Shown: positions 1-64,000 of the stretch, piece by piece | Layout of the letters: every line of letters begins with the position of its first letter | Numbering within the stretch: the first letter of the stretch is position 1 | NCBI RefSeq assembly: GCF_000003815.2 | Contig: NC_049994.1 | Span: 17,845,356-17,909,355 of the forward strand | Direction: 5' to 3' | Length of the DNA stretch: 64,000 nt | DNA from: Branchiostoma floridae | Taxonomy: Eukaryota > Chordata > Leptocardii > Amphioxiformes > Branchiostomatidae | Position numbers and translations under genes: made by a program | The notes under the pieces: model-generated | Seen by the model: the letters and a program-made list of their open reading frames with translations, nothing else | Databases searched by the model: none | What the model was told of the DNA's origin: nothing

Positions 1-123
1 ATCTGCTTGGAGATACTCACATACCAACACCTAGCCAGGTACTTATTGTAGTAAGCAAGTATAAAAGTAGCCAACATTATTAAACTATGGAGAGCAGTAC
101 CCAGGGTACAAAACACTGCCAAA

Positions 124-304
124 TACTGTAAATGCAGAAATGTTCGCAGTGGTATTATCATATATGTTCGCAGTTTTTGCGGTGACCACTTCACCACGAA
201 CTTAAAACCCCCGCGAAATTTTTCCATTATAGTACAATATGAGACTGCAGTCAATGGTGATACTGCAAATTTAAAACCACCAAAAAATAAATGCAGTTAC
301 AGTA
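124..304. mobile_element. Foldback MITE, TACTGTAAATG family, copy 1
   Basis: The element starts TACTGTAAATG and ends with a degraded complement, GCAGTTACAGTA. The interior is a series of self-complementary blocks (TTCGCAGT, GCGGTGACCACTTCACC, CCCGCGAAA). A better-preserved copy of the same structure is at 3621-3832. It is too short to code for a transposase and is non-autonomous. The superfamily is not assigned. Confidence 0.75.
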
Positions 305-629
305 TGCTCTTCAAAACACGCCAGACTGCCATGTATCTGCTTGGAGATGCTCTCATACCAACAGTATTACTCATCCCATTGACTAAGAATACTGACAGGA
401 TCGAGGTCATGACCTCAGCTACTGTAGGGTATTTCTGGTAACAGTAGAGGGTAAAGGTCAGGTACCAGCTGTTAAACTTCCTCCTACAGTCACTTCCCCC
501 TGAAATATGATACCTCACTTTGGAGTGTTCCACTTTTTCTGTAGGGTGTATTTAGCTGTGTCCTATGTTTTTTGAGATGTTGTAGATTTGCACATATGAT
601 ATTACACATGAGATCAATCATTCTATCAG

Positions 630-717
630 TCAATCAATCAACCAATCATTTAGCCAATCAAGCAAGTAATGACTCTAGTCAGTCAACCAATCAATCAAGA
701 AAGCAAGCAGTCCTTCT

Positions 718-751
<34 letters not shown>

Positions 752-752
752 C
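630..752. repeat. (CAAT)n simple repeat
   Basis: Imperfect CAATCAAT units run through this stretch and become a pure CAAT run at about 720-750. The 89-residue open frame over it is a repeat artefact rich in Ser, Asn and Gln. Confidence 0.85.
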
Positions 753-1220
753 TTTATTGCACAAAGGTAGATTTCATCGGCAAGTTGTCATACAATCCAT
801 ACATTTCATGTGATGTCAATGTGTCTTGCATACTTGTATGAAGCCACATTTGAAAAATTGAAGCCACTCTTAGTCAAGTATATCATATTTTGAAAACTTG
901 ATTTCTGTACGAAATTTTCTCAAAATGTAGAAAGAAAGAAAAATGTCACTGTCATCCATTTCAATAATTTTTGATTAACTTTTTAATGAATTTTTAGAAT
1001 ATTTCATGATATGCCTTGATTTAAAATGATATTTTTATGTTCACTGAACAATAAAAGAGAAATATATGATAATTGCATTTATCAGAATTTGGATGCAAAG
1101 AGAGTCCCAAGTTTCGCTTCAGTACATTCCATAATTATATTTCCTAAGATTGCAGCTTATCAATTTACACACTTTGCTTCTAGGGATTTCCTATTCCCTA
1201 AGCCCTGCTGTAGGCTGGAT

Positions 1221-1614
1221 GGCCTAGGAAAAAAATGTTGTGTTTCTTGTTTCAGAAAAAAAAATTTAGAGTCAGTAGGTAGGGATTACCTTTTTTTCCT
1301 TTATTTTTTTTAGGCTGGCCAAAACTCTAGTGTGACATATTACATTACAGTTGAACAAAGTAAACTGAATTGCATGAGGACACTAAGTGTCTGTCAATGT
1401 CAAACTTTAATTTTGTGCATAATAGATACATTTATTCTTCCTTAAGTAGGACTAGCACTGCCTTGAAGCAGTGTTTTACTTGAATAGGAAGCAGGCTGAA
1501 TAAAAATTCTAACTGGGACCCGTGACTCCACTGCCCATGCAAAAAAGTCTAGGGTCGGCAGGTTTTTCTAGGGTAGATCGGGAAACAGGAAACACAACAT
1601 TTTTTTTCCAGCCC
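1221..1614. mobile_element. Probable inverted-repeat element
   Basis: The left arm GGAAAAAAATGTTGTGTTTC (about 1227) recurs inverted near 1590-1610. The element is bracketed by a direct repeat reading TAAGCCC(T)TGCTGTAGGCTGG at about 1199-1219 and 1615-1635. That flank is longer than a normal target-site duplication, so the exact ends and the class are uncertain. Confidence 0.5.
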
Positions 1615-2255
1615 TAAGCCCTTGCTGTAGGCTGGGAGAAGCGCAGGTTTCACAATTAGATTTCTGTTATTCTGGCAGCGCAGCGATGCAAATTTCAATC
1701 ACTCCGTACAGAAAGCTGTACTTACAGAATTCAATTTGTCTGCAATTCGGGCAGGTCCATTCCAAGTACAGTTGTATTCTAATGGTCGGAGTGGTGAAAA
1801 TAAAATTAAAAAGTTGATAATTAGATGTTTGACTCTTTAACTTTTTCTAGCATAACGGTTTCATTTTTTTAGTTAATGATATTTTAATATAGCTGTTGAA
1901 ACTGAGTGGTACTTGTGATTTTTTAAAAAATGTTTACGTTTGAGTGGTTGTTTGCACTTTTGTAACCCCTGCAGACGCTATATTGTCTGGTGCCTCAAAA
2001 TGTTTATTCACTAAATGTCTACCATCACGTACTGTACACAGGATTTCTCATGCCTTGAATGTAAGGATTTAACATTGTGTATCACACCACAAATTTCTCT
2101 CTGGTTATTACACAGCAAGATATTTCATACACCAAAGGAAAAAACAAAAAATAGTGTTTATGTTGTGTTGTATACACTTACCATATATGTTATTGTATAG
2201 CATGAATATCTAATATGCATTCCTGTCAATGCTTCCACCCCCATGAGGAAGGAAT

Positions 2256-2455
2256 GGTATGTCCCACATGTTGGATAATTGATTTGAATTGAGCTCAGTC
2301 CCTATATCAGATCTCAGTCAGCGTGTTAAGCTCTCGCCGAGCCGCTTTCAAAACCCTGCTGGAACTGAGGGTATTTTACCGGAATTGAGTGTTGAATTCC
2401 AGGAACTGAGCGATATTTCCTTGTTTGTGCAGCGGAGGCTGATTCCGAAGCAGAC
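2256..2455 (+). promoter_or_regulatory. 5' UTR / proximal promoter of chimaerin
   Basis: This is the first stretch with raised GC and CpG before the exon 1 start codon. The chimaerin frame is closed upstream by a TGA at 2393-2395, with no ATG between it and 2456. The 5' end of the transcript must therefore be here or further upstream. No TATA box is evident and the start site is not determined. Confidence 0.4.
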
Positions 2456-2495
2456 ATGGACTCGGATTACGAACCGCCGCCATGGAAGTCATATC
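2456..2495 (+). other. Chimaerin coding exon 1
   Basis: The exon encodes [13 protein letters not shown] plus the first base (C) of a Leu codon, followed by donor GTGAGT. The vertebrate alpha2/beta2-chimaerin N-terminus has the same core (D-x-Y-x-PP-x-WKSYLYQLQQ). The split codon C|TG is completed by exon 2 at 43649. The exon is invisible to ORF length filters. Confidence 0.9.
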
Positions 2496-5400
2496 GTGAG
2501 TACAACATTGTTTCAGTCTTTACTTTATTTGTGTGGAACTAGTTGGAGTTCGTTATAACTCAAAATCGTAACCGCATTTTATTGTTTGATAGCTCTTCCA
2601 GTTTCAGGTCCGTTATGTAGACCAATCATAATTTCTTAACTTTATAATTATGGTGCATATACTAGTACTACACTACAGAAAATGACATTGCATTTTGGTC
2701 TACAATGAAGGTATGACATGTACAGTCATTACATGTCTTTGTCTTATCTAGTTGTGTCTGTTTTCTAATGATTTTTTCTCAGTGTTTGATCATAAGCTTT
2801 TCATATTACTTGAATTATAATGTTTTCACCAGCATACAGTCTGTTATTTATATGATACTACGTATAACAGTAACTATTGCATTTTGGTCTACAATTGAGG
2901 TTTGACGGTCATTACATGTCCTGGTCATATCTGCAGTTTTCTAATGATTTTCCTCAGTTTTTGATTATATATGAATTATAATATGTTTGCAAGCATACAC
3001 GGTTATTTATATGATACTAACGTATACTTATGCAGACGATTGGCAAAGCTTGAGACCCATTTGTGGGCTTGTTTTTGTTTGTAAAGGCCAAAGGTGGTAA
3101 ACAGACTGGTATGGCCCTCGCTCACAGTAAATAGTTTTCACTTTAGTCTATCAAATCAAAGCAAATTTAGTCTCTTGATAATTCAGACATACAAAGGTTC
3201 CATATGTAGAACCCATGTCAGTCTGTAGGTCTCAATACTAGGCAAAGTGGTGTATGGTATATGATATTGTGTAAGGTGATAATATCAATATTATGATATG
3301 ACAAATACAGAAATATCTGTGCTCAGACTATAGAATTTCACTCTGCTATGGATATACCATACTTTCCAAGACAGAAATTTTTACAATTTATAGTAATGTC
3401 TGAATAGATCAATCCCCCAAGTCAAGTTAGAATAAGCTATCTGTCTCTCGATGATTCAGACGTATACAAAGGCTCCAAATGTAGAGCCCATGTCAGTCTG
3501 AGCCGAGGGAGACAGTGAGCAATTCAGAGCTCGGCACTGATTGGAATTGTCTGGTATCCAATAATGACTCATGCTGTCTCAGTAGTAGCGATAGAAATTG
3601 GATTTATTTCTATATCCATTTACTGTAAATGCAGAAATGTTCGCGGTGGATTAATGTTCGCGGTTTTCGCGGTGACCACTTCACCGCGAATTTAAAACCA
3701 CCGCGAACATTTTTCTACTATGATGTTAGATTGCAGTCTGTGGTGTTACCGCGAACTTAAATCCACCGCGAAAAGTCCTTTTTCCCGCTACCGCGAAATT
3801 AAATCCCCGCGAACTTAAAAACATTTACAGTATGCTGAGTGACTGCCTTGACATTACTTATCCTAGGCTTGATTGATCTTTGTTTGTAAGTCTTGGTAAG
3901 AAAAGATTGTTGCTTTCGTGGTAACTTTCAGTTGAAAATTAAAAGAGAAAGTGCTTTGCTAAATGCTATAGACTTTTAAGTATCTACCTCTTAGCCCTGA
4001 AGAAATAATTTCTAAGTCATATTTTAGGAAAATTTATTTATTTATTTAAGAATATTCAGGGTGGTCCCTTGATTAACTGACTTACAAAAAACAGAATTGA
4101 TATACAAGAAAATCATTACTAACATGGGATCATCAATACACAATAAAACAACATAAAGTACATGTAGTAATTTATACACATGTACATGTAGTACGAAACG
4201 TTCAAACCCCTTTTCTTTAAAATGACTGGGCCAATATTTTTGCACCACTTTTTTCTACATGCATTTCAATTGGAAAATACAACTGCCAGCTTGAAAGATT
4301 TTATCTTTACTATATATTGACAATGCATGCGATTTTTATTACCATTATTAGACTAGAAATTAGTAGAATGCACTATTATGACAGTTATAGGATCCATTAT
4401 TATATAATTTATTATAATCCCCTTTTTAGATGATGACAGATGAAGTCCCATTATAGGACAGTTATGAGGGTAATTGGGGGCCAATCTTTTTATGGATTTT
4501 ATTATCAATTATTCATGACATCGAGCAAAATAATGACAGACCATCAATACATCAACATACATTTGTATATACAGAACTGTAATTCCTGATTTTTTCAGTG
4601 TACTTTTATGTCCACGGTTTTCACGGTGACGACTGCAACGTGAACTTATTCTTACTGACAACAAATAGTACAAGTGTCTTTTTTACATGCACCTGCTGCA
4701 ACCATGAACGTTTAGTTCCGAGAACAAGTTAAATATTCTCAGACCGTGAAAGTTTGGTATTGAGAAGACAAAGTGAATTACAGTACTAGTATATAATATT
4801 GCTTGTTTCTTAATCTGTAGAATGTTGTTCACAAAAAGTGTCTTATGTTCTTGATAAGTAAGGTAAGGTAAGGATGTATATACATGTACAGTACATGTAT
4901 ACTGTACCTCGTAATTGGTGCCAACTTGTAATTGCTTGACCATAATTACAGAATCCAGAAATGGGTCACAAATGGCAGGTATTGTTTCCATGGCCGTTCA
5001 GTATTCAAATTGACATTCATAAGGCAGGGGTCAAGGCAGGGGTCTGGTATCTGAAAATGAATGTTTATGATAAGTTGATAGGGCTGGTATGTACATTTAA
5101 TTTGATCATACTTTTAATGGTGCCAACTTGTACATGTACATGTAATTTTCAGATCATACAGAATCCAGACTTATTGGGTCAGAAATGGCAGACATTGTTT
5201 GCGTGGCCATTACGTTAGGTATCCAAACTGACATAATTGTCCCCTGTTACTGTGTTAGTAATTGCTAATGACGGCTGGTGGCTTTTTACAGAGATAGCAT
5301 CTCCCCTAGGCCTCCTGGTGTGTAAACTGCTTATTGTTGGAACCTGAGAATGATCCTGACCTTGGTGGTGTTTCTTGTCTGTTTCACACAATAGAACCAT

Positions 5401-8400
5401 TAGTCTTTTGTTCATTATGCTTCGCTGGTGGTAAGCATGCCAGCTTCTAGCTTACTCTGAGAATTATAACACAATATAATTGTGAAATGGACAATGTAAT
5501 TTCAACAGATTTTATATATATAACGTTATAGATAATGAGGACATAACAATGAAGACATCAATGTTAATCAAAGCCAATAGTCTTTTGAGAGTGAAAGCTA
5601 TACTTCTTCCGAAAAAATGACGGCTGGTGGCTTTTTGCCGAGATACCATCTCCCCTCCCGGTGTGTAACCTGGTTATTGTTGGAACCCAAACACTTTCCT
5701 GACCTCGGTGGTGTTTCTTGTCTGTTTCACACAATAGAACCATTAGTCTTTTGTTCATAATGTTTCACTGGTGGTAAGCGTGCCAGCTTCTAGTATACTC
5801 TGAGAATGATAACACAATATAATTGTGAAATGGATAATGTTTTTATTATTCCACAGATTTTGCTCATACTGCTTACTTACAAATGTACTGTAGTATGAAT
5901 AATGATGAGGACATATAACAATGAAGACATTACTGTCAACCAGACAAATAAGATGAATATGAAATATGAATATAAAAAAAGTTAATGAAAACATTTTAGT
6001 TTTATAAAATGAATATGTATGGAGGATTTTTGTTTGACAAATTAGACATAAGACTTACAAGTAGTTGCAAGTGGGCTGAAAAAGCCAGCCAGTGATGGGT
6101 TAAAGTAGTTTGGCCTTAGGCTAAAAGCAGGCAAAAGTCAATTATCCAAAATCACCAGTGTTAAAGTGATTTATCTGTTATTTGTCACATTGATCCATCC
6201 CATAATTGTATCAGATCCGTACAATTTTTGGTTTGTATATGTTTTCACACCTATACATTTGTAGATCCTCTGATACACCTAATGTGGATTCTTATTGTTG
6301 TTGTTTTTGAGGTCCTGAAAATGAGGTCTAGTTCCCTAGAAGTAGTCTTAGGTACTACAGCAATAATAGGTCTACACCCTTTTCCTGAAAGTAGCGTGGT
6401 ATTTTATATGGTGAACTTTGATCCTCGACTTAAACTTAAATCTTGGTTCTACTGCTAGTTCTGGGAGTCCTTCCCCTGGTCATGCCCTGATTGCCTATTG
6501 ATTGTTAAAAAAATGGGAAAAATATATGAGACATTAAACTGCTGTGCACTAGTGCCCCCTAGTGAATAAGCAAAGAACTGCATTCACCATGTCCAAATCA
6601 ACTACAACTTTACTGCAGAGGAGCGTTTAATTCCCCATTTGATACCAGTCACCTGAATGCCTGTTACAATAGGAAACAAACAGGCTTTAACCACCTGTCA
6701 GTACTACTGTTTACTGATGCGTTTATAATGACAGATGGGTTGTACCAAGTCACCCATCAGTATGGGGGGTCATGGCTTGCATGGTCACTTACTGCATGCT
6801 ATTATTTTATAAAATAATTGATAAAGGCTTCAAGTTTGAGTAATTTTCTTAATCTTGTTTAAAAAATAAATGTGTAAGTTCGGTTCATTTCTATGCCTTT
6901 TGATATGTTTTTTTTAAACATCTTTTAAGCCATAAGAGGGGTATGGGTAAGGGTAAGGAATCATTCTCCCTAGAGATTCTATTTTAGCATGTTACCTAGA
7001 CTTTATGTCAATACAAGCCACAAACACCCATTGTCTGCCTCATTTTGGGGCTTTGTGCTAAACAATGAAATGTTCCAACCTGGCACTTGACTGGAGATTG
7101 GGCAGAGTCACTGTTCCAAAGCACAATCATGGGGTCTGTGCCGTCCAGTTTGAAGAGAGAAGTTCATGAAGAACTGTCCTGCAGCATCTGCCTGGAGCTG
7201 TTCACCAGGCCCAAGGTACTGCCCTGTCAGCACACCTTCTGTCAGGACTGTCTACAGGACCATGCAGAGGTTAAAATACCTTTCCAGTGCCCAAACTGCC
7301 GTCAGCAGGTCAGACTGCCATCCCAGGGGGTTGCGGGTTTGCCGGACAGTCACATAGTGGCCAACATGATTGAGAAACTCCAAAAACAAGAAAATCACTT
7401 AGAAGAAACAAGGGAGCAAGCCCAGTCTGAAAACAGGTGCAGTATTCATCCCACAGAGGAGGTCAAGCTCTACTGTAAACAGTGTAACATGCCAGTTTGT
7501 ACTGAGTGTTGTGAAGAAGGCCATGATGGACATCCGACCACAGGCCTTAAAAAAGCTGCACAGGAAAGGAGTTCTACTATCCAGGTCTTGATCAATGAGG
7601 GAAGGAACATCATGGAAAGTTATTTAAGCTTCCTCAAAAGCCTGAGGGAAGAAGAGAAAACCCTGAATGAACAGAAACAGCAGACAGACAACATCATCAT
7701 TCAGGCCTACAACCAAATGGTGATGAAACTTATACAAAGAAAAGACCACCTCTTGTCTGAATCAGGAGAAAAACACACACAAAACTTGGACAAAATACAG
7801 ACTGAAAGGGACCGAGTGTTGGCAGATGTCAATGAACTATCTGCTGCCTGTGATTGCGCAGAACAAGAACTGCAGCTTGGATGGGTCAAGATTCTCAGTC
7901 AGCAAACCGCTTTGACAGAGGTGGTAGGAAAGTACAGAGGAAAAGCAGCACCAACTCCTGTACAAACCCAGCCTGCTGTCTTTCAGCCCACAGACACCCC
8001 AGTGCCAGTATTGGGACATGTGATGGTCCAGTCTCTCCCATCTGCACCGATCCCAGCAGCACCTGCATCTAGTAATGATGCAGCAAGGGGCACAGGTCAT
8101 CACAATGGTAACCAAAAGCAAGGGGAGCATCAACCTCAGAAGTTGTCATTTGGTGGAGAGGGATCAGAAACAGGACAGTTTCAGGGTCCATCCAGTGTTA
8201 CAGTGTCAGGTGAAGGGGAGGTCTTTGTAGCAGACCAAGGGAACCAGAGGATCCAAGTCTTCACCCTACAGGGAACATTTGGGAGAGAGTTCCCAACAGT
8301 CGTTTCAGGTGAAGAGAAGATGGATCCACATGATGTGGATATGGATGGGGAGGGGAACCTGTGGGTGGTTGGGAAGACAGACTCTGCTGGGTTTGCTGTG

Positions 8401-11400
8401 CAGTACAACAAACTGGGCAGGGTGCTCAGGAAGTTTGACCTACAGGAGACAGGGTGGAACAGAGGAGTTGCCGTGGACACCAGGAGGAACCACATCCTCA
8501 TCACACAGACCACAAGAGATAGGGACAACAAACATGGCGAGGTGCAGGTGTACAGGCCAGATGGGACATTTGTAAGAACTGTGGGTCAGCAGCAGGGGAT
8601 GAAGCTTCCACAGTATATCACTGTGGACGGGGAAGGGAACATTCTTGTGTCAGACTGTCAAAGGGACCGTGTCTATGTGTACGACGAGGATGGACAGTGT
8701 CTGTTCTCGCTGTTTGTAGATTTTGAAAATGATGATCAGCTGCATTTGGACTATGCCAGTGGCATCTGTACAGACAGGGCAGGTAACATCATCGTGGCAA
8801 ACACAGGATACAACCGTGTGGAGATGTTTAACAAGACAGGAAAATTCCTCAAACACATCACTACAGACATAATGAGGCCATGTGCTGTTGCCATGGCAAT
8901 ACAGGGACAGCTGGTAGTGACTGATTATAATGGCAGAGTCAGTATATTCCAGAACCTCTGAATCTGAGTCAGGTGATAACATGCATTGGCATAATACCGG
9001 TCATAAGCCTTATACCGGTCGATTAAAAATAGTGGAACTTAAAGAGATCTGCACGTGCAACAATAGTTATTTCTGAGCTGTGCACACTTCAGACATCTAG
9101 GTGTCCAATACATAATTTACAAAGCATCGATAACAATGCATTCGAAGACAACAAGGCCAAAAGTTTTCAGGTCATTTTCGGGGCAGGCGAGCTCGTCGTG
9201 GGACAAACACACTGTCACGTTCATCGCCAGGTTTGTAGATAATAATCACATGTGCTCACGGCACAAGACGAGCATGATTCAACAGCAAGCTTGAATTTCT
9301 TTTGGTGACCTACAACTCGTGTAAAAGTGTGAGGAATCGTTGCATTATCGCCCGGATCTACGACTGAATGGGTCAAATTGAACGTACGCCGCCATTTTCC
9401 CGCCATTTTTAATGCTACGGCCAGCAGTAAAGTTTTACGTCATAGCGGTTGTGACGGACCAAAATTAAATGAAAATTCTTGTCAGTATACGCCCATTTTC
9501 TCATGAATTTTTGTATGCTCATGCAGATTTTTGTTTTGTGCAACTACTAACAGGAAAAAAAGGAACAACAGAGGATGTATAAAGGTACATAGCGGCAGTT
9601 AATTGTGCCGTGTTTCGTTCGACCGGTATAGTGCACCCCCTTCCAACCACGCGCCCGTTCTCCGTGCAATTCCGCGGTGTGTTCCAATTACGATATTATG
9701 TTTTTAGCAGGACCAGAGAGACAAAATAATTTACACAGAAGAAGTGGCAAAGGTAAGCTGTAACAGCAACATGTAACTGGAGAAAATGATGCGTTGATCA
9801 TTTGCCAAATTAGCATTGCTTGAGAAATTGCCGTAAACCGACCGGTATTATGCCAATGGATGTTAATGGAACTTTATCAATCTGTAGACTTGAAACAACC
9901 AGAGGGGCGAGTAAGAACAGAAAGAAACAACATGCCCCCTACCCGGAATCGAACCGGGGTCGGCAGATCACAAATCACGAACGCTATCACCGTCGCCACA
10001 AAAGCACTAGTGCCCTTGGGTAAGGACGATAGGCAGTACTTGAACACCACTGTTACACTACTCCCCCTTTTCTTCAAGATTCGTCCTCGAATCTCCGAGT
10101 TCGACATCCCTGTGTGGCACATCCGCTAGCCTGTTACTCACAGGGTCGGCATGGGAACCAGTGAAACAACCAGAGGGGCGAGTAAGAACAGAAAGAAACA
10201 ACATGCCCCCTACCCGGAATCGAACCGGGGTCGGCAGATCACAAATCACGAACGCTATCACCGTCGCCACAAAAGCACTAGTGCCCTTGGGTAAGGACGA
10301 TAGGCAGTACTTGAACACCACTGTTACAGACTTAACAATTTGAAAACTTCAATTATTAGTGTACAGGTATCATATATCTGTTGTCTTTCATGATAAGATT
10401 TGGGAAGCAAACGTGTATTAACTACCTAGAATTACAGTTTATTTACTTTGAATTACTTATACTTTTAGTCTAAGAATACAAATGGATAGTGGAGTTTGTG
10501 AAGTTTCTTTTTCCAAACAAGGATGATTTTTTCATTTATATGATAAACATATTGTGTGGAATTTTTGTGCAGAAAAGCAAAAAAAAAAAGTTGTACTTCC
10601 AGGAAATCTTATGTAATTTAAGTGTCTGTTTTATTGAGCCCATGAAACATTCCAGATCTGCAGTAACTGTTGTAATATGACACTTGGTTATACAGTCAAA
10701 CCTGCCCCAAAAGGCCTCTTAGGGGACCAATGATATCTGGCGTATATTGACATGTGCGTGGTCACTATGGTTTTTAGTCATGTTTGTGTGTTCTGATGGA
10801 TGTGTATGGATATTTTTATGGTCCCAAGCAAACATGGTAATTTTAGGTCCCCTAGTAGTAGCTTCAGGTACTGTAGCAATACAATGTTGACACCCGCTTC
10901 TTGAAAGTAGTATCGTGTTAGTAATAAATACATGTGTGTGGCATTTTACATTCTGATCTTGAAACATTGACTTACACTTACGCGCTTTTACTACTTAAGT
11001 TCTAGTAGCATTTCCACTGGTCAGGTCCTGATACCCAGTTGATTACTGTTAGTGTTACAAAGTAGATGAGCCATTGAACTGCAGTACACTAGTGCCCCCT
11101 AGTGACTAGCCAAAGAACTGCATGCAGATTTCTACCATACTGTATTCATTACAATAAATAAATGCATTTATCCTTTGTATGTTTCAGAAGAAAACATAAG
11201 ATATAGGAGAGGGAGAGAAAGGAGGGGAATGGTTTATTGTATTTAAAACCAGTTGCAGTGCAAATATCTGAATTGTGGTTTCTTACAATTGTTGGAAGGT
11301 TGAAAGCACTAGTAACATAAAAGCTTGATCAGTTTCAAAAATGCCTTCATTTATAATACAAAATAATGTAGATAGACAAATTCAGAAAAAATAAATAAAG

Positions 11401-14400
11401 AATAGTATTTTGCTTTATCACATCACCATCTTTTAAGAGCAAACAAACACAACATGACCAGTACCTGCAAAGCTCTTTAGTTACTTAATAATCAATCATT
11501 AGTTTTGGGTTAAACCAACCCACACCTCAGTCAAGGGGTGTCTTATTTATCTGGCACCTTGCAGACATGTAGATAGTGCTTTAGGTCTACATTCTTGTAG
11601 AAATACAAATTAAAGCTTTTAGTTTTACCTATATATTTAAAGTTTTCAACAAGCTACCTAGAAGTGGAACAAAACAAACATGAAATAGTACATTAAGTCA
11701 TTAAATTGGCCTCAGGCTTTAGTGAATAAGTTTGTCCCAAATTGAAAAGCAAACATGTTCCACTAGACTTTGGCTTCAGCTTCGCTGCCACACATTAAGT
11801 AGAAAAAGTTCATTTGTTGTATCATGGGGTCTGCGGCATCTAGTCTAAAGAGAGAAGTTCATGAAGAACTGTCCTGCAGCATCTGCCTGGAGCTGTTCAC
11901 CAGGCCCAAGGTGCTGCCCTGTCAGCACACCTTCTGTCAGGACTGTCTACGGGACCTTGCAGAGGTTCGAGTACCCCTACAATGCCCAAATTGTCGTCAG
12001 CAGGTCAGGCTGCCACCCCAGGGGGTCGCAGGTTTGCCGGACAACCGCATAGTGGCCAACATGATTGAGAAACTCCAAAAACAGGAAAATCACTTAGAAG
12101 AAACAAGGGAACAACCCCAGTCTGATAACAGGTGCAGCTTTCACCCCACAGAGGAAGTCAAGCTCTACTGTAAACAGTGTAACGTGCCAGTTTGTATTGA
12201 GTGTTGTGAAGAGGGCCATGATGGACATCCTACTACAGGTCTCAAAAAAGCTGCACAGGAGAAGCGTTCTACGGTCCAGGCCTTGATCAACGAGGGAAGG
12301 AACATAATGGAAAATTACTTAACCTTCCTTAAAAGTCTAAGGCAAGAAGAGGAAGCCCTGGTTGAAAAGAAACAGCAGAGAGACAACAGCATCATTCAGG
12401 CCTACAACCAAATGGTGCAAAAACTCACAGAGAGAAAAGACCTTCTCTTGTCTGAATCACAGCGAAGTCACAGAGAGAACTTGGAGAAAATACAGACAGA
12501 AAGTGACAGAGTGTTGGCAGATGTTAATGAACTGTCTGCTGCCTGTGATCGAGCAGAACAAGAACTGCAGCAAGGATGGGTTGAGATTCTCAGTCAGCAA
12601 ACAGCTTTGACAGAGATGGTAGGAAAGTACAGAGGAAAAGCAGCACTAACTCTTATACAAACCCAGCCTGCTATCTTTCAGCCCACAGATACCCCAGTGC
12701 CAGTATTGGGATGCATGACGGTCCAGTCTCTCCCATTTGCACAAATCCCTGCAGCACCTGCACCAATCCCAACAGCATCTGCACCAATCCCAGCAGCACC
12801 TGCATCTAGTAAAGATGCAGCAGGGGGCAGGGATCATCACTATGGCAACCAAAGACAACAGGAGCATCAGCCTCAGAATGTGACATTTGGTGGAAGGGGA
12901 TCAGGAGCAGGACAGTTCAATGGTCCATATGGTGTTACAGTGTCAGATGAAGGGGAGATATTTGTAGCTGACAAGGGGAACCAGAGAATCCAAGTCTTCA
13001 CCCTGCAGGGAACGTTTGTGAGACAGTTCCCAACAGTTGTATCAGGTGAACAGAAGATGGTCCCCCGTGATGTGGCCATGGACGGGGTGGGGAGCCTGTG
13101 GGTGGTAGGGAGGACATATCAGGATGCTGAGCTTGCTGTGCAGTACAACAAACATGGCAGGGTGCTGAGAGAGTTTGACCTACAGAAGACAGGGTGGATG
13201 AGAGGAGTTGCCGTGGACGCCAGGAGGAACCACATCCTCATCACACAAACCACAGGAGATGGGGACAACCCACATGGTAAAGTTTTGGTGTTCAGGCGAG
13301 ATGGGACACTTGTGAGAACTGTGGGTCAGCAACAGGGGATGAAGTACCCATGGTACATCACTGTGGATGGGGAAGGGAACATACTTGTGGCAGACTGGGA
13401 CAATCACTGTGTCTATGTGTACAACGTGGATGGACAGTTTCTGTTCCAGTTTGGAGGTGAGGGAAGTGGTGAAGGTCAGCTGAAGCATCCCCTTGGCATC
13501 TGTACTGATAGGGCAGGAAACATCATTGTGGTAGACTATGACTGGGGAAACAGCCGTGTGGAGATGTTTGACAAGACAGGAAAATTCCTCAAACACATCG
13601 CTACAGACATGGAGGGGCCAAGGGCTGTTGCCATGGCACCACAGGGACAGCTGGTAGTAACTGATGATAAAGAGCTTCAAGTCAGCATATTCCAGAGCTT
13701 CTGAATCTCAGTGAGGTGATTAACAGCCTTAGTCAATCTATTATAGACTATCATTATCAACTTGAAAAACTGGAATTATTATGGCCTCACTTGCTTTCAT
13801 TACACTTGTACAAGTCCCGTACAAGTCCTGCAAAATGAGATTTTGAAAAAGCCTTATGGCTATGCTACAGGAAATAAGACAATTGGAAAGGAGAAAGCTC
13901 TTTTAAGGAATGAGTAATGAACTAATATAATATATAATTAAGGCCATACCAATTTAATTTGTTGGTTCTCGGATTTTTTCATGAAAAATATGAAGCGACA
14001 GGGCGAAAAAAAAAAAAAAAAAAAAAACTTCTCTGATGGCAAAGCCATTGCTGAATCTGGCCATGGGGGCTCTCGTATCATACTCACTGAGACACTAACG
14101 GTACAGTAAGTGCTACCGGTACATACATTGCTATTTTCGTATGTCATTTTCACGATAATTGATTTTATTGATTTCTTTCAGTTTACCGAATTGTACTAAA
14201 ACATTAGAATTATGGTTATTGATAAAAGGTGACATTGTAATTATGAATTTTATATGTACCATCCTGGTTTGATTCAATTGGAAACAACAGTCTGAAAATG
14301 CAGTCTTCATTTTTGTCTTTTATTCATGGAGGTCAAAAACAAAGTGTCCATCTTACAGTAACTGAAACTTATCAACAAACCCCAAGGGGAACTCAAAATA

Positions 14401-17400
14401 ATTTAATATTTGCTCTGCTTGACAAGAATTCCCAGTCTTACTGCAACTCTGTGCTACCTACTTTGTCAAAATTCTACTCTTTAAAAGTCAAAAACCCCTG
14501 TGAACTTACTACTAATTACTAGTACTTTGGGTGTATATGAACAAGCCCCAATTTGGCCAAGGGAACTCATATTTTTCTGTTGGCTAAATACTTCGAAATA
14601 ATTTTTGGTTTGTCCATCAAATATCAAGGAAATTATATTTCATCAAACCAAGGAGGTTGAAAGAGGGAAAGGAGTCGGCTCATAATTTGTCCCTTTTCAA
14701 CCATCTTCGACTCACTTGTGAAAAAAACATTAACATTGGGGTGCGAATTGGTCTTGATTTACATACACCCAGCCGACTATCGGCATTGTTTTCATTGTTC
14801 ACTCTATTATAAATGACAACAGCATGAATGATGGCCGGGCAACAAGAACAATAGAGTAACTTTGGGGAAGATTTTCAAAAGTTGAGAGTTGTAGATAGAA
14901 GAACAGCAACAACGCTCTTTGCTTTATTATTATATTATAAAGATGCCGATAGCACGGAAATCAAGCAAGCCCCAAGACGGAGGATCTCCGACGCACGACA
15001 GGCTTGAAACTTGCAGTCAAACAAGCGGGACTGTTGCATTATGTTTTCAAGCCTACGAATACGGTGGCTGGCTAAATGAGATGGAAGGAATCATGATAAA
15101 GTCTGTGATAAAAACATCCCAGAAAAATTATTAACTCTTTCTGGAAAATAATTCAAAAATAAGAATTTATCTAGAGGCATGTTGTCCAGCTTGTCGAGAA
15201 AACTAGCCTCTCAAAATTCGCCTCGCAAGGAGATTTATTTGATGCCCCAACTTCACCCTTTGCACCAGACCATCCATGGAGACCTTATCAAGCTCAACTT
15301 TGATACAGAAAAAGAAGGCTAAGACCCCAGGAAAAATCGTAAGTGCCCACCGCCAAAAAATACATGAATGGAACGACAAAGACCTGTATAATACGTAAAA
15401 ACCTCAAGTTTATTTTGGAAAAGTGCTATATGTTTGTAATAAGAACATAAATCTATACATATTTCTCCATATTTCTAAGGCCAAAAAAATGACATAAGTC
15501 CAAAGAAATGGCTGTAAACAAACCCATGTTCGTCGTAGAAAGGAAAACAAACTATCGCCATGATCGCCATGTTGTTTTCTTTCGAATGCCGATTTCTGCG
15601 CAGCTCTACTGCGCAATCCAAATAAGGAAATTGTCGGAAACCGAAGGGGCTTCGACTTCTAATCGGGCCGGCCTCGGTCCCTGCCGCTGCCCTGACGTCA
15701 TGACTGGCTCATTATGCAGCTTTTATGGGGAGTCAAACATGGTTACAAAGGACTGCCGCCGGCCACCCTGAACAATGGGACATAGCAGGGTTTAACAGGG
15801 CAAAACAAAGGCCGCGGCAAGGTGCTAATTATGAGCCGACTCCTTTCCTTTAACCTCCTTGATCAAACCCACCTGCACATCGTTTGGGCCCTCGATGCAT
15901 ATATGTTAATTATGTGACAGAAGAAGAAGAAGACATGTTTTCATAAATAAATTTTGTCTGTTGGCCAAGAAGTTTCTTCTGACTTCTGTCCCCGGTTAAA
16001 AACTGTACACACCACAAAAAATGTGGCTTTCCTGGATCCACAGACATGGTATTTTCTTCTCCTGCTACTGCACTACCTTCTACTACACTTCTTCAAGCTC
16101 CAATTCTACTCTATTTGTACTCAAAATTATCCGACTCCGGTACTCCTTCCACTTCTATTTTTCTGGTGGCGCCATTTTGATTTTAAGAATGATGCTTCTG
16201 ATTGGCTAATCTCCGTCACATGATCACCTAGGTCACAACTTCAAAGAGAGACACCTATCGACTTATTGAAAAACTGCAGCCTTCAGATAGCCTGGGGAGA
16301 AATTTTTTTTTTTTTTTTTTTTTGGTTTTGCGATTTTTTGAAGCGGCGATTCCGAGAACCAACGAATTAAATTGGTGTGGCCTAATAGTAATAATATTAT
16401 TTATGATGTGTTAATTTTTTTGTTCAAAACCTTTGTACCTTTAGCATGTTTTAGAAAGTAAGGTTTAAGGGTCTGTGCTATCTGTATCCAAACAGTATTA
16501 TGCAGAATAGGAATCATTCTCTTAAATTCCTTAAGTTTGTGTAATTATATATATTAACATGTTACATATTTGTAATATGTTTGCAAACAATAACCAGTGG
16601 CAAGGTAAAATTGTTTCTTTCATGCTTTCAGTGTCCTGTAATATTTAATGTAAATGCAACAATATAGATAGTGTAGTTATAGTAGATACAGCAGTTACTT
16701 TAGCCAGCATAATGACCTTTTTCTGCTAGTCACAAAATATACAGGTCCTATTTTCAGGATTAAATTTGATTAGAAAAAAACTTTTAGTGTAGCAAACCAG
16801 ATTGTTTCTAATGTTTGTGGGATTGTTTTTTGCTGTTTTCACGGGTACATCACAAAATTAATGGTCACCGGGTCCATGGGTTGTTCTTAAATGTGATTTT
16901 AAAAAATCAGGGCCCAGTTGTGCCCCAAAATAGCCTGGTAAATAGAGGGTGTCTCACAGGGCCAAGTAAAGTCATGCCCGAAAGTGCAGATAAGCAGCAA
17001 ACTACCTTTAACTAGTTAAAGTTTATTAGTAAGTTGCCTGTGCATCTGTAACAAATGTTTAGTGTGTACGATGCCCAACTCTATTTTAATATGTAGGCTT
17101 TGGGGGATCAAACTCACAACCTACCGAATGCAAGGAAAACACTCTGCCCACTTGGCCATTGCACGATTGCAAACTGTCATCAAACCATATCATAAACTGG
17201 TTACTGTCTAATGTGGATCCAGTTACCGTGGCAACCCAAAATTGTTACATATGGGAAGTATCTTTTTGACAGGAGGTACTGTTTGGTTGTGTGTGTGTGT
17301 TTGCACCATAGATTCTCCTTGTGGATTCTTGTTGGTTTTGAGGTCCTGAAAATGATAGTAATTTTGAAGGTCCCCTAGCTGTAGTTTCAGGTATTACAGT

Positions 17401-20400
17401 CACTTACAATACAGATTGACACCCCTTTCCTGTGAGTAGAGTAGTACAATACATGTGTGTGTTGCGGCATTTTACATTCTGACCTTGAAACATTGACTTA
17501 CACTTACATCGTGATTCTATAGTTCTTGCAGCATCTCCCCTGGTCAGCCTCTGATTCTCTATATCTGTTGATTGTTACAAAATGGATGATCCATTAAACT
17601 GCAGTACACTAGTGCCCCCTAATGACTAAGCAAATAACTGCATGCAGATTTCAACCATACTGTATTTGTTAGTTCGTTATTTTTTGTATATTTGAGAAGA
17701 AAACATTAGATATGAGGGAGGGAGTTACAGACAGAGAGAGAGGTGGACTGGTTTATTGTATTTAAAACCAATTGCAGCACAATTGTTAGAAGGCTGAAAG
17801 CACTATAACATAATATGAGCTTGATCAGCAAAAATGCCTTCAATAATAAATAGACTAATTCAGAAAAAAAGAAGTAAAGAAGAGTATTGCTTTATCACAT
17901 CACCATATTTTAAGAGCAAACAAACACAGCATGACCAGTACCTGCAAAGGTGTTTAGTTACTTAATATCAATCATTACTTTTGGGTCAAACCAACTCACA
18001 CCTCAGTCAAGGGGTGTCTAAATTTTATATGGCAACTTGCAGACAAGCAGAAAGTGCTTTAGACCTACATTCCTATAGAAATGAAAATTAAAGTTTTTAG
18101 CTATTTGTTTTCAGTTTCTAACAACCTGCCTAGGAGTAGAATAAAACAAACATGAAATAGTTCATTAAGTTATTAAGTAATGGTCTCAGGCATTAGTCCA
18201 TCCCAAAAACAAACATGCTCCTCTAGACTTTGACTTCAGCTGTGGCTACCACATCTACATTGTACATAAGTAGGAAAAGTATACTTTTTTGTATCATGGG
18301 GTCTGCACCATCCAGGTCGAAATTGAAGAGAGAAGTTCATGAAGAACTGTCCTGCAGCATCTGCCTGGAGCTGTTCACCAGGCCCAAGGTGCTGCCCTGT
18401 CAGCACACCTTCTGTCAGGACTGTCTACGGGACCACGCAGAGGTCCGAGTACCCTTGCAGTGCCCAAACTGTCGTCAGCAGGTCAGGCTGCCACCCCAGG
18501 GGGTCACAGGTTTGCCAGACAGTCACATAGTGGCCAACATGATTGAGAAACTCCGAAAACAGGAAAAACATCTAGAGGAAACAAGAGAGCAAATCCAGTC
18601 TGGAAACAGGTGCAGCTTTCACCCCACAGAGGAAGTCAAGCTCTGCTGTAAACAGTGTAACATGCCAGTTTGTAGTGAGTGTTGTGAAGAAGGCCATGAT
18701 GGACATCCGACCACAGGCCTTAAAAAGGCTACACAGGAAAGAAGATTGACAGTCCAGGCCTTGATTAATGAGGGGACGAACATCATGGAAAATTACTTAA
18801 GCTTCCTCAAAGGTCTGGGGGAAAAAGAGACAACCCTGAATGAAAAGAAACAGCAGACAGACAACAGCATCATTCAGGCTTACAACCAAATGGTGCAGAA
18901 ACTCACAGAGAGAAAAGACCACCTCTTGTCTAAATCGGGGGAAAACCACATGGAAAACCTGGACAGAATACAGACTGAAAGAGACAGAGTATTGGCAGAT
19001 GTCAATGAACTGTCAGCTGCCTGTGATCAAGCAGAGCAAGAACTGCAGCAGGGATGGGTCGAGATTCTCAGTCAGCAAACTGCTTTGACAGAGGTGGTAG
19101 GAAAGTACAGAGAAAAAGCAGCACCGACTCCTGTACAAACCCAGCCTGCTGTCTTTCAGCCCACAGACACCCCAGTGCCTGTATTGGGACATGTGAGGGT
19201 CCAGTCTCTCCCATCTGCATCAATCCCAGCAGTACCTGCACCAATCACGGCAGAACCTGCACCAATCACAGCAGAACCTGCACCAATCACAGTAGAACCT
19301 GCACCAATCACAGCAGAACCTGCACCAATCACAGCAGCACCTGCATCTAGTAATGATGCAGCAAGGGGCACAGGTCATCACCATGGTAACCAAACACATC
19401 AGCCACAGAAAGTAACATTTGGTGAAAGTGGATCAGGAACAGGACAGTTTTCGTATCCAGTTGGTGTTACTGTGTCAGATGAAGGGGAGATCTTTGTGGC
19501 AGACAGGGAGAACCAGAGAATCCAAGTCTTCACCCTGCAAGGAACATTTGTGAGACAGTTCTCGACAGTCGTGTCAGGTCATCATCATCATATCTTGCCG
19601 CTCCAAGTCCCAATCCAACAGCGGGCCACGTCGTTGGCCGCCCTCAGATCACTGTCAGGTGAGAAGAAAATATACCCAGATGATGTGGCCATGGATGGAG
19701 AGGGGAACCTGTGGGTGGTGGGGAGGACACGCTTTGCTGCTTATTTTGCTGTGCAGTACAACAAACTGGGTGAGGAGCTGAGGAAGTTTGCTCTACAGAA
19801 AACAGGGTGGTACAAAGGAGTTGCCGTGGACACCAGGAGGAACCACATCCTCATCACACAAGCCACAGGAGACGGGGAAAACAATTTAGTTTTGGTGTTC
19901 AAGCCAGATGGGACACTTGTGAGAACTGTGGGTCAGCAGCAGGGGACGATGCATCCATGTTATATCACTGTGGATGGGGAAGGGAACATTCTTGTTTCAG
20001 ACATGAGAAATAACTGTGTCTTTGTGTACAACAAGGACGGACAGTTTCTGTTCCAGTTTGGAGGTTTGGGAAGTGGTGAAGGTCAGCTGGACTGGCCCCA
20101 TGGCATCTGTACAGACAGGGCAGGTAACATCATCGTGGTGGACTGGGGAAACAGGCGTGTGGAGATGTTTGACAAGACAGGGAAATTCCTCAAACACATC
20201 ACTACAGACATGAGGAAGCCATGGGCTGTTACCATGGCAACACAGAGACAGCTGGTCGTTACCAATAGGGAAAAGAAGAGTGTCAGCATAATTCAGAACT
20301 TCTGAATCTGAGTTAGGTGCTAACCAAACTCAATTGATCTGTAGACTATTAATTTACAGACTTTGTACTACAAATTTACTGCAGTGTTTGTCATAGTACA

Positions 20401-23400
20401 TTTAATAATATTTACATTCACAAAGCAAACTTTTTGTACTACAAACCAACATCCAACAATACAGAATTTTGATATACGTAAAAACTTCATAATTCCAACG
20501 GTGTCGTATAACCCTGTACATTGACCTACATGTATCTGCCTACAAGTTACTACAACAAATGTGCTGTCTAAAGCAAAGGACTCACTGATCCAGGGTAAAA
20601 ACTGTACACTACAGTGATTAAACTTATTATAAGGTACTCAGAACAAACTACTAGTACTTTAGGCCATGAGGGGTCATGTTAGTCTTCTGTATAGCCACAG
20701 TGGTTCGGGTGTCAGGGGAGTAGCAACACCTGCGTAGCCTAGGTCAAGTAAATCATGTCAATGACCCATATAGCCAGCCACCCAATGGCATAACACATCC
20801 GTCTGTTGGAAAATTATTATTTTTTACTTAGTGTAGCAAAGCAGAATCCTACTAATGTTTGTCTTTATCATTCAGTCAACCCATGAGTCCCTGTTTATGG
20901 TGATGCTAAGAACATTCTACATGTGCAACCAACAAGTCTTGTTGGAAAGGTTAACAAAGTATTTTTTATTTAGAATGTTTCCAATGTTTGTCTTATTCAT
21001 TTAGCTAACTCACAAGCTAGTCTAGCATTCTACATTTTCCCCCAGAAACAGAAATGTTGACAGTTAAAAGTTTGATATCAATTTAAGTCAAGAAAATTAA
21101 AAATACAACAGAAGTCTTCTAACTCCAATCTTTAATGCCACAAAACATAACACTTCTACCAGGGCTGTCTTTAGGACCCGTCCCTGTCCCCCGAGATGGA
21201 AATTTGCTGCTTACGACAGACAAAAATTTCACCTTGTCCCCCCAAAAGAGTCCAAACTTCATATCATCAAAAATATTCAATATATTTTTGTATTTATTTA
21301 TTTTTCTAGGGTAAAATAGATGAAATAAAGAAAATAAATGAATTAAATAGATCAAATATGTATAAGCTTTATTATAATGACAGATTTAACAACAAAAATA
21401 TGACAGACATATTAATTTTAATTGCATCAAATTTTGCCACCTTTGTAATGCACCAGTCATTGATCTGATCTTCATGAAGTGTGGCACGGTCAAATCACGA
21501 GGTGTTTCTTCTCAGTGGCTATTGTTTACGACTCCGCCCACCCGATATTCATGTCCCACAAGTGGAGATTTTTCATGCAGTTTTGGACCATCGTGGTGAC
21601 TCAGAGTCTTAAAACATCCAAGGCACTACTCATTTTTCACCTGGGTGACCTCACCTCATCTAGTCCCATCCTCATCTAGAGGGTCAGGGACAATGGTTGC
21701 CTCCAGCACCAGCTTCCTCCATCCTTCCCTGTTCTTTGCCTTCTGTTTACTTGAGTGAAGTGAGGAAATTCCTGTACATGTAAAGTGCCTTTCCCAAGAG
21801 CACAATGTTGGAGCGTTTCAGGGGACTGGAACCCAGGACCTCTGAGCTCTCTGCAAACACACTACTAGTACTGTAACTGTTACACTTCATGAATATATCA
21901 CTAGCATGGTATCCTCAGGTTGACTATTCTGCTGTTCTATACTAAAGCATTTGTGTGCCGGTTTATTTTATGGCATCTTCAAGGTTTCACCACAAAGTAC
22001 CAAAGACTACTTTTACATCCATGTCAAACTTACTAACCCCTAAACAGCACTTGAGGTTTGAGGCAACAGAGTTATAAATAATGGTTGAAAATAATGGTAT
22101 AGTCCTTGTTTATGCATAAACTTGTCACAAATGCCATTGCCCTCCTGAAATCTGTTTGCCACACAGAATAAAAAAGGATCCAAATTAACTGCAACTTTAC
22201 TGGAGAGGAGCGTTTAATTCCCCATTTGATACCAGTAGCCTGAATGCCTGTTACAATAGGAAACAAACAAGCTTTTACCACCTGTCAGTACTACTGAGAG
22301 CAAGACGGAACTCTGGTGGAATAATATTTCTGTTTAAGAAGCAGTATAGCAAGTTTATTACAAAGCTAGACAGCAAATCAGAAGATATATTGTGGGTAAA
22401 AATAGGCAAAGGACTATTTAACACCAATAGAGATACTTATTTAGCTACAGTTTACATCAGTCCTAACAGATCTAATATCCACAACAACAGAATGTATGAC
22501 ATATTTGATACTCTAGAGGACGAAATATCAATATACAGTAGACAAGGAGAGGTAATAATTGGGGGGGATTTCAATGCCCGGATAGGGGACCTGAAAGACT
22601 ACATAGCAGGCGACTATCAAATTGACAGCCTTCCCGAAAACTACGATTTCGATCACCCGTTCCACCGTAACAACATGGATTTAGGCAGCCCTTCTCCCTT
22701 TGGTAAAAACCTAATCGACTTATGCATCAACAGTAAAGTCAGAATCTTAAATGGCAGGACACCTGGAGATGTATTAGGGAAACCCACAAGTTATCAGCCT
22801 AACGGCTCTAGTGTGGTCGATTACGTCCTGGCAAGCGAAACAATTCTCTTACGCAAAAGCTGTTTCTTTCACGTCCACCCCCTAACCCCAATTTCAGACC
22901 ATTGTAAACTGTCCCTAATTCTAAATAGCAACATTAGACAACTCAATGAACAGACTACTGATACCTTGTCTGCCCGACCCCACTACAAATTTGTATGGAA
23001 TGATGACTCTAAAGAAAGGTTTACGGACATAGTAAACAGCACAGAATTCTCTCGTACTATAGACAGTTTTAACAAAAGAAGTTACGAGACATCCCCAAGC
23101 TCAGTCGAAAATGCACTAAATGATTTTATAGTACCCCTACAAGAAGCAGGCAAACAATCACTAACATTACGATGCATGAAACAAAGAAAACAGACCCGTC
23201 ACAAACCCAAACCCAAGAAATGGTTCACTACTACATGTAACACCACCAGAAGAAACTTAAAAGACTTAGCCAAATTGTTATCAAAAAATCCCCGGGACCC
23301 GTTTATCCGAGGTCAATACTTTAAAAAGAAAAAAGAATACACCAGGCTAATCCGGAAAACAAAAAAGGATTACAAAAACAGTATTTTCCAACAAATTAAC

Positions 23401-26400
23401 TACTCATCCGCCAACAACCCCTCAGAGTTTTGGAACCTAGTAAAACAGTTAAAAACAGAAGACTCTAGTCCAACAGAAGAAACAATTGACAAACAAACAC
23501 TCCATACGTACTTCCAAGGATTATACGGAAAAACTAAGTCCAACGATCCAGAAACCGATAACCCATTCCAATCACAGATCCGTAACAAACTAGTAGAATT
23601 AGAAAACAGAGCTGCAATTTACAACCCCTTAGATTCCGAGATCCATCAGAACGAAATTAGACATTAAGCCATCTCCAAATTAAAGAATAACAAAGCGTCA
23701 GGTAACGACCTTATACTGAACGAAATGCTAAAATGCGCAGCACATATCCTTACATATCCATTAACTAAACTGTTCAATTTAATCCTTTCAACCGGGCACT
23801 TTCCCCAACAATGGCGTGAAAGCCACATTGTACCTGTACATAAAGGCGGTCAAAAAGATGACCCGAACAATTACAGGGGAATTTCTGTAATAAGCTGCCT
23901 TGCCAAATTATTTACAACAATAATGAATACTCGTCTCACCGAATATATAGATGATCACAACCTCATTTCCCCCAACCAGACTGGCTTCAGAAAGAATTTC
24001 GGAACTAACGACAACATCTTTGTTATTGACACACTGATATCAAAATACACCAACACCAACAGACGCCTCTACACCTGCTTTATAGACTTCAGAAAAGCTT
24101 TTGACTGCGTCTGGAGAGAAGGTCTACGTTACAAACTACTTAACCTGGGCATAGGCGGCAAGTTCTACAAATTGATTAAATCCATGTACTCTAATCCGAT
24201 GACATGTGTTAAAACTCCTACCGGCCTTACACCACTGTTTACAACTGACAGAGGTGTAAGGCAAGGATGCAACCTCAGTCCTACTCTTTTCAGCTTATTT
24301 ATAGATGATTTAGTTAAAGATTTAGATACCCCCGACTGCGACCCACCCTCCCTACACCACCTCCTCGTTTCTTGTCTACTTTACGCAGATGATGTAGTAC
24401 TACTTTCAGAGTCTGAAACCGGCTTACAATGTGCCCTTGACAGGCTTCATTCCTTCTGCGAAAAATGGAAACTGCAGGTGAACCTAAAGAAAACTAAAGC
24501 CGTGATCTTTAACAAATCAGGGAGACTCCTCAAGAACATAAATTTCTTATTTGGCGTAGATAACATCGAAATCGCAAACTCCTACCCCTACCTAGGCCTG
24601 ACGTTGTCCTCGTCAGGTACTTATTCCTTAGCCAAAAAGAATCTGTCTCTAAAGGCACGTAAAGCTGTATTCGGCCTCAAACCTCTCACTCTCTCAACGA
24701 TGTCCCCCAAGACTCTACTTAAGCTATTCAATACGTGTATTAAGCCCATAATGTTATATGGTAGTGAGATTTGGGGTATAGACTGTGGAAAAGATAACTG
24801 CCCAGTGGAAAATATCCAAACCCGCTTTTGTAAAAATATTCTTGGCGTGCACAGGAATTCCTGTAACTCCGCATGTAGAGCAGAACTCGGAGTCTATCCA
24901 ACAGGCATAGATATAGCAATCCGCATGGTTAAGTACTGGCTACGCCTTAAACAGTTAGATTACTCTACACACCCTTTACAAATAGACGCACTACTCTGTC
25001 AACAAAATGTACCTTAAAGTTTAAACAATCATAAGAAAACTTGGCTCCAACATGTAAAACAAATACTTGATGATAATGGTTATTCCTATCTATGGAACTA
25101 TGCTCACTCTAGAATAGACAACAAACATATTTGTACATTGTTAAGGAAAAGACTGTCAGACGTGTATGTCCAAACCTTTTTCCAGCAATTGTCTAAAGAT
25201 AACGGCAAATTAAGATTTTACAAACATATCAAAACCGAATATGCCATGGAAACCTATCTATACCAGAACGACGCTGACAAGAGATCCAATGTATGTAAGA
25301 TAAGAATCAGTGCTCACTCACTAGAGATAGAAAAGGGTCGTTATAAAAAAGTGCCAGTTCAAGATAGATTGTGTAAATACTGTGCGACGGATGCAGTGGA
25401 AGATGAAATACATTTTATATGTAACTGCCCCCATTATGAGGACGAAAGAAACAACCTTTTTGACACAATCAAAACGTTATTTCCAACTTTTCACCAGTTA
25501 GTAGACCTCAAAAAAACTATATTTCTGTTAAAATCACAGAACCCACTAATCATTAAAGAAGTGGGACTTTTCATCAGCCACTGCCTCCAAAGAAGAAGTC
25601 AAACCACTCAGTAAAGAAGTAGAAGCATGTACATAGATAGCTGACGTGTGTGTATTTAGAATAGACACTTGTTACTTTTCACTGTCTGTATCATTGCAAT
25701 TAGCCTACGGGCATGGATTTGCAAATAAATAAATTTTAAATTTATTATTTCGCTATAACTACTGATGTCTTGATAATGAGTGGTGGGTTGTACCAAGTCA
25801 CCCTTCAGTATGGGGGTCATGGCTTGCATGGTCACTTGCTGCATGCTGTTATAAAGTATTGATAAAGGCTTCAAGTTTGAGTAAGTTTTGTTTGTTATTT
25901 AATAAATAAATGTGTAATTTTGGTTCATTTCTATGCCATTTAATAACTTTTTTTTACATCTTTTAAGCCTTAAGGTGGTTTGTTTACATATTTGTTCCAA
26001 CACCATATATCAGGGAAACAATCTCCCAAGAGATCCTATTTTAGCATGTTACCTAGTCGTTAAGTCAACACAAGCCACAAACACTCATTGTCTGCCTCAT
26101 TTATTGGTGCTTTGCCCTGAACAATCATGTTCCAACCTGACACTTGACTGGAGATTGGGTAAAGTCTCTATTCCGGAGCACAATCATGGGGTCTGCACCG
26201 TCCAGTTTGAAGAGAGAAGTTCATGAAGAACTGTCCTGCAGCATCTGCCTGGAGCTGTTCACCAGGCCTAAGGTGCTGCCATGTCAGCACACCTTCTGTC
26301 AGGACTGTCTACGGGACCATGCAGAGGTTAAGATACCCCTCCAGTGCCCAAACTGTCGTCAGCAGGTCAGGCTGCCACCCCAGGGGGTCGCAGGTTTGCC

Positions 26401-29400
26401 AGACAACCACATAGTGGCCAACATGATTGAGAAACTCCAAAAACAGGAAAAGCATTTAGAGGAAATAAGCAAGCAAGCCCAGTCTGGAAACAGGTGCAGT
26501 TTTCACCCCTCAGAGGAAGTCAAGCTCTACTGTAAACAGTGTAACGTGCCAGTTTGTACTGAGTGTTGTGAAGAAGGCCATGATGGACATCCTACCACAG
26601 GCCTTAAAAAAGCTGCACAGGAAAGGAGTTCTACAGTCCAGGCCTTGATTAATGAGGGAAGGAACATCGTGGAAAATTACTTAAGCTTCCTCAGAAGTCT
26701 GAGGGAAGAAGAGAAAACCCTGAATGAAAAGAAACAGCAGACAGACAACAGCATCATTCAGGCCTACAACCAAATGGTGCTGAAACTAAGAAAGAGAAAA
26801 GACCACCTCTTGTCTAAATCAGGAGAAAACCACACAAAAAACTTACATAGAATACAGACGGACAGGGACAGAGTGTTGGAAGATCTCAATGAACTGTCTG
26901 CTGCCTGTGATCGAGCAGAACAAGAGCTGCAGCAGGGGTGGGGCGAGTTTCTCAGTCAGCAAACTGCTTTGATAGAGGTGGCAGGAAAGTACAGAGAAAA
27001 AGCAGCACCAACTCCTGTACAAACCCAGCCTGCTGTCTTTGAGCCCACAGACACCCCAGTGCCAGTATTGGGACATGTGAGGGTCCAGTCTCTCCCATCT
27101 GCACCAAGCCCTGCAGCAACTGCACCAATCCCAGCAAAACCTGCATCCAGTAATGTTGCAGCAGGGGGCAGGGGGCATCAACATGGTAACCGAAGACAAG
27201 GGGAGCATCAGCCTCAGAAGGTGACATTTGGTGAAAGGGGATCAGGAACAGGACAGTTTTGGGATCCAGTTGGTGTTACAGTGTCAGATGAAGGGGAGAT
27301 GTTTGTAGCAGACAGGGGGAACCAGAGAATCCAAGTCTTCACCCTGCAGGGAACATTTGTGAGACATTTTCCAACAATCGTGTCAGGTAAAGAGAAGATG
27401 TACCCATGGGATGTGGCCATGGACGGGGAGGGGAACCTGTGGCCATGGGTTGTTGGGGGAACAAAGTCTGCTGACTTTGCTGTGCAGTACAACAAACATG
27501 GCAGGGTGCTGAGGACGTTTGACCTACAGCAGACAGTGTGGGACAGAGGAGTTGCCGTGANNNNNNNNNNNNNNNNNNNNNNNNNNNNNNNNNNNNNNNN
27601 NNNNNNNNNNNNNNNNNNNNNNNNNNNNNNNNNNNNNNNNNNNNNNNNNNNNNNNNNNNNTTGAAATGTCTGTCTTATTTCCGTGTATACATATTTATGT
27701 ACATTGTGTATGTAAATCAAAAGTTAAAACATGAGTATTGCCTTTGATTTAACTTTTTTTAAAAGAAAAATGAATGGATTGAAATTATGCTTTTCCCCTT
27801 TACTGTTAGGTTAAAAGTCCCTATCTTTCCATTTTTTTTAAAACTAGGGTTTATCAAGTTTTATATCTACGCACGATTTATTCTATTTCAACTCCGGTTT
27901 TCCCTAAATTAGCATAATAGCATGTGAGAAACAAGAAATAGAATCAGAATTGCCCAAGCTGCACCTGCTCCCAAACGGAGGTGTCTACTTGTATAGTCAG
28001 CCCTGATGTTCAGGACAGTAATGTTGTAGGATGTTGGTCTGTGAGCTGAGAGAAGTTACATATAAAAGTAAAGGTGCTGGGAAAAGGACATGCAGGGTGC
28101 TGTCTGTGCACGGTAAGTGAGTGGATATAAACGCTTATAAGTTCATCTTTATCTGCAGGGTAACCGAATGTTATATTTCCTTGTTTTTAAAAACAGGGTA
28201 TTTGTTATACTGGGATATTGAGTTGAGGGACTGTGGTTTCAAATTGCAATATTTTTAAAATGGTGTTTAAAACCACCATCCGTCGACTTAATATCCTTGA
28301 ATACCATTTTAGGGGTATAGCTTACCCCTAGGACGAACTTTTTCACTGTCATTCAGCACAAAATTTTCTCACCTCGAATTTTCAGGTTTATCTGAACGTG
28401 TATGATTATCATATTTGATATTGTCACCATCACCTTTGACAGATTTTTTTCTTGCACAGTGGACTACTTCTAGCCTTGACTTCATTTTCATTATACTTCA
28501 GTTCAAAAGAAAAAGAAAAGTTACAGGGATATATTTTTACTGACAATGGTTGTTTATATTTTATTACAAGGACCTTATTATTTTTGCTTTCATTGTTACC
28601 ATTTAAAAAAGTTACTGAAACGATTAGCCCAAGCAGATTGTAACAAGATTTACTCATTGACAAGTTAGCCTTTAGCGCCTAGTAAGTAGAATTTCAAGGC
28701 TCATTTTCTAGTTTGTATTTGACCGTACGAAAGACGCTGTGCTTTTTGTTACCTAAGTATAGCTTCTTCCAATCTGATGTCCTCTGCTTATTCTCATTTG
28801 AACCTTATTCTCACCAAGAAACTTGTGAACTATGATTCAAGTGATGATATGATATATTATGCAAGACCTATAGTTAAAGCTTGTTTAATTTGTTTCCTGC
28901 TCTTTTTTAAGTGTTGTATCAGAACTGTGCTTCAGATCAGAAAGGGCAAGGCCTGACATTTTTTGGTTCACAGAAGAATGCAGAGCTTCATTAATATGAA
29001 TACGTAGCATCTGGGGACTAGATTTTCTTAGAAATTGTAACTTTCAAGAATGCAGCCTAGTATTGGGGTCAGTTGAGTGTTGAATACTGAGTACACTCTT
29101 ACACTGATCCTTGACATTATAGAGTTAATAATGGTACTTCCTACTTTTTCAGCTTAAGCAAAAGGTACGTTGATGAAGGTTTAAGACATCCAGGTAAGAA
29201 GATATGCCCAATAGCAATTGAATCATTTTTGAAATGGTCAGGCGTTTCAGGTAGAAATCCACTACCTTTCATCAGTGACACTAAAGAGATCTTGTTGGAG
29301 AGCAGATTTTTATATCCTAACGTTAACTATGAATTAATATGCAAAAGAAAATCTAGTTTGAGACAAATTTTTGTGTTGGGAGTTACTGTTCAACTTCTTC

Positions 29401-32400
29401 CAGAATGATGCCTCTTTGTTAGCTAATAAAGCGATGTGGTATTCACATCACCATCTGAAATGACAAATGCAATCCATTGCAACTTTCCAAATAGTGACAA
29501 GCTTTATTGGCACCTGCATGTCAGGAAACAATTAGCAGTGGCTACATGTATTTTGCAAAATTAGGGACCAATTAAACTTCATAAAATAAATTAAATGTAC
29601 AAAGAATGATTTATCTGCCTACTACTGTCAGTCTATGTACACAGACTTTGACTGTGCAAAGAACAACAACGACAAAATTACAAAATTACAATACTCACAA
29701 ATGTACACCATACAGAAAAGACCCTCACCTTTTGTTGTAGTCAGTGGAACTAGGCTAATGAAAATTTCAATCCACATTTTATGTTAATATTAATCACCTT
29801 TCTGACCTGCTTTCTACGTCAGAAATTAATTTGACCCGAACAAACGCAGATGAAATACCAAAGACTCCTCTGCCAAGAGTCTGACCAGCCACTAAACGTC
29901 CACATCACATCGTTAAAACATCATAAACTTAAAAAATGTGACCACAAAACGGCCCGGTCAAAATGCTTGCGGTATCTGTTTCCTGCAAAGGCCCTGCCAT
30001 TTTTGGTTGACATATTGCTTAATGATAGATTTAATGCATGATTTCTTCTTACCTCCCCCTAGAAAGGAAGTGGTACGGCCTAATGGCTAGTAGGGTAGTT
30101 ATTTTGATTGGCTTTATTGGGGCTGTACCATTGGGGATTTGTTTAGGGGCCATAGTTATGAGATATATCTTCTTAAAGTTAGTAAAATGTATATAGGAGA
30201 GTGGTACTTTTTGTTATATATTATGAAATATGATTTTGATTAAAACGATTTATGCAGGACAATAATTTAGAAAATTTGAAGGATATTAGTTGAAGCTGTG
30301 GATTTTTACTTTAAATGTAGATTTATTCTATCAGTTTAAGTTGCTTCCAAACATATTATAGTAATATCTATCAAAAGAATCTAACAGATATTTTACCTCT
30401 CTATTTTCCAATAATCATTCAGTACATAATATGTTAGATGATCATTCTTGCGTGAAGTTATTACAGTAATTCATATAGAAGAGAATATCGTCAAAATCTA
30501 GAGGCAATATGATTTCTGGGACAAACCCCCTTTTCAGTTTAAGAATGGTCCAGCCCAGTAGCCAGGGATGCGTGTATAATATTATTGAGTACCAGTTGTG
30601 TGTCTGGCCACCAGCGTGGTCACAGCAACTGGGGTGTTGAGGGGGCCACCAGTCTGGCTGGCAGATCAATTACCGCACGGCTGTCACAGCCAAAACTGTC
30701 CCGAGATGCTATTTAAGTATGGTGGCCATGCACGCGTGGGAAAGTGTCGGCACGGGCGAGCGTTCGGACTCTGAGGAACTTCGATGGGACTTAAGAATGG
30801 CGGAGGACACCCGCGTCTTGCATAGGGAGAGACGGAACGGAAGATTTGCGGAGGAGAATGGAAATGTTCCGAGGATTTTACCGTTCCAAACAAGTATCGA
30901 GCCGATGGTTTGGTCGGCAGCGCCAGACTTTGTATGTGAGTATGAAACATGACCGACGTGTAACCGTATAGCCCTGTACGGTAACTGTATAACTCTGTAC
31001 TGTAACCGTATAACCCTGTTTAACCGCCGTGTTTGGGTACGTGTCATGCTTAGCAGCTTGTCACTTCCTATATTGATATATCAAATTCATAACTGTCTTA
31101 TGACAGTCAAAGATCCTCATTACATATTTACCACTTTCTTACTGAAAAATAGTTGTTTACAAACTGTTTAAAAAGAGAGCGCTGTTTGTGTGACATTTAC
31201 TATGCTATGCTGCACTGTGTAGTATGTAAAATGTATTTATCTAAATGCAAAGAATTTAGCTGCCCATAAATTAAGAGACGTAATGGTATTTGATGTCTTA
31301 AATGACTGGTCCACAAAAATGGAAGAATTTTATTTTTGGGGATACAGTATCTCATTTAAACAAAATATTAGAGGCCCAGTTTCTGGTCAGTTTTAAGTAC
31401 AATACACATTAATATTGTCTTCACAAAAATTGCTCATGACCTTTGTATCATGATAATGTTTTTGTTTTTTTCAAGTCTATCTTGGTCGATCAGTCCAATA
31501 CATACAGGGTTGTCTCCATGACCCGTCCTTCTGTCCCGGGACAGAAATTTGCTTGTTGGGACAGAAAGTAATCAGTCCCAAAAAGATTAGACAAAACTGT
31601 TGAATATCTACTTTAAAAAGCTTGAAATGGCATGTTTACCAGGTCGAATATCAATACCATTGGGCTCCCCAAATTTAAGCTGGAGGCAGCCCAAGTCCAA
31701 TGCAATCTTTTCCACTTCTGCCATCATCTTTACCATAAATGACAGGTATTCAGAAGTCTGCTGCAATTTTGCCCCATTGANNNNNNNNNNNNNNNNNNNN
31801 NNNNNNNNNNNNNNNNNNNNNNNNNNNNNNNNNNNNNNNNNNNNNNNNNNNNNNNNNNNNNNNNNNNNNNNNNNNNNNNNNNNNNNNNNNNNNNNNNNNN
31901 NNNNNNNNNNNNNNNNNNNNNNNNNNNNNNNNNNNNNNNNNNNNNNNNNNNNNNNNNNNNNNNNNNNNNNNNNNNNNNNNNNNNNNNNNNNNNNNNNNNN
32001 NNNNNNNNNNNNNNNNNNNNNNNNNNNNNNNNNNNNNNNNNNNNNNNNNNNNNNNNNNNNNNNNNNNNNNNNNNNNNNNNNNNNNNNNNNNNNNNNNNNN
32101 NNNNNNNNNNNNNNNNNNNNNNNNNNNNNNNNNNNNNNNNNNNNNNNNNNNNNNNNNNNNNNNNNNNNNNNNNNNNNNNNNNNNNNNNNNNNNNNNNNNN
32201 NNNNNNNNNNNNNNNNNNNNNNNNNNNNNNNNNNNNNNNNNNNNNNNNNNNNNNNNNNNNNNNNNNNNNNNNNNNNNNNNNNNNNNNNNNNNNNNNNNNN
32301 NNNNNNNNNNNNNNNNNNNNNNNNNNNNNNNNNNNNNNNNNNNNNNNNNNNNNNNNNNNNNNNNNNNNNNNNNNNNNNNNNNNNNNNNNNNNNNNNNNNN

Positions 32401-35400
32401 NNNNNNNNNNNNNNNNNNNNNNNNNNNNNNNNNNNNNNNNNNNNNNNNNNNNNNNNNNNNNNNNNNNNNNNNNNNNNNNNNNNNNNNNNNNNNNNNNNNN
32501 NNNNNNNNNNNNNNNNNNNNNNNNNNNNNNNNNNNNNNNNNNNNNNNNNNNNNNNNNNNNNNNNNNNNNNTCGCATCATCTTATCATGAATGATAGCTAT
32601 TTAAAAGACTGCTGCACTTTTGCCCTATTGAATTCATCTCCAAATTTGTAGAATAGCCGTTTAAATGAAAGTACAACACATACAGTTGTATTGTCTTCAC
32701 AAAAAAATAGTTCATGTTCATAGCTTTCTCTCCGCCATCATCTTAACCCATTTCAACTTAAATGACAGCTATTCACAAGACGGCTGCACTTTGGCCCCCT
32801 TTAAATTCATCTCCAAATTTGTAGAAAATCCGATGAGATTTTTGTGGGTCAGACCAGTTGGTCTGGCAGACATATTTGGGCTGGCGGAGGCTCAGTAAAG
32901 ATGACAGAAGAATGACCTCAGATTCGGGAAAAAATACCACATCATTCTGTAAAATGGAATGTGTCAAAAATAAAACTACTAGATTGGAAAAATAAATTTA
33001 GCAAAAAAATAGGTTATGCTAAATGTGTTTTGTTTTGTGAGGCATTGACTTCCTTAACTAATTATATCGCTTTTCATTGGAGCTAAAAAATTTTGTATTG
33101 TTTATAGAATAATGAACTCCAGCATAGTAAAACGTATAGTGAAAAAAAAAGTACAAGATTGTCCTCAAGGAAATCACAATAATTTTTGTGAGGCAATCGG
33201 TAAAGTCGAAGAAGCAAATTTAAAGAAATCTAGTATAAGTATAGTATCGAGTATGACGGAATTCAATACCATAGAATCTATGAACATGTTTCATTTCAAC
33301 ATGCCAATATATGGAATGATGCATTTTTATTCCCAGTGTAGGATGTTATAACACAATGCATTGATTTGGGGGTTTTAAGTTTACTACTAAGATATTGTGA
33401 ATTAAGTAACTAATATATTGACGGTCAACTATATATTTTTCTTATAATATTAGGTACTACATGACGTATGTTTCTATTAAAGAATTTAACATTCTTTGTC
33501 ACTCAGTCACACACTCACTATCATTCAAGTTGGTCACCTATATCCTGAAGAAGGTTTAAAGCCCAAGTGTCTACTAAGATATAAATGCCATAAAAATGTT
33601 ATGAAAGTAATGTCCCACACATGTCTGTACTTCATATACAGTACATGTACTTGCTCTGTGTGTAGAATATACGATGCATGCATATGGTACAAGGCATCAA
33701 TGTGTATGGGGAATTTTATAGCCCGATGCATTGGGTTTGGGGTTTTACATGGTGCGTTGAGTAATGATTTGAGTCAGTAATATTGAGTGTAAGTTGTAGA
33801 TGGAAACCTTTTTCGATTGTTTCCGTTTTGAAAATGACAGTAGAAAGTTACAACTTACAGTACATTTCATTGCAACATAGAGTTTCTTCATTTCCTGGCA
33901 AAGGAAGTATACAATTGTGTATTGCCCACTGCCTGGTTTGGGGGTGTGAAATAAAGCAAATATTGAAGTGCATAAAATATTAGAATTGACAGGAGAGTGC
34001 TGTGCATCGATTGGGTTTAGGGTTTTAAGTTATGTACTTTCAATAAGAAATGTTACATGTAAAATCTATAATTGAGAAAGACCAGTATTTTCTGTTCCAC
34101 CAATATAGCAGTCACTGCATGAGAGCTACAAAATTTGTTCCAGTACATGTCAATACAGAAGAGAGCATTTCTTTATTTCCAGGCCAGCAGAATATATCGC
34201 CCTGTGCATCGGTTTTTGGGTCTTAAGTAATTTATGCTTATAAAGTACCCAATAAGAAATGTTATGGATTAAGAATCCATTGTTTCTATATGCATAAAGA
34301 CATTATTATTTTGTGCTCACACCAATATAGCAGTAACAGATATAGCTATTAAGATTGTCAATACAGAAGAGAGCATTTCTTTATTTCAAGGCAAGCAGAA
34401 TCTATCACCCAGTGCATCGGGTTTGGGGTCTTAAGTAATTTATGATTATGTAGTACCAATAAGATATGTTATAGATGGAAAATCAATTGTTTCTTTATTA
34501 CTAGAGACATTTGATGCTGACACCAATATAGCAACCACAGTTAGCTATGAAGATTGTCAATATAGATCTAGAAGAAAGGCATTTCTTTATTTTTGAAGGC
34601 CAGCATGCAGAATATATCACCAGACACCATCAGATGTGTTTTACAAAGATATCCACTATCAATAAGAAATGTAACAGTTATAGATGGAAAATCTATTGTT
34701 TCTATATAGAAAAAGACAAGTATTTTCTGTTCAATATAGCTGAGGGTCATGCATGTCAATACAGAAGACAGCCTTCTCTATTTCCTGCAGAGCAAAATAT
34801 GTCGCCCAGCGCATCGGGTTTGGGGTTTTAGTTAATGATTTATGATATGTAGTCTAACAATAGGAAATGTTATTGATGGAAAAAGACCATTACTTTGTTA
34901 TCACACCATTATAGAAGCCATAATATATTAGATAGCTATGACATTTGTTCTGGTACATTCAAAATGGAAGAGAGCATTTCTTTATTTCCAAGCGAGCAGA
35001 ATATATCGCCCTTTGCATCGGTTTTGGGTTTTAAGTACTGTAATGATTTATGATATAATGTAGTAACAGTTTCAATTATCAAGAAAGACCAGTATTTTCT
35101 GTTCACACCAATATAGCAGTCACATACATGCCAATATAGAAGAGAGCCTTTTCTATTTCCAGGCGAGTAAAATATATCGCCCGGTGCATCGGGTTTGGGG
35201 TTTTAAGTAATTTGGCGACCGTCTGTCGTCGCTGGGGTTCTGTCCGGGGTCGTCCGTATCTGACATCCGACGCTCTCACCTAATTAGGAAGTATTGATTT
35301 CTGGGTAATCTATCGCCTTAGTCGTCGGGACTGTCAGCGGGGGAAGGGCTTTATAAGGGAAGGGAGAGGGTGACACTTCCGGTAGCACTTTCACTCAAGT

Positions 35401-38400
35401 GTCTGGTCTTCCCTACAAAAGGAAAAGTACACGTTTCCTGCGATAGTTTCATTCCTTCTTTGTAAGGAAATGGCTTTATTAGGGAAGGGAGAGTGGAGCA
35501 CTTTCACTCGACAAGTGTCTGGTCTTACTTGTAAAAGGGAAAGTAAAAATTACCTGACATACTTTCATTCTCTCAATCTGGAAGGAAATGAAATTATTGC
35601 TTTCTAGATAACCTCCTGTGAAAATTTCATAATGTTTATTTCTTAATAAGGGCACTTTGACTGGTCAATTGACTGGTCTTCCTTGCAAAAGGGAAAGTAT
35701 GTCTTGTATTGTAAGGCATTTCCTATGATACTTAATATACTCTTTCTTTGTAAGGAAATCTATGGTCTATGGTCTTTTGTCTTCTATGGTACAATTTTTT
35801 TATGTACTTCCTAATTAGCTAAATTGATTTCTGGGTAATCTATTGCCTCGGCCGTTTGGACTGTCAGCGGGGAAAGGGCTTTATAAGGAGAGGGAGAGGG
35901 AGACACTTCCGGTAGCACTTTCACTTAAGTGTCTTGTCTTCCTTTCAAAAGGGAAAGTATTCCTTGTATTGTAACATTTGCTGCGATACTTTAAATCTTT
36001 CTTTGTAAGGAAATTAATTATTGCCTTCTATGGTACTTCGTGATTTATTGCCTCTGCCGTCCAGACTGTCAGCGGGGGAAGGGCTTTATAAGGGAAGGGA
36101 GAGTTGGGCACTTCCGGTAGCACTTTCACTCTCAAGTGTCTGGTCTTCCTTACAAAAGGAAAAGTACACGTTTCCTGCGATAGTTTCATTCCTTCTTTGT
36201 AAGGAAATGGCTTTATTAGGGAAGGGAGAGTGGAGCACTTTCGGTAGCACTTTCACTTGACAAGTGTCTGGTCTTCCTTACAAAAGGGAATTTCAAAGTA
36301 CTAGTATGGCATTTCCTGTGATACCTTACAAAAAAAGCCAGTTAGAGTAAAATTTACTCTCTTACTCTTAAAGGAAATCAAATTATTGCTTTCTAGCATA
36401 CTTCCTTTGAGAATTTTATTATGTTGTTTCTTTGGCACTTTCACCTATTAGTAAGTGTCTGGTCTTCCTTGATAAAGGGAAAAACCTTGTATGTCGAATG
36501 TAAGGCATTTCCTGCGATACTTTATCTCTTTCTTTGTAAGGAAATGAAATTATTGCCTTCTAGTGTACTTAATAAGCTTCCTCCTGTGAGAATTTCATTA
36601 TGTTCTTTCTTTCTAATTGCCACTTTTACCAAAGAGTCTCGTCTTGACAAAGGGGAAAGTATGCCATAAGGCATTTCCTATAATGGTACTTTCACTCTTT
36701 GAATTTTATTGTTTTCTACGGTACAGTCCTTCTAGGGGAATTCATCGTGTTCTTTGGCACTCATTTGATTTCTTGTGAAAGGAAATTTAAAGTGCATCTT
36801 GTAAGGATTTCTTGTGATGCCTTCACTGAAGTGGTTCTTTCTTTGTAAGGAAATGAAGTTATTGCCTTCTTCTAGGGTACTTCCTACATGAGAATTTCAT
36901 TCATGTGCAATATATGTTCCTCCTGTTGCACTTCTTGTGGAAAGGGTTTAAGATTCAGATTCAGCTTTATTGGTCCTTGACATGGCAAATGACATAGTAT
37001 GTCCTGTAAGGAACTTCCTTTGAGAATTACATTTATTTATGTCTTGTGAAAGTACACCTTGTAAGGCATTTCCTGCATACACGATACTTTTACTCAAATG
37101 TCTTATCTTTCTTAAAGTTTGTAAATGAAAGTATTTACCTTCTTAAGGGTACTTCCTTTATTGGCGTACAATGTTCTTCCTGTGGCACTTTCACTTATCA
37201 AGTGGCTTGTCTTTATTGTAAAAGGGAAAGTACGACTGGAAGACATTTCCTTTCAGACATTGTAACTTTCACTCTAGACAAGTGGCTGATCTTTCTTAAA
37301 GTTTGTATTGAATGAATTTGCCTCTAAGAGCACTTCCTGCAAGAATTTTATACAATGTAATTTGCTACATGCGGCACTTTCATTCAGGTGGCTAGTCTTC
37401 CTTCTAAAAGGGAAAGTATGCCTTTTAAGTCATTTTCTATCTGTGTCATACTTTCACTCAATATATGGCTGGCCATAAGGAAATGAAATTATTGCCTTCT
37501 AAGGTATTCTTCTTTCATTCAGTGGTGAACATTTAGGGTTCTTCCTGTCGCACTTTTACTAAAAGGACTCATATTTCTTTACATGGAAATGAAATTGTTG
37601 CTTTTTAAGCTACCTTCAAACGTATCCTTCTTTCATTCAGTAATGAATTCTATTTAAGGTTCATCAGCTATTTCACTTTCGCTCAAGGACACTCTTCCCT
37701 TTGAAAGTGATGACGCACCTGTGAATACTTTTTGTTGTACCGACATAATTAAGGCACGATCTACACACAGTTTTTCCCGATATCGGCGAGCCTACAACCT
37801 CTCGTCGATAGCTTTTTTTCATCGTCTAGATGGAACTAATATATCGCCATTACGATATCGGGAAAATTTCTCCCGAAAGGTCCGGACCATTCGTACGATA
37901 CCTTACCAATTATAGCTTAGCAGGGGTCCCCGACAGCTTCGCGCGCGTGTAGATGCTTCCCGACTTCGGGAAGGCTCATTAGCATATAACGCCATTTGGA
38001 AAATCGCGCTATATGTTTATGACTGCAAGCGCCATGGGTGTCCGGCCCCCTACGTTCTAGATCCCTCCCTCCAGAGATATCGGTAAAACTGTGTGTAGAT
38101 TGGGCCTAAGTCAGACTGACCTTTCTTTGTAAAAATACATGTAAGGATAATTTCCTGCTGCTCTTTAATACATTATTTATGGAATGATTTTTTTACATGC
38201 CTCGCGCAAAGCTCAGTCATACAGTAGACCAGGGTTGTAAGCAGGATCTGTCCTTCAGTCCTTTGAAGGAATTTTGCAGCTGGGGACTGAAAAAAGTTTC
38301 CCCCATTCCGTCCCCCTGGGACAGACAAAAATTGATATGTAAAGATATAAAAAAACTGAAACCCATGTTTTCCTCTTAACCAAAACAGATTCCATTGAAC

Positions 38401-41400
38401 AGCTTAGTCTACAAGCAAAATTTGCACATCAAAATGCAGGAAATAGTGTTTCAGAGGGTCTTGATTTAAAAATTTTCTGAGACCCAGATCCCCTAGAAAT
38501 GATGCGCAACGTCAACGTGCTCGATAGGATTCCCGTTCAAAATCAAGGGGACTGAAAATGATTTCAGGCTGGATACAACCCTGCAGTAGACACATACTGG
38601 GACACTTTTCTATTGTGATTTTAATGTATGACTGAAGGACACACAGTCATGTGAAGCCACCCACCTGTTTTGAGATGAATAAATAAATAAGTAAAGGGAA
38701 AAGCGTACATGTAAGGTCACCTGTGATATATTCACTTAAGACTTGAGAGGAAGGTCTTTCTTTGCAAGGAAACATGAAATTAAAGCATTTTTGTGACCCT
38801 AATGCACTCAATAGTAATACCTGGAGGAAGCTTGCTGCACAATGTGCCACTCCAATTAGATATCTGACGATCTGATTCTAAGTTAAAATGACATTCAAAC
38901 TAATATTCTTTGATAATAGACTTTTGGAAACACGTAAAACATGTAACTTCAAAATGTACTGAGCAGACATCAGAAATTTGGAGGTACGTGTTTTCGAGAG
39001 TCACTAATAGAATTTGTATTGACCTACTCATACTTGACTGATGAAACTTTTCAATGCTACATGACTGTGTAAGTCTTAGGCACGATCTACACACAGTTTT
39101 TCCCGATATCGGCGATCCTACAACCTCTCGCCGATAGCTTTTTTTCATCGTCTAGATGGAACTACTATATCGCCATTCTGATATCGGGAAAATTTCTCCC
39201 GAAAGGTCCTGACCATTCGTACGATACCTTACCGATAGCTTAGCAGGGGTCCCCGACAGCTTCGCGCGCGTGTAGATGCTTCCCGACTTCGGGAAGGCTC
39301 ATTAGCATTTAACACCATTTGGAAAATCGCGCTATATGTTTATGACTGCAAGCGCCATGGGTGTCCGGCCCCCTACGTTCTAGATCCCTCCCGACATCTC
39401 CACAGATATCGGTAAAAACTGTGTGTAGATTGGGCCTTAGTCCTGTGCAAAATAAGCAGAATCCCTGCATTCACTCCCTGAAGTTTATGTCATGTATTAT
39501 AGTTATACGGCTGTTCTATTCTATCAGGGGCATCGTTGAAAACTTTACAAGCAAATCCTCCCTCGTATTAAAAGATAGGATCAGAATGAAGTGGGCGGAT
39601 TGCGAGATTATCGCAGGGAAGATAACAGACTGTAAAGTCTTTATCTGAAATGTTTGGGTTGATGTGTTTTATGAGAGTTATGACTTTTTAGATAAGACTG
39701 TAACATAAGTTGTTTTTGCACATGTAAGTTTATGACTAACATTTTTTTGGCATCTCCAATTTGATAACTGTTTCTTGGATTCATGTAAGAAATTGGAGAA
39801 ATAGAAGGGAAAAAGACAAATTTTTAAGATACTGTTAATTTCTTATTCAGTCAAAAACTCGATTCACGCTAAAGTGTCTGTAGGTTTGTAATTAACAGAG
39901 TCACGAGAGTGTGTTGTTGTGTCCTTAGGTTATAATCTTCAATGATAAACATTTAAGAAGAACATTAGATTTCAATTCCTTTTACTTCATAAGATGTTAT
40001 ATATTTTATCACCTCATCATCTTTAAAGATGTCCCACTGAGTGATCCTAATGTACCATCGGCCTGCGTTATCACTTCATCAGCTTACAAGATATCCTACC
40101 AGGCTACATAGTGATTTATGCCCTCCCCCCAATGTTATCAATCATTTTCTTCCTTGGGTGACAACAGGCTGAACAGAATGAGAAAAACATCAATGTATCA
40201 CTTTGATTACATCTCTACAAGTCATTAAAATGAACTATTACTTATTGTTTAAAATTGCAGTTTGACCACTACATTTTAACAATGAGAATATCAACTTTCA
40301 TCTGGATGACATCCGTGCGCACACCAATTTTTCAACGTTTCTGAAAATAAAAAAAAGTAGATTAGTAGTAAAGATATCCCACTGGGTGATCCTAATGTAC
40401 AACCGACCTGCATTACACACATTTTATCACTTCATTCAGCTTAAGAGATATCCTGCCAGGTGATTTGTGTTCCCCGCTTGTGTGATAAACTCCTACAGAG
40501 TGGGAAATGGTAATAGCTCTGTCTTGAAGTGTATCTCTACTGGGTTTTACCACTCATGCCTTCAAGTGCAAACTGCTGCCTTAATTCTGTGGGGTACTGT
40601 AAGACTGCCATGTAGAAGAAACACGATGATTTGACATCTGATGGAAGCCAAAAGTGAACAGAGACGGTGGGCGTTATAAACTTCCTGTTAAACCCAATTG
40701 CTGACGTCACGTATCCGCAAGATCACGTGTTAATAAGATCACATGCCTGGAACTCTTGCGAGTTTATGTTCTGAAGTGATTCGTTATCAGTATTGGTCCT
40801 GAAGAAGGCGACAGTAGTCGTTTAAAATTTGATCCGTGTGTACCTTTGTGTTGGAAGAAAGTTTAGCATTGTACTATGGTTACTACCACAGATGAGCTTT
40901 CATGATGCTTGTCATCGTGGCCTTCTGAAAAAATGTCTTGAACACCAGGATATCTGATTATCTGTATAATATGGGGACTGGTACTGATGTTGCAGTTAGT
41001 GGAGCTCTTTCAAATTCACTGTTGTTTTAAGCGGCAGTTTTACTGGTATCCGGAACTATTAGAGCTGACATTAATGTCTTTGAGCATTACGGTAGATAGT
41101 AGCTATGGGAAGTTGCAGGCAGTAAAAGCTTCACAGAGTTTTTAAAGAGAAAGATAGCTAGGAGACAATCTAAAACTTTCATGATCGTACTACATACATG
41201 TAGGATAACTCTTAACTAAATGATGTCTATTTTATCACTTTATCAGCTTAAAAGATATATCAATGATTATGACTTGTGATTCATGTCAAGTTATCACTTT
41301 ATCAGCTTACAAGATATATGTCCCCCATATGTGTGATAGACTCCTGCAGAGTAGTTCTGCCTTGAAGTGTAATGTTCACGGATTACAGGTAATCTTAGCT

Positions 41401-44400
41401 GTGGGAGATACTGGGAGTAAGTGCTCCCCAGTGGTAGTTTCAGACAGGCATTAAAGATACAATTTGATATATTGGCCTTTTGAGGAAGTTGATCAGTTTA
41501 CTAGGATAAGAACTATACACTGGTCAAAAACCCTTTTCTTATCCTTCTTGTTTCTTCTTAAAAACAGAAAAAAATCTTCAAACAAGAAAGCTATCTGTAT
41601 TAAAGAAGAAGAAAAATTATCCACATGTTAAGAAATTTTTCTTATAAGTAATTTTTTCTGCAGGACGTTTACATGACTGCAGATGCAAAACATTTGATTA
41701 CAATGATACTGATGATCAGCGTTCCCGCCAGGCATACGTCTTTACGTCTTTGGACGCATTATTTTCTGGAAGGACGCACTCGGCTCGGCTGAATGCGTCC
41801 ATAAAAAATCTGAAAGAAAGGCTGACCTGTACCACCAGTGTACAAAATGTATCTGGAATCTTTTTAAAAAATCTGTCTTTATTAGAAGGAATCCTACCTT
41901 TACAACTTATACTTCAAATTCTTCACTTTCCGGTCATCCCAGTAGTCTGGGCATGGGAGGGACGGGGTACGTTTTACAACTAGCGGACCCATGTACGACA
42001 CAACCAGCCACGCGCCAGTCTGAGCCGTCCGTTGCGCAATGTAACTTTTTTTAGTCCGTGAAATACATCCGACAGTCAGCATTCTTTAACACTCGAAGAA
42101 ATCTTATGCAGATTTTATATTCTGATATTAACACGATACTTACTTGTCCCAGCTCATTTTCACGTATTTGTTAAAGATTTGTGGGTAATACTAGTATTGA
42201 ACAAACAAACTGTTCTGCGCGAGTGCTGCACATCTCAACAAAAGTTCTCACGCTGTGGGCAGTTGATTGGCAGTCGGTATCTTTGACAACAAGCCGCCAG
42301 CGCCAAGCAGTCTAGATTGGCCACCAGGTCCAAATCCAATCATCTTAATAACCAATCAGCGTTAATGTAATGTTACACTCTGTCATTGGTCACCGGGAAA
42401 AAAACAAAAGTTACCGAGTACTAGCGCACGTGACGTTGGTAGCCGCCCATGTCGTCTGGAAACTTGAGTTCCTTACCTAGCTGCTAACAATTTACTATCA
42501 AAGTTTCCCCATTTATCCAAGTTTAAAAGACGGTGCGCAGTAAATAAGTGAAGAATCCAAAACTATACACTTTATTTCTTATTTCCAAAATTTCTTTTGT
42601 TTCAAAAAGACAAAATTTGCGACAGAAAAGGGGCCGCAATATTGTTGTCAAGCGTCGATCGAGTCGGCTGTGCACTAGCGTTGGCCTCCGTGGCACATGG
42701 CGCGGCACGCCCCCCTCCCCGGACGGACCGTCGATCGCAGCGCCCAGCACGTTGGGACGTCTTTCTGGCTACTGCTTCAAGGCTACACCGGCACTGATCA
42801 CTGCCAAAGAGGCAGCAGATCGTCCTCCTTCGAGTAATGTATAACGTTCTTGGTCTATTTAAAAAGAAATCCAGCCAAAGATTTCACGCCGAAAACGGGG
42901 TTACCTGAGGTCGCAGGAAACAAACGCACGCTCGTGGAAAATGACGGCAAGGCCTTGTAAAAGCCCACCGATTCGAAAAATTTGAGTAAAATCATCGGGC
43001 AAAATAGAAAAAAAACACAAAGTGTGATAGTGCCGTTATTTTATCGTCTCGGAAAACTATTTGATGCGGGAGGTCGCAACATCGATCGCACGAGGTAGAC
43101 ATTTTTTTTTAATACAATGACGGAAAAAAATTGGCAGAATTTTTCCATGGGTTGACGAACTGGCTAGAGCCCTGTTTCGAAGCATCAAAAATCCAAAATT
43201 TTCATACAGACATGTCTGGACAAATAATACCCGGGCCATATCACGGAAGGCTGACTCCCTGTGCTTATAGTTTTTTTTTTAATATAACGTATTTTGATGA
43301 AGAGGGTGGTCGTCGATAACTGAAAATGGGAGTAAAAGAGGCAACCGACATCCAATCTCAAGTGCATGATTATCCTCTCAAATTGCAGGAAATTGTGTTC
43401 TAGAGGGTTTGATAATCCAAATTTTCCCGGGGGAGCATGCCCCCGGACCCCCCTAGAATGCGAGCGCCTGCGGCGCTCGTCTCGCGCCTACGGCGCTCAT
43501 TACGCCCCTCCCGAATATGTGGACGCATACTTTCAAGAAGCTGGCGGGAACGCTGATGATGATGATGGTGATGATGATGATGATGGTGATGATGATGGTG
43601 ATGATGATGATATTGAGATATTCATGAATACTTCGTGTGTTTCTCCAGTGTACCAACTTCAGCAGCAAGCTCCACAACCCAGGAGGATAGTCTGCACTAT
43701 GGAGGTTTGTTTGTTTGTTTCTTTGTTTGTTTAATGAAGATCTGTTTTCTTAAAAGTAACACTTACAGCTGTCTACTTGAAGGATTCAGTTATTCTGAAT
43801 TCTTAATATGAACTTTTGTTTATATAAAAATTATGGTTATCCACAAGTAGACATAAAAATGAACATAATTATAAAAGATAATATTAGAATTAACGGTAAC
43901 TCTCATGATTTTGCTCAGTATTAGGGTATCGTCGGCAGAATTATGACATTTGATGTAACATTGAAGGTAGATGTTTACAAAATAAGGTGGTCCAAGGATT
44001 TGTAGTCCTTTTTTTCATAGAATAGAATAGAATGGAATAGAATAGAATAGAATAGAATAGAATAGAATAGAATAGAATAGAATAGAATAGAATAGAATAG
44101 AATATTGCCTTCATTGCACATTCACGCCCTATCGGGCTAAGTACAGGCATATACATGTAGATACAAAATATTCTCTGAGTTTACCCTCTCCCCTGGTTTT
44201 CACACTGACATGTGCACAAGGCCAGGTCAGCCCAATGTGTGACCCCAGAAGACCCAGGTTAAGTCTCTCCCATGTTTAGACATGCAGCAAGATCCTGGCC
44301 TGACCTCAGCTGACCCCTGGGGAATCACTTCCATAAGACCATTAATACCAAAGTGTCTTGCCCCCTCCCCACATTTGATAACTTGCTTAGCTGTTATATA

Positions 44401-47400
44401 TGGTATATTGTATGTTAAGTCTGAAATTTTATTCCTAAAATTACAAACCCTGAAATCACTGTCTTTCCTTTTAAGTTTTATTCTCATTTCGATGACATTA
44501 AAAAATGTAAAATCATCAAAATGTTCATTGGACAGACTGAACAGAAAGAAATCAATAATACAGTCATGTATGTTGCCGATATTAATTTCTTAATTTCTCA
44601 CTCACTCACTCACAAACCATGACCAGATTGGTCATTGGCGCTTCACAACAGCCAGCAACAGTTTGTTCATTTTTATGTTAGGAAACCAACAAACTAATGC
44701 CAACAAAAACATCCTTTATTAGACTAATCAGTTGGACAGGACAGACCTCCAACACTCCAATATCTATTGATTCCACAATAAGAGAAAGTGGCTGTGGAGT
44801 GACCAAGTCCGTTGCCGGGCGTCGCTGCCCTGCACGACTACCATGCCATTACCTGATTAGCCGTTAATACTGCCAATATATCAGTGTTAGGCCTCACAAT
44901 CCTTATAGGATATAGGATCATAGCAATTCTCTGGAGATCCACAGTTTGAAACAAGGTTTTCAAAAAGAAAAACAAACTGACGCCTGAAGTTTGAAAAATT
45001 CAATTTGATGCATGCCTGTTTAGTGTAGCAATAGTCTGGGGGTCTCCAGATTGGACTGAACTGTCTACACCCAGTACAGAACAATATGGCAAGAACTGTC
45101 TGTAGCTGCGATGCCATGTGGTGAAAGCAAACGATTGATTGATTGATTATAGGCAGGGGTGGCGTGGCCACGAAAATAAAACTGGCGTGGCCATACGAAA
45201 TATTTTCAAACTTGAGTTTTCAGAAGATTCATGTAAATTACAGGAGGTATGTATACATCTGCATACCAAGTAGGTCCTGACAGCACAGCCGAACTTGAAT
45301 CACAAGAGGCAGACAAAAAGCCTTCTTGGAAGTCTTCCAAAGAGAAGTAAAAAATCTAGATATTGATCAAGATGACAACACTGCGGGATAGGAAGAAAAC
45401 TTAGTACAAGACATTCACTGACTGTTCACAGACTCTGTTTCAAGGTAGCATTTTAATCAGCATCTTGTGTTAAAACGCCCAACAAATAAAATTGGTGTGG
45501 CCGTACCAAATGTTTTCACTTGAGTTTTCCGAAGGTTCGTGTAAAATACTGCAGCCCTCAAATCCTGTTTTCAAGGTAACATTTCAATTTAACAACTGTA
45601 GTATGTTTTAAAATTTGAAAGCCAACAGTATTGTTGTGACTTTACCAATGTTTCCCAACTTAAGTTTTCAGAAAATTCATTTGTAAGATTCACAGGTAGG
45701 CATGTGCATAGATAGGTCCTGACAGCACAGCAAAACCTGAATCACAGGAGACAGACAAAAAGCCTTCTTGGATGGCTTCCAAAGAGAAAGTAAAAAATAT
45801 AGATATTGATCAAGATGACAACAGAGGGAATTGGGAAGAAAACTTACTACATGACATTCACTGAAACTGTGTGTACCAAGATACAGCCCTCAGACTCTGT
45901 TTTCAAGGTAATATGTCAATCCAGCAGTAGTTTTTTAAGACCCAACAAATAAAATTCTTACTTTCAAACTTGAGTTTTCAGAAGATTCATGTAAATTACA
46001 GGAGGTATATACTGTAATTCACTTTGTCTTCACGGTACCAAACTTTCACGGTCTGAGAAAATTTAACTTGTTCTCGGAACTTAATGTTCACGATGGCAGC
46101 AGGTGCGCATAGACAAAGTCTGTATCTGTAATGATAAGTTCATGTTACGGACGTCACAGTGAAAACCGTGAACATAAAAGTACAATGAAAAAATCAGGAA
46201 TTACAGTAGTCTAAGACATCTGCAAAGGTAGGTCCTGACAGCACAGCCGAACTTGAATCACACAGGAGACGGACAAAAAGGCTTCTTGGAAGGCTTCCAA
46301 AGAGAAAGTAAAAAATCTAGGTATTGATCAAGATGACAACACTGCGGGATAGGAAGAAAACTTAGTACAAGACATTCACTGAAACTGTTTGCAGACTCTG
46401 TTTTCAAGGTAACATTTTAATCAGCATCTTGTATTAAAACGCCCAACAAATAAAATTGGTGTGGCCGTACCAAATGTTTTCACTTGAGTTTTCCGAATGT
46501 TCATGTAAGATACAGCCCTCAAACCCTGTTTTCAAGGTAACATTTCAATTTAGCAGCTGTTTTAAAATTTGAAAGCCAACAATATTGCTGTGACTTTACC
46601 AATGTTTCCAAACTTAAGTTTTCAGAAAATTCATTTGTAAGATTCACAGGTAGACATGTGCATAGATAGGTCCTGACAGCACAGCAAAACTTGAATCACA
46701 AGAGACAGACAAAAAGGTTTCCTGGAAGGCTTCCAAAGACAAAGTAAAATATCTGGATATTGATCAAGATGACAACAGAGGGAATTGGGAAGAAAACTTA
46801 GTACATGACATTCACTGAAACTGTTTGTACAAGTGTACCAAGATACAGCCCTCAGACTCTGTTTTCAAGGTAACATTTCAATCGAGCAGTATTGTTTTAA
46901 GACCCAAGACCCAACAAATAAAATTTTTATTTTCAAACTTTAGTTTTCAGAAGATTCGTGTAAAAGCCCCCGAAATATAAGATTCAACTTATCCCATACT
47001 ACAACTCCTGTATTAGTTAGATAAGCCTTACGTTAAGCTATAGAAATTTAGCTATGTAGATGTCATACTTTGTACCTTGTGCAATAAAATTTTGTAAACT
47101 ATAGGAGGTATATACTGTAAGACATCTGCATACTTTCGGTAGGTACTGCCAGCACAGCAGAACTTGAATCACAAGAGACAGACAAAAAGGTTTCTTGGAA
47201 GTCTTCCAAACAGAAAGTGCCTCTGCCTTAATGGATATGTGCAGCATCTGGAGACCTTTTATAAGCCAGAAGAACAACCTGCCTTAAAACGGCCAGACAA
47301 GATGATACTGACAAAGAATCAGATAAAAAGCGCCGTAAAACTTATCAATAAGTAAGGGCAGGGGTTGTACATGTAGACTGTAAGTCACAATTATAAATTT

Positions 47401-50400
47401 ATGGGTCTGAATAAATAAGTAGCATAAAGGGAAACTATTCAAAGGCAAGAAAGGTTTTGTTAACTTGTAGATTAATTCTGTTAGTGGACATATACCTGCT
47501 ATTGAATGTGAAATTGGATTTGAAAACTGACATATATTATAAGTACATGTATAACATATTTTGATGTAATGAGGTTTCTTTTTACATTTTTTATAGGTGG
47601 AAAACAAGCCGAAATACTATGGAAGAGAGTAAGTTATGTTGGAATCCTACAGTTTCAAAATGTAATACTATGCACATGTGTGTACATGTGTGTGTGTGTG
47701 CGTGCGCTTACCCATGTATACCTGTGTATGTGTACATGCATGTGTATAATTATTATGTGTGCACATGACTGTATGTGCATTTCTGTGTGCATGTGTAGAT
47801 GTATGTGTGTTTGTATGTGTGTGTATGTGTGCATGCATACATAAGTCATTATTACATAGAATTATGTGTGTGTATGTTTTGTATGCTGATTATCAGTAAG
47901 TAATTGCAGTTTGGATAAGGGGGTCTGCCATCCCTGATTGTGTCCAATCTTTGACAGGTTCCATGGGATGATATCTCGGGAGGGGACTGATGCGTTGCTA
48001 GGCGACGTGGAGGGGAGTTACCTCATCAGGGAAAGTCAGCGGCAACCTGGCAGTTATACACTGGCTATAAGGTACGTATATTGTTAACGCTAGTTCACCT
48101 TTATCCGTGGGATGACCTTTTTCCATTGTCTCTGAAAACAGCACATTTAGGAGTATTGAATCTGTGGACTGTGGTTTCAAATTTGCCATATTTTCAAAAT
48201 GTTCAGATTTGAAACCACCGTCCGTTGACTTCATATCCCTAAATACGTTTTTTTTTAACAAATAATGAATATAGGTTACCCTCGGATAAAGGTGAACAAG
48301 CCTTACATACAGGTAGGCCTTGCCAGATTAATTTGTTTGTTCTTGATATAGAGAAATTTTTTTTGAACTTACTGAGTTGGAGAAACAGAATGAAAACAAA
48401 GCCCAAGGACCAGATTTAAGAAATTAATACTGTAACAGTGACACATTCAAGTTTTTATGATTATTCTTACTATCTATCCATTCATGTTCAGATTTGAGGG
48501 GACGGGAAACACTTCGTCGCTGACAAGTATTTCAACGCGATACAAAACCTTGTTGCCAGATAGTATACTGGTATCATTCTGCAATATAATCATATGTACT
48601 AAATTCTACGTCAACATTTTCTATCTTATCTATTCATGTTTAGGTTTAGAGGGACCACCAAGAATTTCCGGCTGTACTACAACGGGAAACACTTTGTCGC
48701 TGACAAGCGTTTCGACACGATACAGAACCTCGTAGCCAGATAGTTTATCTGCAATATTATCATACAAAATACTGCATTTAGTTGAACTATTTCTTAATAT
48801 TGTATCTATCTTTTCATGTTCAGATTCGGAGGGACCACCAAGAATTTCCGGCTCTACTATGACGGGAAACACTTCGTCGCCGACAAGCGTTTCGACACGA
48901 TACAAAACCTCGTAGCCGATGGCCTCATCACTATGTACATCGAAGCAAAGGCAGAGGAATACATCAAGCGAATGACGGGCGAGCCGATTTACGAACCGTG
49001 CGGATACCTGTCGCTACGGAAACGGACGTCGCGCGTGGTGACGACCTTCTCCAGAACTGTAACCACGGCAACGATAGACGAGGTTGACAACTTCTCTTCC
49101 ATTTCTTCGTCGACGTCGCAAAGCTCAGAAAATTCTTCGGTAAGTCTGTTTGTTAATGTTATGTAAATAATGTTTGCAGTTTTTAAAACTTTCCCCCTGC
49201 TAGCTAAAGTAGCAGTTTTGCACCAAATTTCTGTAGAATATTGGGTTTCTCTTAGGTCCCAAATGTATTGGTACCCATCAGGGATGTAGCCCTTGCTGGG
49301 CTCCAAAGCCACAAACATCGCTTGGTTTTCCCCACGGGTAGGTCAAGGTGTCTTTTTGTTACCAGGTCCTGGGTTCATTTTAAGTCCAACCTAAATTCAC
49401 CCAGAGGTCCATCTGGGCACAGGAATACAACTGAACTCTGCATACAAAGTCTAGTCTTATTACTATTAGCGTCCAACAGTTGCTCCCTGCCAAATAACTA
49501 TTACATTGTAGTGCTGTTGGAAGTTAAGCGGTAGAACATTTAAAGATTTACAGTGTAAACTCATTACTCGGGCCATAGCTTTTATTTTGATTGCCTTTTG
49601 TTCCAATTGATCATGACAGGCACAAGTTGTAAAAGGAAGCTGAACTGGATGTATAATGCCAGGCAGACATTATAGCCAATACTGTCTCTCAGATCCCTTT
49701 TTAAATTGGATTTAACAGAAAAAATGAAAACTGTTAAGAAATCATCAATACTTTCGTAAATGGCATAAAAAGGTTAAAATAAAACTTCACGTGCACTTAC
49801 TGTAGATTCATTTTATTCTTGCAGTGACTTTTATTTTGTTGTTAGAAGTGGAAGGAGGTTTTTGCCAAGTTCTAAGTTTGTTATTGAAACATTTCCATAC
49901 AAGACACAGTCATACTTGCCATGTCATGATATTGTGAGACGTGTGAAAACCTTGAAAATAAAGTCACCGCGAATATTTCAAGTAATTACCATATATAACA
50001 GTATAAGGGCCTTCGCTTTTATTTTGATTGCCTTTTGTTCAAATTGATGGTGACCTTGTAAAAGGAAGCTGTACCAGATGTACAATACCCAGCAGACGTT
50101 ATTTCCGATACTGTCTGTGCAGGCCATTTTTTCAATTGGATTTAACAGCTAAATGGAAACTGTTAAGAAAGAATTTCAACATTTTTCAAATGGCATTAAA
50201 AAGATGTAAAGAAAACTCCACAATCACTCTTGCTGTAAATTCATATTACTCATGCAGTGACTATGTCTTTATTCTGTTGTAAGAGATGATATTTGCCATG
50301 TCATGATATGGTGAGAGATGAGGAAAATCTTGAAAAGAAAGCCATCGCAAACATTATAAAGGCCATTGCTTTTATTTTGATTGCCTTTTGTTCCAATTGA

Positions 50401-53400
50401 TGGTGACCTTGTAAAAGGGAAGCTATACCGGATGTACAATACCTGGCAGACGTTATTGCCGATACCGTCTGACAGGTCAATTTAAGAAATCATTTCAACA
50501 TTTTTTAAATAGCTTTAAAAAGATGGAAAGAAAACTGCACATATGCTTACCATAAATTCATTTATTCTTACAGTGACTAAGTCTTTATCTTGTTGGAAGA
50601 GGCGAAGGAGGTTTTTGTCACAATACACAATCATATTTGCCATGTCATGGTATGGCATGAGGTGTGAAAAACCTTGAAAATAAAGCAACTGCAAACATTT
50701 CACAATTAACTGTACATACACAATGTGAAGGCCATTGCTTTTATTCTAATTGCCTTTAGTTCAAATTGATCGTGTCCTTGTAAAAGGGAAGCAGTACCGG
50801 ACGTACAATGCCCAGCAGACATTATTGCCGATACTGTCTGACAGGTCATTTAGGGAGCAGCAATGGAAATCAATGGCAGCTTCCTGAGTCTGGCCTACTG
50901 ATTAATGAAGTCTGAACTGTGCCGACCCTGGAATTAGAGCCAATATCAGAGATGTACATGTTTGTATAAGAACCACCTGGCGAGATATACCACGGCTCCT
51001 CTTAATATATCCTTCAATACTCTGAAATCATTTCGAATGTAAGGGTTCAAGGCGTTCGAATGTAGCTTATTATAAGTTCGAAACTGTGACCCAGGAATAA
51101 AAGCAAATAACAAGGATGACTGGATGTACATGTTTATATAAGTACCACCACTGCTCATCTTGATACATCCATTCGATACTCAGGAACCGGATGTTGATAG
51201 TTTGAATCTAAGGCCTAAACGTGACCCTGGAATAAAAGCCAAGAGCAGAAATCAATAGAACCTTCCTGAGTCTGAACTCCTGATTAATCAAGTCTGAACT
51301 GTGGAGACCCTGGAATTACAGGCAATATCAGAGATGTTCATGTTTTTAGAAGAACCACCTGGCCAGACATACATTTGCTCGTCTTAATACATCCTACAGA
51401 TACTTTGAAATGAGTTTGAATGTAAGGGTTCAAGGGGTTCGAATGTAGCTTATTATAAGTCCGAAACTGTGACCCTGGAATAAAAGCCAATAACAAGGAT
51501 GTAAATGTTTGTATAAGTAACACCACTGCTCATCTTGATACATCCATTCAGTACCCTGAAGTCAGAAGTTGAGGGTTCGAATCTAAGGACTAAACTGTGT
51601 CCCTGGAATAAAAGCCATTATCAGAGATTTTTATATCACTTTAACATTTTACTTTTCAACCAGAAGTTGAGTGTTTGACTCTCCATGAAATAGATATACT
51701 TGCACTATATTTCTTGCTTAGAAAGTGTGATTCCAATTATGACAGATGCATGTTCCCACAAAAAACATATGGATTGGCTTAACAGCTAATTGCAGTACCT
51801 ATTAATCTAGTATACAGTCTTGGCCAGTTTTACTGTAGGTGCTAAATGTAAGCATCTTATTTTAACCCATAGATTAGACTAAGTATGCTTTCTTGTAGAG
51901 AATCTTCAGATTAACACCACTCTTTCTCACCCATTTACACAACAGCTGGACCTAGCTCTCTCACCCAGCAAGAGAGCGAGCACCGAAGCGTCGTCTTACG
52001 AAAAACCTCATAACTTTAAGGTACGCTGCTTCTCTTTAACACCATGTGCTCTCTTCTATTATTAATGCTGGGCTCGAGATACTTTTTCTGCATACCTGCA
52101 CTGGTGAAGGTAACATTGAAAATTACCTGCACCGAACAAATTTTACCTGCACCACTCTGAATATAGGAAGTATGGATTATACTTGAATTGTTCAGGAACC
52201 ATTGCTGTTTTTTCTTTTATACTTATTAGGCAGTAACAGTCAATGCAGATAATAATGATCCATATACACCTACATCATAGCACATTTATGTATGAAACCC
52301 AGTACATGGACCAGTGCAGGTTAGGTGCAGGTAGACACCAGAAATACCTGCACAGCTCCAATTTTACCTGCACTAACCTGCATATGCAGGTGGTATTTCG
52401 AGCCCTGTAATGTGTTCCTCCACGATATACAGCTGTGGAAGCAATGATTGGTATGTAAATATTTAATGCTGTGCTGATTACTCCTCCTAAAAGAGTCACC
52501 ACGTTATTTGTGCACAACAGTAAAAGTGCTGAAGACTCATATATTTGTGTTTCTGACATACAGTCAGTACCCTGGACAGTAACTTAAATATGACTTTATG
52601 GACACAACTTTGTGGCCAAGTACCTGTAGGAACATATTCTTGGCAATCTAAATTACTACAGATGAGAAACAACATGAGGAAAGATTATACGGGATGTTTT
52701 GTAACATTGGATGGCTAACATGTGTAACAGCACTCATTTTCAGTCCAAGGACAAGCAGTACATTGCAATGAAAATGCTATTTTTTTCATGCTTTTGCATA
52801 TGTGTACAGTTTCTAATGTATTGATTATTTTATGGGTAAACTGTCAAGAAGACATTAACTTGTAAAAACACAATGCATTATGTATAGCACTACATATAGC
52901 CAACATGTGTTCTTCTTGTCCTTGTCATCCTGTCGGCAACATGTGTAAGGCAGAAATACAAGAGAATGACATGATTTGATACTGTGGATGGTAAATGTGA
53001 AACAACAGAAACACAGAATTCAGCACTAAAGACAGGCATTCAAGACACAGGAAAGCCAGGATAACATTAAATACTAGACATAGCTAGCATGCAAAAACGG
53101 AAACATAAAAAGTCTATACAATGTTAGAATGTAATATTCAGCACCAGGGACAGCCCTGTGACACACCATATGTGTCCTTGTAAGGGTAATGTTTAGTTTA
53201 AGAAAAGCCATTTTTTGCATTGGATGGCTAACATGCAATTGCAGCCACATTCAGTACCAAGGACAGTACTGTTATATGCTGTTTATTTTACTGCAAGGGA
53301 GGATGTTTAGTGTTAGGAAGGCTATTTTTGTTCCATTGGATTGCTAACATGTAAAATCTACATTCAATATGAAGGACAGTCCTGTAATACACTGTTTATT

Positions 53401-55574: not shown

Positions 55575-56049
55575 GTAAGTTTGTTTTGGTTATCATATGA
55601 GCCCAAAGTTATCTTACCATGATTGTTTTTATTCAATTCAACTCTGTGCATGGAATAATTAATTGATCACAGAACCTACACTGGGCTATGACAGAGTACA
55701 TAATTATGTAAATATTGCACTATGTCATTGGCTAGATTTGTGTATTTATTCAAACATTACTTGAACTTCCTGTGCAAAAGAGTCTGGAAGCATCACACTT
55801 TGGTTTGGAAGAAAATGTCACCTCATTATCTTGCTGGCACCCCTGGTTTGAGTTCAAATGTCAGCTGTTGATTCTTGGACAACCATCATGCAATATGTTG
55901 GAATGATTTTGTATGTTGTGGTACACTATTCTATGTCCTTTTCAGAAAGAGGAGGAGAATTGTCATCTGCTGTTTCATTTTGTTATGTTTCTTTTACCCG
56001 ACACAGAATAAATTTTCATGAGTAAAAGAAGCTATTTCTGAGTTTTGTT
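55575..56049. other. Start of chimaerin intron 10
   Basis: No exon or repeat is recognised. It lies between the donor of chimaerin exon 10 and the converging 3' end of the minus-strand TPR gene. Confidence 0.6.
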
Positions 56050-56055
56050 TTTATT
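56050..56055 (-). terminator. Candidate polyadenylation signal of the TPR gene
   Basis: On the minus strand this is AATAAA, 234 bp downstream of the TAG stop. It is the nearest canonical signal I found. It is not confirmed by any transcript. Confidence 0.4.
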
Positions 56056-56169
56056 TTGCATTGATCATTCTCAGATTTTGTTCAATTGCCTTTATCAATG
56101 GATGTCATTTGTCCTGAGGATAAACCTGCTTTACCATGGACAAGGCTTCTTGCTAGAGACTGATCACTA

Positions 56170-56288
56170 ATGTGCCTTCACCCTTTTTCTCCGAGGCTGC
56201 TGCCATGTTGTTGAGTAATGTGGCGGTCGTGATGTGCTGTACTCTGACCATAGATACTCCTACGCATCTGCAGCACCTGTTCAAAGTG
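56170..56288 (-). pseudogene. Decayed sixteenth TPR unit beyond the stop codon
   Basis: Directly after the TAG at 56289-56291 the same frame reads [19 protein letters not shown], the usual TPR unit. A one-base shift then moves the familiar LLNNM into the neighbouring frame. The TPR array was once longer by at least one unit. The current stop shortens the protein by about 40 residues but leaves fifteen units intact. Confidence 0.8.
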
Positions 56289-59200
56289 CTAGGTTGCTCT
56301 TTTGTGATCACCAATGTTGCTCCAGGCCAACCCCAAGTTGTGTTGTATTGTTGCAATGTCAGGATGTGCTGAACCCTGACCATAGATACTCTCGGCCATC
56401 TGAAGTGCCTGTTTGAGGTAGCTGATTGCTTTGCTGTGATCATGAAGATCGTTGTAGGCTTGCCCAAGGTTGTTAAGTGATTTTGCAATTTCAGGATGTG
56501 CTGTCCTCTGGCCGTAGATACTCTTGTACATCTGTAGTGCCTCTTCATAGTAGGTGATAGCTTTCCTGTATTCTCTCAGATCATGACAGACACATCCCAG
56601 GTTCATTAGTGATGTTGCATGTGCTGTGCCCTGACCATAGATACTCCTGAACATCTGCAGTGCTTGTTCAAGATAGCTGAATGCTTTGCTGTAATCACCA
56701 TGTTGACGCCAGACTTCCCCAAGACCGTTGAGTAACATGGCAATCTGAGGATGTGCTGTATCTTTACCATTGATACTCCTGCACATCTGCAGTGCCTGTT
56801 CAACATAGCTGATTGCCTTTCTTTGATCACCCTGATGATACCAGACTGACCCTAGACTGCTGAGTGAGGTGACAATTTTAGGATGTGCTGTGCTTTGACC
56901 ATAGATAGTCCTATTCATCTCCAGTGCTTGTTCATGGAAACTTATTGCTTCACTGTAATCAGCCAGGTAGTCATAGGCTGCGCCAAGATCATTGAGAGTC
57001 TCAGCAATATGAGGATGTGCTTTATTTTGGCCATAGATGCTCTTGGACATCTGTAGTGCCTCTTTATGATACCTGACTGCTGTCCGGTAGTCACCAAGAG
57101 AATGCCAGGCATTTCCCAGGCTGCTGAGTGTCTGTACAATGTCACTGTGATCTGAAGTCTGACCATAGATACTGCGGTACATCTGAAGTGCCTCACTCAG
57201 CTCATTGTAGCTGATGGCTTCCCTGTAATCACCAAGGGAGGTGAGGGTTTGACCAATATTGACAAGTGACATGGCAATGTCAGGATGCTTTGTACCATAG
57301 ATGTGTTTTCTTTTCTGCAGTGCCTGTTCATGGTAGTTTAAAGCTTTTCTGTGATGACCCAAGGAAGCCCAGGTTGCCCCTAGGTTATTGAGTAGTCTAC
57401 CAGTGTCAGGATGTGGTGTGTTTTTGCAATAGACACTTGTATGCATCTGCAGTGCCTGTTCGTAGTAACTGATAGCTTTATGTTCTTCACCCAGTTCAGC
57501 CCAGGCTATCCCCAGGCTGTTCAATGACATGGCAATGTCAGGATGTTCTGTAGACTGACCATAGATACTCCTGTCCACCACTAGTGCCTGTTCATAGTAG
57601 CTGATTGCTTTTCTACAATCACCTAGACTACGCCAGACCATCCCCAGGTTTCTAAGTGATGTTGCAATGTCTGGATGTGCTGTACTGTGACCATAGATGC
57701 TTCTTCGAATCTGTAGTGCCTGTTCCAGGTAGTCTCTGGCACTATCAAAATCACTCAACGCTTTCCACATCATCCCAAGGTTGTTGAGTGAACTGGTAAT
57801 GCTAATATGTTCCTCTCCATAGATACTCCTGTACATCTGCAGTGACTGTTCAAGATAACTGATTGCTTTTCTATACTCCCCAAGCGCACCATAGGCTGCC
57901 CCAAGCATGCTGAGTAAGGTAGCAATGGCAGCATATGTTGCACTCTCCCCATATATTCTCCTGTAATTATGTAATGCCTCTTCAAGGTAGCTGATTGCTT
58001 TTCCGTAAGCACCCCTTTGGTAGTATGCCCTTCCCAAGTTCATTCTTGACATTGCGATGTCTGGATTTGTATTACTCTTATCAGAGGACAATGCTAATGT
58101 CAATGCCTCTTCTAGGTTGCTAATTGCCCCCTGGTTATCTCCAATTCTACTCAAAGAACCTCCAAGATCATTAAGCAGCCTAAATTTTGTAGCATAATTT
58201 CCTTTAGCTTCCCTAAGAGCTACCCGGTAATAGCTTATAGCCTGACTATATTTGCATAGTTCATGGTACATCATTGCTTTTATTGATGCTGAATTTGCAT
58301 AGAAATCAGATAATAGATCTGGAGTTGTGTTTTCTTCAGACCACTCTGAAAGGATAACTCGAAGATGAAGTGCTGTGTAATAATATCTGAAAATCTGTTT
58401 TTCATTTGGTAGATAAAAAATCTGTTTCAGTGCACTTGTTTGCACATCATTGGCCTGAAGGGATGATTCCTGTCCTTGCTTTTCTGTTTCAATTGAAGCT
58501 AAGACAGACAAGCTTTCCTTCTGTCCACCATTTGCAATGTATGTTCTGAGCCTGAGTTCTGCTGAGATGCTGGTAAGCACTGTAAGGTGGTGTGCATTGT
58601 TGGGACTGATTACTTGTTGGTTTTCCATTTCTTCTATTGTCTCCCAAACTGACCTAGGAGTGATGTGCGAAGACAACGCCAAGCAGTCAACTGCTACAGC
58701 TGGGAAGCGATAGATTTCTTTCTTGATATCAATCAGCCTAGCTGTGAGTTGGTCTATGTAGATGTTACTGTTTTTCTTCATAGTCTCCTGTGCCAGTTGT
58801 TGAGCCATTTTACCGTCATTAGCTTGCAGAATCCTCACTGTGATGGCCATGTATGTGTCAATCAAACCCTGGTCCCCTGTTATCAGGCAGGGGTTTCTCA
58901 AGATGGTAGCAAGATGATATCCTTCTCTAAGATACAATGTGATATCCTTTTGTAGTATTGAAACCATCTTTTCTGGGGTGCAGATGAGTTCACTTACAGT
59001 TTCCTGCCTGCCCAGTGGCGTCTTGCTTGCCTTTGGCATGGAGCCATCAAATGCTAACCCACGTGGTGTAACAGAGTCATAGTACCAGTTGTCAAGGGGA
59101 TTCTTGGAGTAGAAGTCATTGAGAGATTTTATTCCCAGTGCTGGGAGAATAGTTTCTCCTAGGTTGATCACCCTGAGGTGTAGATAGTGGGTGAGGTTGC

Positions 59201-61445
59201 GGAAATACACAAGATACTCTTCTTTTTCTTCATCTACCAAGATAGCAAACTCCAGGTCTGAGTACGGAGTTACCAGTCCTGTGGCCTGTGAACCCAAGCC
59301 TACCAGGGCATACTTACAGGGAGGGGGACCCATTAACCCAAGACACTCATCTACAAGCAGGCTGATGAACTCTTTCCTTTGCTGTGCAATTGTCTCAAAC
59401 AACTGTCTGACAGCCTGAGCTCGTTTTGCCTCTATCTCTCTAACACATGGGTCATCCTCATCATGTACATAGGGATCCAGCTGCTGGTCAATGGTTTCCA
59501 TCTCCAGCTTGATCTGGCCCCGCATCTCCTTCAGCTGTTTCTTGTGTTTTTCTGTATCATCTTGGCTAACATTGCAATCAAAGTCTAGGATACATCTCAA
59601 AAATGACTTCTCTACATCTGTAATAGCTGTTTCTATATTACAGTTGAGGACTTGATCCTCTGACCTGGCTATTGCTGCATTGTAGAGTGCTGCAGCTTTG
59701 ACAAAGTCTCCCCCGTCTCCTGTCTGCTGACCTCGCTTACTGTAGACCTCCCCCAACTTGCACAGGGGCTCCACCTCTCTCTGGTACTGCTGGGCTGTGG
59801 GGTCTAAATGTAAATGTAAATGGTGTTGAATACATAGATGGTATTTTTAAAAGACATCTAACTTCATAGAACAACACAAGGTTATGCAATCAGAATTGGC
59901 TGGCTGTGTGTTAATGCAAAATCTGAATTTTGAAGAAAAGTAGCATCAGAGCTGTACCTCTGACATGTACCGTCTTGAGTGCAGCTGCAAAGTGCCTCTC
60001 TGCTGAGTCCAGGTCTGCCCTAGCAAGGAAGGTTTTACCTTTCTTGATGTCATCTTGGAACTCACTAACAAATGCAAGGAATCAATAAGTTATAGACCTG
60101 AATGAACACAGACAGCATAAATGAACTTTTTCATATGCAAAGTCCAGGTCTGACATATCAACGAATTTAGTCTTCAACCAGGAAGATGAATCTGTTACAT
60201 TCATTTGGGTTTATTTAACTTTTTTTGGTAAAGTTTATAGTACGAAAGGGTTTGCTACCTTGTTGTGTCTAGTTTGAAAGGATGGTCCTGATTCTCCTGA
60301 ATGGTGCCAGGTCTTGTGATGTTCCCCAGATCCTGCCTCGTGTGCATGTGTGCTTTCCTTTCTGTTTGTCTTGAGCTTCTTGGTGCCTTTTGCTACAGAA
60401 ATTAATCCACACTTTTCAACATTCAAAAGTGATTATCACTGTGTAGACATAATGGTACATGCATTAAAGAACCCTGCTCATTTATCATTTGCCCTGGTCA
60501 GGGTATAATCTTTTTCTACTTGAAATACTTGGAACAGAAGCACAATGTATACTTACATGCATATAGTAAATTACAAGAATTTTAGGGAAAGGGGGGATAT
60601 ACATCCTAGTTTACATACTTGTCTAGTAGTGTCTTTTTTTCTGAATTGACCTTTAAATTTAATCTTTCATTTTAAGCAAAAATATGAATTAATGTTCCAG
60701 TTGCTTGTTTGACTCAACTACAGCTACTCACCTTTCTCACTGCCTGCCTAATGTTGTTCAAGGTGCATCTAACCAAGTACGAGACACGATGTTGTAGAGT
60801 CAGTTTTGTCCCAGGATCCCGACATCTTGTCATGGCCTTGTTGTACATGGCAGCTGCCTTGGAGAACTGGAATACATCCGAGGTCTTCTTGCCTTTCTTA
60901 AGGTAGAAATCTCCTAGTGATTTTAAAACCTCAACTTCCAAGAACACGTCACTGTTCCCAATTGCAGTCAATGTTTCTGTGTAAGTCTCCTCAACTGAGT
61001 GCCAGGGTTTAAGGACTCTTCTGTCCAGTTTGTCACAAATCTCAGCCGCTCTTAAAACATTGCTATCAGCAGTGCTCCAGTAGTCCGGAGACAACCACAG
61101 AAACTTTGAACTGTACCCCTGCAACAGTTGTTTGGAGAGTTTCTCCATGTAGCCGATACGATGTTGAAGTGTTTCTCTCATGTCTGGATCTGTGCAGCGC
61201 AGTAGTGCAGCAGCATACAGGGCAGCAGCCTTGTCAAACTCTGCTGAATCTTTACCAAACTTGCCTCTCTCAAGACGCAGGTCTCCAAGACTTTTCAGGA
61301 CTTCTACCTCCATGAAGAGATCCTGGCTAAAAATGGCTTCTCTCAGTGCCTTATAATAACCAACTTTTTGGCCATGGTTACTCTCTACACATAGCTGAAA
61401 GCCCTGTAGCTTGTTTGCCAAGCTGGTCATATTGATGTCAGACAT
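56289..61445 (-). CDS. Nucleotidyltransferase-like domain fused to 15 kinesin-light-chain-type TPRs
   Basis: Four exons on the minus strand were assembled by eye: 61445-60732, 60392-60259, 60064-59958 and 59803-56289. Junction phases are 0, 2 and 1, all with GT..AG, giving 1489 residues. Residues 1-340 contain three helical repeats ([51 protein letters not shown]), each followed by a KAAA(L/M)Y helix. Around residues 480-505 [20 protein letters not shown] has the GS...D-x-E pattern of DUF294/GlnD-like nucleotidyltransferases (S490, D501, E503), with a later [18 protein letters not shown] segment. From about residue 840 come fifteen units of about 44 residues ([19 protein letters not shown] ... 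DIATSLNNLG). The substrate is unknown. The start Met at 61445 is the first of the exon; another Met follows at residue 6. It lies inside chimaerin intron 10 if that gene continues past 64 kb. Confidence 0.88.
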
Positions 61446-63053
61446 GTTTGCGTTTTGTTTTTTTAAGTAAAATATGCTAATTAGCTTCCATTGAAAGATT
61501 TCAAGTCTTGATCATTCTGTGAAAATAAAATATATTAACATGTTTAACTTTTAAGTTAAGGCCATCATTCAACATCATGGTGTTAAAGTTTGCAGTTTTA
61601 ACAATGTATTTGTTAACTAAATGTGCATGGCAGTTACAGAGAGGGCTCACAGTGATTGATTTATTTGACCTTTAACCTCTTCCCTCGTGACCTCTATGAG
61701 AAGTATCCTGCAGGCTGATTTGAGCTCTGATGATTTATAAAGGTTCAAAATAACAATTTAGAATAATATGTTGCTGGTGGTTTAGGATAGAAGTTGTTGG
61801 GTGCCATTGCTAATTCCAAAGGGGCTAAAAGTTTACAGCTTGGGAAGTGGTAAGAACTATAACGTTACTAGTATGGTCTTGACATTTCTGTATGCAAGAG
61901 TTTCATTTTTTTCCCAATGTAAACTTAAAGGTATTACAATAAACATGTAGGCTGGAGCACATAAGGCTATTATTTAGCAGTTGATCTCCATTCAACTTTA
62001 TTCCTGTGCAGTCAAGGACTACTTTACAAATTGGTAGGTTAGCAACCAATGGATGGCTGGTTAAATGTTAACCAGGCTTGGTCAGCGAGTTTGATTAGTT
62101 TATGTCAACACAGTGTACTGCTATGATTAACTCAAGCCAATAAGGACATGTCTGTTGTATATGACATTGTATATAAACTAGGAAGTTTCTAGACCAGCCC
62201 TAAGACTTACTGTCATGGTGTTCTGACTAACCAGTTCAATTTTCCATGAATACACATTGAACTTCTTCATTGAACTTATTAAACTCCTCCAAGTTTCAAG
62301 ATTTGTTCTGTATCTCCAGTACTACTGTCCAGTATTTGATCATACTGCTGCTGCATGGGATCCCTGACACGGGTAGACAGCAGTCGGAAAGTCTTCACAC
62401 CGCGCTACCAAGCAGCTTTGTCCAGCGGGTTCACACTAGTTGGACCACACACTTTGATATTCTTGACCTGTGACACAATCCGTCCAAGATCGCAATCTAT
62501 GTGCCTTTTTGATTGCCATCTCATCTGTATGGTAGAATCCCTGATTGTACTGTCAGAGATCTTGATCACGATTTCCATCAACAGAGACTCATATTGTGAT
62601 GTCTACAAATGGAATTGCCTAAATATTCATTCTACCAGATTGTGATGTCTAAACCCATCATGTCTAACCTTCTTGTCTAAATCTTACCTTGATGTCAGAG
62701 ACTCCACAGCTATGAACCTGTGTTCAAGTTGGCAGAGAGTTGTCTTTCACTCCGTTTACTAAGCAGCGGGTCTTTTTTCCCAGTGGAAATTTTGTTGCGC
62801 CACTGCTGGGACTTTCCATTGAGTCATACCTTTTTAATGGTAAACACTAAGCTCAAGGAGTGCTGGCTAATTATTACCTCTCACATTTGCACCTTGGATT
62901 GTAAGGTTCTATGGAGGATCAAGAATGTGACATTACAATATGCTTTGGTTAGTTCAGATTCCTTTATCACAGTGGTGAAAACAGATTTGAGAAATACATG
63001 ATTACCTCCATGAAAAATGGAGGTATAGTATTTGGTATGTCTGTCTGTGTGTG
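61446..63053. other. Upstream region of the TPR gene
   Basis: It should contain the promoter of the minus-strand TPR gene, but no core element was identified. Around 62345-62460 a minus-strand frame (TRVRDPMQQQYDQILDSSTG) looks briefly coding and may be a decayed gene fragment. No chimaerin exon was found here. Confidence 0.4.
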
Positions 63054-63341
63054 CACCGGTGCAATGGCCTAGTGGTTAGAGTGTTCGCCTTGCATTCGGT
63101 AGGTCGTGAGTTCGAACCCCGGCCGGGTCATACCAAAGACTTTAAAAATGGTACATGCTGCTTTCTCTGCTTGGCACTCAGCACTAAAGAGAAAGAGTAT
63201 GGAAGTTAAACACACATCACTACCAGCGGACCAGCCCCCTGCTGTAGTGGCTTGCACATGTGTGGCCCAAGGGCTACTCGAAATGGAGATGGGCGCCACC
63301 CCAAAAGCATCTGCACAGATGTAAGGGTAACTTTAACTTCT
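63054..63341 (+). mobile_element. tRNA-derived SINE
   Basis: The head has an A box TGGCCTAGTGG (63065-63075), then CCTTGCATTCGGTAGGTCG, then a B box GTTCGAACCCC (63110-63120), all in normal tRNA spacing. A non-tRNA body follows, through CATACCAAAGAC and GGCGCCACCCCAAAAGCATC to about 63330. It appears to be inserted in a TG-rich phrase (CTGTCTGTGTGTG on the left, TCTGTGTGTGTG on the right) that belongs to another repeat. Its core matches the minus-strand fragment at 17095-17170. Confidence 0.8.
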
Positions 63342-64000
63342 GTGTGTGTGTTTGTGTTTGTGTTTCCGGATATTTGTAGTCAACATAACTTGAGAACCTC
63401 TTGGTGTGATATTTGGTATGTGGGTAGGGGTTGGAAAGACAAGCATCAAGGTCAATTTTGGGCCCCCTGGTGTGTGATGTTGGTACTGCAGCAGAACTTC
63501 AAATTTTTTAAATCTTTTTGACCTGGGCTTACTATGCCTATGGTCTTGATTTTTTTTATGGCAGGTAGCTTGTGATGTAAGGAAGAAGTGATGTATGTTT
63601 GGGCCCCCAAGCAGCTTGCTCTAGAACTGCAGGACTGCATTTTTGTCAAAATCTTCCAACTGAAGAAGGAGCATAACAGAACATAGGAATGATGGATTTC
63701 CATGATGTTTAGTATGCAGGTACCTGTGGCAGAGATGTACATAATGAAGTGGCCAATTTGGCAATTATGCAAATTTGGCCTTAATTTGCATACAACAGCC
63801 TCCAGTTTATTTCTGCTGTTCCAGTTTAATTCCTGACTGGCCTCCCATATCTCAGCAACCATATGCCCATATGGGCTAATATCACGAAGTATAGGTAAAA
63901 TGATGTAAGGAATATGTAGCCACCATTGATTACCCCCTGGGGATTAGTCCAATAATGTATGATTATGTATAACCATTCTTAGAGTTATGCATAATCATGC
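63342..64000. other. Repeat-like non-coding tail of the window
   Basis: The phrases TTTGGTATGT and TTTCCGGATATTTGTAGTCA suggest the continuation of the repeat that the SINE entered (the phrase ATTTGGTATGT is also present at 63031). No gene is seen. Confidence 0.45.

Follow-up and report, generated by a model that had tools for sequence, protein, structure and literature searches.

The question raised by this locus is how a 438-bp unit with identical termini, each proposed to carry a tRNA-like pol III module, is propagated: as an LTR element or as a SINE, from which primer, and with whose enzymes. The unit lies in a 64,000-nt stretch of Branchiostoma floridae DNA, the whole of which is referred to here as the window. 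Its structure, as outlined in the original prediction, was borne out: the two TG..CA direct repeats proved 100% identical over 167 nt, the 104-bp interior contains a primer-binding site (PBS) and a polypurine tract (PPT) and makes up, with the repeats, a non-coding LTR-type element, and GACT is duplicated on both flanks (Table 1). Read on the minus strand, the order is LTR (TGTAAC...GTTTCA), C followed by TGGTTCCCA.., interior, hairpin, AAGAAAAGGGGGAGTAG and second LTR.

Table 1. Features of the element and its target site in the window (5' and 3' refer to the element's sense strand).
Feature	Position	Strand	Basis
Miniature LTR retrotransposon, very probably a Helenus-type TRIM, 438 bp	9891..10328	-	repeats, GACT, genome copies
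5' LTR, 167 bp, TGTAAC..GTTTCA	10162..10328	-	repeat comparison
3' LTR, same sequence as 5' LTR	9891..10057	-	repeat comparison
Interior, non-coding, 104 bp	10058..10161	-	sequence and copies
Primer-binding site TGGTTCCCA..	10143..10160	-	9 contiguous matches, captured tRNA-Glu 3' end
Polypurine tract region AAGAAAAGGGGGAGTAG	10058..10074	-	sequence, Gypsy comparison
Hairpin GATTCG-AGGA-CGAATC, before PPT	10078..10093	-	form like Gypsy copies L146, L148, L150
Palindrome GCACTAGTGC, 5' LTR (LTR 45-54)	10275..10284	-	sequence, relatives
TTTT, 5' LTR (LTR 55-58), sole sense-strand T4 there	10271..10274	-	sequence
Palindrome GCACTAGTGC, 3' LTR	10004..10013	-	sequence
TTTT, 3' LTR, proposed terminator	10000..10003	-	sequence
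A-box-like stretch TGGCGACGGTGA, 5' LTR, 10/12	10258..10269	-	consensus match
B box GGTTCGATTCC, 5' LTR, 11/11	10216..10226	-	consensus match
B box, 3' LTR	9945..9955	-	consensus match
Target site duplication GACT, left	9887..9890	.	sequence
Target site duplication GACT, right	10329..10332	.	sequence

The window also contains four tandem paralogues with RING, B-box and NHL repeats (7087-8961, 11824-13704, 18230-20305 and 26144-27664, all on the plus strand), recognised with Pfam in the first three cases and by repeat match in the fourth; the element is located between the first and the second of them. Pieces of a non-LTR retrotransposon with endonuclease and RVT_1 frames (22390-25614, plus strand) lie between two NHL paralogues, and a 1161-residue open frame on the minus strand (56289-59774), nephrocystin-3-like and with many TPR repeats, runs over 132-bp DNA repeats.

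The genome (513 Mb, 431 contigs) was searched for relatives. With the whole element as query, the best 40 of 975 candidates were scored, so that the counts are lower bounds; at least 52 matches were found, the window copy included, and other full-length copies reached up to 99% identity. Given this number of matches, the element is more than a chance arrangement. For the interior and the LTR, the best 40 of 493 and of 974 candidates, respectively, were scored, and the best-scoring part was examined. Among 30 of these best-scoring interior copies, several of which came from loci met before, 29 lay between whole or partial LTRs of the same strand, the exception being L041, where an inverted LTR piece of 34 nt occupies the far side. 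Of 66 copy clusters, 48 have an exact 4-bp target site duplication (TSD) at the TG..CA ends when the search is allowed to reach 14 nt beyond the match; the lack of one in the other 18 counts against the reading as an LTR element. None of the 28 TSDs in one set checked could be extended to 5 bp. Solo LTRs with a 4-bp TSD were found in five of seven cases in a first set (L076, L077, L078, L085 and L091, with L084 and L092 lacking one) and in eight of eleven after enlargement (L100, L101 and L103 with, L102 without). Single relatives with two LTRs and a TSD were mostly 420-462 bp long, and composites measured up to 962 bp.

The predicted occurrence of the 167-bp repeat both in pairs and as solo LTRs with short duplications, here of 4 bp, was thus observed, and the pattern named beforehand as contrary to it, namely mostly single tailed units or copies devoid of the interior, did not appear among the best-scoring copies, which is the range that this outcome covers. 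The box B and the small size of the element would suit a tRNA-derived SINE that was tandemly duplicated by chance. That origin is extremely improbable: it is contradicted by the PBS, the PPT and the captured primer tRNA described below, by the LTR-interior-LTR order on one strand and by solo LTRs with TSDs directly at TG..CA. The element is not a SINE, since its LTRs occur as same-strand pairs and as solo LTRs with 4-bp duplications, and a pattern of single units plus tails was absent from the copies examined. At the level of sequence, the TG..CA termini, 4-bp TSDs, LTR-interior-LTR structure and solo LTRs show that the family moves as an LTR element.

The PBS in the window comprises nine contiguous nucleotides complementary to the 3' end of tRNA-Glu; ordinary PBSs diverge from tRNA-Glu(CTC) after 9-10 nt, which counts against this tRNA as the primer. 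The identity of the primer is shown by an unusual class of relatives. Between its LTRs, L020 carries C, a complete antisense tRNA-Glu(CTC) (RF00005, 56.2 bits) and AG, and in L016, L027, L037, L038, L055 and L090 a tRNA-Glu copy, whole or cut, follows the LTR end plus one base. When tRNA-Glu was used as the query and the best 40 of 133 candidates were scored, 14 matches stopped at the gene end and 26 extended across the CCA positions. These 26 comprised five known loci (L020, L027, L037, L055, L090), 19 that were read and two that were left out. In 14 of those read, the tRNA copy stands behind an LTR of the window-element family (a truncated one in L111 and L127); in L114, L121 and L125 the preceding LTR is a different one, and the remaining two, with TGC and not TGG, are gene-like (L116, L117); a control tRNA gene (L128) is without CCA. 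With L016 and L038, which came from outside the 26, at least 21 loci of the window-element family contain a CCA-bearing antisense tRNA-Glu at the primer position. The copy extends to the first base of the tRNA in L020, L055, L109, L110, L111, L112 and L113. As judged from these copies, mature tRNA-Glu(CTC) has primed reverse transcription in the family.

Four of the loci (L109, L115, L118 and L126) show the tRNA copy, then the last 5 to 29 LTR bases ending in CA, and then the four bases of the left flank (CATT, GTTG, CGAC and AAAG, respectively). A re-check of 13 LTR-tRNA loci for TSDs (L120, which has an interior, was left out) gave only four positive cases, one ambiguous case (L111) and eight without a duplication, the LTR start being poorly set in L113 and L122. 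Outer duplications flank L020 (TCAG), L055 (ATAC) and L090 (GAGA). The loci with LTR tip and TSD, together with these outer duplications, argue that some LTR-tRNA units were integrated as such. The junctions of L020 and L090, AG/TG on the left and CA/C plus TGG on the right, look like the ends of unintegrated DNA.

These structures have a counterpart in retroviral replication. In HIV-1, methylated A58 normally halts plus-strand DNA after 18 nt, and on a tRNA without the modification copying goes on to the tRNA's 5' end (PMC13191261, the portion cited here); primer tRNA sequence has also been reported at LTR-LTR junctions of HIV (PMC5618025, likewise in part). The over-extended plus-strand strong-stop DNA and the tRNA-containing 2-LTR junctions of HIV-1 are products of the same kind as those described here. 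The HIV-1 cases, however, stem from in vitro reactions, cell culture or unintegrated DNA, whereas the lancelet cases reside in assembled chromosomes, some of them with TSDs. Plus-strand DNA of the window-element family would start at the PPT, copy U3-R-U5 and then the attached tRNA; sometimes it would proceed past the usual modified base and copy the whole primer, and such products would be integrated too. A share of tRNA-Glu in B. floridae may accordingly be without the modification. In the literature searched, we found no description of captured full-length primer tRNAs in LTR retrotransposons.

The three tRNA copies behind other LTRs led to elements of the Gypsy (Ty3) type. To this type belong L114/L129, L125/L130/L144 and probably L121/L131/L141; these elements have a tRNA-Glu PBS and whole or partial tRNA-Glu copies behind the LTR. 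In L125 the tRNA copy is continued by an integrase core (rve at E 4e-7, some 2 bits short of the curated cut-off), and the adjoining L144 has an open frame of 361 residues with Integrase_p58_C above and rve below the cut-off. This integrase stretch is flanked by matches to the L129-family LTR (512 bp), pairs of which occur 7.8-7.9 kb apart on three contigs (best 40 of 106 candidates). One L129-family copy has a CTGC duplication, yet its LTRs end in TATA, not CA; L114, assigned to the L129 family by its LTR, consists of LTR, full tRNA and CACGTTTCA between ACAA duplications. The L131 LTR type, 332 bp long, starts with TGTAACAGTG like the window element, has AATAAA and is rare, with 12 matches after scoring of every one of its 11 candidates. 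One of its copies, L121, bears a partial tRNA-Glu copy, and another, L141, has the PBS, with an integrase-like C-terminus below the cut-off next to it (L142).

The Gypsy elements thus agree with the window element in LTRs that start with TGTAAC, in the tRNA-Glu PBS and in the tRNA-Glu copies; they differ in that their LTRs are 332 and 512 bp long and contain AATAAA, and in coding for integrase. In three L129-family copies the LTR is followed by TGGTTCC(C/T)ACAC.. and TGTGAATAAC, the latter at the place of TGTGAGTAAC in the window element, and TGTGARTAAC stands at the same offset after the PBS in the Gypsy copies and in the window element. In the test applied, this 5'-side similarity was not significant (matched by 690 of 2000 shuffles); only the first ten in-register bases match, at nine positions. 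Before the 3' LTR the Gypsy copies read ATTTGAGGACAAAT and ..GGGGGAGGTAG directly followed by TGTAAC (with one base changed in one copy), and the window element reads ATTCGAGGACGAAT and ..GGGGGAGTAG followed by TGTAAC at that place. On the PPT side, 2 of 2000 shuffles and 0 of 2000 random 50-mers from the window were as similar as this; for the stretch preceding the PPT taken by itself, the figure was 11 of 2000 shuffles. Both the L129 family and the window element have a hairpin with an AGGA loop before the PPT, with a paired change in the stem (T-A against C-G). The end of the element's interior is seen to resemble that of a Gypsy family with the same primer. The same primer, the same aberrant products and the similar PPT side suggest that the enzymes most likely come from Gypsy, which would supply both reverse transcriptase and integrase.

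The tRNA-like pol III module foreseen for each LTR was upheld in one part. The B box matches GGTTCRANNCC at 11 of 11 positions (from LTR position 103 in the window LTR), and the A box is imperfect, with a best match of 10/12 at LTR 57 and 60. ARAGORN reported no tRNA in the window element, nor did Rfam even at E up to 10, and ARAGORN with loose intron settings gave noise. As the tRNA models are silent on this copy, the term tRNA-like is based on the T arm, the B box and the relatives: the type C LTR of L038 matches RF00005 at 19.1 bits, below the 29-bit cut-off. With regard to the box A of Helenus (TRGCY and YGG), the window LTR has an imperfect version and the type D LTR has TGGCCGAACGG. The T-arm/B-box region exists in two different versions inside otherwise similar LTRs. 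Near a young copy, L041 holds what seems to be an older, decayed relative (2270-2640); its A box is TAGCCTAGTGG, and its PPT and the start of its LTR are similar.

A candidate terminator lies close to this module. The sense strand of the window LTR has a single T4, just upstream of the A-box-like stretch. We rejected the idea that a single T4 is improbable in itself, as exactly one is the commonest outcome in dinucleotide shuffles of the 271-nt unit (42%). Its conservation was followed in 117 LTRs from 63 loci covering the site, which are often two per element and hence not independent: it was in place in 101 and not in 16, two of which (L038, L102) have a T4 shifted by an indel, the other 14 being type D with TTTA or TTTC. 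T4 is thus present in 93 of 93 non-D LTRs, although the surroundings in type C differ widely, and in 10 of 24 type-D LTRs. Type D has spread by copying although 14 of its 24 LTRs lack T4, which argues against T4 as an absolute need. Five LTRs (L009, L019, L022, L039, L092) have a further T4 elsewhere. Directly before T4 stands a 10-nt palindrome, GCACTAGTGC, GCTCTAGAGC, GGCTTAAGCC or, with a central mismatch and 4/5 pairs, GCTCTTGAGC; in the 101 LTRs with T4 in place, all five pairs are kept in 87 and four in 14. All 93 non-D LTRs examined have the palindrome and TTTT shortly before the A-box region. Among the 1030 10-mers that precede TTTT in the window, the two LTR copies are the only perfect palindromes, and nine have four pairs.

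It is plausible that the palindrome and TTTT act as a pol III terminator. Initiation by pol III would fall in the 5' LTR, a short way before the A box, and termination at the TTTT of the 3' LTR. With such a start, this T4 would occur at two places along the transcript, close to its beginning and again in the 3' LTR; the RNA would measure some 290 nt, and its two ends would share a repeat of about 10-18 nt. The palindrome may instead be a site whose self-complementarity serves RNA dimerisation or the binding of a dimeric protein, which we consider possible, though doubtful. Self-complementarity is kept in GCACTAGTGC, GCTCTAGAGC and GGCTTAAGCC and in 4/5 pairs of GCTCTTGAGC, including central pairs that are impossible in a hairpin, and the predicted dimers (-16 to -24 kcal/mol) are more stable than the hairpins (-1.4 to -3.7). 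Against such a site, the palindrome directly adjoins the T run, the pair-counting test was weak, with 41 of 500 shuffles scoring as high in an alignment with shifted type-D rows, and L102 carries an insert between the palindrome arms. This insert is short and lies in a solo LTR (about 430-600), with GCACTAACGGGGGGTTAGTGC before TTTT.

Transcription of the element by pol II, with the tRNA-like part as the inert fossil of a SINE that had landed in the LTR, is unlikely. It would explain the imperfect A box of type A, the silence of the tRNA models on the window element and the spread of type D without T4 in 14 of 24 LTRs. Against it, AATAAA, ATTAAA, AGTAAA and TATAA are all absent from the sense strand of the 271-nt unit of the window element, whereas the related Gypsy-type LTRs (L131, L129/L130) do have AATAAA, and the B-box motifs persist, with two arm versions in otherwise similar LTRs.

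The LTRs of natural copies fall into types named A, A2, B, C, C2, D, E and F, which share both ends and differ inside. Different types may be combined on one element, as in L013 (B-I-A), L034 (C-I-B), L033 (A-I-C) and L063 (D-I-B, its B partial), I denoting the interior, and arrays of the form LTR-I-LTR-I-LTR with one outer duplication occur in L010 and L030. Such mosaics and arrays may have arisen from the copying of co-packaged or tandem RNAs. A separate composite was observed in L027 (159-1120), A2(1-45)-D-tRNA-A2(46-168)-I-D-I-A with a single ATAG duplication outside, in which an LTR plus tRNA copy is inserted within another LTR, at the palindrome.

The window element is very probably a Helenus-type TRIM, which moves as an LTR element, is primed by tRNA-Glu and would depend on Gypsy enzymes and pol III. 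The expectation that an animal element of the Cassandra kind with a tRNA module would represent a new type did not hold, as TRIMs with tRNA-like LTRs have been described and named Helenus (Kojima 2024, PMC10886601). In the sections of that paper drawn on here, Helenus extends to animal families whose TSDs are 4 bp long, tRNA-Glu primers are noted for families from bivalves, and mobilisation of animal Helenus by Gypsy is proposed; the Chordata in its Table 1 are fishes only, coelacanth included, and its main text does not name Branchiostoma, amphioxus or lancelet. Helenus elements are short non-coding TRIMs of 311-1263 bp, which the 438-bp window element fits. Their LTRs carry a tRNA-like stretch that includes box B, for which the window element has GGTTCGATTCC at 11/11, though tRNA models are silent, and a PBS for a tRNA 3' end, here 9 nt of tRNA-Glu with captured copies in relatives. 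A PPT before the 3' LTR is likewise present, and the 4-bp TSD of animal Helenus recurs in 48/66 clusters of the window family. Transcription by RNA polymerase III, a feature of Helenus/TRIMp3, may also hold for the window element. What goes beyond the Helenus paper is that a Gypsy relative was identified by sequence in the same genome and that the primer is revealed by captured tRNA.

Cassandra is known for a pol III-type LTR promoter and arrays of LTR and interior (PMC7215508, PMC10886601, both in the parts cited), and in PMC10886601, as far as the cited sections go, a terminal RNA repeat of 18 bp is reported for it and terminators are mentioned for it only. The window family is similar in having a pol III-type promoter in its LTRs, a predicted short terminal RNA repeat and LTR-interior arrays. 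In contrast, the LTR of the plant element contains 5S rRNA sequence, and in the window no Rfam family reached its gathering score; at E up to 10, positions 9401-10900 gave three Rfam matches, to other families and all outside the element. A relationship to Cassandra was rejected, as there is no 5S match.

These results add the lancelet to the hosts named in the main text of Kojima (2024) and provide direct sequence evidence for the primer and a likely Gypsy partner, which that study inferred from PBS matches. The arrangement of palindrome and T4 offers a way in to how a pol III LTR may yield a terminally redundant RNA. More tentatively, and at a level at which we would not insist, the family may be a germ-line chromosomal archive of complete primer-tRNA reverse transcription, stand-alone LTR-tRNA-LTR-tip units with TSDs included, in which palindrome and TTTT would terminate pol III in a position-dependent manner and so delimit a minimal R. 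If the archive reading is true, part of the primer tRNA would lack m1A58, the usual stop. The captured tRNAs make plus-strand over-extension, known from work on HIV, visible and countable in chromosomes.
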